64,000 nucleotides of DNA from positions 45,271,255 through 45,335,254 of the forward strand of contig CM055111.1 of the NCBI GenBank assembly GCA_029204225.1, written 5' to 3'. Under the pieces are notes generated by a model. That model saw only the letters and a program-made list of their open reading frames with translations. It searched no databases and was not told where the DNA came from. This stretch comes from Diphasiastrum complanatum. Taxonomy: Eukaryota; Streptophyta; Lycopodiopsida; Lycopodiales; Lycopodiaceae. Made by a program: the position numbers and the translations under genes. Of the stretch, positions 1 to 64,000 are shown piece by piece (position 1 is the first letter of the stretch; the number at the start of each line of letters is the position of its first letter).

Positions 1-3
1 CTC

Positions 4-378
4 TTGCACATGTTGGTCCCACAACATCTGGGACAACGAACGGCCGCCGCACTGAAAGAGCTACAGGAAGTCTATCCTAGCACAAAAAAACGGGCCACCC
101 CACAAGTATCAGTAGAAACTGCCTCACCTGCATCTCTCACAAAGAAGCAAAAAGGCAAGGCAATAAGCATTGAGACCGATATTTTCCCTAATATCTTATC
201 CAGTGATATAGGGGTAGAGTATGTTGAATCCAGAGGGAGCTTGAAATCCTCTCAAGTCCCAAAGGAGGTTGTAGCGCAGCAAGAGGCTCTACTCCAACAG
301 GCCCAACAAAGAAGACTAGCAGTAGCAGTAGCAGGCAGCTCTGTGGATGCAGGAGCTTCTGGCTCAGGTTCATTTTGA
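4..378 (+). other. Unidentified reading frame, open at window start
   Basis: A 124-codon frame is open to the left edge, so its start is probably outside the window. The product is rich in Ala, Gln, Ser and Lys, with a Gln-rich stretch (residues about 92-103) and a Gly/Ser/Ala tail. No conserved domain is recognised. Its position beside a truncated copia LTR suggests retroelement-derived coding sequence rather than a host gene, but that is inference. Confidence 0.25.
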
Positions 379-844
379 GGGGTCCAGCCAACTCAGGTAA
401 CTTCAACAGTTCAGGTAACCTATCCAACTAACATTACCATACTTCCACCATTACCTCCCCCACTTACTACCATACCCCCCTTCATTCACACTTAACACGG
501 GCTTTGATTCCATGATCTCATGAAAGCCCTCACCTATACATTCTTCCACCCTACTTGACTCTGCAGTCAATGTAGATGATTCTAACACTCCCCTGAACAC
601 GATCCACAAACTGAACATGCCTTAGCTACTGAAGCACCAACAATAAGACACCAGATGTCTCCAATTACACGACCACTACAAAGTTCACAAGGAGGTCGTA
701 AAGCTCCTGGATCCACAACCAGCTTGGCGCCATTAGCTATTTTTACAGAGCAAAACATCCATGGAACGGTATCTTGAAGCACCTGCATATATGCGCACCA
801 ATCCATACTATTATTCGATGGCGCGTCGAGAATCGTTTTCTACC
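379..844. other. Unassigned stretch
   Basis: No gene, repeat or RNA recognised. The sequence is proline-codon rich just after the preceding frame (about 440-490), then unremarkable up to the truncated copia LTR. Confidence 0.3.
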
Positions 845-960
845 AAGAAGCTGAAATACGTAAATGAGCGACTGGAGAAGTAAACGAGATGCATCAAGAT
901 ACTCATCAGAGATCAAACGACCAAAACAGGTCTTCACAGCAGCTGACTCCTTAGACTTGG

Positions 961-1038
<78 letters not shown>

Positions 1039-1520
1039 TAAAATATTCAGAGCAATAGCTATTGTTTTGTTTCTGTAAGTAGGATCACGCGCTTATCAGC
1101 GCAATTGTATTGTGATCTGATCGTTGTTACTACAACTTTAATATACGGAATGGCTACTGTTCCATCTCTTTGCATTCTTGTTGAATTTTCATTAACTCAC
1201 TCTTTCCTTGAAATAGTATCATAACAGAGAAATATATGGCTGTCTTTGATGTCTAATTATACTTACATTTTTTTGTATCAGAATATTAGTATCAGAGAAT
1301 TGCATGGCTGTCTCAGATGCCTAATTGTTTTTCGCAATATCTCTTCATGGTAGTCTAAGACTCCTACACTAATAATTGTATTCAATCCAAAATGGACAGT
1401 TTTCTAATCTCCATGCTCTAAGTAATCCACGTTCCTCCTTAAGACAGTTATCACTATTCTTCATAGTATTCATTGTCTTTCTCATGTTGGTTGGGACTTT
1501 GTTTAAAAAGTTCTCCCACA
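845..1520 (+). repeat. 5'-truncated Ty1/copia LTR
   Basis: This stretch is collinear with the 3' half of the complete copia LTR at the right end of the window. Shared landmarks in order are a run beginning GTAAATGAGCGA, a GAGATCAAACGACC block, a GA tract, a CTGTAAGTAGGATCACGC block and a GATCTG-TCGTTGTTAC block. The 5' part of the LTR, including the TGTTGGA end, is missing. The 3' boundary is placed at CCCACA, just before a primer-binding-site-like sequence. Confidence 0.65.
965..1038. repeat. (TA)n-(GA)n compound microsatellite
   Basis: About 24 TA units pass directly into about 12 GA units. The tract replaces the shorter GA run found at the same place in the related LTR copies near 61.96 and 62.75 kb, so it is a microsatellite expansion inside the LTR. 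It explains a spurious Ile-Tyr/Arg-Glu repeat reading frame. Confidence 0.9.
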
Positions 1521-1523
1521 GAG

Positions 1524-1535
1524 TGGTATTAGAGC
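1524..1535 (+). other. Retrotransposon primer-binding site (Met tRNA type)
   Basis: TGGTATTAGAGC lies three bases after the LTR end and differs by one base from TGGTATCAGAGC, the usual copia primer site complementary to initiator Met tRNA. It fixes the LTR's plus orientation. No gag frame follows; a gypsy LTR begins within 80 bases. Confidence 0.55.
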
Positions 1536-1602
1536 TGATAATTCGAGCCATCCCCAATATCACCTATCTCATACGGAGTAAACACGATGAACGTAACATG
1601 GT

Positions 1603-2447
1603 TGTTGGAAGTAAAACTAACTCTTCTACGATGGCTAGGTCTAAGAAAGGATTCATGCATAGTATAGTAGTAGACCGGTCGTCCACCTTCTAAGTTCTAC
1701 AAAAAGCTTTCAAAGGGAGCACCAAGGCTTTCCAAACAGGTGCTCGGAATGGAAATAATAACTAACTTGACTAAAGTTTAACCAACTAGCCAAGATTAAC
1801 AAAACAATAAAAACCTTGCTAAGGCTTCCTAACTAGCAAGATTACTAAACTAAATTCTACTTAACAGCCAAGGGGTAATAGAAATAAGATTTTGGCTAGT
1901 ACTAAGCATAGAACAAATAGAAACACACCACAATACAAACCGATGAGGAGGCAAGAGGAGGCCCGAGCACCTTTCCCTCAAGCTATGCATCTTCCCACTT
2001 TCCAAGGGGAACACAAATGAAATAGAATGATAATTCTACAAAATAGAGAGCAAGATAGCTTAATCTCAAAAGCGTTCCATACATGAGAAATACCTCTCCT
2101 CTTATAGCAAGGAGGGCCTGCCATAAGCATCCACTAGCTTATGGGATTAGCTCTAAACTAGCCATTCTAAGGCTTCTAAAAACTTCTAACTTAGAACTTA
2201 GAACTTTAGGAGTTTCTAACTTGGGACTTGAGATAGCTTAAGATAGCTTAGAATCTTTTTAAGCTTAAGTTTCTTAAGTCTAAGTTTAAGTTATTTTATT
2301 ATTTTAAAGCTTCTACTCATGGACTTACAAAATGCATGCCATAGTAGAAGTTTATTGGCAAGTACTCATACGTGGGCTTACAATACACATGCCACAGAGT
2401 TTTATTTCTTTTTTATATTTTTCACTATGTTTGCATAGTTGCTAACA
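1603..2447 (-). repeat. Ty3/gypsy LTR, copy 1
   Basis: About 845 bp, repeated directly at 2646-3416. On the minus strand it begins TGTTAGCAACTATGC and is preceded by a GAGGGGGAT polypurine tract, as expected of a 3' LTR. The middle is low complexity, with repeated CTAACTTAGAACTTAG-like words. Together with copy 2 and the short internal remnant between them it looks like one element that lost nearly all of its internal region. Confidence 0.65.
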
Positions 2448-2645
2448 TTATCCCCCTCCTTATTGGATTGGTGGTCCCACACCAATCGAAGCTTTTTTGT
2501 CCTGAATCTTTTGAGCTTTATGGAGACGAGGGTGTTGTTGTAGAGATTGGTAGATCTTGTTGCCAATGTCCTCCATCATCTTCCAACGTAATTTATTAAA
2601 GAAGGGCAGTTGCTTGTTTAATGGAGCATGTCTTGCAGGAATCCA
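2448..2645 (-). pseudogene. Residual gypsy internal segment (polypurine tract and pol 3' end)
   Basis: About 200 bp between two LTR copies. Read on the minus strand it ends in the polypurine tract (2449-2459). It carries a short frame with a Trp followed by Glu-Asp and then a Lys-Ile-Gln-Asp-Lys motif before a stop. The arrangement resembles the end of a gypsy pol chromodomain region. The protein match is weak; the polypurine tract and position are the stronger evidence. Confidence 0.4.
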
Positions 2646-3416
2646 TGGATTAAAACTAAAACTAATTCTTCTATGGTGGCTAGGTCTAAGAAGGGATTCG
2701 TGCGTAGTATAGTGGTAGACCTAAGTTCTACAAAAAGCTTTCAACTGTGAAACATAAACAAGAAAGGAAGCACCAAGGCTTTCCCAGTTGGTGCTCGAAA
2801 CGAAAATAAAAACTGACTTGACTAAGGTTTACCCAACTAGCCAAGATTAACAAAACAATAAGCATAGAACAAATAGAAACATGCCACAATACAAACCAAT
2901 GAGAAGGAGACGAGGAGGCTCGAGCACCTTCCGTCAAGCTATGCATCTTCCCAAGGGGAACACAAATGAAATAGAACGATAATTCTACAAAATAGAGAGC
3001 AAGATAGCTTAATCTTAAAAGTGTTCCATACATGAGAAATACCTCTCCTCTTATAGCAAGGAGGGCCTTCCATAAGCATCAACTAGCTTATGGGATTAGT
3101 TCTAAACTAGCCATTCTAAGGCTTCTAAAAACTTCTAACTTAGAACTTAGAACTTAGAACTTTAGGAGTTTCTAACTTGGGACTTAAGATAGCTTAAGAT
3201 AACCTAGAGTCTTTCTAAGCTTAAGTTTATTAAGTCTAAGTTCTAAGTCTAAGTTTAAATAATTTTACTATTTTTAAGCTTCTACTCATGGACTTACAAA
3301 ACACATGCCATAGTAGAAGTTTATTGGCAAGTACTCATACGTGGGCTTACAATACACACGCCATAGAGTTTTATTTCTTTTTGATATTTTTCATTGTGTT
3401 TGCATAGTTGCTAACA
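2646..3416 (-). repeat. Ty3/gypsy LTR, copy 2
   Basis: A direct repeat of 1603-2447, about 770 bp, shorter because it lacks an internal segment around the ACCTTGCTAAGG part of copy 1. Its outer end is again TGTTAGC on the minus strand and is again flanked by CCCCCTC (polypurine tract, 3417-3428). This copy therefore also looks like a 3' LTR, although it sits where the 5' LTR of copy 1's element should be. Confidence 0.6.
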
Positions 3417-3428
3417 TTATCCCCCTCT

Positions 3429-3700
3429 CGAAAAATGCGACACACTGGCCAAGTGGCCAGAATACCTTAGAAAATCATTTCGGCTTTTCGTCCTTTTTCG
3501 CATTTAGCAAAAAATGCGACACACTGGCCAAGTGGCCAGAATACCTTAGAAATCATTTTAAAGGCACCGTCGCCTTTTTGCCCTTTTTTTGCTCCTTAGC
3601 GAAAAATGTGACACACTGGCCAAGTGGCCAAAATACCTTAGAAAATCATTTTAAAGGCACCTTCGCCTTTTTCCCTTTTTGTTTTTTTGCGTTTTTTTGA
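3429..3700. repeat. Three-unit tandem repeat with AAAAATGCGACAC core
   Basis: Three units of about 78, 93 and 90 bp start near 3430, 3508 and 3601. Each opens with GAAAAATGYGACACACTGG, continues into a perfect 14-base palindrome TGGCCAAGTGGCCA (one copy changed at its end), and then ATACCTTAGAAA. A T/C-rich segment with CGCCTTTTT words separates the units. It directly abuts the polypurine tract of the gypsy LTR. Confidence 0.8.
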
Positions 3701-3719
3701 CCGACTTTGTCAACTTATG

Positions 3720-4190
3720 AGTAATACTAAAAACCAGCTGGACAAACAAATATCCCAAAGGCAGTTGGCAGTTACCAACTTTGTACATAAGCACAGATTG
3801 GCGTAAATATAGATCTTTATTAAACATGAACCAAAATATAGAATAAAGTTGTTGTCAGTACAAAACCAGTAAGCTACTATATTTCACATGTGTGGATCTA
3901 AAAATAGCAATAAATGAAAACAGGTCCAAACCTAAATTCCAACTTGGTTTCCCTCCATAGTAGAAAACCCTACTATTATTGTGACTAGATTCAATGTCTC
4001 TACTACTCAAATTTGAATCTACTAAAACTCGTGTAATATGAATTCCCACACTTTTCCAAAGTGTTTATTCAAATGATTTTAGACTAATGTAACTTTGAAA
4101 AGTCAAACTCTAACTCTAATATGAAATTAGTCTCAATTGCCAAATAAACAAATGTAGCAAATATGACTAAACTAGTTGAAATCTTTTACA
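3720..4190 (-). repeat. Probable copia 3' LTR
   Basis: Read on the minus strand, a GAAGAGGGGG polypurine tract (4191-4202) is followed by TGTAAAAGATTTC, the expected start of a 3' LTR, directly downstream of a copia RNase H remnant. The distal end was not located, so the left boundary is approximate. Confidence 0.45.
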
Positions 4191-4202
4191 CCCCCTCTTC
4201 AA

Positions 4203-4550
4203 CTAGTTTTAGCATGGTCTTTGATAACACTTTAAGTGATGTCCTATGCTTCATAAACAAGTCCTTTCCCAAAATTCTTTGGTGAAGATATCGGCTACAC
4301 ATTCCCTTGAAGAAACATGTTGAAGCTCCACCTCCTTTGCTATGACTTGATCCCTCACAAAGTGATATGCCACCTCAATATAACATGAAGAATCACATAG
4401 AATGTAAATGAGATGATTCCTCCATGCTATCGACTTTGAACTCTCTAGAAAATTACAGCAACCAAACAATAAATGTGAGTAATAAATCATGGCTTGCTTA
4501 TATCTTTCCTCTTTGTCCTTTCTTACCATGTCTCCACCATGAAACTCCAT
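4203..4550 (-). pseudogene. Ty1/copia RNase H remnant
   Basis: The frame ends with a Tyr-His-Phe-Val-Arg-Asp-Gln-Val segment, then GluLeuGlnHisVal and AlaAspIlePheThrLys. This is the C-terminal signature of copia RNase H. Upstream catalytic motifs are degraded and the frame is not continuous with a polymerase. The polypurine tract and LTR-like sequence follow in the expected order. Confidence 0.65.
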
Positions 4551-5160
4551 GAATGAGCCTCCACCTCCATCTTGTTACAAGAAACCATCAAACCTTGGAA
4601 ATCCATGAGTAAGTGAGTACATCAATGATACTAATCCAACACCACATGACTCCATAAACCAAGTAAGTTTCACTAGTCCATCTTCAAGATCTACTTGACA
4701 CAAGAAAATGACCATGAATTCACCAAAAATTGACAATCTCCAAACATTGGCACTAAGTAACTAAACACTTGCGAACTTAGCCATGAATGAGTGATATAAT
4801 GAACTCCCAATAGCTTCATTTCCATTAGCAAAACCAGCCAAGAATTCTAGTACAAATCCAACATCAAAATGATGCTCACCAATGTAGCTAGTTTTACCAT
4901 ATCTTGACAATTTGCACACATTCACATGAAAATGTTCAAACATGAGATAGAACAAGTAAAGTAAACTTGAACAACACTTTCTTGCTTCTCTTTTGACCTT
5001 ACTTGAGTCTTCAGTAACCTGAAAAAATAGATCCATAACATCTTTGCCAATTGACTCTCCTTTGATGCTCTTGGCTAGTTCCAAATTGCCAACTTCCTTT
5101 CTGTCTTGTTGAAGCCCTTTGAAATCAACCTCTTTTGTGATGTCTTCATGCATGCTTGCT
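4551..5160 (-). other. Unidentified minus-strand reading
   Basis: A minus-strand frame continues through here (Asp/Glu/Lys-rich, then a hydrophobic segment) and is cut by the LINE that starts near 5165. I do not recognise the product. Being directly upstream of the copia RNase H remnant it could be part of that element, or unrelated host DNA. Confidence 0.25.
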
Positions 5161-5164
5161 AATG

Positions 5165-7882
5165 TGGTGACTTGTCTTCTTCTTTTTTCTTTCGTGCCCT
5201 CTGCCGCAAGCACTCTTCTTCTTTTGTCCACTCTCTTTCGGTCTCTGGTTCTATCATCTCTGACTCTCCTTCTATGGTCCAAGCGTTTGTCTCTCTTTTT
5301 CATTCCTTTGAACCTGCTTCGCCCCGGAACCCCCTCTGTCTTCAATCCTTTTGTCGCAACAAGTGTTTGCTCTCCCCTGAACAGACCTCCAAGATTGTTG
5401 AGCCCTTCTCTTTGGCTGAAATCCATGCTGTCCTTCTTTCTTTACCTCTTGGTAAGACTCCCGGGGCCTGATGGAGTCATTTTAGAATTTTTTGTACTGT
5501 TTTGGCCTCTCTTGGGCCCAGGTCTGCTTCGCATTGCTAACCTTGCTTGCTCTGTTGCTTCTCTGCATGCTTCGATCTATGAAGGTCTTAGTAAACTTAT
5601 TCCCAAAACTTCTTCGCCTCTTTTGCTATCAGATTTTTGGCCTCTCACTATGCTTAATACTTCCTACAGATTTTGGCTAAAGCTATGGCCCGCCGTCATT
5701 CCCCCCTTCTCCATTCCCTCCTTTCTCCTGAGCAGTTTGGGTTTGTTAAAGGCCGTAACATTATGGACTCCATTCTTAATGTTTGGACGGCAGCGGACTC
5801 ACTAATTGCCTCAGTCGTTCCTTCTATTATCCTTCGTTTGGATCTTGACAAAGCCTTTGATCGAATCAGTTGGAATTATATTTTGGCTTCTCGTTAGGCT
5901 TTTGGGTTTCCTTCCTCCTTTTTGAGCTTTGTGAGTGCCCTTTATCACTCATCCTCTGTTAAGATCCTTTTTAATGGGTGTCTTTCTGGTAGCTTTGCCC
6001 CTACTTGTGGCATTCGACAAGGTTATCCCTTGTCCCCCATGTTGTTTGCCATTGTCACTGAACCTATGTCTTGTGCCTTCCACGAGGCGGCCTCGATCTC
6101 CCGCATCTCTCTCTAATATTTTCTCCCTTGGGGCCACTCTCACACCAGCTCTTTGCTGATGATGTTACTCTGCTCTCCCTCCTCTATGAACCTCATGTTA
6201 TTCATCTCGGAATTTTGCTATTGTTCCTCCTCCCTATTGAACTATCGGAAATCTGAACTTCATGTTATCCACACTTCAGTGCCCTCTTGGGTCTCCTCTT
6301 TGGGCTCTCGCATTGTTCCCCATGACACTGTTACCCGTTGGGCATCCCTTTTGGTATTCATTTGTCTTCTGCTCAACCTACTCAGTGGTTCCTTCGCTCG
6401 TTTTTGGATAAACTTGCCTCTTGGGACCCTCGTTTTATGTCTTTTCCATCTCAAGTTTTGGTTGTTCGCCACATCCTCTCTGCTCTTCCAGTATTCTTCT
6501 CTTCCCTTTTCGTTGCCACCCGTTCTTTGCATGATTCTCTTGCTAAGGCCCTCCGTCGCTTCTTATGGGCTGGGAAGCGTCCTCTACTTTGGTCTGTTTG
6601 TTCAACCTCTACTAAGGATGGAGGCCTAGGTATTCCCGAACCCTGCTATTAAAAATCGCTCTTTGGTTCTCCGTCATCTTTCTTCCCATGCTCTCCCCTC
6701 TCAGCACTGGCATGCTTTTCTTCTCTCCTTTATGGCCTCTTCTGTTGTTGTGTCCCCCTTGCTTCGTCCTTCTCCCACCACATCCTTGCTTTTGGCTGCT
6801 CCTTTCGTTTTAAAGGACCTTTTGTTTTGACTAATTTAGCTCGTTTATTCCTTGATCTCCGATCTTTTTTTTCTTGGAAGGATGATTCCACCCTCCCTTC
6901 TACGGAATCCATTTGGACTTCATCTCTTTTTCCGGCTAATGCTCAACCCCTTTTTCGTTCTCACCCCCGTCTTTCCCCCTCCTTAGCCACTAAAGGCCTT
7001 CTCTCCCTTGGTCAATTGGTCCACGTCCCTCCCTGCTAGGTTCTACCTTCCTCTGCCCCTTCCCTACATCGCCTGATCTTCTTGGCCTCCTCATGTGCCA
7101 TCCCGCTTCATGTTATTCAAGTCCCACCCTTTGACCTTTCAGGCTGGGAACCCCCCCCCCCTTCTTGCTTGTTCTCTCTTTGACTACTCCTCCCTGCACC
7201 GTCGACAATTCCCTTCCCTTTTACCGAACTATCTTAACCGTCGTCTATGGTCTGCCTCTCATTCCTTGTTTGTCTGGCGTTGCCGCCTTAAAACCGCCCG
7301 CTCTCTTCATGTAGGGAAGCTCAGATACCTTGCCTACCATATTCTCACTAAATCCTTACCCTTGCTTTCCAAGTGGCCTTTCCTTAATGATCGCCTTTGT
7401 CCGCTTTGCTAACTGGCTGAAGAAACGGTGAAGCACTTGTTCCTTCATTGTCATCGACACCTTTGGCTAGAGCTGGGTCACATTTTCTCGACTTGGGGGT
7501 TCACCTTCTCTCTGGACATTTGACACCATCCTCCTCAATGACACGGTCGTGACAGATTCCTCTACTCTCATTTTTTGGCATGTGTGCAGGCTGGCGATTT
7601 TATGGAAGATATGGACAGCGAGAAACCAGCAGGTGTTTGAGGGGGACCCCTCTTCCTTATCGGCAACGGCTTGTATTAGACTTGCTATTTTTTTTCTACG
7701 TACCATATAAGTTAGCTTCAGATTGCTACCCTGCGTGGTATGCTAGCTTGGTAGCCTTTGGGCTTTGAGTACATATGGTGAGTACATATGGACCTCAAAC
7801 TAACTTTGACCTTGGAGCCATTTTTTGTACTTGTATATTTGTGAATATATGATAGTGCTATTAAGCTTTTCAAAAAAAAAAA
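5165..7882 (+). pseudogene. 5'-truncated plant L1-type LINE
   Basis: The reverse transcriptase domain is readable across several frames. It has a LysThrProGlyProAspGly motif near 5451-5475, GlnPheGlyPheValLysGlyArg near 5735, LeuAspLysAlaPheAsp near 5842, GlyIleArgGlnGlyTyrProLeuSerPro near 6010 and PheAlaAspAsp near 6153-6164. A C-terminal zinc-knuckle (zf-RVT) follows, with CysProLeuCys at 7401-7412 and a later His-Leu-Phe-Leu-His-Cys. ORF1 and the endonuclease are absent, so the copy is 5'-truncated. Frameshifts and stops make it dead. It ends in an 11-base A tail (7872-7882). No clear target-site duplication was found. Confidence 0.85.
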
Positions 7883-9522
7883 GACGATGAAATTTTTGTA
7901 TAAACCACCAAGGCATCAACATATTGCATAATGTCAACAAGCTTCAGTTGAGCCAATGCTTTCTCTTCGTGCATGCCATTTTTTTCACCCATTAATGAAT
8001 GAATGTGCATTGTCAACCAAATTTTTTAAAGAGCCTCGTCTCTCAAAAGCTTAAAACAATTGCTTGAAACTTGCAAGTAACCAAACAGATACGTCTAAAA
8101 ACCTCAAAATATTCTAAAGCAATGCCAACTAGAAAATATTACAAACCGCTTGCAAAATTAATTGATTATTAAATGAACCAATGGTGTGGCTGTGACTTTC
8201 AACCTACTAGGTATGATAACAAAACAAATGTATGGATAGTTCAATTTTACTCAATAAATCAATGTGGTGCATCCAAAAAGATTTAAGGCTATCCGATCTT
8301 TCTTGCCACACTAGGCATTTCTGATGTTCCTAAAAGTTCCAGATTTGTAGTAAACTAAACAAACATGTAACAAACTACATATGTTCCAATTACTTAATTA
8401 GGTTCACAACCTTTAGAAAAAGATGAATCTTGGAAGCCCAAAAAGCCTAAAAGTAAGCTTCCCAAGTTCATTTCTAGGAACATAAAATATTTGAGAGGAA
8501 ATTGCATAGTGCCTCCAATTCACCTCCACAAACCCATTGATTGGCTTGCTCCCCTTGTCTGCGAGTTCTCACTGAAAAAATTGGCTCCTTTTAATAATAA
8601 CAAAGCGTACAATGTTTTCGCTATTTGTTTTAAAATGTAGGGGATTCAGAAAACCAAATGTAGGCCTTCACATTGTGATTAAGAGCAGTTGCACCCAATA
8701 TGTTGAAGTAGCTTGCTTTCAAAGGTCTACAATCAATATATGATGGTGCCTCAAGTAAACGGAAATAATAATTTACTATTATTATGAAAGTGGCAACCAG
8801 AAACTTGCGAAGGGATTTAAAAATTCAAAGGCAAATCTATATTAATAATAAAGCATGCTCTATTCCTAGCGTTAAAGTTTTGAATACATCAAGAAAGCCC
8901 CTGCATATTTTAAGACATGCTTTGATCTACATTGAACATTAAAAGAAATGATTCGATTGTACTAAATTTATAGTTAGGCATTACATGCGCATACTTATTT
9001 CTTTCACGTACCACCATACTTGTAAGTAATTGAGTAACATAGACTAGAATTCCTAATTGACTTAAACAACCTGTTAAGGATGAGAATGCACTACAAAATC
9101 TCACTGCAGTTTCCACGTAACATGCAGTTTAAGCAGCCTCCTAAAAGCCAAGAAACAATTCTATACCGACTACTTGAATGGCTGCACTAAGATTGAAGGA
9201 AACACCTAATCAGAACGTTTTAAACAAAACGTCATTTCAGTGCAATGTAAGGAGCAAAATTAACACTAGCAGTTGTGCTTTAAAGTGACAAAAAGAGGTA
9301 AACCAGGAACTGTAGTTATACAAGGAAATAAGTCATGAATGTAATGTCCAGATCATCAACTTCCAATGCCATTTTGCGGCAACACTATAACCTGCAGTGC
9401 AATGTACATCAAATTGCAACATTTAAACATGTGGTTATTATACATGCACTATTTATTTCTTTCCTTCAAAGAGGAAAATTGAGATAAATCAACTTTTATG
9501 CAACGAAAAGAATTATATCACA
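7883..9522. other. Unassigned; 3' flank of the GW2-like gene
   Basis: AT-rich sequence with no recognised gene. The part nearest 9522 should hold the 3' untranslated region of the GW2-like gene. Nothing else with repeat or coding signature was seen. Confidence 0.4.
9452..9457 (-). terminator. Candidate polyadenylation signal of GW2-like gene
   Basis: AATAAA on the minus strand, 65 bases after the stop codon. Plant polyadenylation signals are loose, so this is only a candidate. Confidence 0.35.
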
Positions 9523-10395
9523 TCAGGAGGTATTGTTTAATATCTGGCAGCTCCCTTCCTCACCAAGTCGAAACCCACTTTCGGTCTGTGCTTCTGCAAG
9601 TGACAGAGCCATTGCCAACCTCATTTGTTCTTCAAAATTCTTGGGAACCAAGCTCATCCCCCCTCCCTCAACAGGATTGTCGTAAGCTTGTTCATATGCA
9701 GTTGTTAAACCTTGTGAGGACAGTTTAAAAAAGGTTGTATCACCACAAATCCGAGTTTCAATGGGTCTAACAGCTTCAGACCTTGCACCAAGGACTTCGT
9801 CTGAAAACTTTTGACTGCTTTGGTTACTCATGGAAGATGGGCATGCTTCCTGGTATCTAGAAGAATCCCTATCAACTTTCCCTATATCATCACTCTCACA
9901 ACATGATGCATGCATGTCACATGGATGCGTTCTTTCTGTACGGCTGCTACCTTCCAATGCTGCTTTCAGGAGCTGGTCATTATCATCGTCTAGAGTATCT
10001 GTGTTTCTTTCCAAAGACGTCATTGGATTCCTTGAATCTTCAAATACTTCATTCAGTTCTTCACCCAATTCAACATCATCATTTGTAGGTGGCCTCTCAA
10101 GCTGAAAATCTGTATGTGTGCCAAAGGAACCAAAGCCATCAGCAGGATCGAAAGATTGAGTCTCTGGACTGCTACCTCCAGTGACATGCCTCTCTGCTAA
10201 TTTAGCAATAACGCCAGCAAGTCCACCCGTTAAAGAGCTCCTCTCGGATGCATCTCCAGGGTTAACAACATTGGCTTGCCCCTCCATACTGTAGTTAGTA
10301 TTCCGACCTTGTGCAGAAGCACAATGAGAAGATATATCAATAGATAAAGGTCCTTGAAGATTTGGCTCAAAATGCCTCTGGGATTCCTCTTGCTC
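9523..10395 (-). CDS. GW2: GW2-like exon 8 (last coding exon)
   Basis: Encodes residues 289-578. Acceptor TTCTGCAG precedes GAG, in phase 0. The exon is Ser/Asp/Glu-rich and probably disordered. Two blocks are conserved in the family: [13 protein letters not shown] (from about residue 345) and [15 protein letters not shown] (from about 542). A tail of about 20 residues follows the second block and is unlike the short Val-Thr-Trp-Gln end I recall for rice and Arabidopsis. Confidence 0.93.
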   Translation of the reverse strand, partial: EQEESQRHFEPNLQGPLSIDISSHCASAQGRNTNYSMEGQANVVNPGDASERSSLTGGLAGVIAKLAERHVTGGSSPETQSFDPADGFGSFGTHTDFQLERPPTNDDVELGEELNEVFEDSRNPMTSLERNTDTLDDDNDQLLKAALEGSSRTERTHPCDMHASCCESDDIGKVDRDSSRYQEACPSSMSNQSSQKFSDEVLGARSEAVRPIETRICGDTTFFKLSSQGLTTAYEQAYDNPVEGGGMSLVPKNFEEQMRLAMALSLAEAQTESGFRLGEEGSCQILNNTS

Positions 10396-13300
10396 CTGCA
10401 GAAAACCAGTTATTAGCCTATTCACTCCAGTGAGCACAGAGGGCCATATCTATGATTCTGCTGCTAGTATTGCTAGGACAGAAACTACAACAACTTCAGT
10501 GTAGGAAGAATTTCAGTCAACTAATTACATCTTCATGTATTCACGCTCACTCACCACAAAAATAAAGAGTAAACTCAGCCCTGACAACAATATAGAGCAA
10601 AGCTACTGATAGCCTCCATGGTTCCTCGGTGCATGCACATGCTTGGGACGTCTTTGTAAAAATTAGCCCCTAAAAGTAAATTGATCTTCCACTACGTGGG
10701 GCAACTTGTCCAAAATGTACATAACCCTTTTCAGAGCATCGTCGACTATTAAACAACTACTTTACAATGTTAAAAGTTGCAAACTGTGATTCTTTGTTGA
10801 TGAGCACATGCCATTCTTCTTTGAAAGTTGGAAAGAACAAACCCCAAAGTCCCTTAATGTGCACTTTAAACCAAATGGATTAATGAAGTCCAGTTGATTT
10901 TACCACTAGAAATTCAAAAAAAAAAAATTATGTATGGTCTTTGGAAAAACTCAAGCCTGGTCAAGAAGCCAAGGTGTGAGAAAACACATCAATAGGCTTC
11001 CCAACAAGTAGCCTCTCTCCACTAGTTGTTCATCCAACTGGATCAGATACTGAATCTGCTAACACCACTGATTATGTTGTAGCTGAACGTGAAGAATAGT
11101 AGCAAGCAGATAAAGAGAAAAATCTGATTAAGTAGGCTTCATAGCAGCAAGGGCTGATCAGTTTCAATGCAATACCAGTATGAAGAGACATGGAAGAAAT
11201 AGCATGCAAACGCATTACGGCAATTAACATCAAAAGGTGACAGTAATAAGCTTCTCCAGGATGAGATAGGGACCATGATACTGGAGAGTTATGTTATCTA
11301 TTGACTGACTGCACCTAAACAAGCAAGTTCTGACCAGATCACATTACTGTTTTGGAACTCTATAATCTGCAATGTTTATCAATAGCACTTTGGAGATGCT
11401 GCTGGAGTTTCTATGAATGAGATTAAGCCTTCACAACAGCTTCGCAAGCTTCACAAGAAGGACGCAAAAGTGCCAAGAATTTGACCTGGTATGCTAGCAA
11501 ATGAGTACAAGAGTACTGTTAACACAATAATCGCATGTAACTAGCACGGTGACTTCAACACTCACATTCACAAGGATCTTTATACAGATTCATGCACAAG
11601 AATAAAAGAATACACAAAAATCAACAGTCCAAAAAGATGCTCGACTTCAATTTATTGTACCCAGATAAGTTGGGTCCAAGTCGATTGCAAGGCAATTTCT
11701 GCTTGGCTTCCATCTGTACATCCTAGGATCTGAGTCACCACATAAGCTGGTTACTTGAGCATTACGACTTGAATATTCACTTGTGATATCGAGGGCTGAG
11801 AAGCCGAAGCTCACAACTTATGTCTGGGCTACTGAGCCTGTAGTGGTTGATAGGTGGTAGACTAAGGAATCTGAATTATGTATTGGGGTCAACATTTATG
11901 TTTTGCAAAGTATAGTTGTTACGATTCTGTTAGCGACAATACTATTCCAATTGCTTCTTTATGTTACTAGTATTCGTCTTATTGTGCAGGCCCAAGAACA
12001 TTTGTGGCACGCTGCACATCCAACAACAATATAAAACCATACTGATCCACATCGACATTTCTTTGAGTTTGATGAGTTCCAAGATGTTTAGTTGCATCTA
12101 AGCATTGCTATACATAGATTTGTGCAAGACCAGTCACAAACAGAAACACTTGTTGCTAGATATTATGATCTATATTGTTGTTGTTTGTTGTAGATAGCTC
12201 CCTTCCTCAAGTACTGGTTAAGACGACCCTTGAAATTCTCTATGCCAAGCTACTAAGGTCCTTCATGGGATTGAGTGCAAGTAGAACTACAGTATGTAAT
12301 TTTCAAATTTCATGCTCTTTTATAGCCTAAATTGAGGACAATGCTTTTGTGTGGGAGTCATTAGCACAATCATCAAAAGATTCACAGAAAATTAGTTTTT
12401 GAAGGTCACTAAACTTTGTGTCACGATTTTCAAGGGTTTAGAAAATCAGACTGTTAGATCACATTAAAAGCTTGAAGTTACCAATAATGCTCTAGAGACA
12501 AATGGGAGATGAGTGACACAATGATTGATACCTAAAATGTGTGAAGATTCTATTCTCTAAGCACCTATAAATTGCTTGTAACCTATAACTACACAAATGT
12601 TTACGAATCCTATTCACTTTGCAAATATTTTCAGCAACATGATGATATTTGGAACCTTCTTTCCAAAAAAAAAGAAAAAAAAAACTTTGTGGCTATGGTA
12701 TTAAGAACATGTAGAACCTATTCTTTATGCATTCTAACAGCATACAAGAATTGAGCACAATATTTCCCTTCAAAAGCATCACCTTATTTTTCACATTAGA
12801 CTTAGGGTTGGTCATGGAAAGAAACATACAACATGCCAAATGATATTATCTCTGGAAAGTTTATTACGTCAAAATTTTGGTCAAATGAAGGTATTTTTGC
12901 AGTATCGTTTTCAAACTTTTTTTCGAAAAATGAGTGGATCTACTTGTTCTTTGCTATATATCTTCAAAGTCCACAAACGATCATTTGGACTTAGCAAGTT
13001 AAAATATTGCAAGTCAATTTTTTGGTCAAACGGGGGAATAGTTTTCCCATGAGACCCCAAGCATCCCAATAATCATAAGCTTCATAATGAGTTCCTCTAA
13101 TCCCTATCAGTAATCCTTTGGGGGACCGTGAAGAAATATTCCATGAATTTACTTTTCAACTTTCTTTGTAAAAGTATATAAAAGATATGAATTTGACCAA
13201 ATCTTAAAATTCGAGGTTTTATAATTCCTAGCTAAAAAATCAGATAGGCCGTCTAGATTAATAAATGGAAATTCTAACCACTATTGAGAAAGTTGTGGCA

Positions 13301-16300
13301 TAAAACAAAATCAAGGTTTCCATCCAACAAACTGAAAAATTGTCTTCTTGATTGCTCGCGCCAACTACGAGCTATTTGGCAACCTCACGCATAACATCAA
13401 TTTCACAAATAGACAACAAAATACAAGCAATGTACAAAAAGTATGGCATGAACAACATAGTTGCCAAAAAATGCCCTATTCTATCAAATACACAGGGCAA
13501 GTCTAGCTGAACATGGCTAAGCTTTCAGCCTAAGAATAAGCTAGCCCATTCAAACTGGTCAAACTAAGCCTTCGTCCTATGAATGAGCCGATTACGTCGC
13601 TTCACTTTGCCTTCGAATTTCACTAAGTGACTGCCTTTTCATAGATTCATGCTTGGTTGGCTTTCGGTAAACTTGGCTTTTGTTATGTACGGTTACACTG
13701 ATTGATATTTCAAAGCTGGCATGCGCACAATTATGTGGTGTCATGGAATAAATAGGCTAAGTGCTAAGCTGGGAAAATATGCATACACTCCAAGCTCGGC
13801 TCCCTGGTAATGTCAATACAATAATCTAAAATAGAATCTTCCAAATAGGGACACACACAAAAAGACAAGAAGGCTCAAGAAGGCTATGCACATTAGACTT
13901 ATTGCCTTTCCCAAAGAATGGACAAAGTATTACACTCTTGCTGCTCAAGCAAGATACTGGACAGATCCTAAAAATCGAAGTAGAGAACATTTTACCATTT
14001 AAATTGCAAAATTACTACTTAAAAATTTACAATTTTAGCTAACAATTGTAGAATTTATTTATCACAAATTGCACTCAAGTATTACATTCTTATAGCTTGT
14101 GTAAAGCATTATCAAGATTTAATCTTTACTTTTGTAGCTTTTAGGTAACATAATTAAAAAAATTTAAAAGCAATAATGCATAGAAATGTTAGGGATAGTA
14201 TGTCGTGATGCATTTAGATCAAATACCTGTATAGATAGCCAGATTGCCTCCATTACCATAATATCCTCCAAGTCTATGTTGAACTCGTCTCTGCATTGAC
14301 GGCTCAATTACAAAAATGTCTTAGAGAAGAGCATGAAGAGCAAATAACATGAAATAATAACATAATGATCAAATAAGTTCAACCCCTAACTCTTCCTAAG
14401 GACAAATCTAACTTACTATCAAATTGCAAAGTCAAGCAAACTTCCCCAAGCAATTAAGTGGGCCTAGAGGAATCTCACTAGTAACCAATTGAGCATACCT
14501 TAATATCTTGGAGTGTTGCATGGCTCTTGTAATCCTATCTACTTCTCATCTATGGCAATAGTAAACTTTACTCATCTCAATTTCCATCATGCATTTTCTC
14601 CTTAGCAGCTCAATGGGTGAGTACCATAATAATGAGAGTCCCTAAGCTAAATAAGATCATCCTAATCAAACAAAGTTCTAGCTCCATCAACCTATCATCG
14701 TATTACAAATACTATTAGACATAATGATTGAATCCTAGAGTTTTCAAACGTCAATTGCAAGCAAGAAACATCACACCCAAATTGTTTTCTATAAGATAAT
14801 TGCAAAATCTAGTAGGGCAAAAAAAGTCTCATGTGCCCATTACATACATATGAGTGTCAAAGACCGATAACTACAACATAGTTCATTAAGAATTGACTTG
14901 ATTGAGGTCTTTACACCTCTCATCAACGACTACTTATGACAATATCCACTTTATATTACAAATATCCAATTTCAATTAGACAAAACCAATTTGAATTGTA
15001 ATCATGACGCAAGTCAGGTCGAATCACGATTCAAGGAAATATTACTTTTGCACTCTCCAACTCCTCGAGGCCTTGGAGGAGAGAGATTGTCGAGGCATCT
15101 TAGTCCATCTGAGTCATGAAATTTGCATGGTAAACTTAGCTGAGCAGAAACATACTCGACAAAAAGCTAGAATTTCATAAATTGAAAGTACCATAGCACT
15201 AAGCATAGATGCCCTTAATGAGAAGACGAAAAGTGAATTGCTTGATCAGGGTCTAAAGGCCTTATTAACCATAATCAATGATGATAGGTCCCTCTTGAGA
15301 TCCAAAATAACTAATGGAAGGGTTTAACAAGTTAATATAAATTAATCAAGTACTTGACAAATTAGGGGCTGATTACTAAACTACGATATCATGTAAACTG
15401 CTGAATTGGGCTTCGGTTGACAACTTCTACAAAGTGACGATGTCGTCCATGTGAATGTGAAGAGAGAGTTCCTCTGTGTGTGCACATTATGCGCATATCC
15501 TACTATAGTTTAGTCAATCTCACTATTATCTTAGAGCATAACCTCCTTGAAGATGCAAGAACGTCATATCGCGTTTTGTTACAAACCATGCATAACAATA
15601 ATGGTGCATGAGAAAAGACTTGTTATGAGTATGGACCTTGGACGGTTTGCTTGACAAAAAGCTTTTGGTTGATCATGGATGTTCACTGAATGAAGAGTGT
15701 TCGGTTCAGCAAACAGACCATCTAAGGTCCATACAAGTGCTTCTCTCCTGCACCTACATGCATCATCATAATGGTATCCTTTTGGGGGGTAATCAGAATC
15801 TCCAGGTGGCTCAAAATGTTAATACTCCACACACACAGGGCCACCTTTTCAAACATGGTATCATAATGGCCCTTTTGCAAACCTTAACTCATTGCACTAG
15901 AACATGATTCTCAATCATTTTAGATTGACTCCAATTTTTGAGACAAAGATTCAATTTCAATGATCTAGTTTTATAATCATCCGGATCTACCTTTTGATCA
16001 TCTGAAACAAGTAGTTTCTCTTCATCACTTTGCTCTGATTCATTACCTTGTTGGGTGCTCTTTGTATTAAGATGCCCACTACTTGATGGCTAGAATCTTG
16101 TTCATCTTATGAAAAAATTTGTTCTTCACCATCAACCTGCTCTTTGACATTCAATTTGAGTAGGTTGATAACACGGTACATCAATTAAGTACCAAATCAA
16201 TTTTATTCCTAAAATTTCTTCTTTTGTCTTATAAGTTCCTCCTTGCACTGACATGTTGCATTTCTGTGTTTAATGATCGATGTGAAAGGATGCTTCCACA

Positions 16301-17359
16301 TCGGTTCTGATGTGTGGTTGAGTTTCATCAAGAAAAAAGTGATTAAATTCTTCATTCAAGTGAATTGTGAGAAAGACTATTGAATAGTCAACACTATATT
16401 TGCATACCAATGATGTTTGCTTCAGAAAAAACCATTTTTGAAATTTTTTCACTATACAACATTAACCTTATTAAGATCATTTCCATGGTGACATTGAAAA
16501 TACTGATCAAAATTATTCAACCATTCTTCCACATCAATGAAATCAGATTGACCATCAAGATCAAGAAATGCAAATCGCTTCTGGACTGGAACATCATTGT
16601 TTTCATTGCTTGGAGGTTAGGATGCAGCTACATTGTAGAAAATGAAGACTGATTCTCTTGATGACATAGGTACTAAACGATCGTGATCTTGATAACCCTC
16701 TAGTTAATCATCAATGTTGTAATGTCCAAAGCACTAAGAAGAACATCTATATCCTTAATGCTGATCAAGTCGGTTTTCACTATGACATGCATGTTGCTCG
16801 TCGTTGTTATTGTCTACCTATTGGCTTGACTAATCTTCATATCCATCATCCTCGTAATTAGATTGATCATCATCATAGTCTGGATGTGTATTCAATGCTT
16901 AAGCAGGTGATTGTGAGTTGTGAGCTCACCAATTGAAAATATGTTAAGATTTAGCATGTGACATGAGAAATTTTTTAGTTTAAAAAAAGCCCATAAGCCC
17001 TTTATCACTATAAATAGGGAGAGGAATAAGTTGTCAATGAAGTATTGATAGCAGCCCGTATTTTGCAATATTAACAAACATTAGCGTCGTGCATAGATGC
17101 ACTGCATTTCTGGAAACGCGTTCAGAAACGCATTTCTGAACCACGTTTCTGGTTTAGGGGAACGTTTCTAAGAAACCGTTTTTTTTTAAATTTGTTTTAT
17201 TGTGGGCAATATAGGTATCAAATTAAAGCTCTAATTAAGAGCAGTACATTTATAGAGGTTGTCAAATGTTTCACATACAGGGTGGTTCAGTTTAGATGCA
17301 TCAATTCCTACTAGATTCTATCGAGGATAAAAAATTAGACTGGCTTGTCATGTTACAGG

Positions 17360-17408
<49 letters not shown>

Positions 17409-20400
17409 GGCTGCTCCATCGCTGGCTCCAATCCCTGTCCTGGTCCGCCCTGCCCTTCTCTTCCAACGCTGCCACCATGGCTCCTCCTCTCTCGCGCTGC
17501 TGCTCGCAGGACTACCCCTACCCCCCCCCTCTGCTGTCACCTCACCCCCCTCGCTACTGCTGCTACCGCCACGTCAACCTCCCCCCCCCTCGGTACTGTT
17601 GCTGCTCCAGCCCCCCCCCATCGCTGCTGCTACTGCTGCCTCAGCCCCCACTACTGCTGCCACCTCAGCCCCCGCTGATGCTGCCATCTCAGCCCTCGCT
17701 GCCACCTTGTCTCTGCTGTCCAGAAATGGCAGCGCTGCCTGCTGATGCCGTGGCACCCCCCTCCACCTCATCATTATCCTCTTCTTCTTCTTCTTCTCTT
17801 ACTACTGCCCCTCCCTCTCCTTCATAGTCTGCCTCATCTGCACCGTCTTCACATCCACACATAGCTCATCCATCTACAGCATCCATTCTCTACACTCCCT
17901 CCAAATCAACTGAACTCTTTTCCTCTTGGGAAGCTGACCAGATGAGAGCATATTTCCAGTTCTTGAAGCAAGAACTTTCACAGCTGAAAGGAGTAGTGGT
18001 CTCCTTACTAAAGGAGAAGAACTTGTTGCAGTCCAACGTCGTTTCATTGGAGCAAGTGATTAACACCAAGCAGGTTGCAGCCTCGGAATCAACCACCACC
18101 ATGATACGGGAACTTGAGAGTAAAATTGAGCAGCATAAAGACTCACGGGCAGCAGTCTTGAAGAAAGGCACCAAGCCTAGCGCCCCCATCTCTTCAGTCA
18201 TCTCAGCCACCATTTCGGAAAGGCGGTCAAGGGAGCAAAAGGCCCATAACATCAGGGTTCGTGGGATACCCGGCACATAGAACGCCATTGCCGAAGCTAC
18301 GAGATTTCTCGAGACCACTCTAGGACACGTGACAAATGGGCTAGATACAGCTTGGAGGACCACCAAAGATGCAACTACACTCATTATCCGTTTCACTTCC
18401 CTAGAGAGTCGCCGAGATGCTTTGCGGTGCAAAGCTAAGCTGCGTGGCACCACTATCTATATGGACGACGACCTCACATTTATTCAAAAATAGGAGAGGC
18501 GTAAGGAATTTCAGGCAGCCCGTGAGTCTGGCAGTTGAGTCATTTACCGAGATGGACGAGTGCGCTTTCTTGATAGCACTCCTAGCAGATCCCAATGCTG
18601 GGGATTTGGGGTGCCCGGGGTTGGGAGCACCCCGGGGCCCCATCCACACCACCTTCGGATTGGAGTGTGGAACTGTGCTGGCATACATTCATCTTCTACG
18701 GCAAGGGACCTTGCTGATTTTATCACAGGCAGAGATATACTATTCTTCATGGAGACACACGAGAGCCCGGAGCGAGGACTTCCCTCTTTTCCTAGATACA
18801 GATGGGACTCAGTATTCCGACGAGAGACTAGACCTGCCACTGGACGAGGTTCGAGTGGGGTCACCTACTTGTACAGAGAGACTCTCCATCCGAGTATTGA
18901 CTTCATCCGACATGATGAGTAGGCCCACTACATATGGATTTGCATCGTGGGTCAGGATATTGGTTTGGATAGAGATCTTTTTATTGCAGCATGTTACTTT
19001 TTACCAGAGTCCTCGTCTTTTGCTGAGGGTATTGGATCTCCATATCAGGACCTCGCACCAGATATTATCAGATTCTCAGAGCGGGGGCATATTCTCCTCA
19101 CAGGGAATTTTAATGCCAGGACATCTTCGAGACAGACAAAGTTCTTCGACACCACTGATCAACTGCATGTTCGTGCCCTCGATAGTGACATGCTTGGAGT
19201 TACCAGGACCTCCGCGGACAGTTTGGGACCTACTACTTCAGATGGTGAGCATTTATTGCAGTTTGGAGAGGCACATGAGCTAGCCATTTATAATGGCTTA
19301 CCCCACTGGCCAAATTCAAACAATTATACATGCCATCCTCACAGTGGAGGACATAGTGTCGTTGACTATCTCATGGGGTCACCATCCTTTGTACCCATAG
19401 TCTCCCCATAGTCTCTGACTTCCACGTTCCCCCACCACCCTTTCTGATCACTCATTTCTCTCCTTCGATATCGGCCACCTTCCACCCACTCATTCATCTA
19501 CACTACCCATGCTTACTCGAGCACCCACGTACACAATTGATCCCATTTACATGCCACTATATCGACAGTCCTTGGCTTCACTTTTACACTCCTTTCCTCA
19601 TGACAGTCCAGTCGACACCCAGGCTGCTTTTCTCACCACCTCTCTCCACTCAGCCGCATCACTAACCCTCCCCACAAAACCCCATCCCAAAAAGACTCGA
19701 CGCACACCCTCCATGGTACGATACCGAATGTCGTTCTCTCCATCAGTCAGTAACCTATTCACGTATCCATGCCCCACATTTGCTTCGATCTTTCCGACGC
19801 TCCGACCATCGTGTTCTCCGCCGTAAGAAGCGTTCATCAACCTTCTTTTCAGTTCTTCTTAGGGCGCTTTTTGGCGTGAGTTCATTCCTCGCTCTCCACC
19901 ACCTCCCTGGAGGACCTCCGCATCTGGACTGATTATGCTACTAGCTTGTATACCGTCCCTACTGACTCACCTATCTCTATATCTCCACGACCATCTGAGT
20001 TCTCCTTCTTCACATCTGATATGGTACTTGCAGCCATTAAGAAGATCAAGTCCCACATGCCAGAGATATTGAAGACCTTGAGTCTGAACTCCTTTCCCAT
20101 GCCTCCGACTTACTCACTCCCACTATCGCCACCCTTCTTAATTCCGCAGTTGTTTCCAGTTTCCCATCATCTTGGTGCACTAACATTATCCACGCCATCC
20201 ATAAGAATGGTAACCCCATGATTCCGAGTAACTACCGCACCATCATAATTGGGTATGTCCTGGCGAAACTATATGGCACTATGCTACAGTCTGTTGTGAC
20301 ATGCCATGGGTCAGGCAGGTTTTCGAGCCCATTATTCTACTGCAGATCACATCTTCACATTGCGAGCCTTGATTGAGGAGGCTAAGCAAAGGAGAGAGAG

Positions 20401-21984
20401 GGTTTACTGTTGTTTTGTGGACTTCTGGAAAGCCTTTGATTCTATTCCTCGCTCATTGCTCATCCAGAGACTCCGAGACCTCGGCTTCTCCACCGACATC
20501 GTTCTTGCTGTGATGGCACTTTATGAGCGTGTCCTGGGATGTTTTTGGCATAGTAGTGGCATATCCAAGCACATTTGGAGCACCATTGGGGTGAAGCAGG
20601 GTTGTTCCCTCTAACCAGTCCTCTTTGGCTTGTATATTGATGAGTTGGAGAGAGTCATTACACAGTGTGGTGGTGCTGGTTGCAAGCTTGGGGACATCTT
20701 GATTGCTATCCTCCTTTATGTCGATGATGTTGTATTAGTCTCACCGACCAGAGAGGGTCTACAGCGACAGTTGGATTGCTTACATGAGTTTTGCACCAGA
20801 TGGGGCCTAGGGGTGAACATTGGGAAGACCAGGGTTATGGTCTTCAGCACTTCTCGAGCATTCACGCAGCGACAGGAGCTTACTTTGGGCGGACAGGTTC
20901 CAGAGGTGGTCCCTTCCTACACATACCTGGAGATCCTTTTCTCAGGTCCTACTTTTAGCATGAGACAGGCCGTTACCACCCGACTGGGGAAGGGACATGC
21001 CTCCCTTGTTCAGCTAGAGCGATTTTGTTTCCGGAAGTCCATCCAGGATGCTCACAATAAGTGTCGCCTCTTTGATACCATTGTCACCCCCACGGCTTTA
21101 TATGCGGCAGAGGCATGGTGTACAGGTCTCCCCTCTTCACACTGAGCCAGTCTTTCACGATTACAAACCACCATGCTAACTTGGTTGATTCGAGCGAAGC
21201 CTTCTGTTCCACATGAGATTCTCCTGGTCGAGTTCGCAGTTCCACCGATACAAATCGAGGCAGCTCTTCAGCTCATTACCTATATACAAAGGATACAGGT
21301 GTTACCAAATATAGACAGACAATTCATACAGGTTGCACTATCCTCCTCACAGCGTCTTCATGCTCAGGGCTACAGATTATCATGGTTCTCTCAAGCATCT
21401 CACCTCCTACTTGAGTCATTTGGTATCTCCATCACAGAGCTTCGCCTCAGATTTACACTAGGACAGCTAAGGGTGTCTTCTCATCAGCTAGCTATCGAGA
21501 CTGGGAGATTCCATGGTATTCCTAGAGAGGAGCAGATTTCCCAGTTATGCTCTATAGGTGAGGTGGAGTCTGAGGAGCACTTTATCTTTAGATGCCCTGT
21601 ATACTATGAGATCAAAGGGCGATATCATTGCCTGTTTCGAGACATGCCTACCACTCTACGCTCTCTCGTAACCTATGAGGACCCACGATCAGTCGCTCTG
21701 ATGGTACGTGAGATGTTCATACTACGGAGAGATTTATACGGGACACCCCAGCAGTTCACCTCACAGCCATTGATTAGCAACACAATCTTGACATCTTGAC
21801 ATAGATACATATGATTATTATGCACACACACTGTCGCACACATGTCTATTTTAGTTTGTACTAGATGTTTTTCTTTATTGCAGTTTTGGAGACGTTTTAT
21901 ACGCTACCAAGATTACCACATACTTGACATGTACTTCATCAGTCTTATATGCCTTTTGGCATGGAAAAGACATTAATAAAGCTT

Positions 21985-22055
<71 letters not shown>

Positions 22056-23280
22056 TCTCTGATCTCCCACGGATCTCTAGCCGGCTCCAATGTGGCGCTC
22101 CACCTGCGGACCTTTCTCCACCAACGGACCTGCTCCATCGCTGCCCATCTGCGGACCTCCTCCATCGCTGCCCAATGTGCGGACCTTTTTCCACCTGCAG
22201 ATCTGCTCCATCGCTGCCCAGGGCCCTGCTTCTGCAAGTTATCTCTGTAGGTCTGAGCGACCTCCTCCATCGCAATAAGATCCACCTTCCCCTTCTCCTT
22301 CTATGCTTGTTGCGGTTCCTATCTCCCCATCAAATCCTATTCTTGCCAATAGTAAAACTACTGTAGCTATTCCCTTGACTCCAAACACTCCAAAAGCACC
22401 TATTTCTTTTCCTTCATATGCCTTGGTCAATCTTCTTTGGACTGATCAACTCCGTCTATTTGAATACCTTAACGATCACAGAGAGAAACTTGCTTCTCAT
22501 GATTCTCTGCTTCTAGTTGTGCAATCGCATCTTCAAAAGTTGGATACTTCCATTCAAGAACTCAAGAACGAAGTTGCAGTTATAAAAAGCGAAGCTTCTT
22601 CCCAAATCGCTACTTCAGCTCAAATCCAACAGCTCGAAAGTCAGGTGGAACAGCACCATACGACTGTCCAATCATGGGCACATGTACTTAAAGGTTCGTC
22701 TACAGTTATCTCTCCACCTTCGCCTTCACCTTCCGTTATCTCAGCCAAGTTCACTGTGAGCCGTCTGCGAGAGCATAAAGCTCTCAATGTTCGTGTTAGA
22801 GGTATTCCGAACTCCCAAAATGTTGTTGAAGAAGCTGAGACGTTTTTGGAAGGAAATCTTCAACACCATAGCAAAGGTATGGAAACTGCCTGGCGACCTA
22901 AGAAGGACCTAGATACTCTTGTCATCCACTTCACATCAGTGTCTCACCGGCGTGAAGTTCTAGGGAAGAGATTCAAATTGCGGGATACCAAACTCTACTT
23001 GGACGAAGATCTTACCTTCATCCAAGTTCAAGAATGTAAGAAGGCAAGACAAGAAGCGCTATCAACTGGCAAACGGCTTATCTATCGTGATGGTATTATT
23101 ACACTGGTAGATCAGAAGCTTGTAGTTAATGAGAAGAATTCTGAGATAGAGAATGTCCAGTTGAACACGTAGTTAGTTAGTTTTTGTTATTTTGCTTTGA
23201 CGGCACTGATCCGTCTTGTTTCCAACTTATCTGATGTACTTGTTCGTCTTATATGCCTTTTGGCATGGTAAAGACGTTAA

Positions 23281-23349
<69 letters not shown>

Positions 23350-26300
23350 TGAATAAATGTTGAATGTTTGTGATCTTCAACATTGTATCATATTGAATGA
23401 TTGATCTTGCATGTAGTAGGATTTTTCTAGATTTTGTAGATGATTAGAAATATGTTTTTTTAGAAACAAGAGGGAGAGGACCACATTGTGCTTTGTGAGT
23501 TCTTGTGTGATTTTTAGTGTGTGCAATGTGCAGAGAAAATATTCTTTGTGTGTATTGAAGGTTGTTGCCATTGTCACATAAACCACCCCACATTTGTGAA
23601 GGTTTATCAAGTCACTTCAGCATTGGACTTTGCTAGAAAAGATAATTTTTTGTTCTTAGTTTGAAGAACCTATTTTAAAGCCTTAAAGTTCAGAATTTTT
23701 GTTTTTGTGTTTATTAGATGGAGATAGCACATGATTTTAGGCTTTAGCTTTGGTAGTGTGAAAGCACAATCAAGCATAGATTACAAATGATGAGAAGCTC
23801 ATGTGAACCAATTATGTTTAATTGATGGTTGGAGAAGTGTTGTTGCACAAGTAAACACCAATTGTTGTCCTGTATGTAGGTATGATGACTGGTAGCATAC
23901 ATATATGTGCATAGAAATATAGTTGCCCAGAAACGCTTCTCAATGTTTCTGGGAACATTTTTGCCCAGAAACACGTTTTTGGGCAACTATGGTGCGGTGC
24001 ATGGGCATAGCTTGTAAGTGAATCAAGACTTGAAAACTTTTTTAGAAGTTTGAATCAACAAGCTCCTGTCAAACGATTTAAGAAAGTAGTCAAAAGAAGT
24101 CAAAAGCTTGAAATTTTTTTTGGAAAAAGCTGTGCAAATTATGCAAATTTTTGAAATCCTCCAAAGAAAATGCTAACACATTCAAATCCCAAAACAATGG
24201 AATGCATTTAGAGGATTTGAAAGCAAAAGACTCAAGACTTGCTGTCACTACAGGATCGTCAAGCCCAACTCCAATGAATCCACCATACTTTCACTACGAC
24301 CAAAACATCATAAACTTCACTATATAGTTTAAACAAGTATAGAAGAATGATGATATCCAAAACTAAGCAACTTAATCTAAGGTAAGCTGATCCAAACTAT
24401 GCTAGTCTAAGAACTAATCTCTGATCCATCAAACATCGCTAATGACACTCACGAGCCTATTCACGGCCAATTTGGCCCTATAGCCTGACCAAACCAGGGC
24501 TTCAAGTCAACACTTTAAAATTTGGGAGCAACAAATGCACTTCAATTTATACATATCCTCAAATAAAAAGTAAGAAGCTATGACTCAAAAATACCCAAAC
24601 TTAACAGATTCACATCAACGGCCATAACACGGTTGTCTGCTCTAAAGCATGTCTGGAAACACCAGAATTTCAAAACGACGATTTTTCAAAAAAAATTTAC
24701 CAATCCAAAGCATCCCAAGACATCAATGTGATGCAATTTTTGAAATTGATAATTGGTTTGTTAGGATTGCTTCAAGTTGGCACCTTGTCTTGGAGCTACA
24801 AATGCACTCTAATATCCCAATTTATGATGTGTGATTTGTAGGGCTTACAATACTTTTGCATCTACAATCATGCCTCGGGGCACAAGCAAACTATGGCAAG
24901 AGGTCAAAGTTCTAGACACCATGGATGGTTGCTATGGTAGCTTGGTTGCATGTCATTGGCAATGTGTATATTATGGAAACAAGTTTTTGAGCACTCTCAT
25001 TGGGCTTGCAACAACGTGCTATTGAAACACACAAGACGGATGCAAAATAATTATCTTATTTAATATTGACCTCTTTCCAAAGTACAATGTTGAAAACCCT
25101 AAGAGAGCAATGATCAGCTAAACCCTGACACGTCCTAAGCTAACACATGGCACACGGAACTCAACCACCAACAATTGCCAGTTGCCAAAACTCAACACTG
25201 ACCATCACCATTGTCACTCATGTAGTGATAGACTAAGTGTCCCACAAAGCATATGACAAGTCAACTACTACATTTGAAGATGCAAGCCCAATCTCGTCTA
25301 AAGGAGACCCGATACCCCTAGGCCAATTACAAGCATGTCACTTCAAGCTAGTGAACTCGCTATGTGCATCCATGTATAAACCACCACAAGTCGATGACCT
25401 TAGCCATTTTTTCTTCAATTTCACATCTATGAATTATCCATGTGGCTACTGGCATGATACATCATCACCGATCGAATTTTGAAGTTTTAAGTGACCAAAC
25501 ATCCATCACACATCGATAAGTAGTAACTTTTAAGCAGTAAGTTCACTGGATAAACATTGGAGTAGAAATGTATGTGGTGGTCGATGAATAATGTATGAGA
25601 TGTCATTTGTAGTCGTTGTTAATGATTTAGTAGTTGAGAAAAGAAAGGCTTAGGAGGAGGATCCTTAGTTCAAGAAAGTGGAGCAAGAGGTGAGCCATGG
25701 CCATGTAGAGCGTGAAGAGGAGAGCTCTAGGTTCTCTATTTCCACTTATCTTAAGTATATCATGGAGGATTGTTTGGTAAAGAGGAATGACAAGACTTGG
25801 AAAGAATAATATTTCATTTGTTTGATGATAGTGCTATTGTGCTAGTGTTGGTCGTCTTGGTGAAGTTGGGATGTATGAGTTGATCCTAGGCTTAACTGAT
25901 GTTTACCATTGTGCAAGACTTTGTTTCAAGCCCCAAGGTAATAAAGTTGAAAGAATTAGATTCCATGGATTGCAACACGCTACTTGTTTCAAAAGGGAGA
26001 TGGGAAAGTATTTTGATGCCCTCTACTACACACTTGCCAGGACGTTGCAGCAACATAATGCCATAATAGTTGTGGTTGATAGACTCACAAAAGTTTTTGG
26101 ACGAAACGGGTTACCTTCATCGATAGTGTTCAATAGAGATTCATGCTTTACTTGGTGGCTTTTGGATTGCTATGTTTGATAGGTTAGAAGTGCAATTGGG
26201 ATTAAATTGTGTTGATCATCTTAAACTGAATGGACAAATTGAGAGAGTTAATCACACTTTAGAGATATGTTGAGTTTGTATTAAGTGTTAAGCACCTACA

Positions 26301-29300
26301 ATGGAAGCTGTACTTGCCATTGTGGGAGCTTACATGTAGTTATAAAAAGAATTTATTTTGCAAAAATAAGTTCTTCCAAGCTTGATTATGGTTCTATCCC
26401 AAATGGTGTTGCTACGGTAGGTATGCCTCAAAATTTTCCTAGTGTTGTTGAATCTATAACTCAAACAGAGGGTCCGCCACAGGCCTTCTTTACGAGTTTA
26501 TCTACTTTCTTTCATTTCCATTTTACGAATTCAGTTACGACTCTCAGGCTTAAAATTTGAAGTTTGAACCTCGATCAATGACATTTAGTTCTCAATTTGC
26601 AGGATTCAAGAGGTAAAGGCCAAGTGGGAGATTAGATGGAGCTGGTTTCATAGGCCTTCACATGCAGTTGCCCATGTGTTGCATCCTCTATGGAAGAAAT
26701 CTGATCTTGAGCAATTCCATGACCATGAGCTTGAGAATGGGGGCTGAATGCCTCCAGAGGGTCCTACCAGATGTTGCGAAGCAAGAGGTCGACGATGATG
26801 AACTCATGATTTTTTGAAGAAACGACCTAACTCATGAATTTCGAGGGCCGTGACACAAGATAGAGAGTAGGCCACTTGAGGCCAGTGTCTTGGTGGGACA
26901 ACTACAGATGGTGCACCCCTAGGCTACAACCCATAACATTAAGATTCCTCTAACAAGATTGTACCTCAACAACTTGTGATAGGAATTGGAGCATATTCTC
27001 CCTCATACACACGAAGAAGAGAAATAGGCTCTCCAAAGACCAGTTAGAAAGGCTAGTGTATGTGCATTAAAACCTATGCCTTTTACAAAAGGTGAGGGAG
27101 GTTAAAGAACCCATGCAAGTAATCGTTTGAACTTTCAACTTTTAGCTTTGTATTTGAGGTTTGAGCTTGAACTACTTGAACTTGAACTTGAGTGCTTAGT
27201 GTTGAAACTTGTCATTTGAATCTTGATACTTGAAAGTTGACCAGTCTAAGATGTATGAACCATTTGTAATTTGTGAATTTGTGTGACATGTTACGAGTGA
27301 CAAGTGAGGAGTCATGACTCATGGACATCTTAAATTGTTTAAACTTTAGGTAAACCCTGATGAGATGGACATCGCCAAGGTTTTTGATTTACCTCCCAGG
27401 TCACAGGAGGAGGAGGATATATATACCATCTTGCATCGTGAGTTTGTTGCACGATAAGGTAGCCTTGAGCCTTGCAAATTGCTTGAATCTTGAATCTTGA
27501 TAAAACATAATTGAATCATTGATTGCTTGTAATTTCAATTAAGATTGTACTTACACTATGTATCCCTAGGTTACTTCTTGAGTCTTTAATATTATCTAGG
27601 GTTCTTTCTAATAGCTACAAATTTCTACTTTGCAGGACGTGACTTGATTTGCATCATCACAAGCTCAGGTTGCTTAGCAACATTTAGAGAGCAGGTTCAG
27701 TAGCTTTGTCGAGGAGATTGAGGAGAGCGAGGGGTCTTCGTCTTATGAGGCCTCAAAGGGTGGGGATGATGGTGATGATGATGAGCAGGAGGCTATGAGG
27801 CCACCCTCCTCTAGGAGGACTTGGAGGACATAGCTATAGATTGTAGTAACTAGAATCTAGGTTGTTCTTTCATCTACCTTATTATGATAGTTGACTCAAT
27901 CATGACTCACTCATTTTGATATCATATGTGACGTGCATTGTGTACATTTTGATACCAGCCATTTACTATATATATTATAGTTCATCGGTGACTGTTCGCT
28001 ACAATGCTATTTCATTTTGCTTTTCAATGTAAGTACTAAGTTAATACGAATGATGCCTACGTATCCTCAATGCATAGACCATTGCATACAACTCCTTTTC
28101 ATGAGTTGGATAATCCTTCTCAGGAAAGTTGAGCTTCTTGCTCTTGCAAGCTATAAATCCTCCCTCTTGCATCTAAACAACCCCCACAACAATATCGCCT
28201 GCATTTGTGTCAAAGTTAAAAGGTTTGAGAGTCAGTTCACAATCTTGAGAGTGACATGTTCAACCACATCTTTGCTTCAACTCACCTTAAACATCCGTCC
28301 ACTCTCCCAATTTATACTTTTCCGACATATATGTCATAGGCACCGCTATCTTGGAGTGACCCTTTACAAACATTTTGTTAGACCAATCAAAAGAAAGGCC
28401 TCAATGTTGTAACCATAGTTGCAACGAATCGCGATTCGCGAACCGCGATTCCAACAGCGAATCATGCAAACAAATAAAAATATTAAAAAAGAAAGTTTTT
28501 TTTTTTTTAAAATAGCTTATGGCTGAAAATTTTTTAGGGGAGCAATGGTCAAACCAGCGTTTTGCCTCCCATAAGTGCAGTAGATAGGGCACAAACAAAT
28601 AAAAGTCAGTAACTACTTGGTTGTTATGTGCTCTGGTTCTCAGTAATTGTTAATGCTACAGCCCAAACTATCAAGTCTATGGATGATGATCACTTTTGCA
28701 ATCATTTCATTGGAGATGTGAGTGCAATGTGCTTACAGTTGGGGGCATAAATATTGCGCCCTTCTCGGCACGCATTTGGACCCCATTTTTATCTACGGGA
28801 GGTGCACCCCTCCCTGCTACTGTCACCGGGGGGGGCAAAAAGCGAGATACAATTCTCTGTCTCCGTCCCACTGGGACCATCTGTGATCGTAACGAACAGG
28901 CTAGAGGTTAGTTTTGAATTTTATCCTTGACAGAACCCAACATGGATTAATGCACCTGAACTGGACCATCCTGTACCCGAAACATTCAGCAAACTACACA
29001 GTAATAATGCTCTTAATTAGAGCTTTCATCTGATACCCATATTGCCCAAAAAAAAATCCAAAAAAGAAAAAAACACAATTCTAAACAATTCTAGGAAAAT
29101 TCCGAATCGCGATTCTGAACCGCGATTCGGACCGCGATTCTGAATCGCAATGCAACTATGGTTGTAACATCATTGGCACAAGCCATGTGAAAATAGAAAC
29201 AACTTTCTTAGAATTTGGCCTTACTCCCTCAATTGATGATATGACCAAAATAATAAATCTCAGCTATTCACTTTTCTTAACCTTAGCAAATAGGAAAATT

Positions 29301-32300
29301 TCCCATCTAGTATTACTCCCTCAACCAACCCTATGGCCTAGATTACCATCTCATTTTTTGTAGTATACTTTTCTTATCACTAGCAAATAGGACGTTCTCC
29401 CTCATAGTTGACAGCACAATTCTAAGATGGGCAACATGCAAGACCCTCCTACACTACAGCCAAGATATCTACAAACTTGAACCTCATTTATCAACATCAT
29501 AAATCTTGTTGGGTCATTCGTCAATCCAAATGGAACCACGAGAAAAAATCACCTAACATTGGCTCCATGGCCACAATTGTCGTTCCACTTACTCTTTCGG
29601 GCTCATTGCTAGATTGTAAACATGATAGGAGTCCATCTTTTGGGATTGGACAAGGACATAACTATATTGCATAGGTAAAGGAAAAGCAATAAATTGGGCT
29701 CATTTGATTGGCGATATAGATAGAAAGGCAACCGGCATTTGTAGTTGCAACATGATATTTGAGGTAGCAAACAACACATGATACAAACACATGGATACAA
29801 CAAAACAGCTCCAACTACTATACCTCGCAACTAAGCCGCATAACCCTCTTGGCCATGGTATCTGAGTTAGGCAAAAAACATATGATACAAAACACACAAA
29901 AACAACAGCGAAACTCCACCTAATAACGCTCCCAACTAAGCCACATGGCCCTCTCAGCCACCTACAGTAGCAAGGCCCTCCAAGGCACCTTCAACAACAC
30001 ATATTACTTCCAAGAGCAAGCCCACGACAGCACCATCTACCAGGGCTTTCATCCATAGCATGATCAATAGCCCAACAAATAAGCCCACACCAACATAACT
30101 TGTACACACACACACCACATCTGTTGCACATCTCTTACAAATCTAAAAAAAATCGATACACACGGATCGCGTTCAAAACAGTGTAGTATAAGTACTGATT
30201 TCATACACTATGAAGATATAGTTTATAAACACTATATCTATTGAACATAACAAGTTTGAGCCCTACATAATTTGATGTTGAGGGATCCTAGCATGAGACT
30301 CATATAGAATCAAAAGAGAGATAGAATAAATAAGTAATGTGATAATAAATTTACTTCCATCCTAATTTACATGGAAAACCATATTTTCCACCACCTCCAA
30401 AAACTAGCATAGAAAAAAAAAAGATCACTCTAATCAAAGTGGTGCAACTCTTTGATACATTTTAGACTATAGTATAAAGTTTGAACATATATTACAAAAT
30501 AAAGCATAAATAAAATCATTGCCACATATTTATATGATAGTCTAGCATGAGTCCGCCGATAGCTTGTCCTAGGCTTTATACAGAATTTCAGATTTCACAA
30601 TAATAGGGTTAGTGTTGAAGACAACATGTTTTTATATGGGAAAGGAAGTTTCAAATGGCATTCCAATCAAAGGTTCTCCAAACTAAACAACATTCCAAAC
30701 CATTCATTCCATAAGCATTGGCAATGCAGCACAAGTATGGGTTCTTATACATAAAAATTTTCTTACATAATTGTCAAGTACATGTTCCCAAAGCACCTGT
30801 TCCACAAAATCCTCTGTTCATATATATTCTACCCATGCTTGCTAACAAGGGCTATGAACTAGGGGGTCTAAATTACTGCTATAAACCGGGTGATGAACAA
30901 ATTTTCCCAAACCTAGAGTTAAATATGAATTTGAATGTAGAAAAGATAATCAAACAATATGAAAAACTCTAAATAGTGCAACACACTTGAAAGCGAGGAG
31001 GACGCACGACTGTTTTTCATGGGAAGAGCATAAGAAAAAGACAACAAATGGTTAACACCAATAACAAAAATTTCAGAAATTTACTGACGAATTCAGAAGG
31101 ATGAAGTTGCTTTGTAAAAACTCGATTCCTAAGACTACAGGAGAACATGACAAAAATATTAATATGACCTCCATAATCTACTCAATTTTCAGTCTAGAAC
31201 TCTGGAATTCAGACTACTGTAAAATCTAAAATAGATCAGAAAAGAAACTTATGCCAATCACGCAATGCTTCACCCAATCCCCCACCAAAAAGTGCTTCTA
31301 TTGGTTGTCATAAATAAAACAGTTACCTGTTGTGCCGCAAGTAAGCTGAACTAGGGACTGTTGATCCTTGACCCGACCCTGCATGCATGTCGTGATGGAT
31401 GGCATTGATCAAATGGTTCCTCCCAGTCGTACTAAAAGCATCTGTACATGATAATAAATCTCTATTGGAGGAAAAGAGATCTTCACTTGTTCTATCTCTG
31501 TTATTTAGAGTATTCCTCTCCTGATACCATGGCAGTGCAGGTATTACACCTGTTCCGGCAGGCATGATGCCTGCTGTCTGATAGCCAACTGTAGTTGAAA
31601 TACCATCTCCCTGTGTGCTCCTGACCCCCTCCAAAGCAGTACTACTATCTCTTACATATTCTGTTTGTAACTGACCTGATGAAGAATAAAAAAGGGTTTT
31701 AGGTAAATTCGGTAGGTCCTCTACGTATGAAATTAAACCACGTTCCCTCATTTTATATACCATGTGAGCTTTGTCGGTGTTCTTCTTCAAGCTCTTTCTG
31801 TTGCATCCTAATCTTGGCCTCAATCACTTTCTGCTCTTCCTGCGCAAGAAAAGTGCAACTAAAAAGCGTGTACTTTAGCAGTTCAAAACAGATATAGCTT
31901 TGCAAACTTCAATAGTAAAAGCAATTCAGCAATCTTAAAGCTAAGGACACCTAAAAAAAATTGAAAACAGGCATGAAGTTAGATACTAGTGCAAGCAAAA
32001 CTCAACAAGGGTAAGAAGATTACACCATTACTCTCTGTCAAATAATCACAACTAGGCCAAAACTTCAAAGCTGAATATATTGAGTAAATGACAATCAGCT
32101 CTCAGTAAAGTACTACTGGAGACATAATCTTGAGAATATCACTTACAACTTGTTCAATCCCCTTTTCCTCCTCACTCTTTATTCCCCGGTATTCCACGGC
32201 ATAGTTCAACATTTTACAATATGGGCATCTAAAGAACAATCTTAAGTCAAGGATTACGACAAACAACCACTACACATGACTAAATAGATTTTGGCATTCA

Positions 32301-35300
32301 AACACATCAATGCAACTATAAGAGCAAAATTTGGGACATCTCGACTTTAATTAAAGCATGATTTCTACAAGGTCAGTGGGTGGCACAGATTTGAGCTTTG
32401 CAATAACATTCACAGCATTAGAAATGCAACAAGGACATCTAAAAATTCGAATTCATAGAAAGTCAAGGAAATGACTAGCACAATACTTCAGTATCAAAAG
32501 CTACCCAGCAATGTATCAGGATGGTGCAATAGGATACTGAGTCGGTCGAACTGAGTGCGGAGACTTCATTTGTAAAAAGCATTCTGTCATCATAATCAGA
32601 GTAAGTAACACATCACAGCATCTAAGCAGAGAAAAAAATGCCAAAATCTTATCACAAAAACTGCTCCTTAAGAGTGCAACACTCCACAATTGAAAGGAAG
32701 AGATCCCAAATTTTGCAAAACTTAGTAGTGAATGCCAAATCTCAGAGAAAACATTAGGTGAGCTTTCAGCTCAGCTCCATAGACAGAATTCTTCTAAGAC
32801 CGAAGAATGTAAAACTATACCTGTGCATATGCCCTTTGTGCAACATTTTGACCTATTGAGGCTTGGATAGTGCTGCAATATAAAGCCCGTTTAGTTAAGA
32901 GAATGCACAATTCAACTATCCAAAATAAAATAATTCATCATACAGCAGTCAGCTAAACCTTCACATGCTACTTAACCTTTCCTTTTTGAGAACATACAAT
33001 TCCTGAATATGTGCTATATGATTTAGCATGCTTCTTACTAATCACCAAAAAAAAAATGAGCCAACTTCTATGAGCACTATTTTCATGGATGGAGGACATA
33101 CTTTTGGCCTCATGGACTCTCAACAGCACTGATCTAAAATCTGAAACAATGAGCACCATGTTGACCAGCGTTTGCTTTATCCTGGTTTGTTGGAAGCAAT
33201 GTTGCACGTTTCGTTCCGGAACGTGATCTGGGAAATCCCATTAGGGTTTTTCCCGGAACGCAAATTTTTTTGTTTTTTTTTGGGGTGCCAATATGGGTGA
33301 AGGTGTTTTCAAGAGCAGTTCACTTACTTAGTTTGCTCAGAGTTCCAAGACGAGTGCGGTCCAATTTTTGGCCATTGGGTGATTCTTTATCGAACATCTC
33401 TATTTCTTTTCTGTATTATGTGAAATGAAACCAAGTCATTCAGATGACTAATGAACTAAAAGTAGCACTTTTGACCTCATCTGTCTTTAGTCACTGCATG
33501 TGGCATTTGACATGCGAAGACACCATTAGAAAGCTCTCAAGCTCCACTTTCCGACAAGCTGCTCTAATCTAATAAAAATCGATGCCTGCTTTCTGCTCAA
33601 AAATTTCCCTTCACGCAGAATCCCAACTATCGAAGTGCCAACTATGGTGACCGATCACCAGGTGTCCCAAAACCCCAAACACACGTGAACATCAATAAAT
33701 TCATCTAACAAGGTGGTTAATCCACTTGACCTCCAAGAAGCTATCAGTGAGACGAATAAGATATCCAACCATCTATGTAATCAATCTTTGGCCACCCAAA
33801 GTAATACACTGCATTCGATTACTTAACACACCCAAAAAATGAGTTGGCCGACAACTTACAGGTACGTGGCATTCTTACATGGTAAATGATATTACAAAAT
33901 TGATGCATACATCTGATAACATAGAGACAATGTTCCAACGGTACAATAACAAGAATTATTAAAAAACAACTTTCTGAACATAGCTCCCTCCTGTTCAATA
34001 GCAACATTTCAAAATCGGAAAAATCGGCTTTCACGTGGTTAGGAATCAGGCCCGCTTACAAAGAATCAGATAAATGGATTTAGAATCTAAAAAATAAACA
34101 GCTTTAATTATTATTAGTTACAGAAAATTTGATTGACGATAGATTAGGTACTCGATAGTCTATAGTCAATTTCAATCATTTTGAATGAGATTAAATGTAA
34201 TTTTGGAAAACATAGGTACTAATTTTGTAGTTAACGACCTAAACCATAAATCAGATTCAAATCAGATAAACCAATTCAAATCGAAATCATGGTTAGAATC
34301 TCAAAAAAGTAAAAACGACAAATTATTCAGAACACCTGCCCAAAGAACATACAAAAGTAGCCAAAAAAACGTGCTCTATATGTATGGAACACAAAATAGA
34401 AACACAAACGAAATTCCGTTGTGAACAGGTCTTCTAACCAAAGGGGACCTTTATCTTAGTACAAATGCAAAATATGACATGTTTGGGGAGAGAGATTGCT
34501 TGGAGATCCATGCAAATTGATGAAAACGTGTCTGCTACACAACAACAAGTCTTGTAGGTGAACTCAAGAGTTTCAATCCATGTGCAAAGAGAACTTTGCA
34601 CTTGAAAGTTCGTGTTTTTGCATGTTTTTGAGTATCTACTATCTACCATGGTCCACCATTGTATCATAGTACAAGTAGTTGTCAGAATTTGCCATACAAA
34701 TTCTAGATGGAGTTACTAGTCCTACTAGCAAAGCATAGAGATTAAAGAGAATTCAGATTATAGAAGAGTTGAGCAAAGCTCTAAAACACTGGATGACTTT
34801 GTGGTGGGCACCAGCCTACATATATACTTTTTCTAATCTATGTGAAAAGCTAAAAGCATAAAGCTAATAGCAAAGGACAAAAATGCTAATTGCTGATATT
34901 ACTACCTATATTGGGTAAAGACCCAAGATGTCTTTCTAAGTAATAAAACAAGTCCTAATCTAGTAGTAGTGCGCCCACCTACATGCATGAACAATATATC
35001 TGAGTATCCGCTTAGCAGCTCTCCAATGAATCTGCTTAGGCTTAGCCATAAACTAACTAACCATTTATCTATAGAACCATCTGATTCGTACTTAGTTCTA
35101 TAGACCCACTTACATCCAAGGGCCTTTTTATAGGTAATTCAACAGGTCTCCAAGTTTTGTTCTTCGTGATTGAGTCGTACTCCTCATCCATAGCTTTCCT
35201 CCAAATCTCCTCTTTTTCAGCCTCTCTGAAAGTAGATGGATCCTTGGTTTCCAATAATGTGGCCATATATGCAAAATGTACATCCCCATCTTCATGATGT

Positions 35301-36100
35301 CCTCCTGTCGGTCTTGATCTTCATGATGATCCTCATGTCGATCCTGTTCTGAGGTGCTTCAAGAAACTGGGTCACCCAAACTAGGGTATTATGCCACCCA
35401 TCTAATTCCCAATTCCTTTTGTTCTTTTCCTTGCCACATAGTATGGCCCTGCTATGCCTTGCACAAGATCCACTCTATACCTTGGTCGGATCTCCCTTTG
35501 ATTGCCCTACTTCTCTAAAAGCTACTCTCTTCAACTTTTGGAAAATTGCTCAGAATTTACATAATTTGGTACAGTTGTACTCCTATTTCCAACTGTCCAA
35601 CTATGCTTATTGTTCCAAAAACTGACCACTTTACAGAAAGTGTGCCGCTTTCTAGTTAAGCTGCTTAATTAGAAATCTGAAAAATGATCTAGAAGTTTCT
35701 AAACTTTTCAATCACTCACTAAACAACCTACGATTGCTCTCTTCAACTTTTTGAAAATTGCTCAGAATCCAAAGAGTTTGGTACGACTGTGCTCCTCTTA
35801 TCTCCAACTGTCCAACTATGCTTCATGTTTTGAAAATTGAATGCTCTATAGAAAGGTCTCCACTTTCTAGTTAAGCTGCTCAATAAGAAATCCGAAAAAT
35901 GATCTAGAAGTTTCTACACTTTCACAAATCACAAGCCATCCAACTTGCTTTGATATCATGATGAACATATAGGTCTATCTATGAAGTATAACAGACACAA
36001 CATATGAAAGCTTGAAGGAAACTAGATTGGAAGCATCCACAATACAAGGAAAGCTTAAGCACCACAAAAAAACCAAAATTAGGAACTGCAGATGCTTGAT

Positions 36101-36140
<40 letters not shown>

Positions 36141-39100
36141 TGGGCCTCCTAGAGGATGAGTCCTCCCTTACATACATAGAAACTATTGAGATATCATCAC
36201 CAACTTGAGTCTGATGCCACATGGCATGCACACTTAAGCACTTGGACCCAAGTTGCACTTAGTTAGAAAGAGGGGTACAATGTTCCTATAGTTCAATTCC
36301 TCCATGACAAATGTACAACGTAAAATCATGTAAGAGCTTAGCCACTAGGGATAAATTAGCCATTATATTTCAACAATGAGCTTAGGTGGAGTAGATGCCA
36401 TGTCTGGAGGAACAATGCACTCATTTACGGTCACCTCTAGGGGCTATGTCTCTTGGAGACGACAAGCTATCCTTGAATCGGTTTTGCAAAACAGTGAACA
36501 CCATCTCACACAGTCACACAAAAAACATGGGTTATTCTTTCTTGTGAATGAGTGGCTAAGTGCTTTACTTGTGCTCACAGTCAGATGTTGAACGATTTTG
36601 TGAGATGTGAGTGGCAAGCTGTCATACCCACAACTGATCTCGGATTATTATCCTCTTAGGTCATTAGGCCTACCTTGACCCGAAATTTAATTACGATTAT
36701 GAGGGGTTTGGGGGCCTCATGTGTATATGGTCATAATTAATGGCTGGAGGCCTAAATTCAAGATGGTGGATTTTTATGGGTCTATAAGTGAGTCATAGGG
36801 GAACTGGATGACGTGGCCCAGTTAGGCTGTAGAGGTGTCCAGTGAGGTGTCACAAAGGCGCATGGGCCTTGGAGGGTATAGGTATGCCCATTGGGCTCTC
36901 ACTAGTGTATGCTTGATGTGATGTTAGTAGCTACATGCTGTTGGTATGACTGGTATGACTCCTCTATCCCTTGTGAGTGATGGTCCATAGCTTGGGGGCT
37001 AGATCCGTTCGATCTAGATTTGGTTGGGTTGGTTTGTCCACCATTTGATACCCTTGTGTTACTTTGTTGCGGCTTGCTTGGCTATTGTATCCTGGGTGAG
37101 GGACTTTATAGTGGTTTCAGAGCCAAAAATTTTGATAAAAATAATTCAATTGAAAAACTCTAAGGTTGAATAACGGACATATGCAATTTTTATATTGCCA
37201 ATTGCATTAAATTCAACCCGTCAGTAGAGTAATTCCAATTGAAACATCTTAATCAAATTTGTTCTTAATTGCATTAAATTCCCACTCATTCTTTCCCATT
37301 TCTAAATTTGTCACTCGAGGAATGTTAGGGCGAGACCTACAATCCTTTTAGTGACCGGGAAAATTAAGAAAAGGGTGAAGAAAAAACGTGAGTTGGAATT
37401 TGTTCTATGAAGCTGGAATTCGATGGAATTTCTGAAAGCTTTGATAGTACGGATCATAGTTGCACCTCCCATCCAGAAACGCGTTCAGAAATGTGGTCAG
37501 AAACGTGTTTTTGAATCACGTTTTTGGTTTGGGAGAGCGTTTCTAAGAAAGGCTTCTTTTTTTTTTGTGGGTAATATGGGTATCAAATTAAAGCTCTGAT
37601 CAAGGGCATTGCATCGGTATAGGTTGCCAGGTGTTTTTGTTACAGTTGGGCTGGTTACATCATGGTGTAGGTCAATTAAGGGCAATTTTAGGGCAAAAAA
37701 TATACATATTCTGGTTTTTTTTTGGCACGATTTTGGAATTAGAATCGTGTTTCTGGGAAAGGCGTTTATGGGAATGTCTTTGCCCAAAAACGCATTTCTG
37801 TGCAACTATGGTATGGATTAGTTGGACTCACATGTTATGAGTCATTTGTCACAACTAGAGATTTTGAAAATCTATATGAGACAAATTTATTCCAATGAAA
37901 TCAATCGATTCTTGCACGATTCGATTGGGAAGTGGACAGTCTTCTTGGAGGAAGAACTTGTGGTATGAGATAGGCAATTCCAAAAAGAAGATCTGAATCT
38001 AACTAGATCTGGTTGACCATAGTACGGTAGTAAATCTAGAATGATGCTAGATACTATTGGTCACAAGAGGGTATTTTGTCAAAAATTTGAGGTCATGACA
38101 CCTAATGGATATCTCAAATTTACAAAATTGGAAACCTTGAAAGCTATTTCTTTACTTTGAGATTATATTAGTGAACTTCTTAACATTAATTAATCCAATT
38201 TCATGTGATTTCTTGAATGGTAATTGTTATTACCCATCGACCTTGGACGATGTCACATGAATGGTTAATAAAATTTGTTTTCTAATATATGGTTATCCTT
38301 TCTAGGCTAATAAATAAATTCTTTTTTGATTATACGGGTCAATTCTCTAAAAGATAACAAAGAAAATGTTTAGATGAGTCAATTCAAGTGAATGTGTTGG
38401 AGCATTAGCTGTATTAAGTTATGTTGATGCAACACATATTTTGACTTTCAAGATTTTTCAAAGTTCTTCTTTAAAACTTCTCCTAGGCCATTTTGGACTG
38501 ATATGCACCTCTTGGAAACTGGTGCAGGATATTGTTGATATTACAAGAAATTTCTAAGGATTGTTGTAGATATCCAGTTAGAAAATGAAAGAGAAGGAAA
38601 ATCGAAAAACATACTTGTAATAGAAGAGTACTGATTACAAATCTGATCGATTTGTATCAGAACTAGGGTGTTCTATTGCAAGAAAAGGTTTGTTGAAAAC
38701 TATTCCTTGCGGTTGTGATTAGCTTGATCGAGTCGAAAACGGAGCAATTAATGGCGTGGTAAAATCCGGGAGTACGTAAGAGCGACGCAACCACTCCATC
38801 ACTTATAAATATTGTAGTTCTCATAAAGAAGTTTTGATGACTCTTAAGTTATTCTAGATTAAAACTTAAGAGAAATAGAATCTAGACGTATTTTGGATTG
38901 GATCCTAACTCTGGAAAGACACTTTGTGCCACGTCTAGAGTAAGGAAATTTTTAGGATTACAATTCTTATATAGGCATCGTAAAGTGAGTGATTAAAATC
39001 CGAGAGTTTCCAAGTGGAAAGGATTGTTTAGAGCCACTCATGTGTCTTCTGAGAATAGTGATTTTCATGTTCTCTTATTATTCAGTATAGAATAAAGATC

Positions 39101-42100
39101 TGATGAATTATAATTGACGAATCATAATTCAAGATTCTAGTTTATACTTGATTGTTTAAGAGAGGGTAACGCGCGAGTTCAAAATATCAGATGCTATGTG
39201 CATATGTCTTTTGAAGGCAATCTCCTTGAAATGGTAGCTATCCTTGATGGAGATTGATTATAATAGTAGTAAGCATTCGGCTACAGATTATAGCCCGTTC
39301 ATGCTTATGTATGGTCTTGAACCTAGATCGCCCATTGCAGTTGAAACTTGATCGATCAAGTTTCAAAAAGTAGCGGATTTCCAAAACGACATGCAAGAAA
39401 TGCTACAAATAGCAAGTGAGAATGTCCAAGGTGCCCAAGATAGGGATAGACATTATGCTAGCCTGCAAAGATCGCCTTGAGATTTTATATTTATGAATCT
39501 TGAAGGATTCTAATGTAATGTGTACCGGCAAGTATTACAAATTGTTTGCTAGATATAGGGTATTGTATCAAATCTTTAAAAAGATTGGATCCTTGGCTAA
39601 CCGATTGGATCTCCCAAACTTTTCAAGAATTTTTTCTATTTGATTGAAGAATCAATCATGGCTGGCCTGAGTGAGAGTCTACTTAATGAGTCTCGGGAGG
39701 CTTGGTCGTGAGATCAAATATCGTCCAGTGGGCAGAAGATTCGAAAAGCGTTTCTCAAAGTAGATTGGTTACAAGGTGTGGAAGTTTAGATAGAGAATGT
39801 TGGAATTTAGTCACAAGGCTTGAGGTTATTCTATAATATAAGCTTGAATTGAAAGATCACATCAAGAGGATCAAAGGAACATCGCATCATCAACCTTTGT
39901 GTGAAGGATAACATTGTCATGAGTCTCTCAATAAGGGAGAGACTTTTCTCATTTGAAAAAGGTGTGCTTTAGTCATGTATGAACAACTGAGGACAAATAA
40001 CCTTTCTAAAAGGGAAGGTAATGATGCGCAGGTTGCTTTAAAAAAGAGATTCACAAAGTTTTGGTTCTTCATCTCTCCCAAAAGAAAGGACAATTGCAAC
40101 TATTGAAGGAAATACAATTATTTTACTTTTGAATGTTGTAAGAAGTAAAGTGAGCGAAAGAAAGGCAAGAAGCAAACACGAGATAACAATAATGAAGACT
40201 GGAGACTTTGAACTCTTCGTTGTCGCATTTGCAACTCGAGCCATGAGTACATAGATTTTAGTGCCTCTAAGCACATGACACCACGTCAAGATTGGTTCAA
40301 TTCCTTTGAAGAAATGAATTGTGGACATTTTGTATGCCTTGGGGACAACACATCACGTCAAAGGCAAGGGGCCGATAGTTGTGAAACTTTCTTCGAGAAA
40401 GTTAAGATCATAAAGAATGTTTTCTTTGTACCGGCTTTCGATTTGGGCCATTACTAAACAAAACACGACAACTAGTGTTTGATAAATCCACATGTTTAGT
40501 GGAGGGCAATGAGCATGATGATAGGATCGTTGCCAAAGGATTGCAGCAAGTCTAAATAAGTTGCATACTGCTATCCCGACTCAGAAAGCCTACACGATGC
40601 AAAAACTTCTGATCAGAATAAGTTATGGCACGAAAGATATGGCCACTAAAGAAGCATGATATGATAATTGGATTACCCTCTATCAAGTTAAGCATTGACT
40701 TTTGTGAAGCACGTGCACTTTGCAAACAACAAAGAAAAAGGTTTCCTAAATCATGTGTTGTCAAGGCAAAGCAAGTACTTGAACTTGTTCACTCAACTTT
40801 GTGTGGACGCATGAAGATAAAGGTATTCAAATCTAACGAAAGAGGTGAGCACATATCAAGACAGTTCAATGATCTGTGCAACTCAAGTGGAATCACATGT
40901 CAATTTGCTACTCCAAATACTCCTCAGCAAAATGGTGTTGCTGAGAGAAAGAACAGTTCATAGTTACACGTAGCATGCTCAAGGCTAAGGCATTGCCAAC
41001 CTCTGTCCAGGCTAAAGCTATGTATAATGTTGTATTCTTGTTAAACATGAGTCCCACGACAGCAGTGGAGGGAATCATGCCTAACGGGGCATACACTGAC
41101 CAAAGGTGGGACTAGTTCAAGTATTTGGATGTACTGCCTATGCATAAGCAAAATATGTCAGGTGTATATCCTTGGCCTGATGGAAGGAGGAAACTCACAA
41201 GCCTCCATGTTCAAAACTCCAATCTGATTCCTGTTCAAAGAAGTTTGAACAGGATCCTTCATGCAGTACATATCACCAGGCTTTTGCCCTTAATTTGTTT
41301 TTCAACCTAATGAGGAAAAGTCCACAGCAATAGTCCAATAGGTATCCTGAACAGGATTGTATGTAGTTTGATTGTAGCGTCCAAATACAGCAAATGTTGG
41401 CATACCTCAAATACTTGTCAGAGGGTAACATTGGACTCCGAGGCAGTTGAAGACTTAAAACACGGTTCAGAAACAAAGGATCGACCCAGCAATTCACTAA
41501 AGAAGCTAGCAGAGTTTCTGCAAACCGTTTCTATTCCTGAGACCATCATGCAGCCAGTCGCCACTTCAGGGAATGCGTCCATGGTTTTGTTTTATTTCAT
41601 AAATTTTGTAAGTCATAAAAATTGTGAGGTCATGAATATTGACGATGCAACTTCCATTAAGAAGCTACTGAAGGAGGTGACAGCCCATAAAAAGGCTAAA
41701 AAATGTGGCCCATAATAGGAATTTAAGCCGTAATAAGGGTATGCCTTGCTATTATTTGAGCTTGGGGTAGAACAAATTCCAGCAAGTTCAACTACCGTTC
41801 ATCTCCAATTGGCCTCGCCACAAATTTACAGCACTTTGACCTTTCCAAAATGCATTCTCGAATACAAAAAACACCTTCTGCACAATCTATACGGGAATAA
41901 CACGTCACCAAGGTGTGCATAGCTAGTGAAATCAAATCTTCTTAGCAATCATGAGTTTACCTAACTGTAAATAAGAAAAACGATATAAAAAACAAAAGTT
42001 GGACATCTTGATCGAAAGAATAACATACCACTGTCTGGCTTATCCAGAAAACATAACACTATATGAGTCACCTAGAAAAATTACTAGAAATTGGTGTATC

Positions 42101-42623
42101 TTTGTGTCTAATTTACGCCTCGTGACACTTCAACAGAAACAAGAAACGAACAGACAATAGAATTGATTGCACTAGCTTTCAGTATATACAAACTGTACAT
42201 CAACATATTAGGCCTTGCCAAGATTGTAACATGAGCCTCCGCGAATCCAGCCTAGGCCTTTATGAACGCAGAAACCACTTCGGCAACTGCCGAAGGTGGC
42301 AATAAATTTTCGTGATAAAAAGGGGGATGGCAATAGGTTTTCATAATAAAAGGTGTTTGGCAATAAATTTTCAAAATAAGCAAGTATACAAAAAAAGCGA
42401 CGCAAATCATATACTCTTCGAGGTCATTTACCAGAAAGCAAATCGGACACTCATCCAGATCTATGGCAGGATCTTCCGCCCCTGCATAACAAGGCGCAAG
42501 CTTCGAATCCAGAATCAGACGCCGCAGCTTTCGATGGTCGATATCCCTGTGCTGATACAAACCCTGAGGCCTGGTATACCTTTCATCCACAGTAGACCGC
42601 CGTCTTCCCAACTTGTTCCCCAT
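9523..42623 (-). CDS. GW2: GW2/DA2-like RING E3 ubiquitin ligase (8 exons, whole gene)
   Basis: In rice (GW2) and Arabidopsis (DA2) this RING-type E3 ubiquitin ligase limits grain, seed and organ size by restricting cell proliferation. Coding exons, 5' to 3', are 42623-42432, 32872-32821, 32583-32538, 32228-32147, 31839-31761, 31675-31327, 14290-14227 and 10395-9523. Every intron is GT-AG and the phases agree, giving 1737 nt, 578 residues plus stop and no internal stops. RING-region cysteines lie at about residues 59, 62, 74/75, 80, 83, 98 and 101. The conserved segment after the RING (about 98-130), an acidic MetValMetGluAlaIleTrp helix (278-284) and the C-terminal PheGluGluGln motif (about 542) match the family. 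The start is the ATG giving MetGlyAsnLys, as in relatives; an in-frame ATG seven codons upstream was not chosen. The protein is longer than rice GW2 (425 residues), mostly in the last exon. Introns carry many transposons, yet the coding sequence is intact. Confidence 0.95.
10396..14226 (-). other. GW2-like intron 7 (3.8 kb), nothing else recognised
   Basis: Starts GTATTT after exon 7 and ends TTCTGCAG. AT-rich; I see no transposon coding region, LTR or RNA gene in it. A modest share may be old, unrecognisable repeat. Confidence 0.6.
14227..14290 (-). CDS. GW2: GW2-like exon 7
   Basis: 64 nt, too short for ordinary reading-frame searches. After acceptor AATGCAG the leading A completes an Arg codon split with exon 6. 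It encodes residues 268-288, with the conserved [12 protein letters not shown] block followed by LeuSerIleGln. Donor is GTATTT. It lies 17 kb from exon 6, but phase and family conservation make the call firm. Confidence 0.93.
14291..16435. other. GW2-like intron 6, 3' part, mostly unassigned
   Basis: First part of the 17.0-kb intron 6 (14291-31326). AT-rich with no recognised gene. Only weak retroelement-like minus-strand frames appear around 15.6-16.4 kb. Confidence 0.4.
16436..16590 (-). pseudogene. Possible gypsy gag fragment
   Basis: On the minus strand a short frame has an Asp-Val-Glu-Glu-Trp-Leu segment followed by Phe-Asp-Gln-Tyr-Phe-Gln. This resembles the conserved Trp-Leu...Gln-Tyr-Phe core of retrotransposon gag (Retrotrans_gag type). 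It is short, ends in stops and has no pol nearby. Confidence 0.35.
17092..17362 (+). mobile_element. Left part of a hAT-type MITE, interrupted
   Basis: Begins CATAGATGCACTGC, close to the CATAGTTGCA terminus of the two complete copies at 28.4 and 37.5 kb. It continues with the AGAAACGCGTTC subterminal words and the conserved GGGCAATATAGGTATCAAA internal word. Homology to the 37.5-kb copy runs to about 17290. A (TC)n tract and two LINE-family elements follow. The likely right end is at 23918-23991. Confidence 0.55.
17363..17402. repeat. (TC)n microsatellite at 5' edge of LINE E1
   Basis: About 20 uninterrupted TC units. It is one of three such tracts (also 21989-22052 and 23285-23334) that bracket the two related non-LTR elements. 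Confidence 0.95.
17942..18550 (+). pseudogene. E1 ORF1 (L1 ORF1p-like: coiled coil plus RNA-binding region)
   Basis: Begins with a Leu-rich heptad region (about 60-80 residues), then an ArgValArgGlyIlePro motif, an Arg/Lys basic segment, and a conserved AspAspAspLeuThrPheIleGln motif followed by IleTyrArgAspGlyArg. The same motifs in the same order are in the intact ORF of E2, so the domain is real. Stops interrupt it at 18278, 18491 and 18536. The layout resembles the coiled-coil/RRM/C-terminal type of ORF1 protein known from animal L1/Tx1 elements, not the zinc-knuckle ORF1 usual in plant L1; that comparison is from memory. Confidence 0.65.
18560..19420 (+). pseudogene. E1 AP endonuclease domain
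   Basis: Starts with an Ile-Gly-Val-Trp-Asn-Cys-Ala-Gly-Ile strand and MetGluThrHisGlu. Then come a TyrArgGlu segment, LeuLeuThrGlyAsnPheAsnAla and a SerValValAspTyrLeuMet motif near the end. These are the ordered motifs of LINE apurinic endonucleases. The usual Asp of the Gly-Asp-Phe-Asn motif reads Asn here. Stop codons at 18920 and 19409 break it. Confidence 0.75.
19500..21799 (+). pseudogene. E1 reverse transcriptase and C-terminal knuckle
   Basis: Palm motifs are clear: PheValAspPheTrpLysAlaPheAsp near 20414, GlyValLysGlnGlyCysSerLeu just before a stop at 20612, and TyrValAspAsp at 20717-20728. The C-terminal part (21173-21799) has Leu-Cys-Ser...Glu-His-Phe-Ile-Phe-Arg-Cys-Pro, a Cys-Cys-His-Cys-like knuckle. 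The stretch before the palm (19500-20300) is frameshifted between at least two frames. The fingers sequence and knuckle differ from the plant L1 copy at 5.2-7.9 kb, so this is a different LINE lineage. Confidence 0.85.
21942..21971 (+). other. E1 conserved 3' hairpin
   Basis: ATGCC-TTTT-GGCAT forms a perfect 5-bp stem with a T4 loop, nested in a GTCTT/AAGAC outer stem. The same structure occurs at 23245-23276 in E2. It lies just upstream of ATTAATAAA and the (TC)n tract, where a LINE polymerase would bind its template. Confidence 0.7.
21989..22052. repeat. (TC)n microsatellite between E1 and E2
   Basis: About 32 TC units, serving as both the 3' border of E1 and the 5' border of E2. Confidence 0.95.
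22094..22215 (+). repeat. Tandem subrepeats in E2 leader
   Basis: Diverged units built on TGCGGACCT and TCCATCGCTGCCCA words occur about three times. A TGCTCCATCGCTGG word also occurs at the start of the E1 leader. Repeated 5' leaders of this kind can be promoter monomers; that role is inference. Confidence 0.65.
22303..23172 (+). CDS. E2 ORF1 protein (coiled coil plus RNA-binding-like domain)
   Basis: Intact 289-residue frame. Residues about 1-60 are Pro/Ser/Thr-rich. Residues about 70-125 have Leu/Ile heptads typical of a coiled coil. Residues about 155-270 hold the ORF1 core: AsnValArgValArgGlyIlePro, ThrLeuValIleHisPheThr, LeuAspGluAspLeuThrPheIleGln and IleTyrArgAspGlyIle. The core aligns without large gaps to E1 ORF1. 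It presumably binds the element's RNA as a trimer, by analogy with L1 ORF1p. Intactness beside a decayed E1 suggests a younger insertion or selection on this protein. Confidence 0.75.
   Translation: MLVAVPISPSNPILANSKTTVAIPLTPNTPKAPISFPSYALVNLLWTDQLRLFEYLNDHREKLASHDSLLLVVQSHLQKLDTSIQELKNEVAVIKSEASSQIATSAQIQQLESQVEQHHTTVQSWAHVLKGSSTVISPPSPSPSVISAKFTVSRLREHKALNVRVRGIPNSQNVVEEAETFLEGNLQHHSKGMETAWRPKKDLDTLVIHFTSVSHRREVLGKRFKLRDTKLYLDEDLTFIQVQECKKARQEALSTGKRLIYRDGIITLVDQKLVVNEKNSEIENVQLNT
23245..23276 (+). other. E2 conserved 3' hairpin
   Basis: Same ATGCC-TTTT-GGCAT stem-loop as in E1, with the outer stem extended to CGTCTT/AAGACG. The extra pair is absent from E1 (A on both sides), so the fold is conserved or reinforced. 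Confidence 0.7.
23285..23348. repeat. (TC)n-(AC)n microsatellite at 3' edge of E2
   Basis: About 25 TC units followed directly by about 7 AC units. Third of the TC tracts bracketing E1 and E2. Confidence 0.95.
23349..23917. other. Unassigned intronic stretch
   Basis: AT-rich and not recognised. If the flanking MITE ends belong together, this would be extra sequence inside that element; it has no visible match to the complete MITE copies. Confidence 0.3.
23918..23991 (+). mobile_element. Right end of a hAT-type MITE
   Basis: Ends GGGCAACTATG, matching the TGCAACTATG terminus of the complete MITE copies, with the shared GTTTCTGGGAA and TTTGCCCA-AAAC words before it. It also forms a foldback by itself (ATAGTTGCCCAGAAACG against CGTTTTTGGGCAACTAT). 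It is proposed as the partner of the left end at 17092; the flanking 8-mers match only loosely (5 of 8), so pairing is uncertain. Confidence 0.5.
23992..24866. other. Unassigned intronic stretch
   Basis: No gene or repeat recognised. It may include upstream sequence of the hAT relic that follows. Confidence 0.35.
24870..25025 (+). pseudogene. Possible hAT transposase N-terminus (BED-finger-like)
   Basis: An ATG-started frame has a Ser-Lys-Leu-Trp-Gln-Glu-Val segment, then a Cys-rich [10 protein letters not shown] segment. This resembles the start of plant hAT transposases, with a Trp followed by a BED zinc finger of Cys-x-x-Cys type. The second Cys reads Tyr and no His pair follows, so the finger is broken. 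It may pair with the fragment at 26.6-27.8 kb. Confidence 0.35.
25026..25900. other. Unassigned intronic stretch
   Basis: No convincing coding or repeat signature. If the hAT relic is real, its middle part has decayed or been replaced here. Confidence 0.3.
25901..26300 (+). pseudogene. Ty3/gypsy integrase fragment
   Basis: Readable motifs are ValValValAspArgLeuThrLys, then a jump to [12 protein letters not shown], then in another frame a Gly-Gln-Ile-Glu-Arg-Val-Asn segment. These are successive integrase core blocks. The segment between the first and second blocks, normally 15-25 residues, is missing, and there are frameshifts and stops. Confidence 0.7.
26301..26595. other. Unassigned intronic stretch
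   Basis: Likely the decayed continuation of the gypsy fragment. A TTTGCAG splice-acceptor-like sequence stands at the right edge. Confidence 0.3.
26600..27835 (+). pseudogene. Possible hAT transposase C-terminal relic
   Basis: One frame (26603-26746) carries a [10 protein letters not shown] segment, then AlaHisValLeuHisPro, similar to the Pro-Leu-His-...-Leu-Asn-Pro block of plant hAT transposases. Further downstream is an acidic Asp/Glu/Ser-rich tail ending in a stop near 27830, also common at hAT C-termini. Pieces are separated by stops and by AG-ended pyrimidine tracts that could mark introns. The family call is tentative. Confidence 0.35.
28015..28405 (-). pseudogene. Ty3/gypsy RT-RNase H fragment
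   Basis: Minus-strand frames read HisSerLysIleAlaValProMet (the RT to RNase H connection) and then [21 protein letters not shown], a hallmark of gypsy RNase H. The fragment continues upstream on the minus strand at 29169-29640, separated by an inserted MITE. Confidence 0.8.
28406..28413 (+). other. Target-site duplication, left copy
   Basis: GTTGTAAC, identical to 29161-29168 on the other side of the MITE. Eight bases is the duplication length of hAT elements. Confidence 0.9.
28414..29160. mobile_element. hAT-type MITE with perfect 8-bp target duplication
   Basis: The termini CATAGTTGCA and TGCAACTATG are perfect inverted repeats, flanked by identical GTTGTAAC octamers. Subterminal regions are packed with GAATCGCGATTC and GAACCGCGATTC words that are themselves palindromic. 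An internal word, reverse-complemented, matches the GGGCAATATGGGTATCA word of the copy at 37.5 kb, so it sits in the opposite orientation. No transposase is encoded. It interrupts a gypsy RT gene fragment. Confidence 0.9.
29161..29168 (+). other. Target-site duplication, right copy
   Basis: GTTGTAAC, matching the left copy exactly. Confidence 0.9.
29169..29640 (-). pseudogene. Ty3/gypsy reverse transcriptase fragment
   Basis: Minus-strand frames read [13 protein letters not shown], the conserved RT block before the catalytic YxDD. A frameshift later comes [11 protein letters not shown]. Together with 28015-28405 this is one gypsy pol relic cut by the MITE. Confidence 0.8.
29641..31326. other. 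GW2-like intron 6, 5' part, unassigned
   Basis: AT-rich; no gene, LTR or RNA recognised. It ends at exon 6 with donor GTAACT on the minus strand. Confidence 0.4.
31327..31675 (-). CDS. GW2: GW2-like exon 6
   Basis: Acceptor TTCTTCATCAG has a good pyrimidine tract. The first two bases complete a Gly codon begun in exon 5, and the last two (AG) begin an Arg codon finished in exon 7. It encodes residues about 151-266, a Ser/Thr/Gly-rich, weakly conserved linker, ending in ArgHisAsnArg as in relatives. Confidence 0.9.
31761..31839 (-). CDS. GW2: GW2-like exon 5
   Basis: 79 nt, residues 125-150. It encodes the conserved [12 protein letters not shown] helix and a Gln/Glu-rich coiled-coil-like tail. 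Acceptor TTGCGCAG, donor GTATAT. The following intron 5 is only 85 nt. Confidence 0.93.
32147..32228 (-). CDS. GW2: GW2-like exon 4
   Basis: 82 nt, residues 98-124. CysProTyrCysLys supplies the last RING cysteines, followed by AsnTyrAlaValGluTyrArgGly and a Lys/Glu-rich segment, all near-invariant in GW2/DA2 proteins. Acceptor TTCTTTAG, donor GTAAGT. Confidence 0.95.
32538..32583 (-). CDS. GW2: GW2-like exon 3
   Basis: 46 nt. Found by asking for the family's GluCysPheLeuGlnMetLys motif between exons 2 and 4. Acceptor GATGACAG, donor GTATCC. It encodes residues 83-96, with Glu82 and Gln97 split across its borders. The phases fit both neighbours exactly. Confidence 0.93.
32821..32872 (-). CDS. 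GW2: GW2-like exon 2
   Basis: 52 nt, residues 65-81: [17 protein letters not shown], the middle of the RING. Relatives have Tyr where the first residue is His. Acceptor ATTGCAG, donor GTATAG. Confidence 0.95.
33195..33335. mobile_element. Probable decayed MITE relative in intron 1
   Basis: A GTTGCACGTTTCGTTCCGGAACG start, a GGGAAATCCC/CCCGGAACGC subterminal foldback and a GTGCCAATATGGGTGAA word echo the layout of the hAT MITE copies (GTTGCA end, palindromic subterminal words, GGCAATATGGGTATC core). The right terminus is not visible. Confidence 0.35.
33336..34920. other. GW2-like intron 1, 3' part, unassigned
   Basis: AT-rich, no recognised coding or repeat structure. Part of the 9.6-kb intron 1 (32873-42431). 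Confidence 0.35.
34925..35290 (-). pseudogene. Deleted Ty1/copia pol (RT start joined to RNase H)
   Basis: The minus strand reads a Thr-Phe-Arg-Glu-Ala-Glu...[12 protein letters not shown] block, the start of copia reverse transcriptase. After a frameshift it goes directly to [17 protein letters not shown], which normally lies several hundred residues later. Most of RT is deleted, as are gag and integrase upstream. Confidence 0.75.
35525..35935 (-). repeat. Two-unit tandem duplication in copia leader
   Basis: Two units of about 200 bp with a period of roughly 211 bp share words such as CTCTCTTCAACTTTTGGAAA, CCAACTGTCCAACTATGCTT and ATGATCTAGAAGTTTCTA. They lie just downstream of the primer-binding site of the minus-strand copia element, in its leader. 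Confidence 0.85.
35947..35958 (-). other. Primer-binding site of minus-strand copia element
   Basis: TGATATCAAAGC on the minus strand, two changes from TGGTATCAGAGC, placed immediately after the LTR end. Met tRNA type. Confidence 0.65.
35959..36375 (-). repeat. Copia 5' LTR (417 bp)
   Basis: On the minus strand it starts TGTTGAAATATAATGG and ends TTCATCA, so TG...CA, followed at once by the primer-binding site. It contains a (TC)n tract in its sense direction (36102-36137 as GA on the plus strand). It belongs with the deleted pol at 34.9-35.3 kb. The 3' LTR was not found. Confidence 0.75.
36620..37110 (+). repeat. Ty3/gypsy 5' LTR
   Basis: Starts TGTCATACCCACA, a typical gypsy LTR start, and ends just before GTGGTTTCAGAGCC. 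The interior is GC-richer than its surroundings. The boundary at the 3' side is set by the primer site; the last bases (TTTATA) are not a perfect CA end, so mutation or a boundary shift of a base or two is possible. Confidence 0.65.
37112..37124 (+). other. Primer-binding site of gypsy element
   Basis: TGGTTTCAGAGCC, one change from the Met-tRNA-complementary TGGTATCAGAGCC, directly after the LTR. Confidence 0.7.
37125..39640 (+). pseudogene. Decayed Ty3/gypsy internal region
   Basis: Near the 3' end (39262-39351) a frame reads [14 protein letters not shown]...ArgSerProIleAlaVal, the conserved gypsy integrase C-terminal block. It is followed by AlaGlnAspArgAspArgHisTyrAla in the same direction. 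Gag, protease and RT are not readable, and the internal region is far shorter than a full element. A MITE is inserted at 37455. Orientation and order agree with the LTR upstream. Confidence 0.7.
37455..37810 (+). mobile_element. hAT-type MITE, 356 bp
   Basis: Termini CATAGTTGCA and TGCAACTATG, flanked by octamers GTACGGAT (37447-37454) and GTATGGAT (37811-37818) that differ at one base. Subterminal sequence is made of AGAAACGCGTTC and GAAACGTG words. The core GTGGGTAATATGGGTATCAAA is shared with the copies at 17.1 and 29.0 kb. It is inserted in the gypsy element. Confidence 0.88.
39900..41320 (+). pseudogene. Ty1/copia gag-protease-integrase relic
   Basis: Readable in order: a broken gag zinc knuckle (CysAsnTyr...CysCysLysLys, near 40094), a protease-like SerAlaSerLysHisMetThrPro (near 40263, with the catalytic Asp-Ser-Gly changed), the pre-integrase AspPheCysGluAla block, and an integrase SerGlyIleThrCysGln...[11 protein letters not shown] block (40900-40950). 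About 100 residues of the integrase core are deleted between GlyArgMetLys and LysValPheLys. Many stops. RT is absent. Confidence 0.8.
41321..42431. other. GW2-like intron 1, 5' part, unassigned
   Basis: A plus-strand open frame (41368-41715) has no recognised domain. The rest is AT-rich. The intron begins GTAAAT on the minus strand at 42431. Confidence 0.35.
42432..42623 (-). CDS. GW2: GW2-like exon 1 (start codon)
   Basis: 192 nt, residues 1-64, from MetGlyAsnLysLeuGly to CysProIleCysPheLeu. The start lies in GTGGCCATGGGG, a good plant context with purine at -3 and G at +4. The N-terminal block with TyrThrArgProGlnGlyLeuTyr is a GW2/DA2 hallmark. Gly2 after Met could be myristoylated, which would be a membrane-targeting inference only. 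Confidence 0.95.
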
Positions 42624-42926
42624 GGCCACCAAATCTCTCACCACAACCCTGTGCTCTAAGACGCAGTAGCATCACCATGAAACTGAAGCAAACACAGAAA
42701 CGGTGCATGAAACTGAAGCAAAAAATGATGCAAAAACTGAAATATCATGGTGTCTGCATGAAACAGGGAGCATCTTCGGATTGGCTTGTTAAGCGATGAC
42801 GAAGACAAACGATCGAAGAAGAAGCTTTGATGATGATGATGATGATGATGATGAAGGATTTAACGTGGAAAATATATTGATCGAGTCGATGGGGCATACG
42901 GGATACTTTACCAGTTGGATTTTCGC

Positions 42927-42932
42927 CACGTG
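42927..42932 (-). promoter_or_regulatory. G-box CACGTG, 304 bp upstream of ATG
   Basis: Full context CCACGTGG, a strong plant bZIP/bHLH (PIF-type) binding core. First of three within 220 bp. Confidence 0.55.
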
Positions 42933-42958
42933 GAGTATAATCAATGGTGTCTATCCAG

Positions 42959-42964
42959 CACGTG
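42959..42964 (-). promoter_or_regulatory. G-box CACGTG, 336 bp upstream of ATG
   Basis: Context GCACGTGGC, which also fits the ABRE consensus ACGTGGC. It lies 32 bp (about three helical turns) from the first G-box. Confidence 0.55.
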
Positions 42965-43057
42965 GCATGTTCTGAACGTTGGTGATAGAAGGGCGATCGA
43001 TCATCCCGTGTAGTAAGATAGAGAGGAGCGTGATCGATCCAGGGGCTTAATGAAAAA

Positions 43058-43097
43058 GGGCGGGGCGGGGGGCGGGGCGAGGGGAGGGAGGGGAGAG
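43058..43097 (+). promoter_or_regulatory. G-rich tract, possible quadruplex
   Basis: Eight runs of three or more G within 40 bases on the plus strand, the template strand of the GW2-like gene. Composition is unlike the AT-rich surroundings. It could fold as a G-quadruplex or bind Sp1-like/GC-box factors; only the sequence is observed. Confidence 0.5.
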
Positions 43098-43143
43098 GCT
43101 TAATGACACCATGTATTTTACGTCCGCGCGCTTGGATTTCTGC

Positions 43144-43149
43144 CACGTG
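43144..43149 (-). promoter_or_regulatory. G-box CACGTG, 521 bp upstream of ATG
   Basis: Context CCACGTGTC, matching the ABRE form ACGTGTC. Confidence 0.5.
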
Positions 43150-43234
43150 TCACAGTGCCACTTGTGGGTGAAAGTATGGCAAATGTGAATCTACATGACA
43201 AAACCCAATGATACCAAACTTTAGAATCCATGCA

Positions 43235-43570
43235 TCTATCTATTATAATTAAAATTTTAGTGTTATCGGGCAGCGGGCAAGCGTGAGCGGGGTCTTCTTT
43301 CTACGGATTGTTCTACACCTTCATCTTTTCTTGGGAACAGGGCTCTTATCGCCCTTGTTTTATCTTCTCGCTTTCTTCCCGACCATTGCCCTCTTTTGGT
43401 GGATCCCCCTCATTACCCGAGCATGTCGTTGCGTGAGTTGAAAATTTTCCTTCATGTTTTCTTTTAGTGTTCCCGGGCAGCGGGCAAGCGTGAGCACCGC
43501 CCGGGACCCCTTTCTTTAAATTTTCTTTCATGTTTTTTATTTCGGGCAACGGTCGCGCTGCCCTACCCAG

Positions 43571-43602
<32 letters not shown>

Positions 43603-43656
43603 TTCCATTTTTCAAATTTTTAATCCACCCGCACACTTGCGGGCTCACATCGCTAG
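43235..43656 (+). mobile_element. Short non-autonomous Helitron
   Basis: Starts TCTATCTATTATAATTAAAA after an A and ends CTAG before a T, the canonical A|TC...CTAG|T Helitron borders. A perfect hairpin CCCGCA-CACT-TGCGGG (43628-43643) ends 9 bases before CTAG, as in known Helitrons. No Rep/helicase is encoded. Inside are a direct repeat of a CGGGCAGCGGGCAAGCGTGAGC word pair about 205 bp apart and an A30 tract (43571-43600). It lies in the upstream region of the GW2-like gene. Confidence 0.8.
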
Positions 43657-44769
43657 TACTTTTTGAATCCTTTAGATCCTAGGGGCAAGCGCCACGTCTT
43701 CACAATAGGGTATCTTTAAACCTGACTTAAAGAATGTTGCTAGCCAAGTATCAAAAATGCTACTTAGAAACTTCAAAGAGATTCATTATTATCATGTGGC
43801 AAAATCTTAACAATTAAAAACCATACAATTGTGGCGGGCTAAAAAGTATCACATGTGGGTGAGAGAGAGAGAATAGAATATATAATCTTAACATCGAAGG
43901 AGACGACAGCGATCTATGTTACCAATTGTACAAGTTTCAAGCTGTAATGTCTACAATAGTTTCCAAATTATCTTACAAGTACTACCAACATTTAAGTATA
44001 GAACTACCAAGCATATGTTTACAATAATTAAGAGCTAGGCCTTGAATTCCAAAAGATGGTGATATTTTGTTTCCAGCACATGCATGGTACAAACCATGCA
44101 AATTATGTCTTCCGACGTCAACTTTGGAGCACACCAGCATCGTGGATTTTATCCGAGTGCATGAGAATTGAGTTACATCCTAAAAATGCCATACTTATGC
44201 TTCATGGGCATACTTATACTCATCAAAAGATGTGGTTGAACAAGTGCACCAAGTTGTCCTTGTGATATTGCATCTTTCTATGAAGAGGCTCATTCCACAT
44301 AACTCTGAGGTACTTGTCCTTGAGGGTGACTTTCAATTCGATGTTTGTAACGAATACAAGGAATGCACCTAAATGTTCCAAATATCAAACCAACATCAAA
44401 TGTACGCCCACCAAACAAAGTGTAAGCGTTCAGGTTGTGTATATTGAGCTTTTATAAGTAAGTGATGGTGCAAAGAATTGCAACCAACTCAATAGGTAAG
44501 ATGTTTGTCTCAACAAGCAATATGGCATAAGGTGTCATTTGTTTGACTTCAAACCATGCAACAAGGAACTTTTTTTTGTATGTGCTCAAATTATGCCCAC
44601 TTGGAGCGAGGTATACAATCCCCATCCCCCCTCCCCCATTTCACACCCATACAACAATATGGGAGTCACCAACATGTCAAACACAAAAGTCACTTGCAAG
44701 ACCATCTCAATCTTGCAATCTTATATAGTTCGTCTTGTAGGCCTTCAATATCTTCAAGACTGTCAGAGA
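43657..44769. other. Unassigned stretch upstream of GW2-like gene
   Basis: AT-rich; no gene or repeat recognised. Confidence 0.35.
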
Positions 44770-45210
44770 CGTCAGATTTGATGAGTCAAAGACAATGGCT
44801 GACGGAGATCTAGTTGGCTACGAAATCTTGACCAGAGACTACTATGACCTACCAACATCTACGGAGGGAGTGGACCTGAGCACCCGGAACAAGACGCTCA
44901 AATTCCAGATGGACAGAGTGACTGTTCAGATGACGAGCAACAAGACGCACATCCTGTGCCCAGGACACCTGCTACTCACCGCAATCCAGCAGTCAACAAA
45001 GGCAAGGCCATTGACCTGACTGCGAACTCTCCAAGAAAATCCACGAGGGAAAGAAGAGCACCTGTCAGATTTGTACCTGACAGCTCAGCCTCTATATCAG
45101 AGGAGACCTGCAGATTTGGAGGAGAACCTCAAATATATGAGGAAGCTATCAGTTGTCCAGATAAGGACAAGTGGACTAAAACAATGGAAGAAGGGTGGGA
45201 CACTAGCCTT
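44770..45210 (+). pseudogene. Ty1/copia linker and RT start relic
   Basis: The frame reads LysSerThrArgGluArgArgAlaProValArgPhe, then TyrGluGluAlaIleSerCysProAspLysAspLysTrpThrLysThrMetGluGluGly. This is the integrase-to-RT linker and RT start of copia elements. It breaks off abruptly into the GCGAC-rich repeat after Trp-Asp. Confidence 0.75.
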
Positions 45211-45520
45211 AGAATTGTTTTCTGCCCTACAGTCAGCTTTTTTGCCCTTCGGAAAAAGCGACACCTGCCCATAGAAAAAGGGGCACTACCCTTAGAAAGG
45301 ATTTCTGTCCTACTGTCGCATTTTTCGCCTTTCGGGAAAAAGCGACACTATCTTTAAAAATGCCTTATTATCATTTTCAGACCTATCTTCGCGTTTTTCT
45401 CCTTTTTCGGGAAAAAGCGAAGGTGCCCTTGAAAAGCAAAGGTGTCCTCAAAAACAAAAGACGACACTGCCCTTAAAAACTTAAAAGGGCCTTTAAGCAA
45501 AAAGCGAAGGCCTGCAGCGT
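45211..45520 (+). repeat. Degenerate GAAAAAGCGACAC repeat block
   Basis: Short diverged units combine GGAAAAAGCGACAC or GGGAAAAAGCGAAGG with GCCCTTAGAA/GCCCTTGAAA words and TTTTTCGCCTTT stretches. It resembles the array at 3429-3700 and the LTR interiors at 61.7 and 62.3 kb. It truncates the copia reading frame. Confidence 0.7.
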
Positions 45521-48500
45521 GAAGGCACAATGCAACAGACATAAGGTGGATGATTCATAGAGGACAACGACAGAAAACTGGAATCAGTTTTGGTTGAGGC
45601 TAATGCATTTTTTTTAATTAGATCTTCTAACTTAATCAGTCCCCTGGATTGATCACATAAAGAGATCAACGAAGGATGCATATGCATACAGAAGACACAC
45701 ACAGTCACGGACATAATACAAGCAGACAATCTGAGATAGCTCTAGAGCGAGTTTACATATTAGCAGTAGCTAGTCATACTATTCGCGAGAAGAGAACATC
45801 TCTCTCGTGCCAATGAGTTGATATGAGAAACAGACCGCTCAAAATTTGTATTGTAAATTCAGTTCTGATATAGAAGCGATTTTCTCAATGGTCTATTCAG
45901 TGATGTGTATGATCTGTAATACTTGAATGCATGCTATCAGTAGATAAATTTCCGCTGTTGTTTTATTCAACATTATCTGATGTTTACAAGTTTAAATTTT
46001 ACAACAGATCTACAGTAGCAAATCTGAGGCCTGGAAGAGAATTAGACCGTAGTGAGAAGCAGTAGCTACTCCTGTTAAGTCGGCTCTATCCGGCCTTTCA
46101 TTCCGCAACAGTGATCTGTGAACACGATTGTCATCACCAACAGTCGGGTGCGGACAGATTGAGTTCCCATCAAATGGACTCTCAAAAAAATAATTGAGAA
46201 AAATTTGTGACCAAGTATCTTCTGGCCAAAAAAGCTAATGAACAATTTCTCCCCTAGCATTTTCATCAATTCTACAAGAAATCACAAAAAATCTATGTAT
46301 CACAAAAAAACAATATATATCTGCAATAAAGAAATACACATTAACAGAGGATCTTGGATACATAAGTCTCATTATCAAAATAATTTTCTACATAATGTAC
46401 TAGCTTAACCTACCATTATTCCATGATCCTAACATTACTAGCCAGTTTCTAACTACCTCAAGAAGCCTCTAGATTGTGACATTTTGAGAGATGAATTTGT
46501 AATTCCTAACAAAACTCAAGGTTGTAAGACACTTACAGGAGAAGAACAATATTTTATTGCAACTCAAAAGAAAGTTTTTATCACAATTAGCAAGTCTTAC
46601 TTTTTAGTATATTTGTACTCAATGCTACAAATATATGCATATTGGAGATTTCATATGCATGTTAAACAATATATTGTGACCTTAAGTGGTCATTGTTTCA
46701 GTTGGTGAATGAAGTTTGAAGACTTCCCATTGGGGCTTGTTATTGCTTGGACGAAGTTGAAGGCTAATCTTTGGGGCCTTCTTGTTATTTGATAGAAGTT
46801 GAAGGTTGCCCTCTTGGGTCATTGTGGCTACTTCGCATTTGGAGGCTCATATATTGAGCCTTAGGTCCATTTATATAAATAATTGTACTGCTAGTTTTGG
46901 GTCTCGTACCTGTTGTATGCATAATGCATTGTGCATAAAAATGTTAGCACAAGTAATCTTGATAAGATGCAAAACCAACAACAACAAAATCATTCACATT
47001 GAAAAAGTGACAGAGTTTGTTTTTACATATAAGCTCTTGAGTAGTTTTTTTTTTTTTTCTATCTAAGAAACTCAATTATTTAAAAGAGCTTTTTATTTTT
47101 TGTATTTGGTAAGTACTTTGCAGTAACGTCATCATGCACAATATGGGTGTTGTACCTCGAGTAGGCTATACAAAGGAGCACAAGGCTCCAAACACTAATG
47201 ATGCAAGGGCTTGTACCTTCACAAGCACATGTTTTACTCTTATCCAACTCGGCCAAGTATGTGGGACCTGAGAACAATTAGTTGCATTAGAATTGTTTTT
47301 CTTCATATAACATAAAAAAACCCTATAGATGTGATGGATAACACTGTCAAGGTTGTCATAAATCTTGAAAAGGTACAAGAAGCGAATTGAAATATGTGCA
47401 GGTCAAGCGAGATCATATTAATTATGACTATTTCTTAATATTTGTCCAAAAAGCATCATTTCCGCATAAATACAATGTCAATGTCACATCTTCACATTTA
47501 TAACTTTAAACATGTACAATGAAACAAATGTTATTGTATTTTGAAATGACAAACACATATGTTCTTGATAAGATGGTTTCACACATTTGAGTCCTGGTCA
47601 AAACCATTGAACTTTTCATATTTAGGCCTCAGGTTGATATTTGCCAATTTGGACTATTTTTCATAAAAATTTCTTTTCAAGATGTTGGGACAGAGAAAAT
47701 ATTTTCTAAAAACTAATAAAATTGGTTAATTTATTTTAGCTTAAATCATGGTCATTTTTTTCAAAACCAAAACAGTAATTAGCTTCTCGGAATATGGTAA
47801 CCTGCAAAGGGTTTTAACATTCTGCAAGTAAATATCGGTAACCCAAGGGTTTGTCTTTTTCTTGTACGCATCACAATTTTAGCCATATAAAAATCCAACT
47901 TTAAGTGGAGTGCCAACACTTCGATATGATACACCTATTGCACTAATAGCATCAAAGGCCCAATAGAGATCAAAGCAATGCTCCAAGAGATCTTCAAATG
48001 TGGTGGACATCCATGATTAGCACGAGTTCCACACATGCTCCTCTAATGACACTTAGATGGGTGTGGCCATCTAAGATCAGGTTGTGATACTTCGATCAAT
48101 AAGGGAGTGTGGGAGGTGTGCATCGATAGGGAATCGGGTTAGTATTCAAATTGGGACTTGTTGGTGAAAACAAATCTAGAGACATTGATGAAACCCTTGG
48201 AAAGATTTCTTTTTTTCATTTTAGCAAGCACCCCATGAAATTGGATTACTTGAAGATAGGTCAAGTGGTCAGTAAGGCCCTACACACTATGTAGTCTTTA
48301 TGAGCCCTTGAAAATTTGAGACAACTATTAATAAGCAAGGCCATAACTGCATGAAGTCTCCAAGGTGAACAACCTCTGGTCAATAAAACAAGGTAGATAA
48401 GAGAAATTAGCAAAATGAACTTGTAACTTTGGAAAAAGGATCGACTTTAAGAGCTATGTGATATGGGCACCAAACAGAAGCAGCAAAGGATCTAATCGCA

Positions 48501-50370
48501 AATCAAAAGCAGCCTATAGATGCCTCCATTGCATTGGATCTCAAAGTATCCCTCGACCCTTGACAATTTTGCATTTTTCGCATGTGAGTGGCCTCCCTTT
48601 GCTCCTCCCCCGTGGCTACAACACCCATAGACACAACGCCTATTGTTGTCAAGCTTAAAACTAACATGCTTACGCTTCTAGGCCTTGAGCCTTACCAAAA
48701 AAATGCTTCCATCACTTCAATGATGATGTTTTTCTTCTTGAAGAACCAAAATCAATAGCAAGAGCCTACAAGCAAAGATGGCTCTTGACGCATATAGACT
48801 ATTTTATTATATACATGAACGTCAACTTTGAGAAGGTTGTGACTCACATTTTATATAAGTTTGCAACATTTTATTATTGGTATGCAAGGGGGAAAAAATC
48901 TCTTTAGTGTATCTTCTCACTTTTGGAGAGTAGAAAATGATTAATATAAGTAAGAAATATGTTTTTGGGTTATGGAAACAAGTTCCGTAGGATTTTCTAG
49001 ATTAAAATTGCACACACAATTATAAACATTACATAATATTGCCATAAGTTATTTTGTTCATTTACTTACTAGAATGACAAGAAATCATCTGAAAATCATG
49101 AATAAGCATGGCAAGATCACATTCTTCAAATAGGTGGGACATGGATTGAGATACGACCTTTATTCAAAAAGTACTTGTTGATATTAGTATAATTCTTAGC
49201 ACATGGTCCCACTTTGCGTCACTTTTTGTGAAAAATATCTTTGCGATGGGCTTCATGCTTGAATGCCTTCCATTTTTGTTGTTAATAAACTGTAGTTTCA
49301 CATAACATTAGGATTTTCAAGCACATTGTGCTACACGCAACATAAAATTTTCAAGTATAGCATACTTAGATACTTTAAAAAATTATCTCTAAATCTCAAT
49401 CTAATACTGCAAGTACATATGTAAAATCTAATAAAGATATGGTGTTTGCGTGTTTGTGTTCATAAGATAGTTTTTGTAAAATCAACTAAATAACCATTTT
49501 ATGGATCGTTTTAGTGCCAAAACATTCGTTCATTAACTCACTCTATCTAAGTTTGGCATCAAGCAAAGTGACATGTCTATTCTCTATCAAATAACGATTA
49601 GTTAAAATTTTACACAATCACTATGATTACATCAAAATATCATGCTTTTGAGCTAATAAAGGGACAAAGTGCAATCTGTACCAACTTTTTTTGAAAGGGT
49701 AGTATATCTTCTAAAAATTCATTATTGAAGTGAAAGAGCCAACTTATTTAGTTTTTATCTTTAGCCTATACATCATAATATGAAAGAATGAAAGTGATCG
49801 CTTATTCAAGGAACTATAAATTTATATCGGTTCCTATGTCTTTGATGTGACAAACAACAATAACAATACAACATCATTGTAAGCTTTTTGTGATTAGGCA
49901 AACCAATCTTGGCATTGATCCATCCAACTCAGGTGTCAATGAAGATGGATTAAGAAATGCAAAAAAAAAATTATGTAAATAGGAACACTAGTACATGCAC
50001 AAGGGATGCACAAGGGATGAAAACTAATAAGAGAGGGTCTTAAATAAAAACAATGAAGTAGTCTAAAGAAATATAGACATGCTGAGTGTTAATTTTTATT
50101 TTTATTTTTTTCCTCAATATAGGTTACTTGTAATAACAAACTTATCCAAGGATTGTTGCCTCCTTGTGTTTCCTCTAGTAGCACCCCTTTTGAGGTGGCA
50201 AAGAAAAATTTGAGTTTTGGGACGAACCATGCATCAATCTTCTCTTGGGTCAAGTTGAGTGTGTTGGTCGACGGGGGACCATACCTTGGTGTCAAACATT
50301 GAAAATTTCTTAGATACCTTATGTGATTTAAGTCTATTCCACATGGGTCCCTTTCTTATATGTTTTTGAC
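45521..50370. other. Unassigned AT-rich region
   Basis: No convincing coding signature, LTR, RNA or tandem structure was seen. 45.5-46.1 kb could be an LTR of the preceding copia relic, but no ends were found. Confidence 0.35.
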
Positions 50371-50476
50371 ATGGTTGAATTTGTCTCTTCTCATCCTATG
50401 AGTGTTGAAAGGGTTGTTTTTTATATGGTTGAATTTGTCCCTTCTCGTCCTATGAGTGTTGAAAGGGTTGTCTTGC
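50371..50476. repeat. Two-copy tandem duplication (about 55 bp)
   Basis: ATGGTTGAATTTGTCYCTTC followed by TCCTATGAGTGTTGAAAGGG occurs twice in a row with few differences. Confidence 0.85.
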
Positions 50477-50617
50477 CTTATTTACCTTGTCTTATAATAT
50501 TGTCTATGACAACATCATGAGAGTGCCAAATTTGTATTATATGCAATGTGGATGGGACATGTGGTAGATTCATTCATGTGAATGCCTCATTGGATTTAGG
50601 CTCTTGTTGGACTTGCT

Positions 50618-50669
<52 letters not shown>

Positions 50670-51439
50670 GGGGGGGGGGGGGGGGGGGACGACTTGCTTT
50701 CTTACTAAGGGAAAACCTTATTGTTGAGAGTTGAATAATTTATTGTCTCAAGATGTCAATTGAAGTACCTAGGTTCTAAGGATCCCAATGGTAGCCACTA
50801 CAATTTATTGGGGATTGTGTTTGCTTGTTTTGGAGCAAGAGGGCTTGGTGAGCAAGTATAGTGGTTGTGGTTGGACTTTGTAGTATGGGGCAACACTATT
50901 CTACAATTTTGCTAGCTTGGGGCGATTTAGGGATGAGGCACCTTGGTTGACAATAAAAAATTGTCAACCTTCATGTATGATTCAGCTAGCATTTTTTCAA
51001 GCAGCCTCTATCCCATAGAGAGCCAAAGCATCGTTTGGTGTCATGCATTTGCCCTAGTCTTCTTTGGCTTAATAATCGTTGGCTCAATGCTTATCAACAC
51101 GTCAATGATTTGTGCTTGTTGTTAATAGCTAACATGCACGTGATATTTGTGGATTGGTATAGAGTTTTTGGCTTCCAAAACAACTCCTGAAACTTCTACA
51201 ATTGGGCGCTGCCTCATCCTCATACCTGAGCAATCGTTGAGGTATGACACTCATAAATAATGATGCTTCTAGACAGCGACTACATGCCTGATTGGAAATT
51301 GCTAATGAATATGCATTCTTGAGGATTTTTTGGTGGATCTGTGGGCCGCTGACAAGCGGATTTCTGTGGGCTGCTAGATCGCAAGTCCATGTGCTATTCG
51401 AATGTTTCAAATGCTTAATTGCTTGTATACTCTGGCGCC
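50477..51439. other. Unassigned stretch with (TG)n-(G)n
   Basis: No coding signature. It contains about 23 TG units (50622-50667) followed after AAG by a run of 19 G (50670-50688). Such a G run is also where assembly or sequencing error is likely. Confidence 0.5.
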
Positions 51440-53540
51440 CTACCTAATGGACAGGCGGCATCATCAACTCACCACCAGCTACACACCACATCAGAATGAA
51501 GTAGTCGAAAGGAAGAACCAAACATTGCTAAATGCAGCACGATCAATGATGTCAAATGCTCAGCTCACCAAAAACATTTCGGCTGAAGCTGGTTCAACAA
51601 CTTGCTATTTACATAACTATTCGAGTACCAAAGCAGTCGACTCAAAGACTCCCTTCGAAGCTTTCTATGGCTACAAAGCGAGTCAACGACACCTCTGAGT
51701 GTTTGGTTGTCTTTGCTATGTACACATTCCCTCTAATCTGAGAAAGAAGCTTGACTCTTTTTAGCTATAGGAGTATTTTCATTGGATACTCGACGTCACA
51801 CAAGGATTATAGAATTTTTGATGTCAAAATAAGCCGAATCTCAGTTAGTCGAGATGTCGTCTTCCTCAAAGACATATTCTTCGACTTCAAGCAGAAGCAA
51901 CCAATGCAAGAGTTCGTCCCAACGACTCCCATCACCATCGATAGGCCTCGACCTGCGATTGTTCCGACAGACATCAAAGATATCCATGTCACACAGCAAG
52001 GATAATCATCATCTCAGCGACCGAATTTTGTTCAAAGATTTGCACGACATCGACAAGAACCTGATTGTTTCATCCCTCGGGCATTCATCAACAATGATGA
52101 ACCCACTTCAGTAACAGAAGCATTGTCAAGTTCGAATATAGACAACTGGCGTTCTACCATGCATGCTGAATATAACTCATTGATGAAGAACAAGACCTGA
52201 CATCTTGTTGAAGCTCGATCATTGACACCAAGTGGATCTTCAAGCTCAAGCTCAATCCAGATGGTTCCACATCCAAATGGAAAGCTCGTCTAGTCTCAAA
52301 GGTTACGAACAAACCGATGGGATTAACTACACTGAAACATACAGTCCAGTCGTAAGACTTCAGTCAATTTGATCTTTATTCGCCTTCGCAGCTGCCGAAG
52401 CTCTAGAAGTACACCAAATGGATGTTCATACTGCCTTTCTGAACGGATATATACAAAAAGACATCTACATTTATCAACATGAAGGTTACGTCCTTCAAGG
52501 CCAAGAACACAGAGTGTGTAAGCTGCAGAAAGCTCTCTACGGGCTAAAGCAAGCTCTAAGTGCCTGGTTTGATAGAATCAATCGATTCTTGTTGCAGCAT
52601 GACTTCATCCCGAACTCTGTTGACTCTAATGTTTATCCCAAACAACAGGCGCTCAAGCTATGTCATAATAGCTCTATATGTTGATGAATCATCAACAATT
52701 CGAATCAGTTGCTTCATGAGACGAAGACTATTTTGTCAAAGAAATTTGAAATGACTGATTTAGGCCCTGCGCACTACCTTCTGGGGATCGAGATAACCAG
52801 AGACAGAGCAAAGAGAAGTATCACACTAAGTCAAGAAAGGTATCTAACCAGTGTACTCTATAGGTATGGCATGGGAAACTGCAAGTCAATAGACTCGCCT
52901 ATGGACCCAGGATTCAAACTGTCAAAGGATATGTGCTCGAAGACGGATGTAGAAAAGAAACTAATGTGCAAATACCCCTATCAATCGATAGTCAGATAGA
53001 TCATGTATGCCATAATCTGCACCCGACCTGATCTAGCATTTACTGTCAACAGATTGTCACAGTTTATGTCCAATCTTAGCCTACCTCACTAGAAAGCTCT
53101 ACTCAGAGTACTAAGATACATTCAAGCCACTAAGCACTATGCTTTGTGTTATAATGGAAATATCGAGGATGCTTTGACGTTACTTACTTATTCTGACTTT
53201 GATTGGGCTGGTAATGTGGACACAAGAAAATCCATGTTTAGCTATCTTTGCTTTCTAGTAGGAGGACCCATTTCATGGAATAGTCGAAAGCATAAATGCA
53301 TTTATTTGTCCTCCACAGAATCAGAACATGTCGCAGCTACCTCAGCAGTGAAGAAAATCATTTGGCTCAGAAGATTGCTTCAGGATCTTATGATCGCTCA
53401 AATCAGTCCAACTAGAAGTCAAATTAAGTTACTGTCCTACGGCCAGTATGTTGGCTGATATCTTGACTAAGCCTTTGTCAAGAGAAAAGCATGCTGCCTT
53501 ATGTAGATTGCTTAATTTCATTCAGGATCCTAGGAGTTAA
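51440..53540 (+). pseudogene. Ty1/copia integrase-RT-RNase H relic, 5' truncated
   Basis: Motifs in order: ThrSerTyrThrProHisGlnAsnGluValValGluArgLys (integrase, near 51475), ThrProPheGluAlaPheTyrGly, ValPheGlyCys, then RT MetAspValHisThrAlaPheLeuAsnGly near 52418, AlaLeuTyrGlyLeuLys near 52535 and TyrValAspGlu at 52677-52688 (catalytic YVDD altered). RNase H AspTrpAlaGly, SerSerThrGluSer and LeuThrLysProLeuSer follow. Part of RNase H near 53420 is deleted. Gag, protease and the first half of integrase are missing. A GGTGGGGG polypurine tract (53547-53554) precedes the LTR. Confidence 0.88.
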
Positions 53541-53554
53541 GCTTAAGGTGGGGG

Positions 53555-54543
53555 TGTTGGAATTAAGCATCACTCCAACTCACGAGAATTTGAATCTCTA
53601 TAATTTGAGTCATCAGAACATGAATCATTCACATTCGTCCTGAGCACCAGTACATTATGTAAATATACACACACACACTCTCTCTCTCTACGACAACTTT
53701 GCAGTCTTTCTTTCCAAAGTTGAACGTCTTTGCAATAATCAACTAGAACAGAAGCTGCAGATCGACGACAAACTCTTTGAGTTTGATACCTTCGACTACA
53801 TCCTCTTTGATCACCTATGACCTCAAAGTCTTCGAGTTCAAGATCCACGTCATCCACACTGTCTTGTCCAAACGCAGGCCACATCACAATTCACTTTAGC
53901 ACTTTTTAGTAACTACACTATTTCACACTCGTTGCCTACTCAGTCATTGTAATTGCTCCATGTATACATATATATATAACGACAACTCACATAAATGATG
54001 ATGAGACAATCTGTGATGAACATGTGCAAGTGGAGAAGAGTGAATCGGAGTTCCTGAGCAAACTCCATTGTGTCTTAATTATCTGATTCCATAGGATCAA
54101 ATATCTCAGAGAGAGTAAAAGCCATTCAAGGAATAGAGATAGTTATTTAATTTGTAACTAGCTAAGAATATCATTGCACACAATGCACCATTACTGTAAA
54201 CCATTCTTGGGCACAAGATTGTGATCTGATCGTTGTATTCACAACTGCTTAATTCAAATTCTATGTTTTCTTATGTGTATTGCACTACGAATGCTTTCTG
54301 ATTACTTTCTTTCTCTAACACTCACTCACTCAATTCGGAATGTCTAAATTTGAAGGAAACATGGCTATTTCAGACGCATAATTATTCGCTCCCTTCATGG
54401 TTGTCATTGACACCTGCCAAGACATTCCTCCATTCGATCTAAGTCAATGCTGATATTACAATTTGGTAAAGATCCTGTAAATTTCTCTATGTTAGAGCTG
54501 TGCTTTCTATTCCACACCTAATCTATTCGAGAGCACCCCAACA
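53555..54543 (+). repeat. Copia 3' LTR (about 989 bp)
   Basis: Begins TGTTGGAATTAAGC right after the polypurine tract. It ends CCCCAACA, giving TGTTGG/CCAACA terminal inverted repeats. It shares the GATCTGATCGTTGT block with the LTRs at both window ends but is otherwise a different family. It abuts the CCACATGGCAAGCC minisatellite. Confidence 0.75.
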
Positions 54544-54725
54544 GCCACGTCGGCCCCTCTTAGGTTGGCAAGCCAACCAGGCTCTGCCTAGGTGGTCTGC
54601 TATCTGCCAAGCCTATCACACATTGCCACATGGTAAGCCACGTAGGTCTGCCACATGGCAAATCATGCAGGCTTGAGGTTTTCCATGTGGCAAGCCATGT
54701 AGGCCTACCATAGGCTTGTATGGCA
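54544..54725. repeat. CCACATGGCAAGCC minisatellite, short block
   Basis: Diverged units built on GCCACATGGTAAGCCACGTAGG, CAAATCATGCAGGCTTG and CTACCATAGGCTTGT words, matching the longer array at 60.6-61.4 kb. It begins at the end of a copia LTR. Confidence 0.8.
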
Positions 54726-55138
54726 AGAGGATCAGCCCAAAAGATAGGGACATTATACCAAGGTATCCAAAAAGTCCGAGAAGGTAGAACTGCATCAGCA
54801 ATGGGAAGCCAATAAGGAAACTGGAAAAGAAATGGACACTCATCACGAATAGCCGCATCCTACACCTAACCATCAACCATATGTGTAAGGTGTCCCAAGA
54901 AAAGATAGCAGCATCGGAAGACTAGCACCAAGGAGTAGGAACATAAGCAGGATGACAGGCACGCTGTAACAGCATGGAAAAGCAAGTGATATGCCAGGAA
55001 ACATGGAGCATAAAGAGATCATTCTGACAAAGGATAGCTAAAATGAAGATTATGCACCAGCATGGTCAAAAGCTCAAGGTATTCATAAGGCCCATGAATG
55101 AGAAGTAGCAATGACACACGGTATCCTCAAGGCCCATA
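54726..55138. other. Unassigned stretch
   Basis: Not recognised; possibly the decayed 3' portion of the minus-strand gypsy element. Confidence 0.3.
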
Positions 55139-55582
55139 TCACGAGAAGAGCAGCATGCCAAAAGCTCCAGAAGCTCCAAGAATCAATGCATCATCTAAAA
55201 AGACATGATGCATGAAAACATTAGCAACAAATCTAGAAATAATAGAGTCCCCAACTGAAAAATTGTAGTCAAAAAACTCATCTAGAAAGACCTCATATGG
55301 ACATACCAATCCATCATAGGATATACCAAACATAGATGGAGAATCAAATGACCCATCAAAACTGCCCGCAATTGTAATCCCAAAGTACACACTAGGCTCA
55401 CAAGTGAGGAATAGAAAAAATACACTGGAATGAGAAACAGGATCCACAACATCAGTAGCAAGCATCAGAGCAATATCCACATGTAGCTGGGAATGAGTAT
55501 CAAAGCACATATGAGCAACATTGAAGTATATGACGGCAACATCCCCAAAAACTATCCAAGAGAGGAGAAGGAACTCTCTCAA
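55139..55582 (-). other. Unidentified minus-strand frame near gypsy protease
   Basis: 147-codon frame with no known domain. It has GlySerPheAspGlySerPhe and SerValGlyAspSerIleIleSerArgPhe segments that echo AlaIleGlyAspGlnValValSerSerPhe in the frame at 56.2-56.8 kb, suggesting an internal duplication within one retroelement. Too short for a polymerase; none is visible. Confidence 0.3.
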
Positions 55583-55854
55583 GGTACCCTGATGGTCTCA
55601 TAACACCAAGAGAAAGTGGCAACTCAGCATCAGAGACCAAGCGATATGGAGCAACCCGAAATGATGGAGAACCTGAAGATCACTTGAATAAATAGTAGCT
55701 GGAACGGAGGCAATAACCCAAGCCATCAGGATATGCCAAGCTTGACAATGAGCAACAATCAGAGAAACACATAGAGAGCCACATGCATAATCATAGAGAT
55801 ATCCGCACCATAGGCGATCAGTAATATGGAAAAATTAGCACCAATCAATAGGTC

Positions 55855-56000
55855 CAAATGAAAACCAAGCTATACGTAATAACCAGGAATGCCATATATC
55901 CATAGCTGAAAATGAAGCAGTAGGGTGAGCAATAAGTCCAAATGAAATCCAAGCGATACGTAATAACCAGGAATGCCAAATATCAAGAGGTAAAAAAGAA
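55855..56000. repeat. Two-copy tandem duplication (about 75-80 bp)
   Basis: AAATGAAAACCAAGCTATACG followed by TAATAACCAGGAATGCCA is repeated once with small changes. Confidence 0.8.
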
Positions 56001-56222
56001 TCAGTCGCATGAAAAACCTCTAATACATAAAAAGCCCAAAAGTGTATACCATCGGCATGGACTGCAGAAACCTATATGTAGAAATACCAGGAGAGTGAAG
56101 GATGCTCGTGTACTCATCTAGAAAGATCCCAGCATATAAATACCCTAGATAAGTAATAGTGACCATCTAGAAAATATCCTTGGATGGAAAATGTGTAACG
56201 GTAAGGGCCAAAGGCGCATGAA

Positions 56223-56984
56223 TCATGTCACGGTAGAAATATAATGAGGCAGATCACAAACCTCAAGCAAAGATCCATGGAGTAAAGCGAAAGAAGATAC
56301 AACTTGATCACCAATAGCAAGGGAACCATCAAACGTGGACCCGTGAAGAACCCCATAGAAATCAGCAAGAACATCGGCCATAACGGACTCAAGAGATGGA
56401 GATATAGAGACCAATGGAGAAGATACTGCACCAAGTACTGAACCAGGAGGACTATCTGAGGTATGCGCAAAAGCAATAGTAGAAATACCACCAAGGTATA
56501 CTGCCTCAATATCAATGAAACCAAGAATGACCACTGATGGCAGACTTCGCATAAACTGCTTCCTGGTAACCAACCGATAGTCACCCTGGAAATCAATACC
56601 AACATGTGAATGATGCTGACCAACATGAGTAAAGAAAAGTGTCTGCTGAGAGAGATTCACAACAATAGTACCAAGTGAAGAGAACCAGTCTGCACCAAAA
56701 ATAATGTCATAGCGGTCCAGAGGAATGATGTAGAAATCTGTTTGACCAGAAAAATCACCAATGCGATAATCCAAGCCCTTAAACATCTAAGAACTCGGAA
56801 AAGAATGGGAACGAGCAACCTCAACAGTGAGAGGTTGGGAAACAGGAACATGTGTAGCACGAATCCTGGTGGAAATGTAACTGCTAATAAATGAATGTGT
56901 ATTGCCTGTATCCACTAAAGAAATATACTCTCGCCTCGCATCTAGAATAATATGATCCACAAATGGAAAAACATACGTAGGCAT
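56223..56984 (-). pseudogene. Ty3/gypsy protease region
   Basis: The minus strand has LeuValAspThrGlyAsnThrHisSerPheIle, with the catalytic Asp-Thr-Gly (near 56910). About 65 residues on it has TyrAspIleIlePheGlyAlaAspTrpPheSerSerLeuGly, the second retropepsin signature. A TAG between the two halves (near 56789) breaks the frame. The C-terminal extension has no readable reverse transcriptase. Confidence 0.75.
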
Positions 56985-57470
56985 AATAATAGAAGCATCA
57001 ATTGATAAGTTTGGCCTAAATATGTAGCTAGAAGAACCGCATACTTATCTAGACGGGTATCAACAAAATAAACTAGTGAGTATACAATAGGACCATCATG
57101 AAATTTATAACCATATGCCATATGGATTTGGCATCTGAAAGTGCAACCGTAGACCCATGTATAATAAAGCTTCCAGTGGCAAGGGCCCAACTGAGAGGGA
57201 TAACAGTGCGCCCTCCAAGAAGGCCCCCACTCTCTAGTAATATGTCCAAATGTCCAAATAATGAATAATAAGGCCCAAGGCCAACAATAAAGTCTAAGTG
57301 TCAATAATGAATAAAAGAGGGCCCAAGGCCTGCTTATGCATAAAGTAAATAAATGTAAATGGACGTGGCAAATGTCATGAGCCAAGTCCATAACTGTATG
57401 CATGTGTGTTTTGTTGGAATTCGATGCTCAGCCTCAATAATGAGCATTTTGAAATCTATACAAAACCAAG
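56985..57470. other. Unassigned, upstream side of gypsy protease
   Basis: Gag would be expected here on the minus strand, but no zinc knuckle or gag core is readable. Confidence 0.3.
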
Positions 57471-58520
57471 AAAAAAAAGGCTGGAGTTTTTTAGAAGGTC
57501 GAAAAATCCAGTGTCGGATTTTTTCTAACCCAATGTCAGATTTTTCGACCCTGGATCGGATTGGATCGAGGCGAAAATTATCCGGACGTGTTCAACCCTA
57601 AATCAGATTGGATCGGGTCTGATAAATCTGACCCATGTGCATATTTTCACCCCAATATAAATTTTTGACCCTTTGTATATTTTTTGATACTACGTTAACT
57701 TTTGATGCAGTGTATAAAATCCGACCCATTGTAAAATCCGATACTGTTCGTCAGAAATTTGACCCATTGTAAAATCTGATACTGTCGGTCAGAAATTCGG
57801 ATTTCTGAGTTGACATTACAAAGGGTCAAAAATATACAAAGGGTCGGAACAAATCTGTCTCGATCCCCCCAAGGTCAAGAAATCTTATTGCCAAGCTCAA
57901 CGTTGGATCGGAAAAGTTTGATCCTTTGGAAAAATTTGAGCCTTTGGAAAAATTCGGGCCTTCGAAAAAATTCGAGTCTTTGGAAAAATTACGAGTTGAT
58001 AGTACAAAGGGTCGAAAATATACAAAGGGTCAGATTTTACTCTGGGTCGAAAAATATACAAAGGGTCTGCCTCGATCCGATCCGATCCAAGATCAGAAAA
58101 TCCTTCTTTGCCAAGCTCAACGTTGGGTCGAAAAAATTTGATCCTTGTCAAAAAAATTTCGACTCAATGGTAGACCTCCGACCCAACGGAGAAAATCCGA
58201 CCGAATGTTGAAATTCCGACCCAATGGTTAAAAAAATCCGACCCAATGGTAAAAAAAATTCGACCCTCGAATCGGGACTGACTTTTGCGACCCTAAACAT
58301 CCTTGTCAAAAAATCCGACCCAATGGTAATTTTCCGACCCAATGGAAAAAATCCGACCCAATGGAAAAAAAAAAATCCGACCCAATGGTAAAAACATCCA
58401 ACCCAATAGTAAAACTCCGACCCAGCGATAAAAATCCGACCCAATGGTAAAACTTCGACCAATGGTAAAAATCGAACCCAATGGTAGAAATCCGGCCCAA
58501 AGCATTTTCTGACCCAATGC
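57471..58520. repeat. TCCGACCCAATGG-type minisatellite
   Basis: The right half (about 58145-58510) is an irregular array of 17-20 bp units, consensus TCCGACCCAATGGTAAAAA, about 15 copies. The left half is looser, with GGGTCGGA, TACAAAGGGTC, GATCGGATTGGATCG and TTTGGAAAAATTCG words. Bases are strongly skewed to A-runs separated by CCGACCC. Reading frames here are repeats of Trp-Val-Gly or Leu-Gly-Arg and are not genes. Confidence 0.88.
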
Positions 58521-59040
58521 GTAGTGTGATTTGCAATATTCATGGTATGTGGTTCCAACTTTTAACATTTCTAAAAAATTCACAAATTTCAAATGTTAAG
58601 TCACTAATTAGATTGATGTTAAGTCACGACGAATATTAAACATATTTTCCTTCAATGTTTTTGAGCAACTACATTTCTTTGCTTTTAGGACATTTAAGCC
58701 TTGAAACATTGAGGGAAAAAGATATGATCAAAAAGTCGTCTAAAACTGCCCACATTCTAGAGCACTCATTCAGATGTGGCCCGTTTCTCAATAGATGTAT
58801 TTAAAGGATCATGTAAAGCAAGTAGATTATGTCAATATAAGTGTGAAAAGATGTGAAAAAAAGACTGCATGCTATTTTTTCTAAAAGAAAAGTGACATCA
58901 AACTTTTTGTATATTCAGTTCCAAACATGAGTCATTGTTTTGAAACTATATATGGAGCCTCCAGATTGTGAATAGAACTACGTTCCTGGATTTGGGATCA
59001 CTCCTAAGAGAAATGCAAACACTACTCTTTTGTAACATAT
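58521..59040. other. Unassigned stretch
   Basis: AT-rich; no feature recognised. Confidence 0.35.
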
Positions 59041-59046
59041 TCAAAT

Positions 59047-59433
59047 TTGCATGTGATCCACCTCTCCGCTGCGGCAGTAGATAGAAAGGACGACTCCTGC
59101 TCTGGAGGGCCTGGAGGGCTTCCTTCACTTTCTTTCCTGGATTTATCTGCCAACAACTTATGGGGTAGAATTCCTCCGGAGCCGGAGAATTGCCTTTCTG
59201 GAGTCCATGAATGTGAGTTCCAATTCATTGACAGGACTTGTCCCCAAGAATCTGACGTCGCTCCTCCATCTGAAAACAATGTAATATCTTCGAGGGAGCC
59301 TCAGCAGGGTAGCATATCGACGAATTTAAATACTCCAGAGTCTATGGTGCCCTCTAAAAGAAATGCACTATCATTCACAAAGAGCCACATCTGGGCAGAA
59401 AATAGTCGATCTCTCAAGAACAATGGTTCATGA
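59047..59433 (+). pseudogene. Possible leucine-rich-repeat gene fragment
   Basis: A 128-codon frame contains LeuProSerLeuSerPheLeuAspLeuSerAlaAsnAsnLeuTrpGlyArgIleProPro, one textbook plant LRR unit of the receptor-kinase/receptor-protein type. The upstream LRRs are absent. The downstream sequence (Ser/Pro/Asn-rich) is unlike the LRR family apart from a Cys-containing segment that could be a decayed cap. It could be a captured exon fragment inside a transposon. One unit alone is thin evidence. Confidence 0.35.
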
Positions 59434-60530
59434 AATCTAAATGTTCCTTACTACCGTCCAAAAGGAATGTCCTTTCTTTCAAGGAGCCACAATTGGATTG
59501 GATAGCAGGTGGTTGAGCTCTCAAGAGCTCTCTCCACCTCTTGAGCAAGAATGTATCAATGGCATCAACGATCATCAGTGGGCTCCGGTAGGAAAATCTT
59601 TGAGCAATATCTTCAGGCCGATCAAAGCGAGGAGCCTCTAAAAATGCCATGCCTCCTCTAAGGTTCACACATGGGATCTCACTCTCACAACCTACTTGCA
59701 TTCCACTTCAAAGTGCGAGTAGTTGGATCATGCAATACATCTTGATGATGAGCTGAAGCAACAACACCCCCGTCTTTAAATCATGTATCCCATTGCAGAT
59801 CGTGGGACAATGTTCTACAAATTCAGCACTTGCGTGAAAGCTGTTCTGATCCAGTAAAGCCCACGCAAGCAAGCAAAGTTTTTGCATCAGAATTAGCACA
59901 GAAGACTCGCAAGTAGCCTAGCTACTAGATGCTCCTCAGATGACAGATGACGCTGTGTTATTTGGAGAAAGAAGAAGATGCAGAGAAGACTTTTGAAAGT
60001 CGCCCAGCAGTTGGCTACTCCTCAGATCGCGTCATGCCAATTGGAGAGAGAAGAAAAAGAGAATTGGAGAGAGAAGAATAGAAGGGATGGAGTTGCGATG
60101 GAAAATAAAATTTGAATTTAGTTAGGGGTGTCGCATCTAAACTTTTGGATGCTAGACATAATGCCTTGAAATGGACGTTAAACACTTTGCAACTGAGGTC
60201 CATGGGAGGAAATAAAGGAGGGAGGGAGGGATAGAGAGATTTAATTTTGGACTGGGGTATTTAAATTATTTTACTAAGAGTATATTTTTCAAGAAGACTT
60301 AATTAAGGGTGACATTTTTAACGTCAACATACATGTTTTTGACGACAATGTATAATTTGGAGTGGGTTGTGGGTCCCTTGGATGCATGCATGGGGAGGAG
60401 TGCTATGCATGCCTTTCTCCATACATGCATCCTCCTCCCCAAGTTTTTTAGTTCAAAAAATATGTATGCATGGGTGAGGAGAGGAGGGTGCATGGTCCCC
60501 TCACACATGCATAAAAGTGGAACAAAGTTT
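59434..60530. other. Unassigned stretch
   Basis: No gene recognised. It contains a purine-rich GGGAGGGAGGGA segment (about 60215-60230) and an inverted repeat of GGGGAGGAG...ATGCATG against CATGCATCCTCCTCCCC (about 60390-60441). Confidence 0.4.
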
Positions 60531-60596
60531 AAATATATATATGTATAGATAGATAAGTATATATATACATACACATATATATCTATATATATACTA
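60531..60596. repeat. AT-rich compound microsatellite
   Basis: TA, GATA and CATA units in irregular order. Confidence 0.85.
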
Positions 60597-60600
60597 TTGG

Positions 60601-60641
60601 GTTAGCCTGTCGTTGATGGCGGGGCGGTCGACAACATGGAT

Positions 60642-60677
<36 letters not shown>

Positions 60678-61412
60678 GGTGCGAAAGTTGCCACATGGCA
60701 AGGCACATAGGCTTGCCACATGTAAAACCATGCAGGCTTGGGACTTACCACGTGGAAAGCCACGTAGGACTACCATAGGCTTGTGTAGTAAGCCACATAG
60801 GCATGTCATATGTCTGCTATCTACCAAGCCTGTCGGAGACTGTCATGTGGCAAGCCATGTAGGCCCATGACAAGTCATGCAAGCTTGGGGTTTTCCATGT
60901 GGCAAACCACATAGTTCTAACATAGGCTTGCGTGGCAAGCCAACCAGGCTCTGCCACGTAGGCCTGAGTGGACATACAGAGAGAGAGAGAGAGAGAGAGA
61001 AAAAAAAAAAAAAAAAAAATTGGAGCTCGAAAGTTGCCACATGGCAAGCCACATAGGCCTACCACGTGGAAAACCATGTAGGCTTGATACTGGCCATGTG
61101 GCAAGCCACGTAAGCCTACCATAGACTTGTGTGGCTTGCCACATGGCCTACCATAGGCTTGTGTAGTAGGCCACATAGACCTACTATCTACCAAGCCTAT
61201 CATAGGTTGTCACATGGCAAGCCACGTAGGCCTGCCACATGACAAATCATGCAAGCTTGGGGTTTGCCACATGGCAAGCCATGTAGGCTACCATAGGCTT
61301 GTGCGGCAAGCCAACCGAGCTCTGCCATGTAAGCCTGAGTGTACCCAGAGAGAGAGAGAGATAGAGAGGTGGGCTCAAAAGCTGACATGTGGCAAGCCAT
61401 GTAGGCCTACCA
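60601..61412. repeat. Higher-order minisatellite with GA tracts
   Basis: Units of about 335 and 370 bp start with (GA)n tracts at 60645, 60979 and 61348. A GTTGCCACATGGCAAGCC entry word recurs after the first two tracts (diverged to CTGACATGTGGCAAGCC after the third). Each is then filled with about 35-100 bp diverged subunits of the words CACATGGCAAGCCACGTAGG, AAACCATGCAGGCTTGGG and CTACCATAGGCTTGTG. The second GA tract is followed by an A20 run. A copia LTR begins within the third unit. Confidence 0.88.
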
Positions 61413-62054
61413 TGTTGGAGTTTAATCTTACTCCTACTCATCCTAGCTGCCCTCCTCCTTTCTCTCAATTTTACTCTCTCAGATGAAACCTATAGAAAAT
61501 GAACTTTTTTTAAACAGTCTGCATATTTGAATTGTTTGTTGCAATAGTTTACATTTTTCCTTGCAATTTATGACAGACGAAAAATCTAACACTGTTGGCT
61601 TTCCACCTTCAAGTCATCCTGAGCAACTAAGTGTTTTGTGACACTTGTGTTAACTTGATTTTTCGGCCATTTCAGCCACTTCCATAAATGCGACACTACT
61701 TCACCAAAAAAATGCGTAAAAATGCGACACTCTGCAGAAACACATAGGATTCCAAGTACAGACTGTCAACGTCTTCACGTTCCAATAACAATTGTTCTAA
61801 TTAGTCCTTTAAGCAATCTTGTAAATGTAAAGCTAGAATAATACAAGATCTTCCAGTTGCTATATATGTAAATGAGCGATTGAAGGGATGATAGATTAGA
61901 GAGATGGATCTACGAGCAAAATTGGTCTTTCAATAGCTTACTCCTCAGAGTTAGTGATTATAGAGAGAGATATATATATATATTTGGAACTTTAGTAATT
62001 GACTTGAGTCTGTAAGTAGGACCATGCGCTTATTAGTGCAATTGTATTGTAGTC
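61413..62054 (+). repeat. Copia LTR copy A, interrupted
   Basis: Starts TGTTGGAGTTTAATC within the minisatellite and is homologous to the first two thirds of LTR copy B. It stops at ATTGTATTGTAGTC, exactly where copy B begins, so B is inserted into A. Its interior carries AAATGCGACAC words (61680-61735). Confidence 0.8.
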
Positions 62055-63272
62055 TGTTGGAATATAACTCCTACTCATCCCAACAGCCCTTCTTCCTTCT
62101 CTGATTTTTGCTCTCTCAGATGAAACTGGTAGAAAATGAACTATTTTTCAATAGTCTGCATATTTGAACTAATTGTCACCACAGTCTGCATTTTTACTCA
62201 AGTTTTTCCATAGGCGAAAAACCCGACACCCGACACTGTCACTTCTTTTTACCTTAATTTGCAACTAAGTGTTTAGCGACACTTATTCAAGTTGTTTTTT
62301 GGGCCATTTAGGCACTTCCAGAAAAGTGACACTTTTTGCAAAAAATGTGAAAAATGCGAAACTACATTTTTCCAGCAGTTTCTGACAGGCAAAAAATGCA
62401 ACACTGCATTTTTCCTCACAGTTTTTGACATGCGACAAAAGGTGAAAAACTCAACACTGCAGTTTTACACGGGATACTACACAGGCGACACTCTGTAGAA
62501 ATACACAATATTCCATGTACAGACTGTCTATGTCTTCACGTTCCAATAACAACTATTCTAATTAGTCAGTTAAGCGATCTTGTAAATGTAAAGCTAGAAT
62601 AATGCAAGATCTTTCGGCTGCTATAAATGTAAATGAGCGATTGAAGATATCAGAGGTTATTGTAAGTGTCATCATAAGTCATCTTACAGAGATCAAACGA
62701 CCAGAACGAGTCTTACAGTAGTTGACTCCTTAGAGTTAGTGATCATAGAGAGAGAGAGAGATATTCAAAATGTTAGCAATTGTTTTGAATCTGTAAGTAG
62801 GATCACGCACTTATCAACGTGATTAAATTGTGATCTGCTCGTTGTTACCACAACTTTTTTATACAAATTCGCTATTGTTCTACATCTCTTTATATTCTTG
62901 TTGAATGATAATTATCACTCCTCTTACACAAACACTATTATCAGATAATTGTATAATTGTCTCTGTCACCTAAATTGATTCTACATTCTCTTCATACCAT
63001 GTTATCAGTATTAGAGGATTGCATGGCTGTCTCAGATGCCTAATCGATTTTTTGCAATCTCTCTTTCACAACAGTCTAAGACTCCTACACTGATAATCTG
63101 ATTCAACGCAAAAGAACAACTCATAAACTCCATTCACTAAGTAATCCACGATCTTGTTATTAAGAATTTTTGTTTCATCAGTTGACATCAATCCAAATCG
63201 TCAACAAATGTGGTATCAGAACTGAGAATTCACAATCCTTCGCATCTCACAAGTGGGTATCAGGTTCCAACA
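62055..63272 (+). repeat. Copia 5' LTR copy B, complete (1218 bp)
   Basis: Begins TGTTGGAA and ends TTCCAACA, perfect TGTTGGA/TCCAACA inverted termini, followed after AAG by the primer-binding site. It contains a cluster of GCGACACT/AAAAATGCGA words (62215-62490), a GA tract (62744-62760) and, near the end, a second TGGTATCAGAAC word (63212). Confidence 0.85.
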
Positions 63273-63275
63273 AAG

Positions 63276-63287
63276 TGGTATCAGAGC
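63276..63287 (+). other. Primer-binding site of copia element B
   Basis: TGGTATCAGAGC, the exact canonical site complementary to initiator Met tRNA, three bases after the LTR. Confidence 0.9.
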
Positions 63288-63399
63288 ACAAGGTTTATTG
63301 GATTACTAGAGTCTAGGAACTACAATAGAACTTAACAATTTTTTTGTTCTATAGAGTTGATTCATTTAGTTTGTGTATTATCTCTGCTACTCGATCACA

Positions 63400-63963
63400 A
63401 TGGAAGGCCCAACCTCAGAAATCTGCCTCATCAACAAATTCAACGGAGATGACTTCCACATGTGGAAGTTTAAGATGAGGATGATCTTGATCGAGAAAGA
63501 GCTTTGGGAATACATAAATGGTCCAATAGCCAAACTAGCAGAACCTGAACTGCTTCCAACATGGGAAGCAAAGGATGGCAAAGCACTTGCCATTGTATCC
63601 CTGAATCTGAAAGGCACTCAAATCGCTCATGTATCCAACTGCACCACCTCCAAAGAAGCGTGAGATACACTTACAAGCATCTACGAGACCTCAGATGTTT
63701 CCACTCATCTCTTCTTAAGGAAGAAAGTACTGACACTCGGAATGAGTGAAGGCACCTCAGTCAGCGACCATCTGAATGAGTTCAAACAATTGCTAAACCA
63801 ACTGGCTACAATAGGTTCGCCTATCTCAGAAAAAAACTCTATCATGTCTCTTCTTGCCAGTCTTCAATCCTCCTACGACAATTTAGTGTTGCTTCTTAGC
63901 AATACTCCTACGTTGTCTCTCCAAGAAATTGACAGCAAGTCTGTTGCAGGAAGTTACAAGTAG
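63400..63963 (+). pseudogene. Ty1/copia gag, one premature stop
   Basis: Starts MetGluGlyProThrSerGlu. Copia gag (UBN2/DUF4219-type) motifs are clear: LeuIleAsnLysPheAsnGlyAspAspPheHisMetTrpLysPheLysMet, then LysGlu-Ala, Ser-Ile-Tyr-Glu-Thr-Ser, HisLeuAsnGluPheLysGlnLeuLeuAsnGlnLeu and LeuLeuAlaSerLeuGlnSerSerTyrAsp. A TGA at 63661-63663 stands where relatives have Trp; otherwise the frame runs unbroken to a TAG at 63961-63963. The zinc knuckle and pol would lie beyond the window. It is one of the least decayed retroelement frames here. Confidence 0.85.
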
Positions 63964-64000
63964 ATAGAAGTAGGAACCGATTGGAATTCATCAGTATTGC

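Follow-up and report, generated by a model that had tools for sequence, protein, structure and literature searches.

Do certain LINEs of a clubmoss select (TC)n microsatellites for insertion, or is the TC that borders them their own product? Animals are known to carry LINEs that specialise in a simple repeat. The question is raised by positions 17363..23334 of the window (the whole 64,000-nucleotide stretch of Diphasiastrum complanatum DNA analysed here), where element E1 is followed head to tail by element E2. Three (TC)n tracts were located at 17363-17406, 21985-22060, and 23285-23334, with E1 between the first two and E2 between the last two, and TC was the sense strand at each tract. An earlier note had described two related LINEs bounded by (TC)n and lacking poly(A). 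TC indeed bounds both elements and neither carries a poly(A) tail, but E2 is an ORF1-only derivative and not a second full LINE. The features of the locus are as follows.

17080..17362, plus strand: host repeat, left part, reading GTTACAGGAGG up to the start of the TC tract (outer limit by eye)
17363..17406, plus strand: (TC)n 5' of E1, probably an original part of the host repeat
17403..21984, plus strand: E1, a dead LINE comprising a leader, remnants of ORF1 and ORF2, and a 3' UTR
17828..18490, plus strand: E1 ORF1 remnant with stops inside
18656..19408, plus strand: E1 APE-type endonuclease remnant (PF03372, 7.2e-5; PF14529, 2.3e-3; both below the Pfam cut-off)
20300..21142, plus strand: E1 reverse transcriptase (RT) remnant (PF00078, 2.8e-7 and 2.5e-9, above the Pfam cut-off; relatives found)
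21146..21796, plus strand: C-terminal part of E1 ORF2; a C..H..C motif by eye and no match in Pfam
21942..21971, plus strand: E1 3' hairpin, GTCTT-A-TATGCC(TTTT)GGCATG-GAA-AAGAC
21983..22060, plus strand: CTTT-type units, then (TC)n; E1 3' tail and E2 5' landing tract
22061..23284, plus strand: E2, an ORF1-only element without ORF2
22303..23172, plus strand: E2 ORF1, 289 aa, open; modelled coiled coil, RRM, and C-terminal domain, like human L1 ORF1p
23246..23275, plus strand: E2 3' hairpin, differing from the E1 hairpin at 1 base in 30
23285..23334, plus strand: (TC)25 3' of E2, followed by (AC)n

The two elements were 92% identical over 102 aligned nucleotides, part of which are TC, and their ORF1 products were 50% identical over 133 aa. 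When read straight through, the ORF2 frame of E1 contained 12 stops, with open pieces lying in different frames, and E1 lacked stretches present in other copies. Splicing was considered as the origin of these internal gaps and rejected, as the junctions vary among copies and short shared words mark some of them; judging from the compared sequences, ordinary internal deletions are likelier. The endonuclease of E1 scored below the Pfam cut-offs (23.1 versus 24.5 bits for PF03372 and 18.2 versus 27.4 bits for PF14529), whereas that of another copy, L009, exceeded the cut-off (24.9 versus 24.5 bits); a PDB search with the L009 endonuclease piece gave no match. The family, for which relatives were found, combines an endonuclease (just below the cut-off in E1, above it in L009) with an RT above the cut-off, and its 5'-truncated copies share a constant 3' end, both of which are LINE characters. 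A zf-RVT or RNase H domain, typical of flowering-plant L1, was not matched at E 0.01 in the pieces of E1 and L012 or in the relatives P0002, P0006, and P0067. The nearest RTs in the PDB were R2 and L1 (77 and 48 bits for the L012 RT piece, and 89 and 67 bits for P0002, respectively), a comparison that cannot name a clade because R2 and human L1 were the only references.

For the ORF1 protein, Pfam yielded nothing above cut-off (below it, DUF724 for the E2 ORF1 and Pullul_strch_C for an E1 piece). An AlphaFold2 model (5 sequences, mean pLDDT 65) had human L1 ORF1p as its best Foldseek fold match (2yko, E 1e-5, TM 0.28/0.38), and the predicted protein fits the L1-type fold. It resembles LINE-1 ORF1p in this match and in the order of coiled coil, RRM, and C-terminal domain, and differs from it in having neither a Pfam match above cut-off nor a relative in a protein database search at E 0.001. 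A second ORF1-only copy with TC at both sides was found (L018, 7048-8434). E2 uses the 3' end of the full elements and was probably moved by their ORF2. HAL1-type half-LINEs are likewise ORF1-only elements mobilised in trans, as E2 would be, but what the partners share here is a particular 3' hairpin together with a TC tail rather than poly(A).

To follow the family beyond the locus, a 19-base tag was taken from both 3' ends. With up to 3 mismatches allowed, the window held two exact matches (0.02 expected), and the genome (1.74 Gb) contained 4,559 exact matches, compared with 0 for the reversed control. We read the 3' side of 64 distinct copies and scored the 80 nt after the tag; all genome copies sampled, here and for the 5' ends below, were selected by the exact tag in list order on one contig (C1). 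(TC)5+ occurred in 54 of the 64 copies and (TC)5+ or a pyrimidine run of at least 12 in 60, the other six having the run without (TC)5+; neither (GA)5+ nor A8+ was present in any of the 64. The background of (TC)5+ within 60 nt downstream, estimated from 8 tracts in the window outside the elements, was 0.42%. From these and the 5' ends described below, we consider it likely that E1 and E2 represent a large Diphasiastrum complanatum LINE family whose preferred insertion sites are (TC)n or other polypyrimidine microsatellites, entered in a single orientation that places TC on the sense strand.

The 3' hairpin was common to E1, E2, and more distant LINE-like ends and was partly covarying, with three pairs changed on both sides in 8 cells. 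None of 500 shuffles reached the observed cell number or covariation score, although two of the five covariation measures were often reached, namely pairs changed on both sides (105/500) and further pair types (381/500). During insertion, the ORF2 machinery would bind this hairpin, conserved at the sequence level, on the RNA, and the APE-type endonuclease would nick the GA strand of a TC tract, as the fixed strand suggests. The GA 3' end could then serve as primer for reverse transcription, with the pyrimidine 3' end of the RNA as template, and slippage may leave the short (CTTT)n found in the copies as a self-made adaptor. The cDNA would often stop early, which may be why the 5'-truncated copies observed start directly after the remaining TC. 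Because the 3' end of every copy is left with a TC tract, older tails, whether from this family or from related ones, would become landing pads and give rise to head-to-tail strings like E1-E2.

The strongest competing explanation, which we regard as unlikely, is that the element itself produces (TC)n as a 3' tail, either encoded or by RT slippage, that sites are unselected, and that upstream TC is the tail of an older copy hit by chance. It draws on the 3' junctions, which read AATAAAG(CTTT)n and then TC. Short (CTTT) tails also occurred at the non-TC sites L009 and L073, and at L009 the junction was GCTTTCTTTC followed by host DNA, so that a short (CTTT)n stretch looks self-made even where TC is absent. 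Moreover, no more than 13 nt of TC stood directly behind the tail in all six parsed copies with at least five CTTT units, versus 20 of the 46 with fewer (10 of 62 tails were unparsed). No (TTG)n or (TTGATG)n was found among the 62 tails.

The 5' ends bear on this explanation from both sides. Automatic chaining of copies fused neighbours in long loci, and the junctions were instead read by eye. A fixed-reach set of 40 copies, each with 1.3 kb upstream, gave 16 readable 5' ends, nine of which were without TC, and seven of these nine copies had 3' TC, as a self-made tail would predict. Some of these TC-free ends may be later breaks, transposon-like DNA being seen by eye directly upstream of L082 and L094; for the remainder, a self-made TC tail and insertion at the edge of a tract are equally possible. 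Five of the 16 began after (TC)5+ (in one case 12-14 nt downstream of the tract), in excess of chance given a 0.14% background of (TC)5+ tracts whose end lies no more than 20 nt upstream, and two more followed the pyrimidine tail of an older copy. Among these seven TC or pyrimidine starts, an older LINE 3' end preceded L083, L096, L102, and L110, and L085 lay inside a LINE 3' UTR; several 5' TC tracts are thus older LINE tails and do not separate a target from a self-made tail that was later hit. L091 and L106 followed DNA without a visible LINE, and the (TC)26 before L091 speaks against the self-made tail. L016 likewise had long TC at its 5' side but a 3' tail of (CTTT)5 with little TC. L090 was dropped as a TC start, being collinear-looking across its TC tract.

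Twenty longer loci added eight truncated starts at, or at most 20 nt after, TC (L013/L014, L016, L018, L022, L023, L024, and two in L026) and four without TC (L009, L020, L022, and L023), several others not being judged. Against targeting, a genome-wide search for (TC)6 at most 8 nt before a near-3' word found only two places, both on one contig (control, 0). At E1 itself, the left part of the host repeat is DNA-transposon-like and approximately 75% identical to window positions 37488-37636 (plus strand) and 28919-29074 (minus strand). The host-repeat word TTGTCNTGTTACAGGA was found at 19 places, and with 40 nt read per copy, five of six other copies carried TC or GT->TC at the site; the 5' TC of E1 therefore looks native to the host repeat, which speaks against a tail of an older copy there. 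No empty TC allele was encountered.

A second alternative, to which we give little credence, holds that microsatellite growth or unequal exchange created the junction TC once the copies had inserted and that the preference concerns only short pyrimidine sites (TTTC, TTC), not microsatellites. The insertions at short non-TC motifs (L009 at AATTC; L108 and L068 at TTTTAA) agree with it, as do the six copies with pyrimidine runs alone and the comparison of L085, where a 21-unit TC precedes the truncated copy, with L096, where the related sequence has only TTTTCTTTTT. It is opposed by the TC that other host-repeat copies carry and by the long 5' TC of two recent copies: L114 is truncated directly after (TC)33, and in L115, which is 96.7% identical to L114 over ~710 nt, the leader follows (TC)39, itself after a different LINE-like 3' end. 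That the 5' TC is part of a transcribed leader or promoter is very improbable: recognised leaders do start directly after TC (E1, E2, L012, L014, L018, and L115), several having been recognised by that very feature, but copies whose truncation lies in ORF2 or the 3' UTR likewise start at or within 20 nt after TC (L013, L016, L018, L022, L023, L024, L026, L091, and L114), and the 5' TC is therefore not a leader.

The earlier note had weighed a microsatellite target preference against a self-made tail with E2 landing in that of E1. The former is supported by the 3' pyrimidines, the TC before truncated copies, and the native-looking E1 site, although the expected TC at both sides is not universal. 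The latter is also partly right, as regards the self-made-looking (CTTT)n and the several later copies that lie, as proposed for E2, within TC left by an older LINE. Of the observations it named as contrary to its proposal, copies ending mostly in poly(A) and a TC leader did not appear, and location in non-TC DNA applied to part of the copies.

Beyond preferential insertion into TC by one family, we tentatively suggest that several LINE families form a guild on one (TC)n target. Each insertion would deposit fresh TC at its 3' end for a later LINE, whether of its own or of a different family, so that the elements make and enlarge their landing sites; the families would have a covarying 3' hairpin code in common, and ORF1-only parasites would exploit both this code and the target. 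Thousands of tagged 3' ends in the long contigs of a lycophyte assembly would make it possible to test how TC repeats came to be used by an APE-type LINE, and the same family would allow the feedback between LINE tails and microsatellites and the origin of head-to-tail LINE strings to be studied. Part of the TC microsatellites of Diphasiastrum complanatum are LINE tails, which calls for caution in marker design.

Microsatellite-targeted LINEs of animals were reportedly described by Kojima and Fujiwara in 2004; the earlier note names Kibi and Koshi as examples. The clubmoss family resembles them in its probable preference for simple repeats and in its APE-type endonuclease, which target-specific LINEs of the Tx1 group also have according to the available text of PMC4640811; it differs in its lycophyte host, in the part of its copies outside TC, and in the apparently self-made (CTTT)n adaptor. 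In the accessible part of PMC3747384, almost all flowering-plant L1 elements end in poly(A) and RTE elements in (TTG)n or (TTGATG)n, and one monocot L1 lineage has a conserved 3' stem-loop. The clubmoss copies share the endonuclease and RT with these LINEs, and the possession of a 3' stem-loop with that lineage, but end in CTTT/TC and are without a zf-RVT or RNase H match. In the open-access literature as available (including PMC4640811, PMC3747384, PMC8091179, and PMC6136364), no plant LINE with a dinucleotide repeat as its target was found, although closed journals or Repbase may hold one, and the only site-targeted plant LINE there was a satellite-targeted L1 lineage of Cuscuta. This lineage, L1-CS of Cuscuta europaea, is described in the available portion of PMC8091179 as concentrated in one tandem repeat, a 389-bp satellite, via a preference for the insertion sites TTCTA and TTTCAA; it is thus likewise a plant LINE with a repeat site preference, but its target is a satellite and no dinucleotide repeat.

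E1, a dead LINE, and E2, an ORF1-only relative, are arranged head-to-tail in the window sequence and delimited by three (TC)n tracts. Remnants of ORF1, an APE-type endonuclease and a reverse transcriptase (RT) were found in E1, the RT scoring above Pfam's cut-off and the endonuclease just below it. Straight read-through of the E1 ORF2 frame meets 12 stops, its open pieces are spread over different frames, and comparison among copies showed that it is missing stretches that others have. E2 has a single open ORF1 (289 aa). The common 3' end is 92% identical over 102 nt, part of the TC tract included. The earlier description of two LINEs bounded by (TC)n holds for the boundaries and the 3' end, but E2 has no ORF2. 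The host is the lycophyte Diphasiastrum complanatum, as one gene in the window gave a 100% match, covering 96% of the query, to a protein from this species.

A 19-base tag common to both 3' ends had 4,559 exact matches (2,240 + 2,319) in the 1.74-Gb assembly, and a longer word extending to AATAAAGC had 2,849 (1,395 + 1,454), with no match for the reversed tag or for the control of the longer word; both counts refer to 3' ends rather than full elements. The sample for the 3' junctions consisted of the 65 places that head the list for contig C1, taken in list order, and three (L049, L050 and L058, which likewise run into TC) were left out because their 90-nt key was identical to that of another place. 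The remaining 62 places together with E1 and E2 gave 64 copies, judged by one rule. Within 80 nt past the tag, (TC)5+ was present in 54 copies, and (TC)5+ or a pyrimidine run of at least 12 in 60, the exceptions being L009, L019, L028 and L068. By chance, to judge from the rest of the window sequence beyond the elements, (TC)5+ would start no more than 60 nt downstream in 0.42% of cases, and a little more often for 80 nt. Neither (GA)5+ nor A8+ occurred within 80 nt of the tag in any of the 64 copies, so the poly(A) ends that the earlier note gave as grounds for refutation are absent from this set. The junction order, parsed in 52 of the 62 places, was AATAAAG or similar, 0–6 CTTT units and a TC run of varied length. 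The TC directly behind was at most 13 nt long in all six copies with at least five CTTT units, compared with 20 of the other 46. Because copies rich in CTTT have so little TC directly behind, the CTTT stretch is suggested to be a self-made adaptor.

The 5' junctions were judged by eye in 40 copies with 1.3 kb upstream each, of which 22 were filled by the element or did not reach its 5' end, two (L077 and L112) were not judgeable, and 16 were readable. Five of the 16 begin after (TC)5+ (L083, L085, L091, L106 and L110, with 12–14 nt in between in L106), two begin where an older copy ends in a pyrimidine tail (L096 and L102), and nine have no TC (L080, L082, L087, L092, L094, L098, L107, L108 and L113). 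The corresponding chance of a (TC)5+ whose end lies no more than 20 nt upstream was 0.14%. TC on both sides is accordingly not universal: most copies have it at the 3' end, and a part of the readable ones at the 5' end. In 20 longer loci, TC stands immediately before, or no more than 20 nt before, eight truncated starts: one each in L013/L014 (at 7162), L016, L018, L022, L023 and L024, and two in L026. Another four lack it (L009, L020, L022 and L023), several others being not judgeable. A later comparison added at least two LINE stretches beginning after TC (L019 and L056). Two recent copies, L114 (truncated) and L115 (with leader), are 96.7% identical over about 710 nt, and TC precedes both. 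The alternative that the 5' TC is a transcribed leader is ruled out, since TC also precedes copies truncated in ORF2.

Older LINE tails account for several of the 5' tracts (L083, L096, L102 and L110 in the 40-copy set), and the 200 nt ahead of the L091 tract showed no LINE. The DNA upstream of E1 is a transposon-like repeat, one copy of which carries both E1 and E2; its inverted ends, recognized by eye, are of the type CATAGTTGC...GCAACTATG. It occurs in the window as follows.

17080-17362 and 23940-23995, DNA-transposon-like repeat
28919-29150, minus strand, DNA-transposon-like repeat
37460-37815, plus strand, DNA-transposon-like repeat

The word TTGTCNTGTTACAGGA, adjoining the 5' tract of E1, occurs 19 times (reversed control, 2). 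Six further places were read, 40 nt at each; five continue as TC or as GT passing into TC microsatellite and one does not; L009 also carries TC at this site, with another LINE behind. Because these five places and L009 have TC there, the tract most likely belonged to the host repeat before E1 arrived, which is not yet empty-site proof. A 12-nt word, GCAACTGGTCTC, flanks (TC)n on each side in L106 (minus strand, 1077-1157), with a truncated LINE directly following; the pair resembles a target duplication that encloses the microsatellite. A repeat of approximately 330 bp, 85% identical between L012 (1794-2125) and L016 (4877-5201), runs up to a TC tract at each locus and does not look clearly like a LINE end; it is perhaps another TC-associated repeat. 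The window at 60646-61400 contains CACATGGCAAGCCACATAGG-rich direct repeats with (AG)n tracts in between.

TC is thus missing at over half of the 5' ends readable in the 40-copy set, and seven of those nine copies nonetheless have it at the 3' end. Two clear non-TC insertions were found, at AATTC (L009, whose tail is two CTTT-like units) and at TTTTAA (L108/L068, without a tail). L085 (858-899) and L096 (minus strand, 1035-1150) share a LINE-like 3' UTR, which in L085 is split by (TC)21 plus a truncated LINE and in L096 reads TTTTCTTTTT, without TC. A pattern search for (TC)6 no more than 8 nt ahead of a near-3' word returned two places only. From these observations and the CTTT/TC trade-off, we therefore read the family as favouring TC without being strictly specific for it, a short part of the tail being self-made.

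The 3'-terminal stretch folds as GUCUU-A-UAUGCC(UUUU)GGCAUG-GAA-AAGAC, and 4 of 200 shuffles of E1 and none of 200 of E2 folded as well. Across 13 divergent 3' ends, including other kinds of LINE-like ends (L014, L021, L096 and L115), three pairs changed on both sides. Of 500 shuffles, none equalled the covariation score, the 90% of paired cells or the count of cells with changes on both sides, but 105 had as many both-side-changed pairs and 381 as many further pair types. When the partner was slid along, paired cells fell to 34–59%. Because the set is small and related, the covariation is support, not proof. The hairpin would fit a LINE recognizing its own 3' end, with E2 as a putative user of the same signal. 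The other LINE-like ends have related hairpins with different stems, followed by TC or CTTT/TC; in L014, L021 and L115 a TAA/TTCTAA-like stretch separates hairpin from TC.

L014, 3829-4223, LINE-like 3' end
L021, 8580-9003, LINE-like 3' end
L115, 1-117, minus strand, LINE-like 3' end
L096, 1161, minus strand, LINE-like 3' end

In the predicted model of E2 ORF1 (mean pLDDT 65), a long coiled coil is accompanied by an RRM and a small C-terminal domain. Its best fold match was the human L1 ORF1p trimer (E 1e-5, TM 0.28/0.38), and all four matches below 0.001 were human L1 ORF1p; no sequence relatives of ORF1 were found at E 0.001. The RT had 258 relatives, few of them named among the 120 listed. 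Two that bear names come from Adiantum nelumboides, a fern (52%, covering 52% of the query region), and from Klebsormidium nitens (32%, covering 85%). Against solved structures, the L012 RT piece scored higher with R2 (77 bits) than with L1 (48 bits), and no zf-RVT or RNase H match was obtained in the E1 pieces, the L012 pieces or three relatives. L018 (7048-8434) is another ORF1-only element, E2-like, with TC at both sides, and in L078 (1000-1321), by eye only, an ORF1-like end lies directly ahead of the 3' UTR. The ORF1-only copies (E2 and L018, with L078 by eye) suggest a half-LINE family.

Microsatellite targeting in animal LINEs was reportedly described by Kojima and Fujiwara in 2004. Such targeting in animals also appears in PMC4640811. 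Among plants, PMC8091179 gives L1-CS of Cuscuta a preference for a satellite monomer, whereas the preferred target in the lycophyte family would be TC. According to PMC3747384, the LINEs of flowering plants almost always carry poly(A) at the 3' end if they are L1, and (TTG)n or (TTGATG)n if they are RTE, in contrast to the CTTT/TC ends found here. As far as the literature was searched, a TC-preferring LINE family in a lycophyte is new, while microsatellite targeting itself is known from animals.
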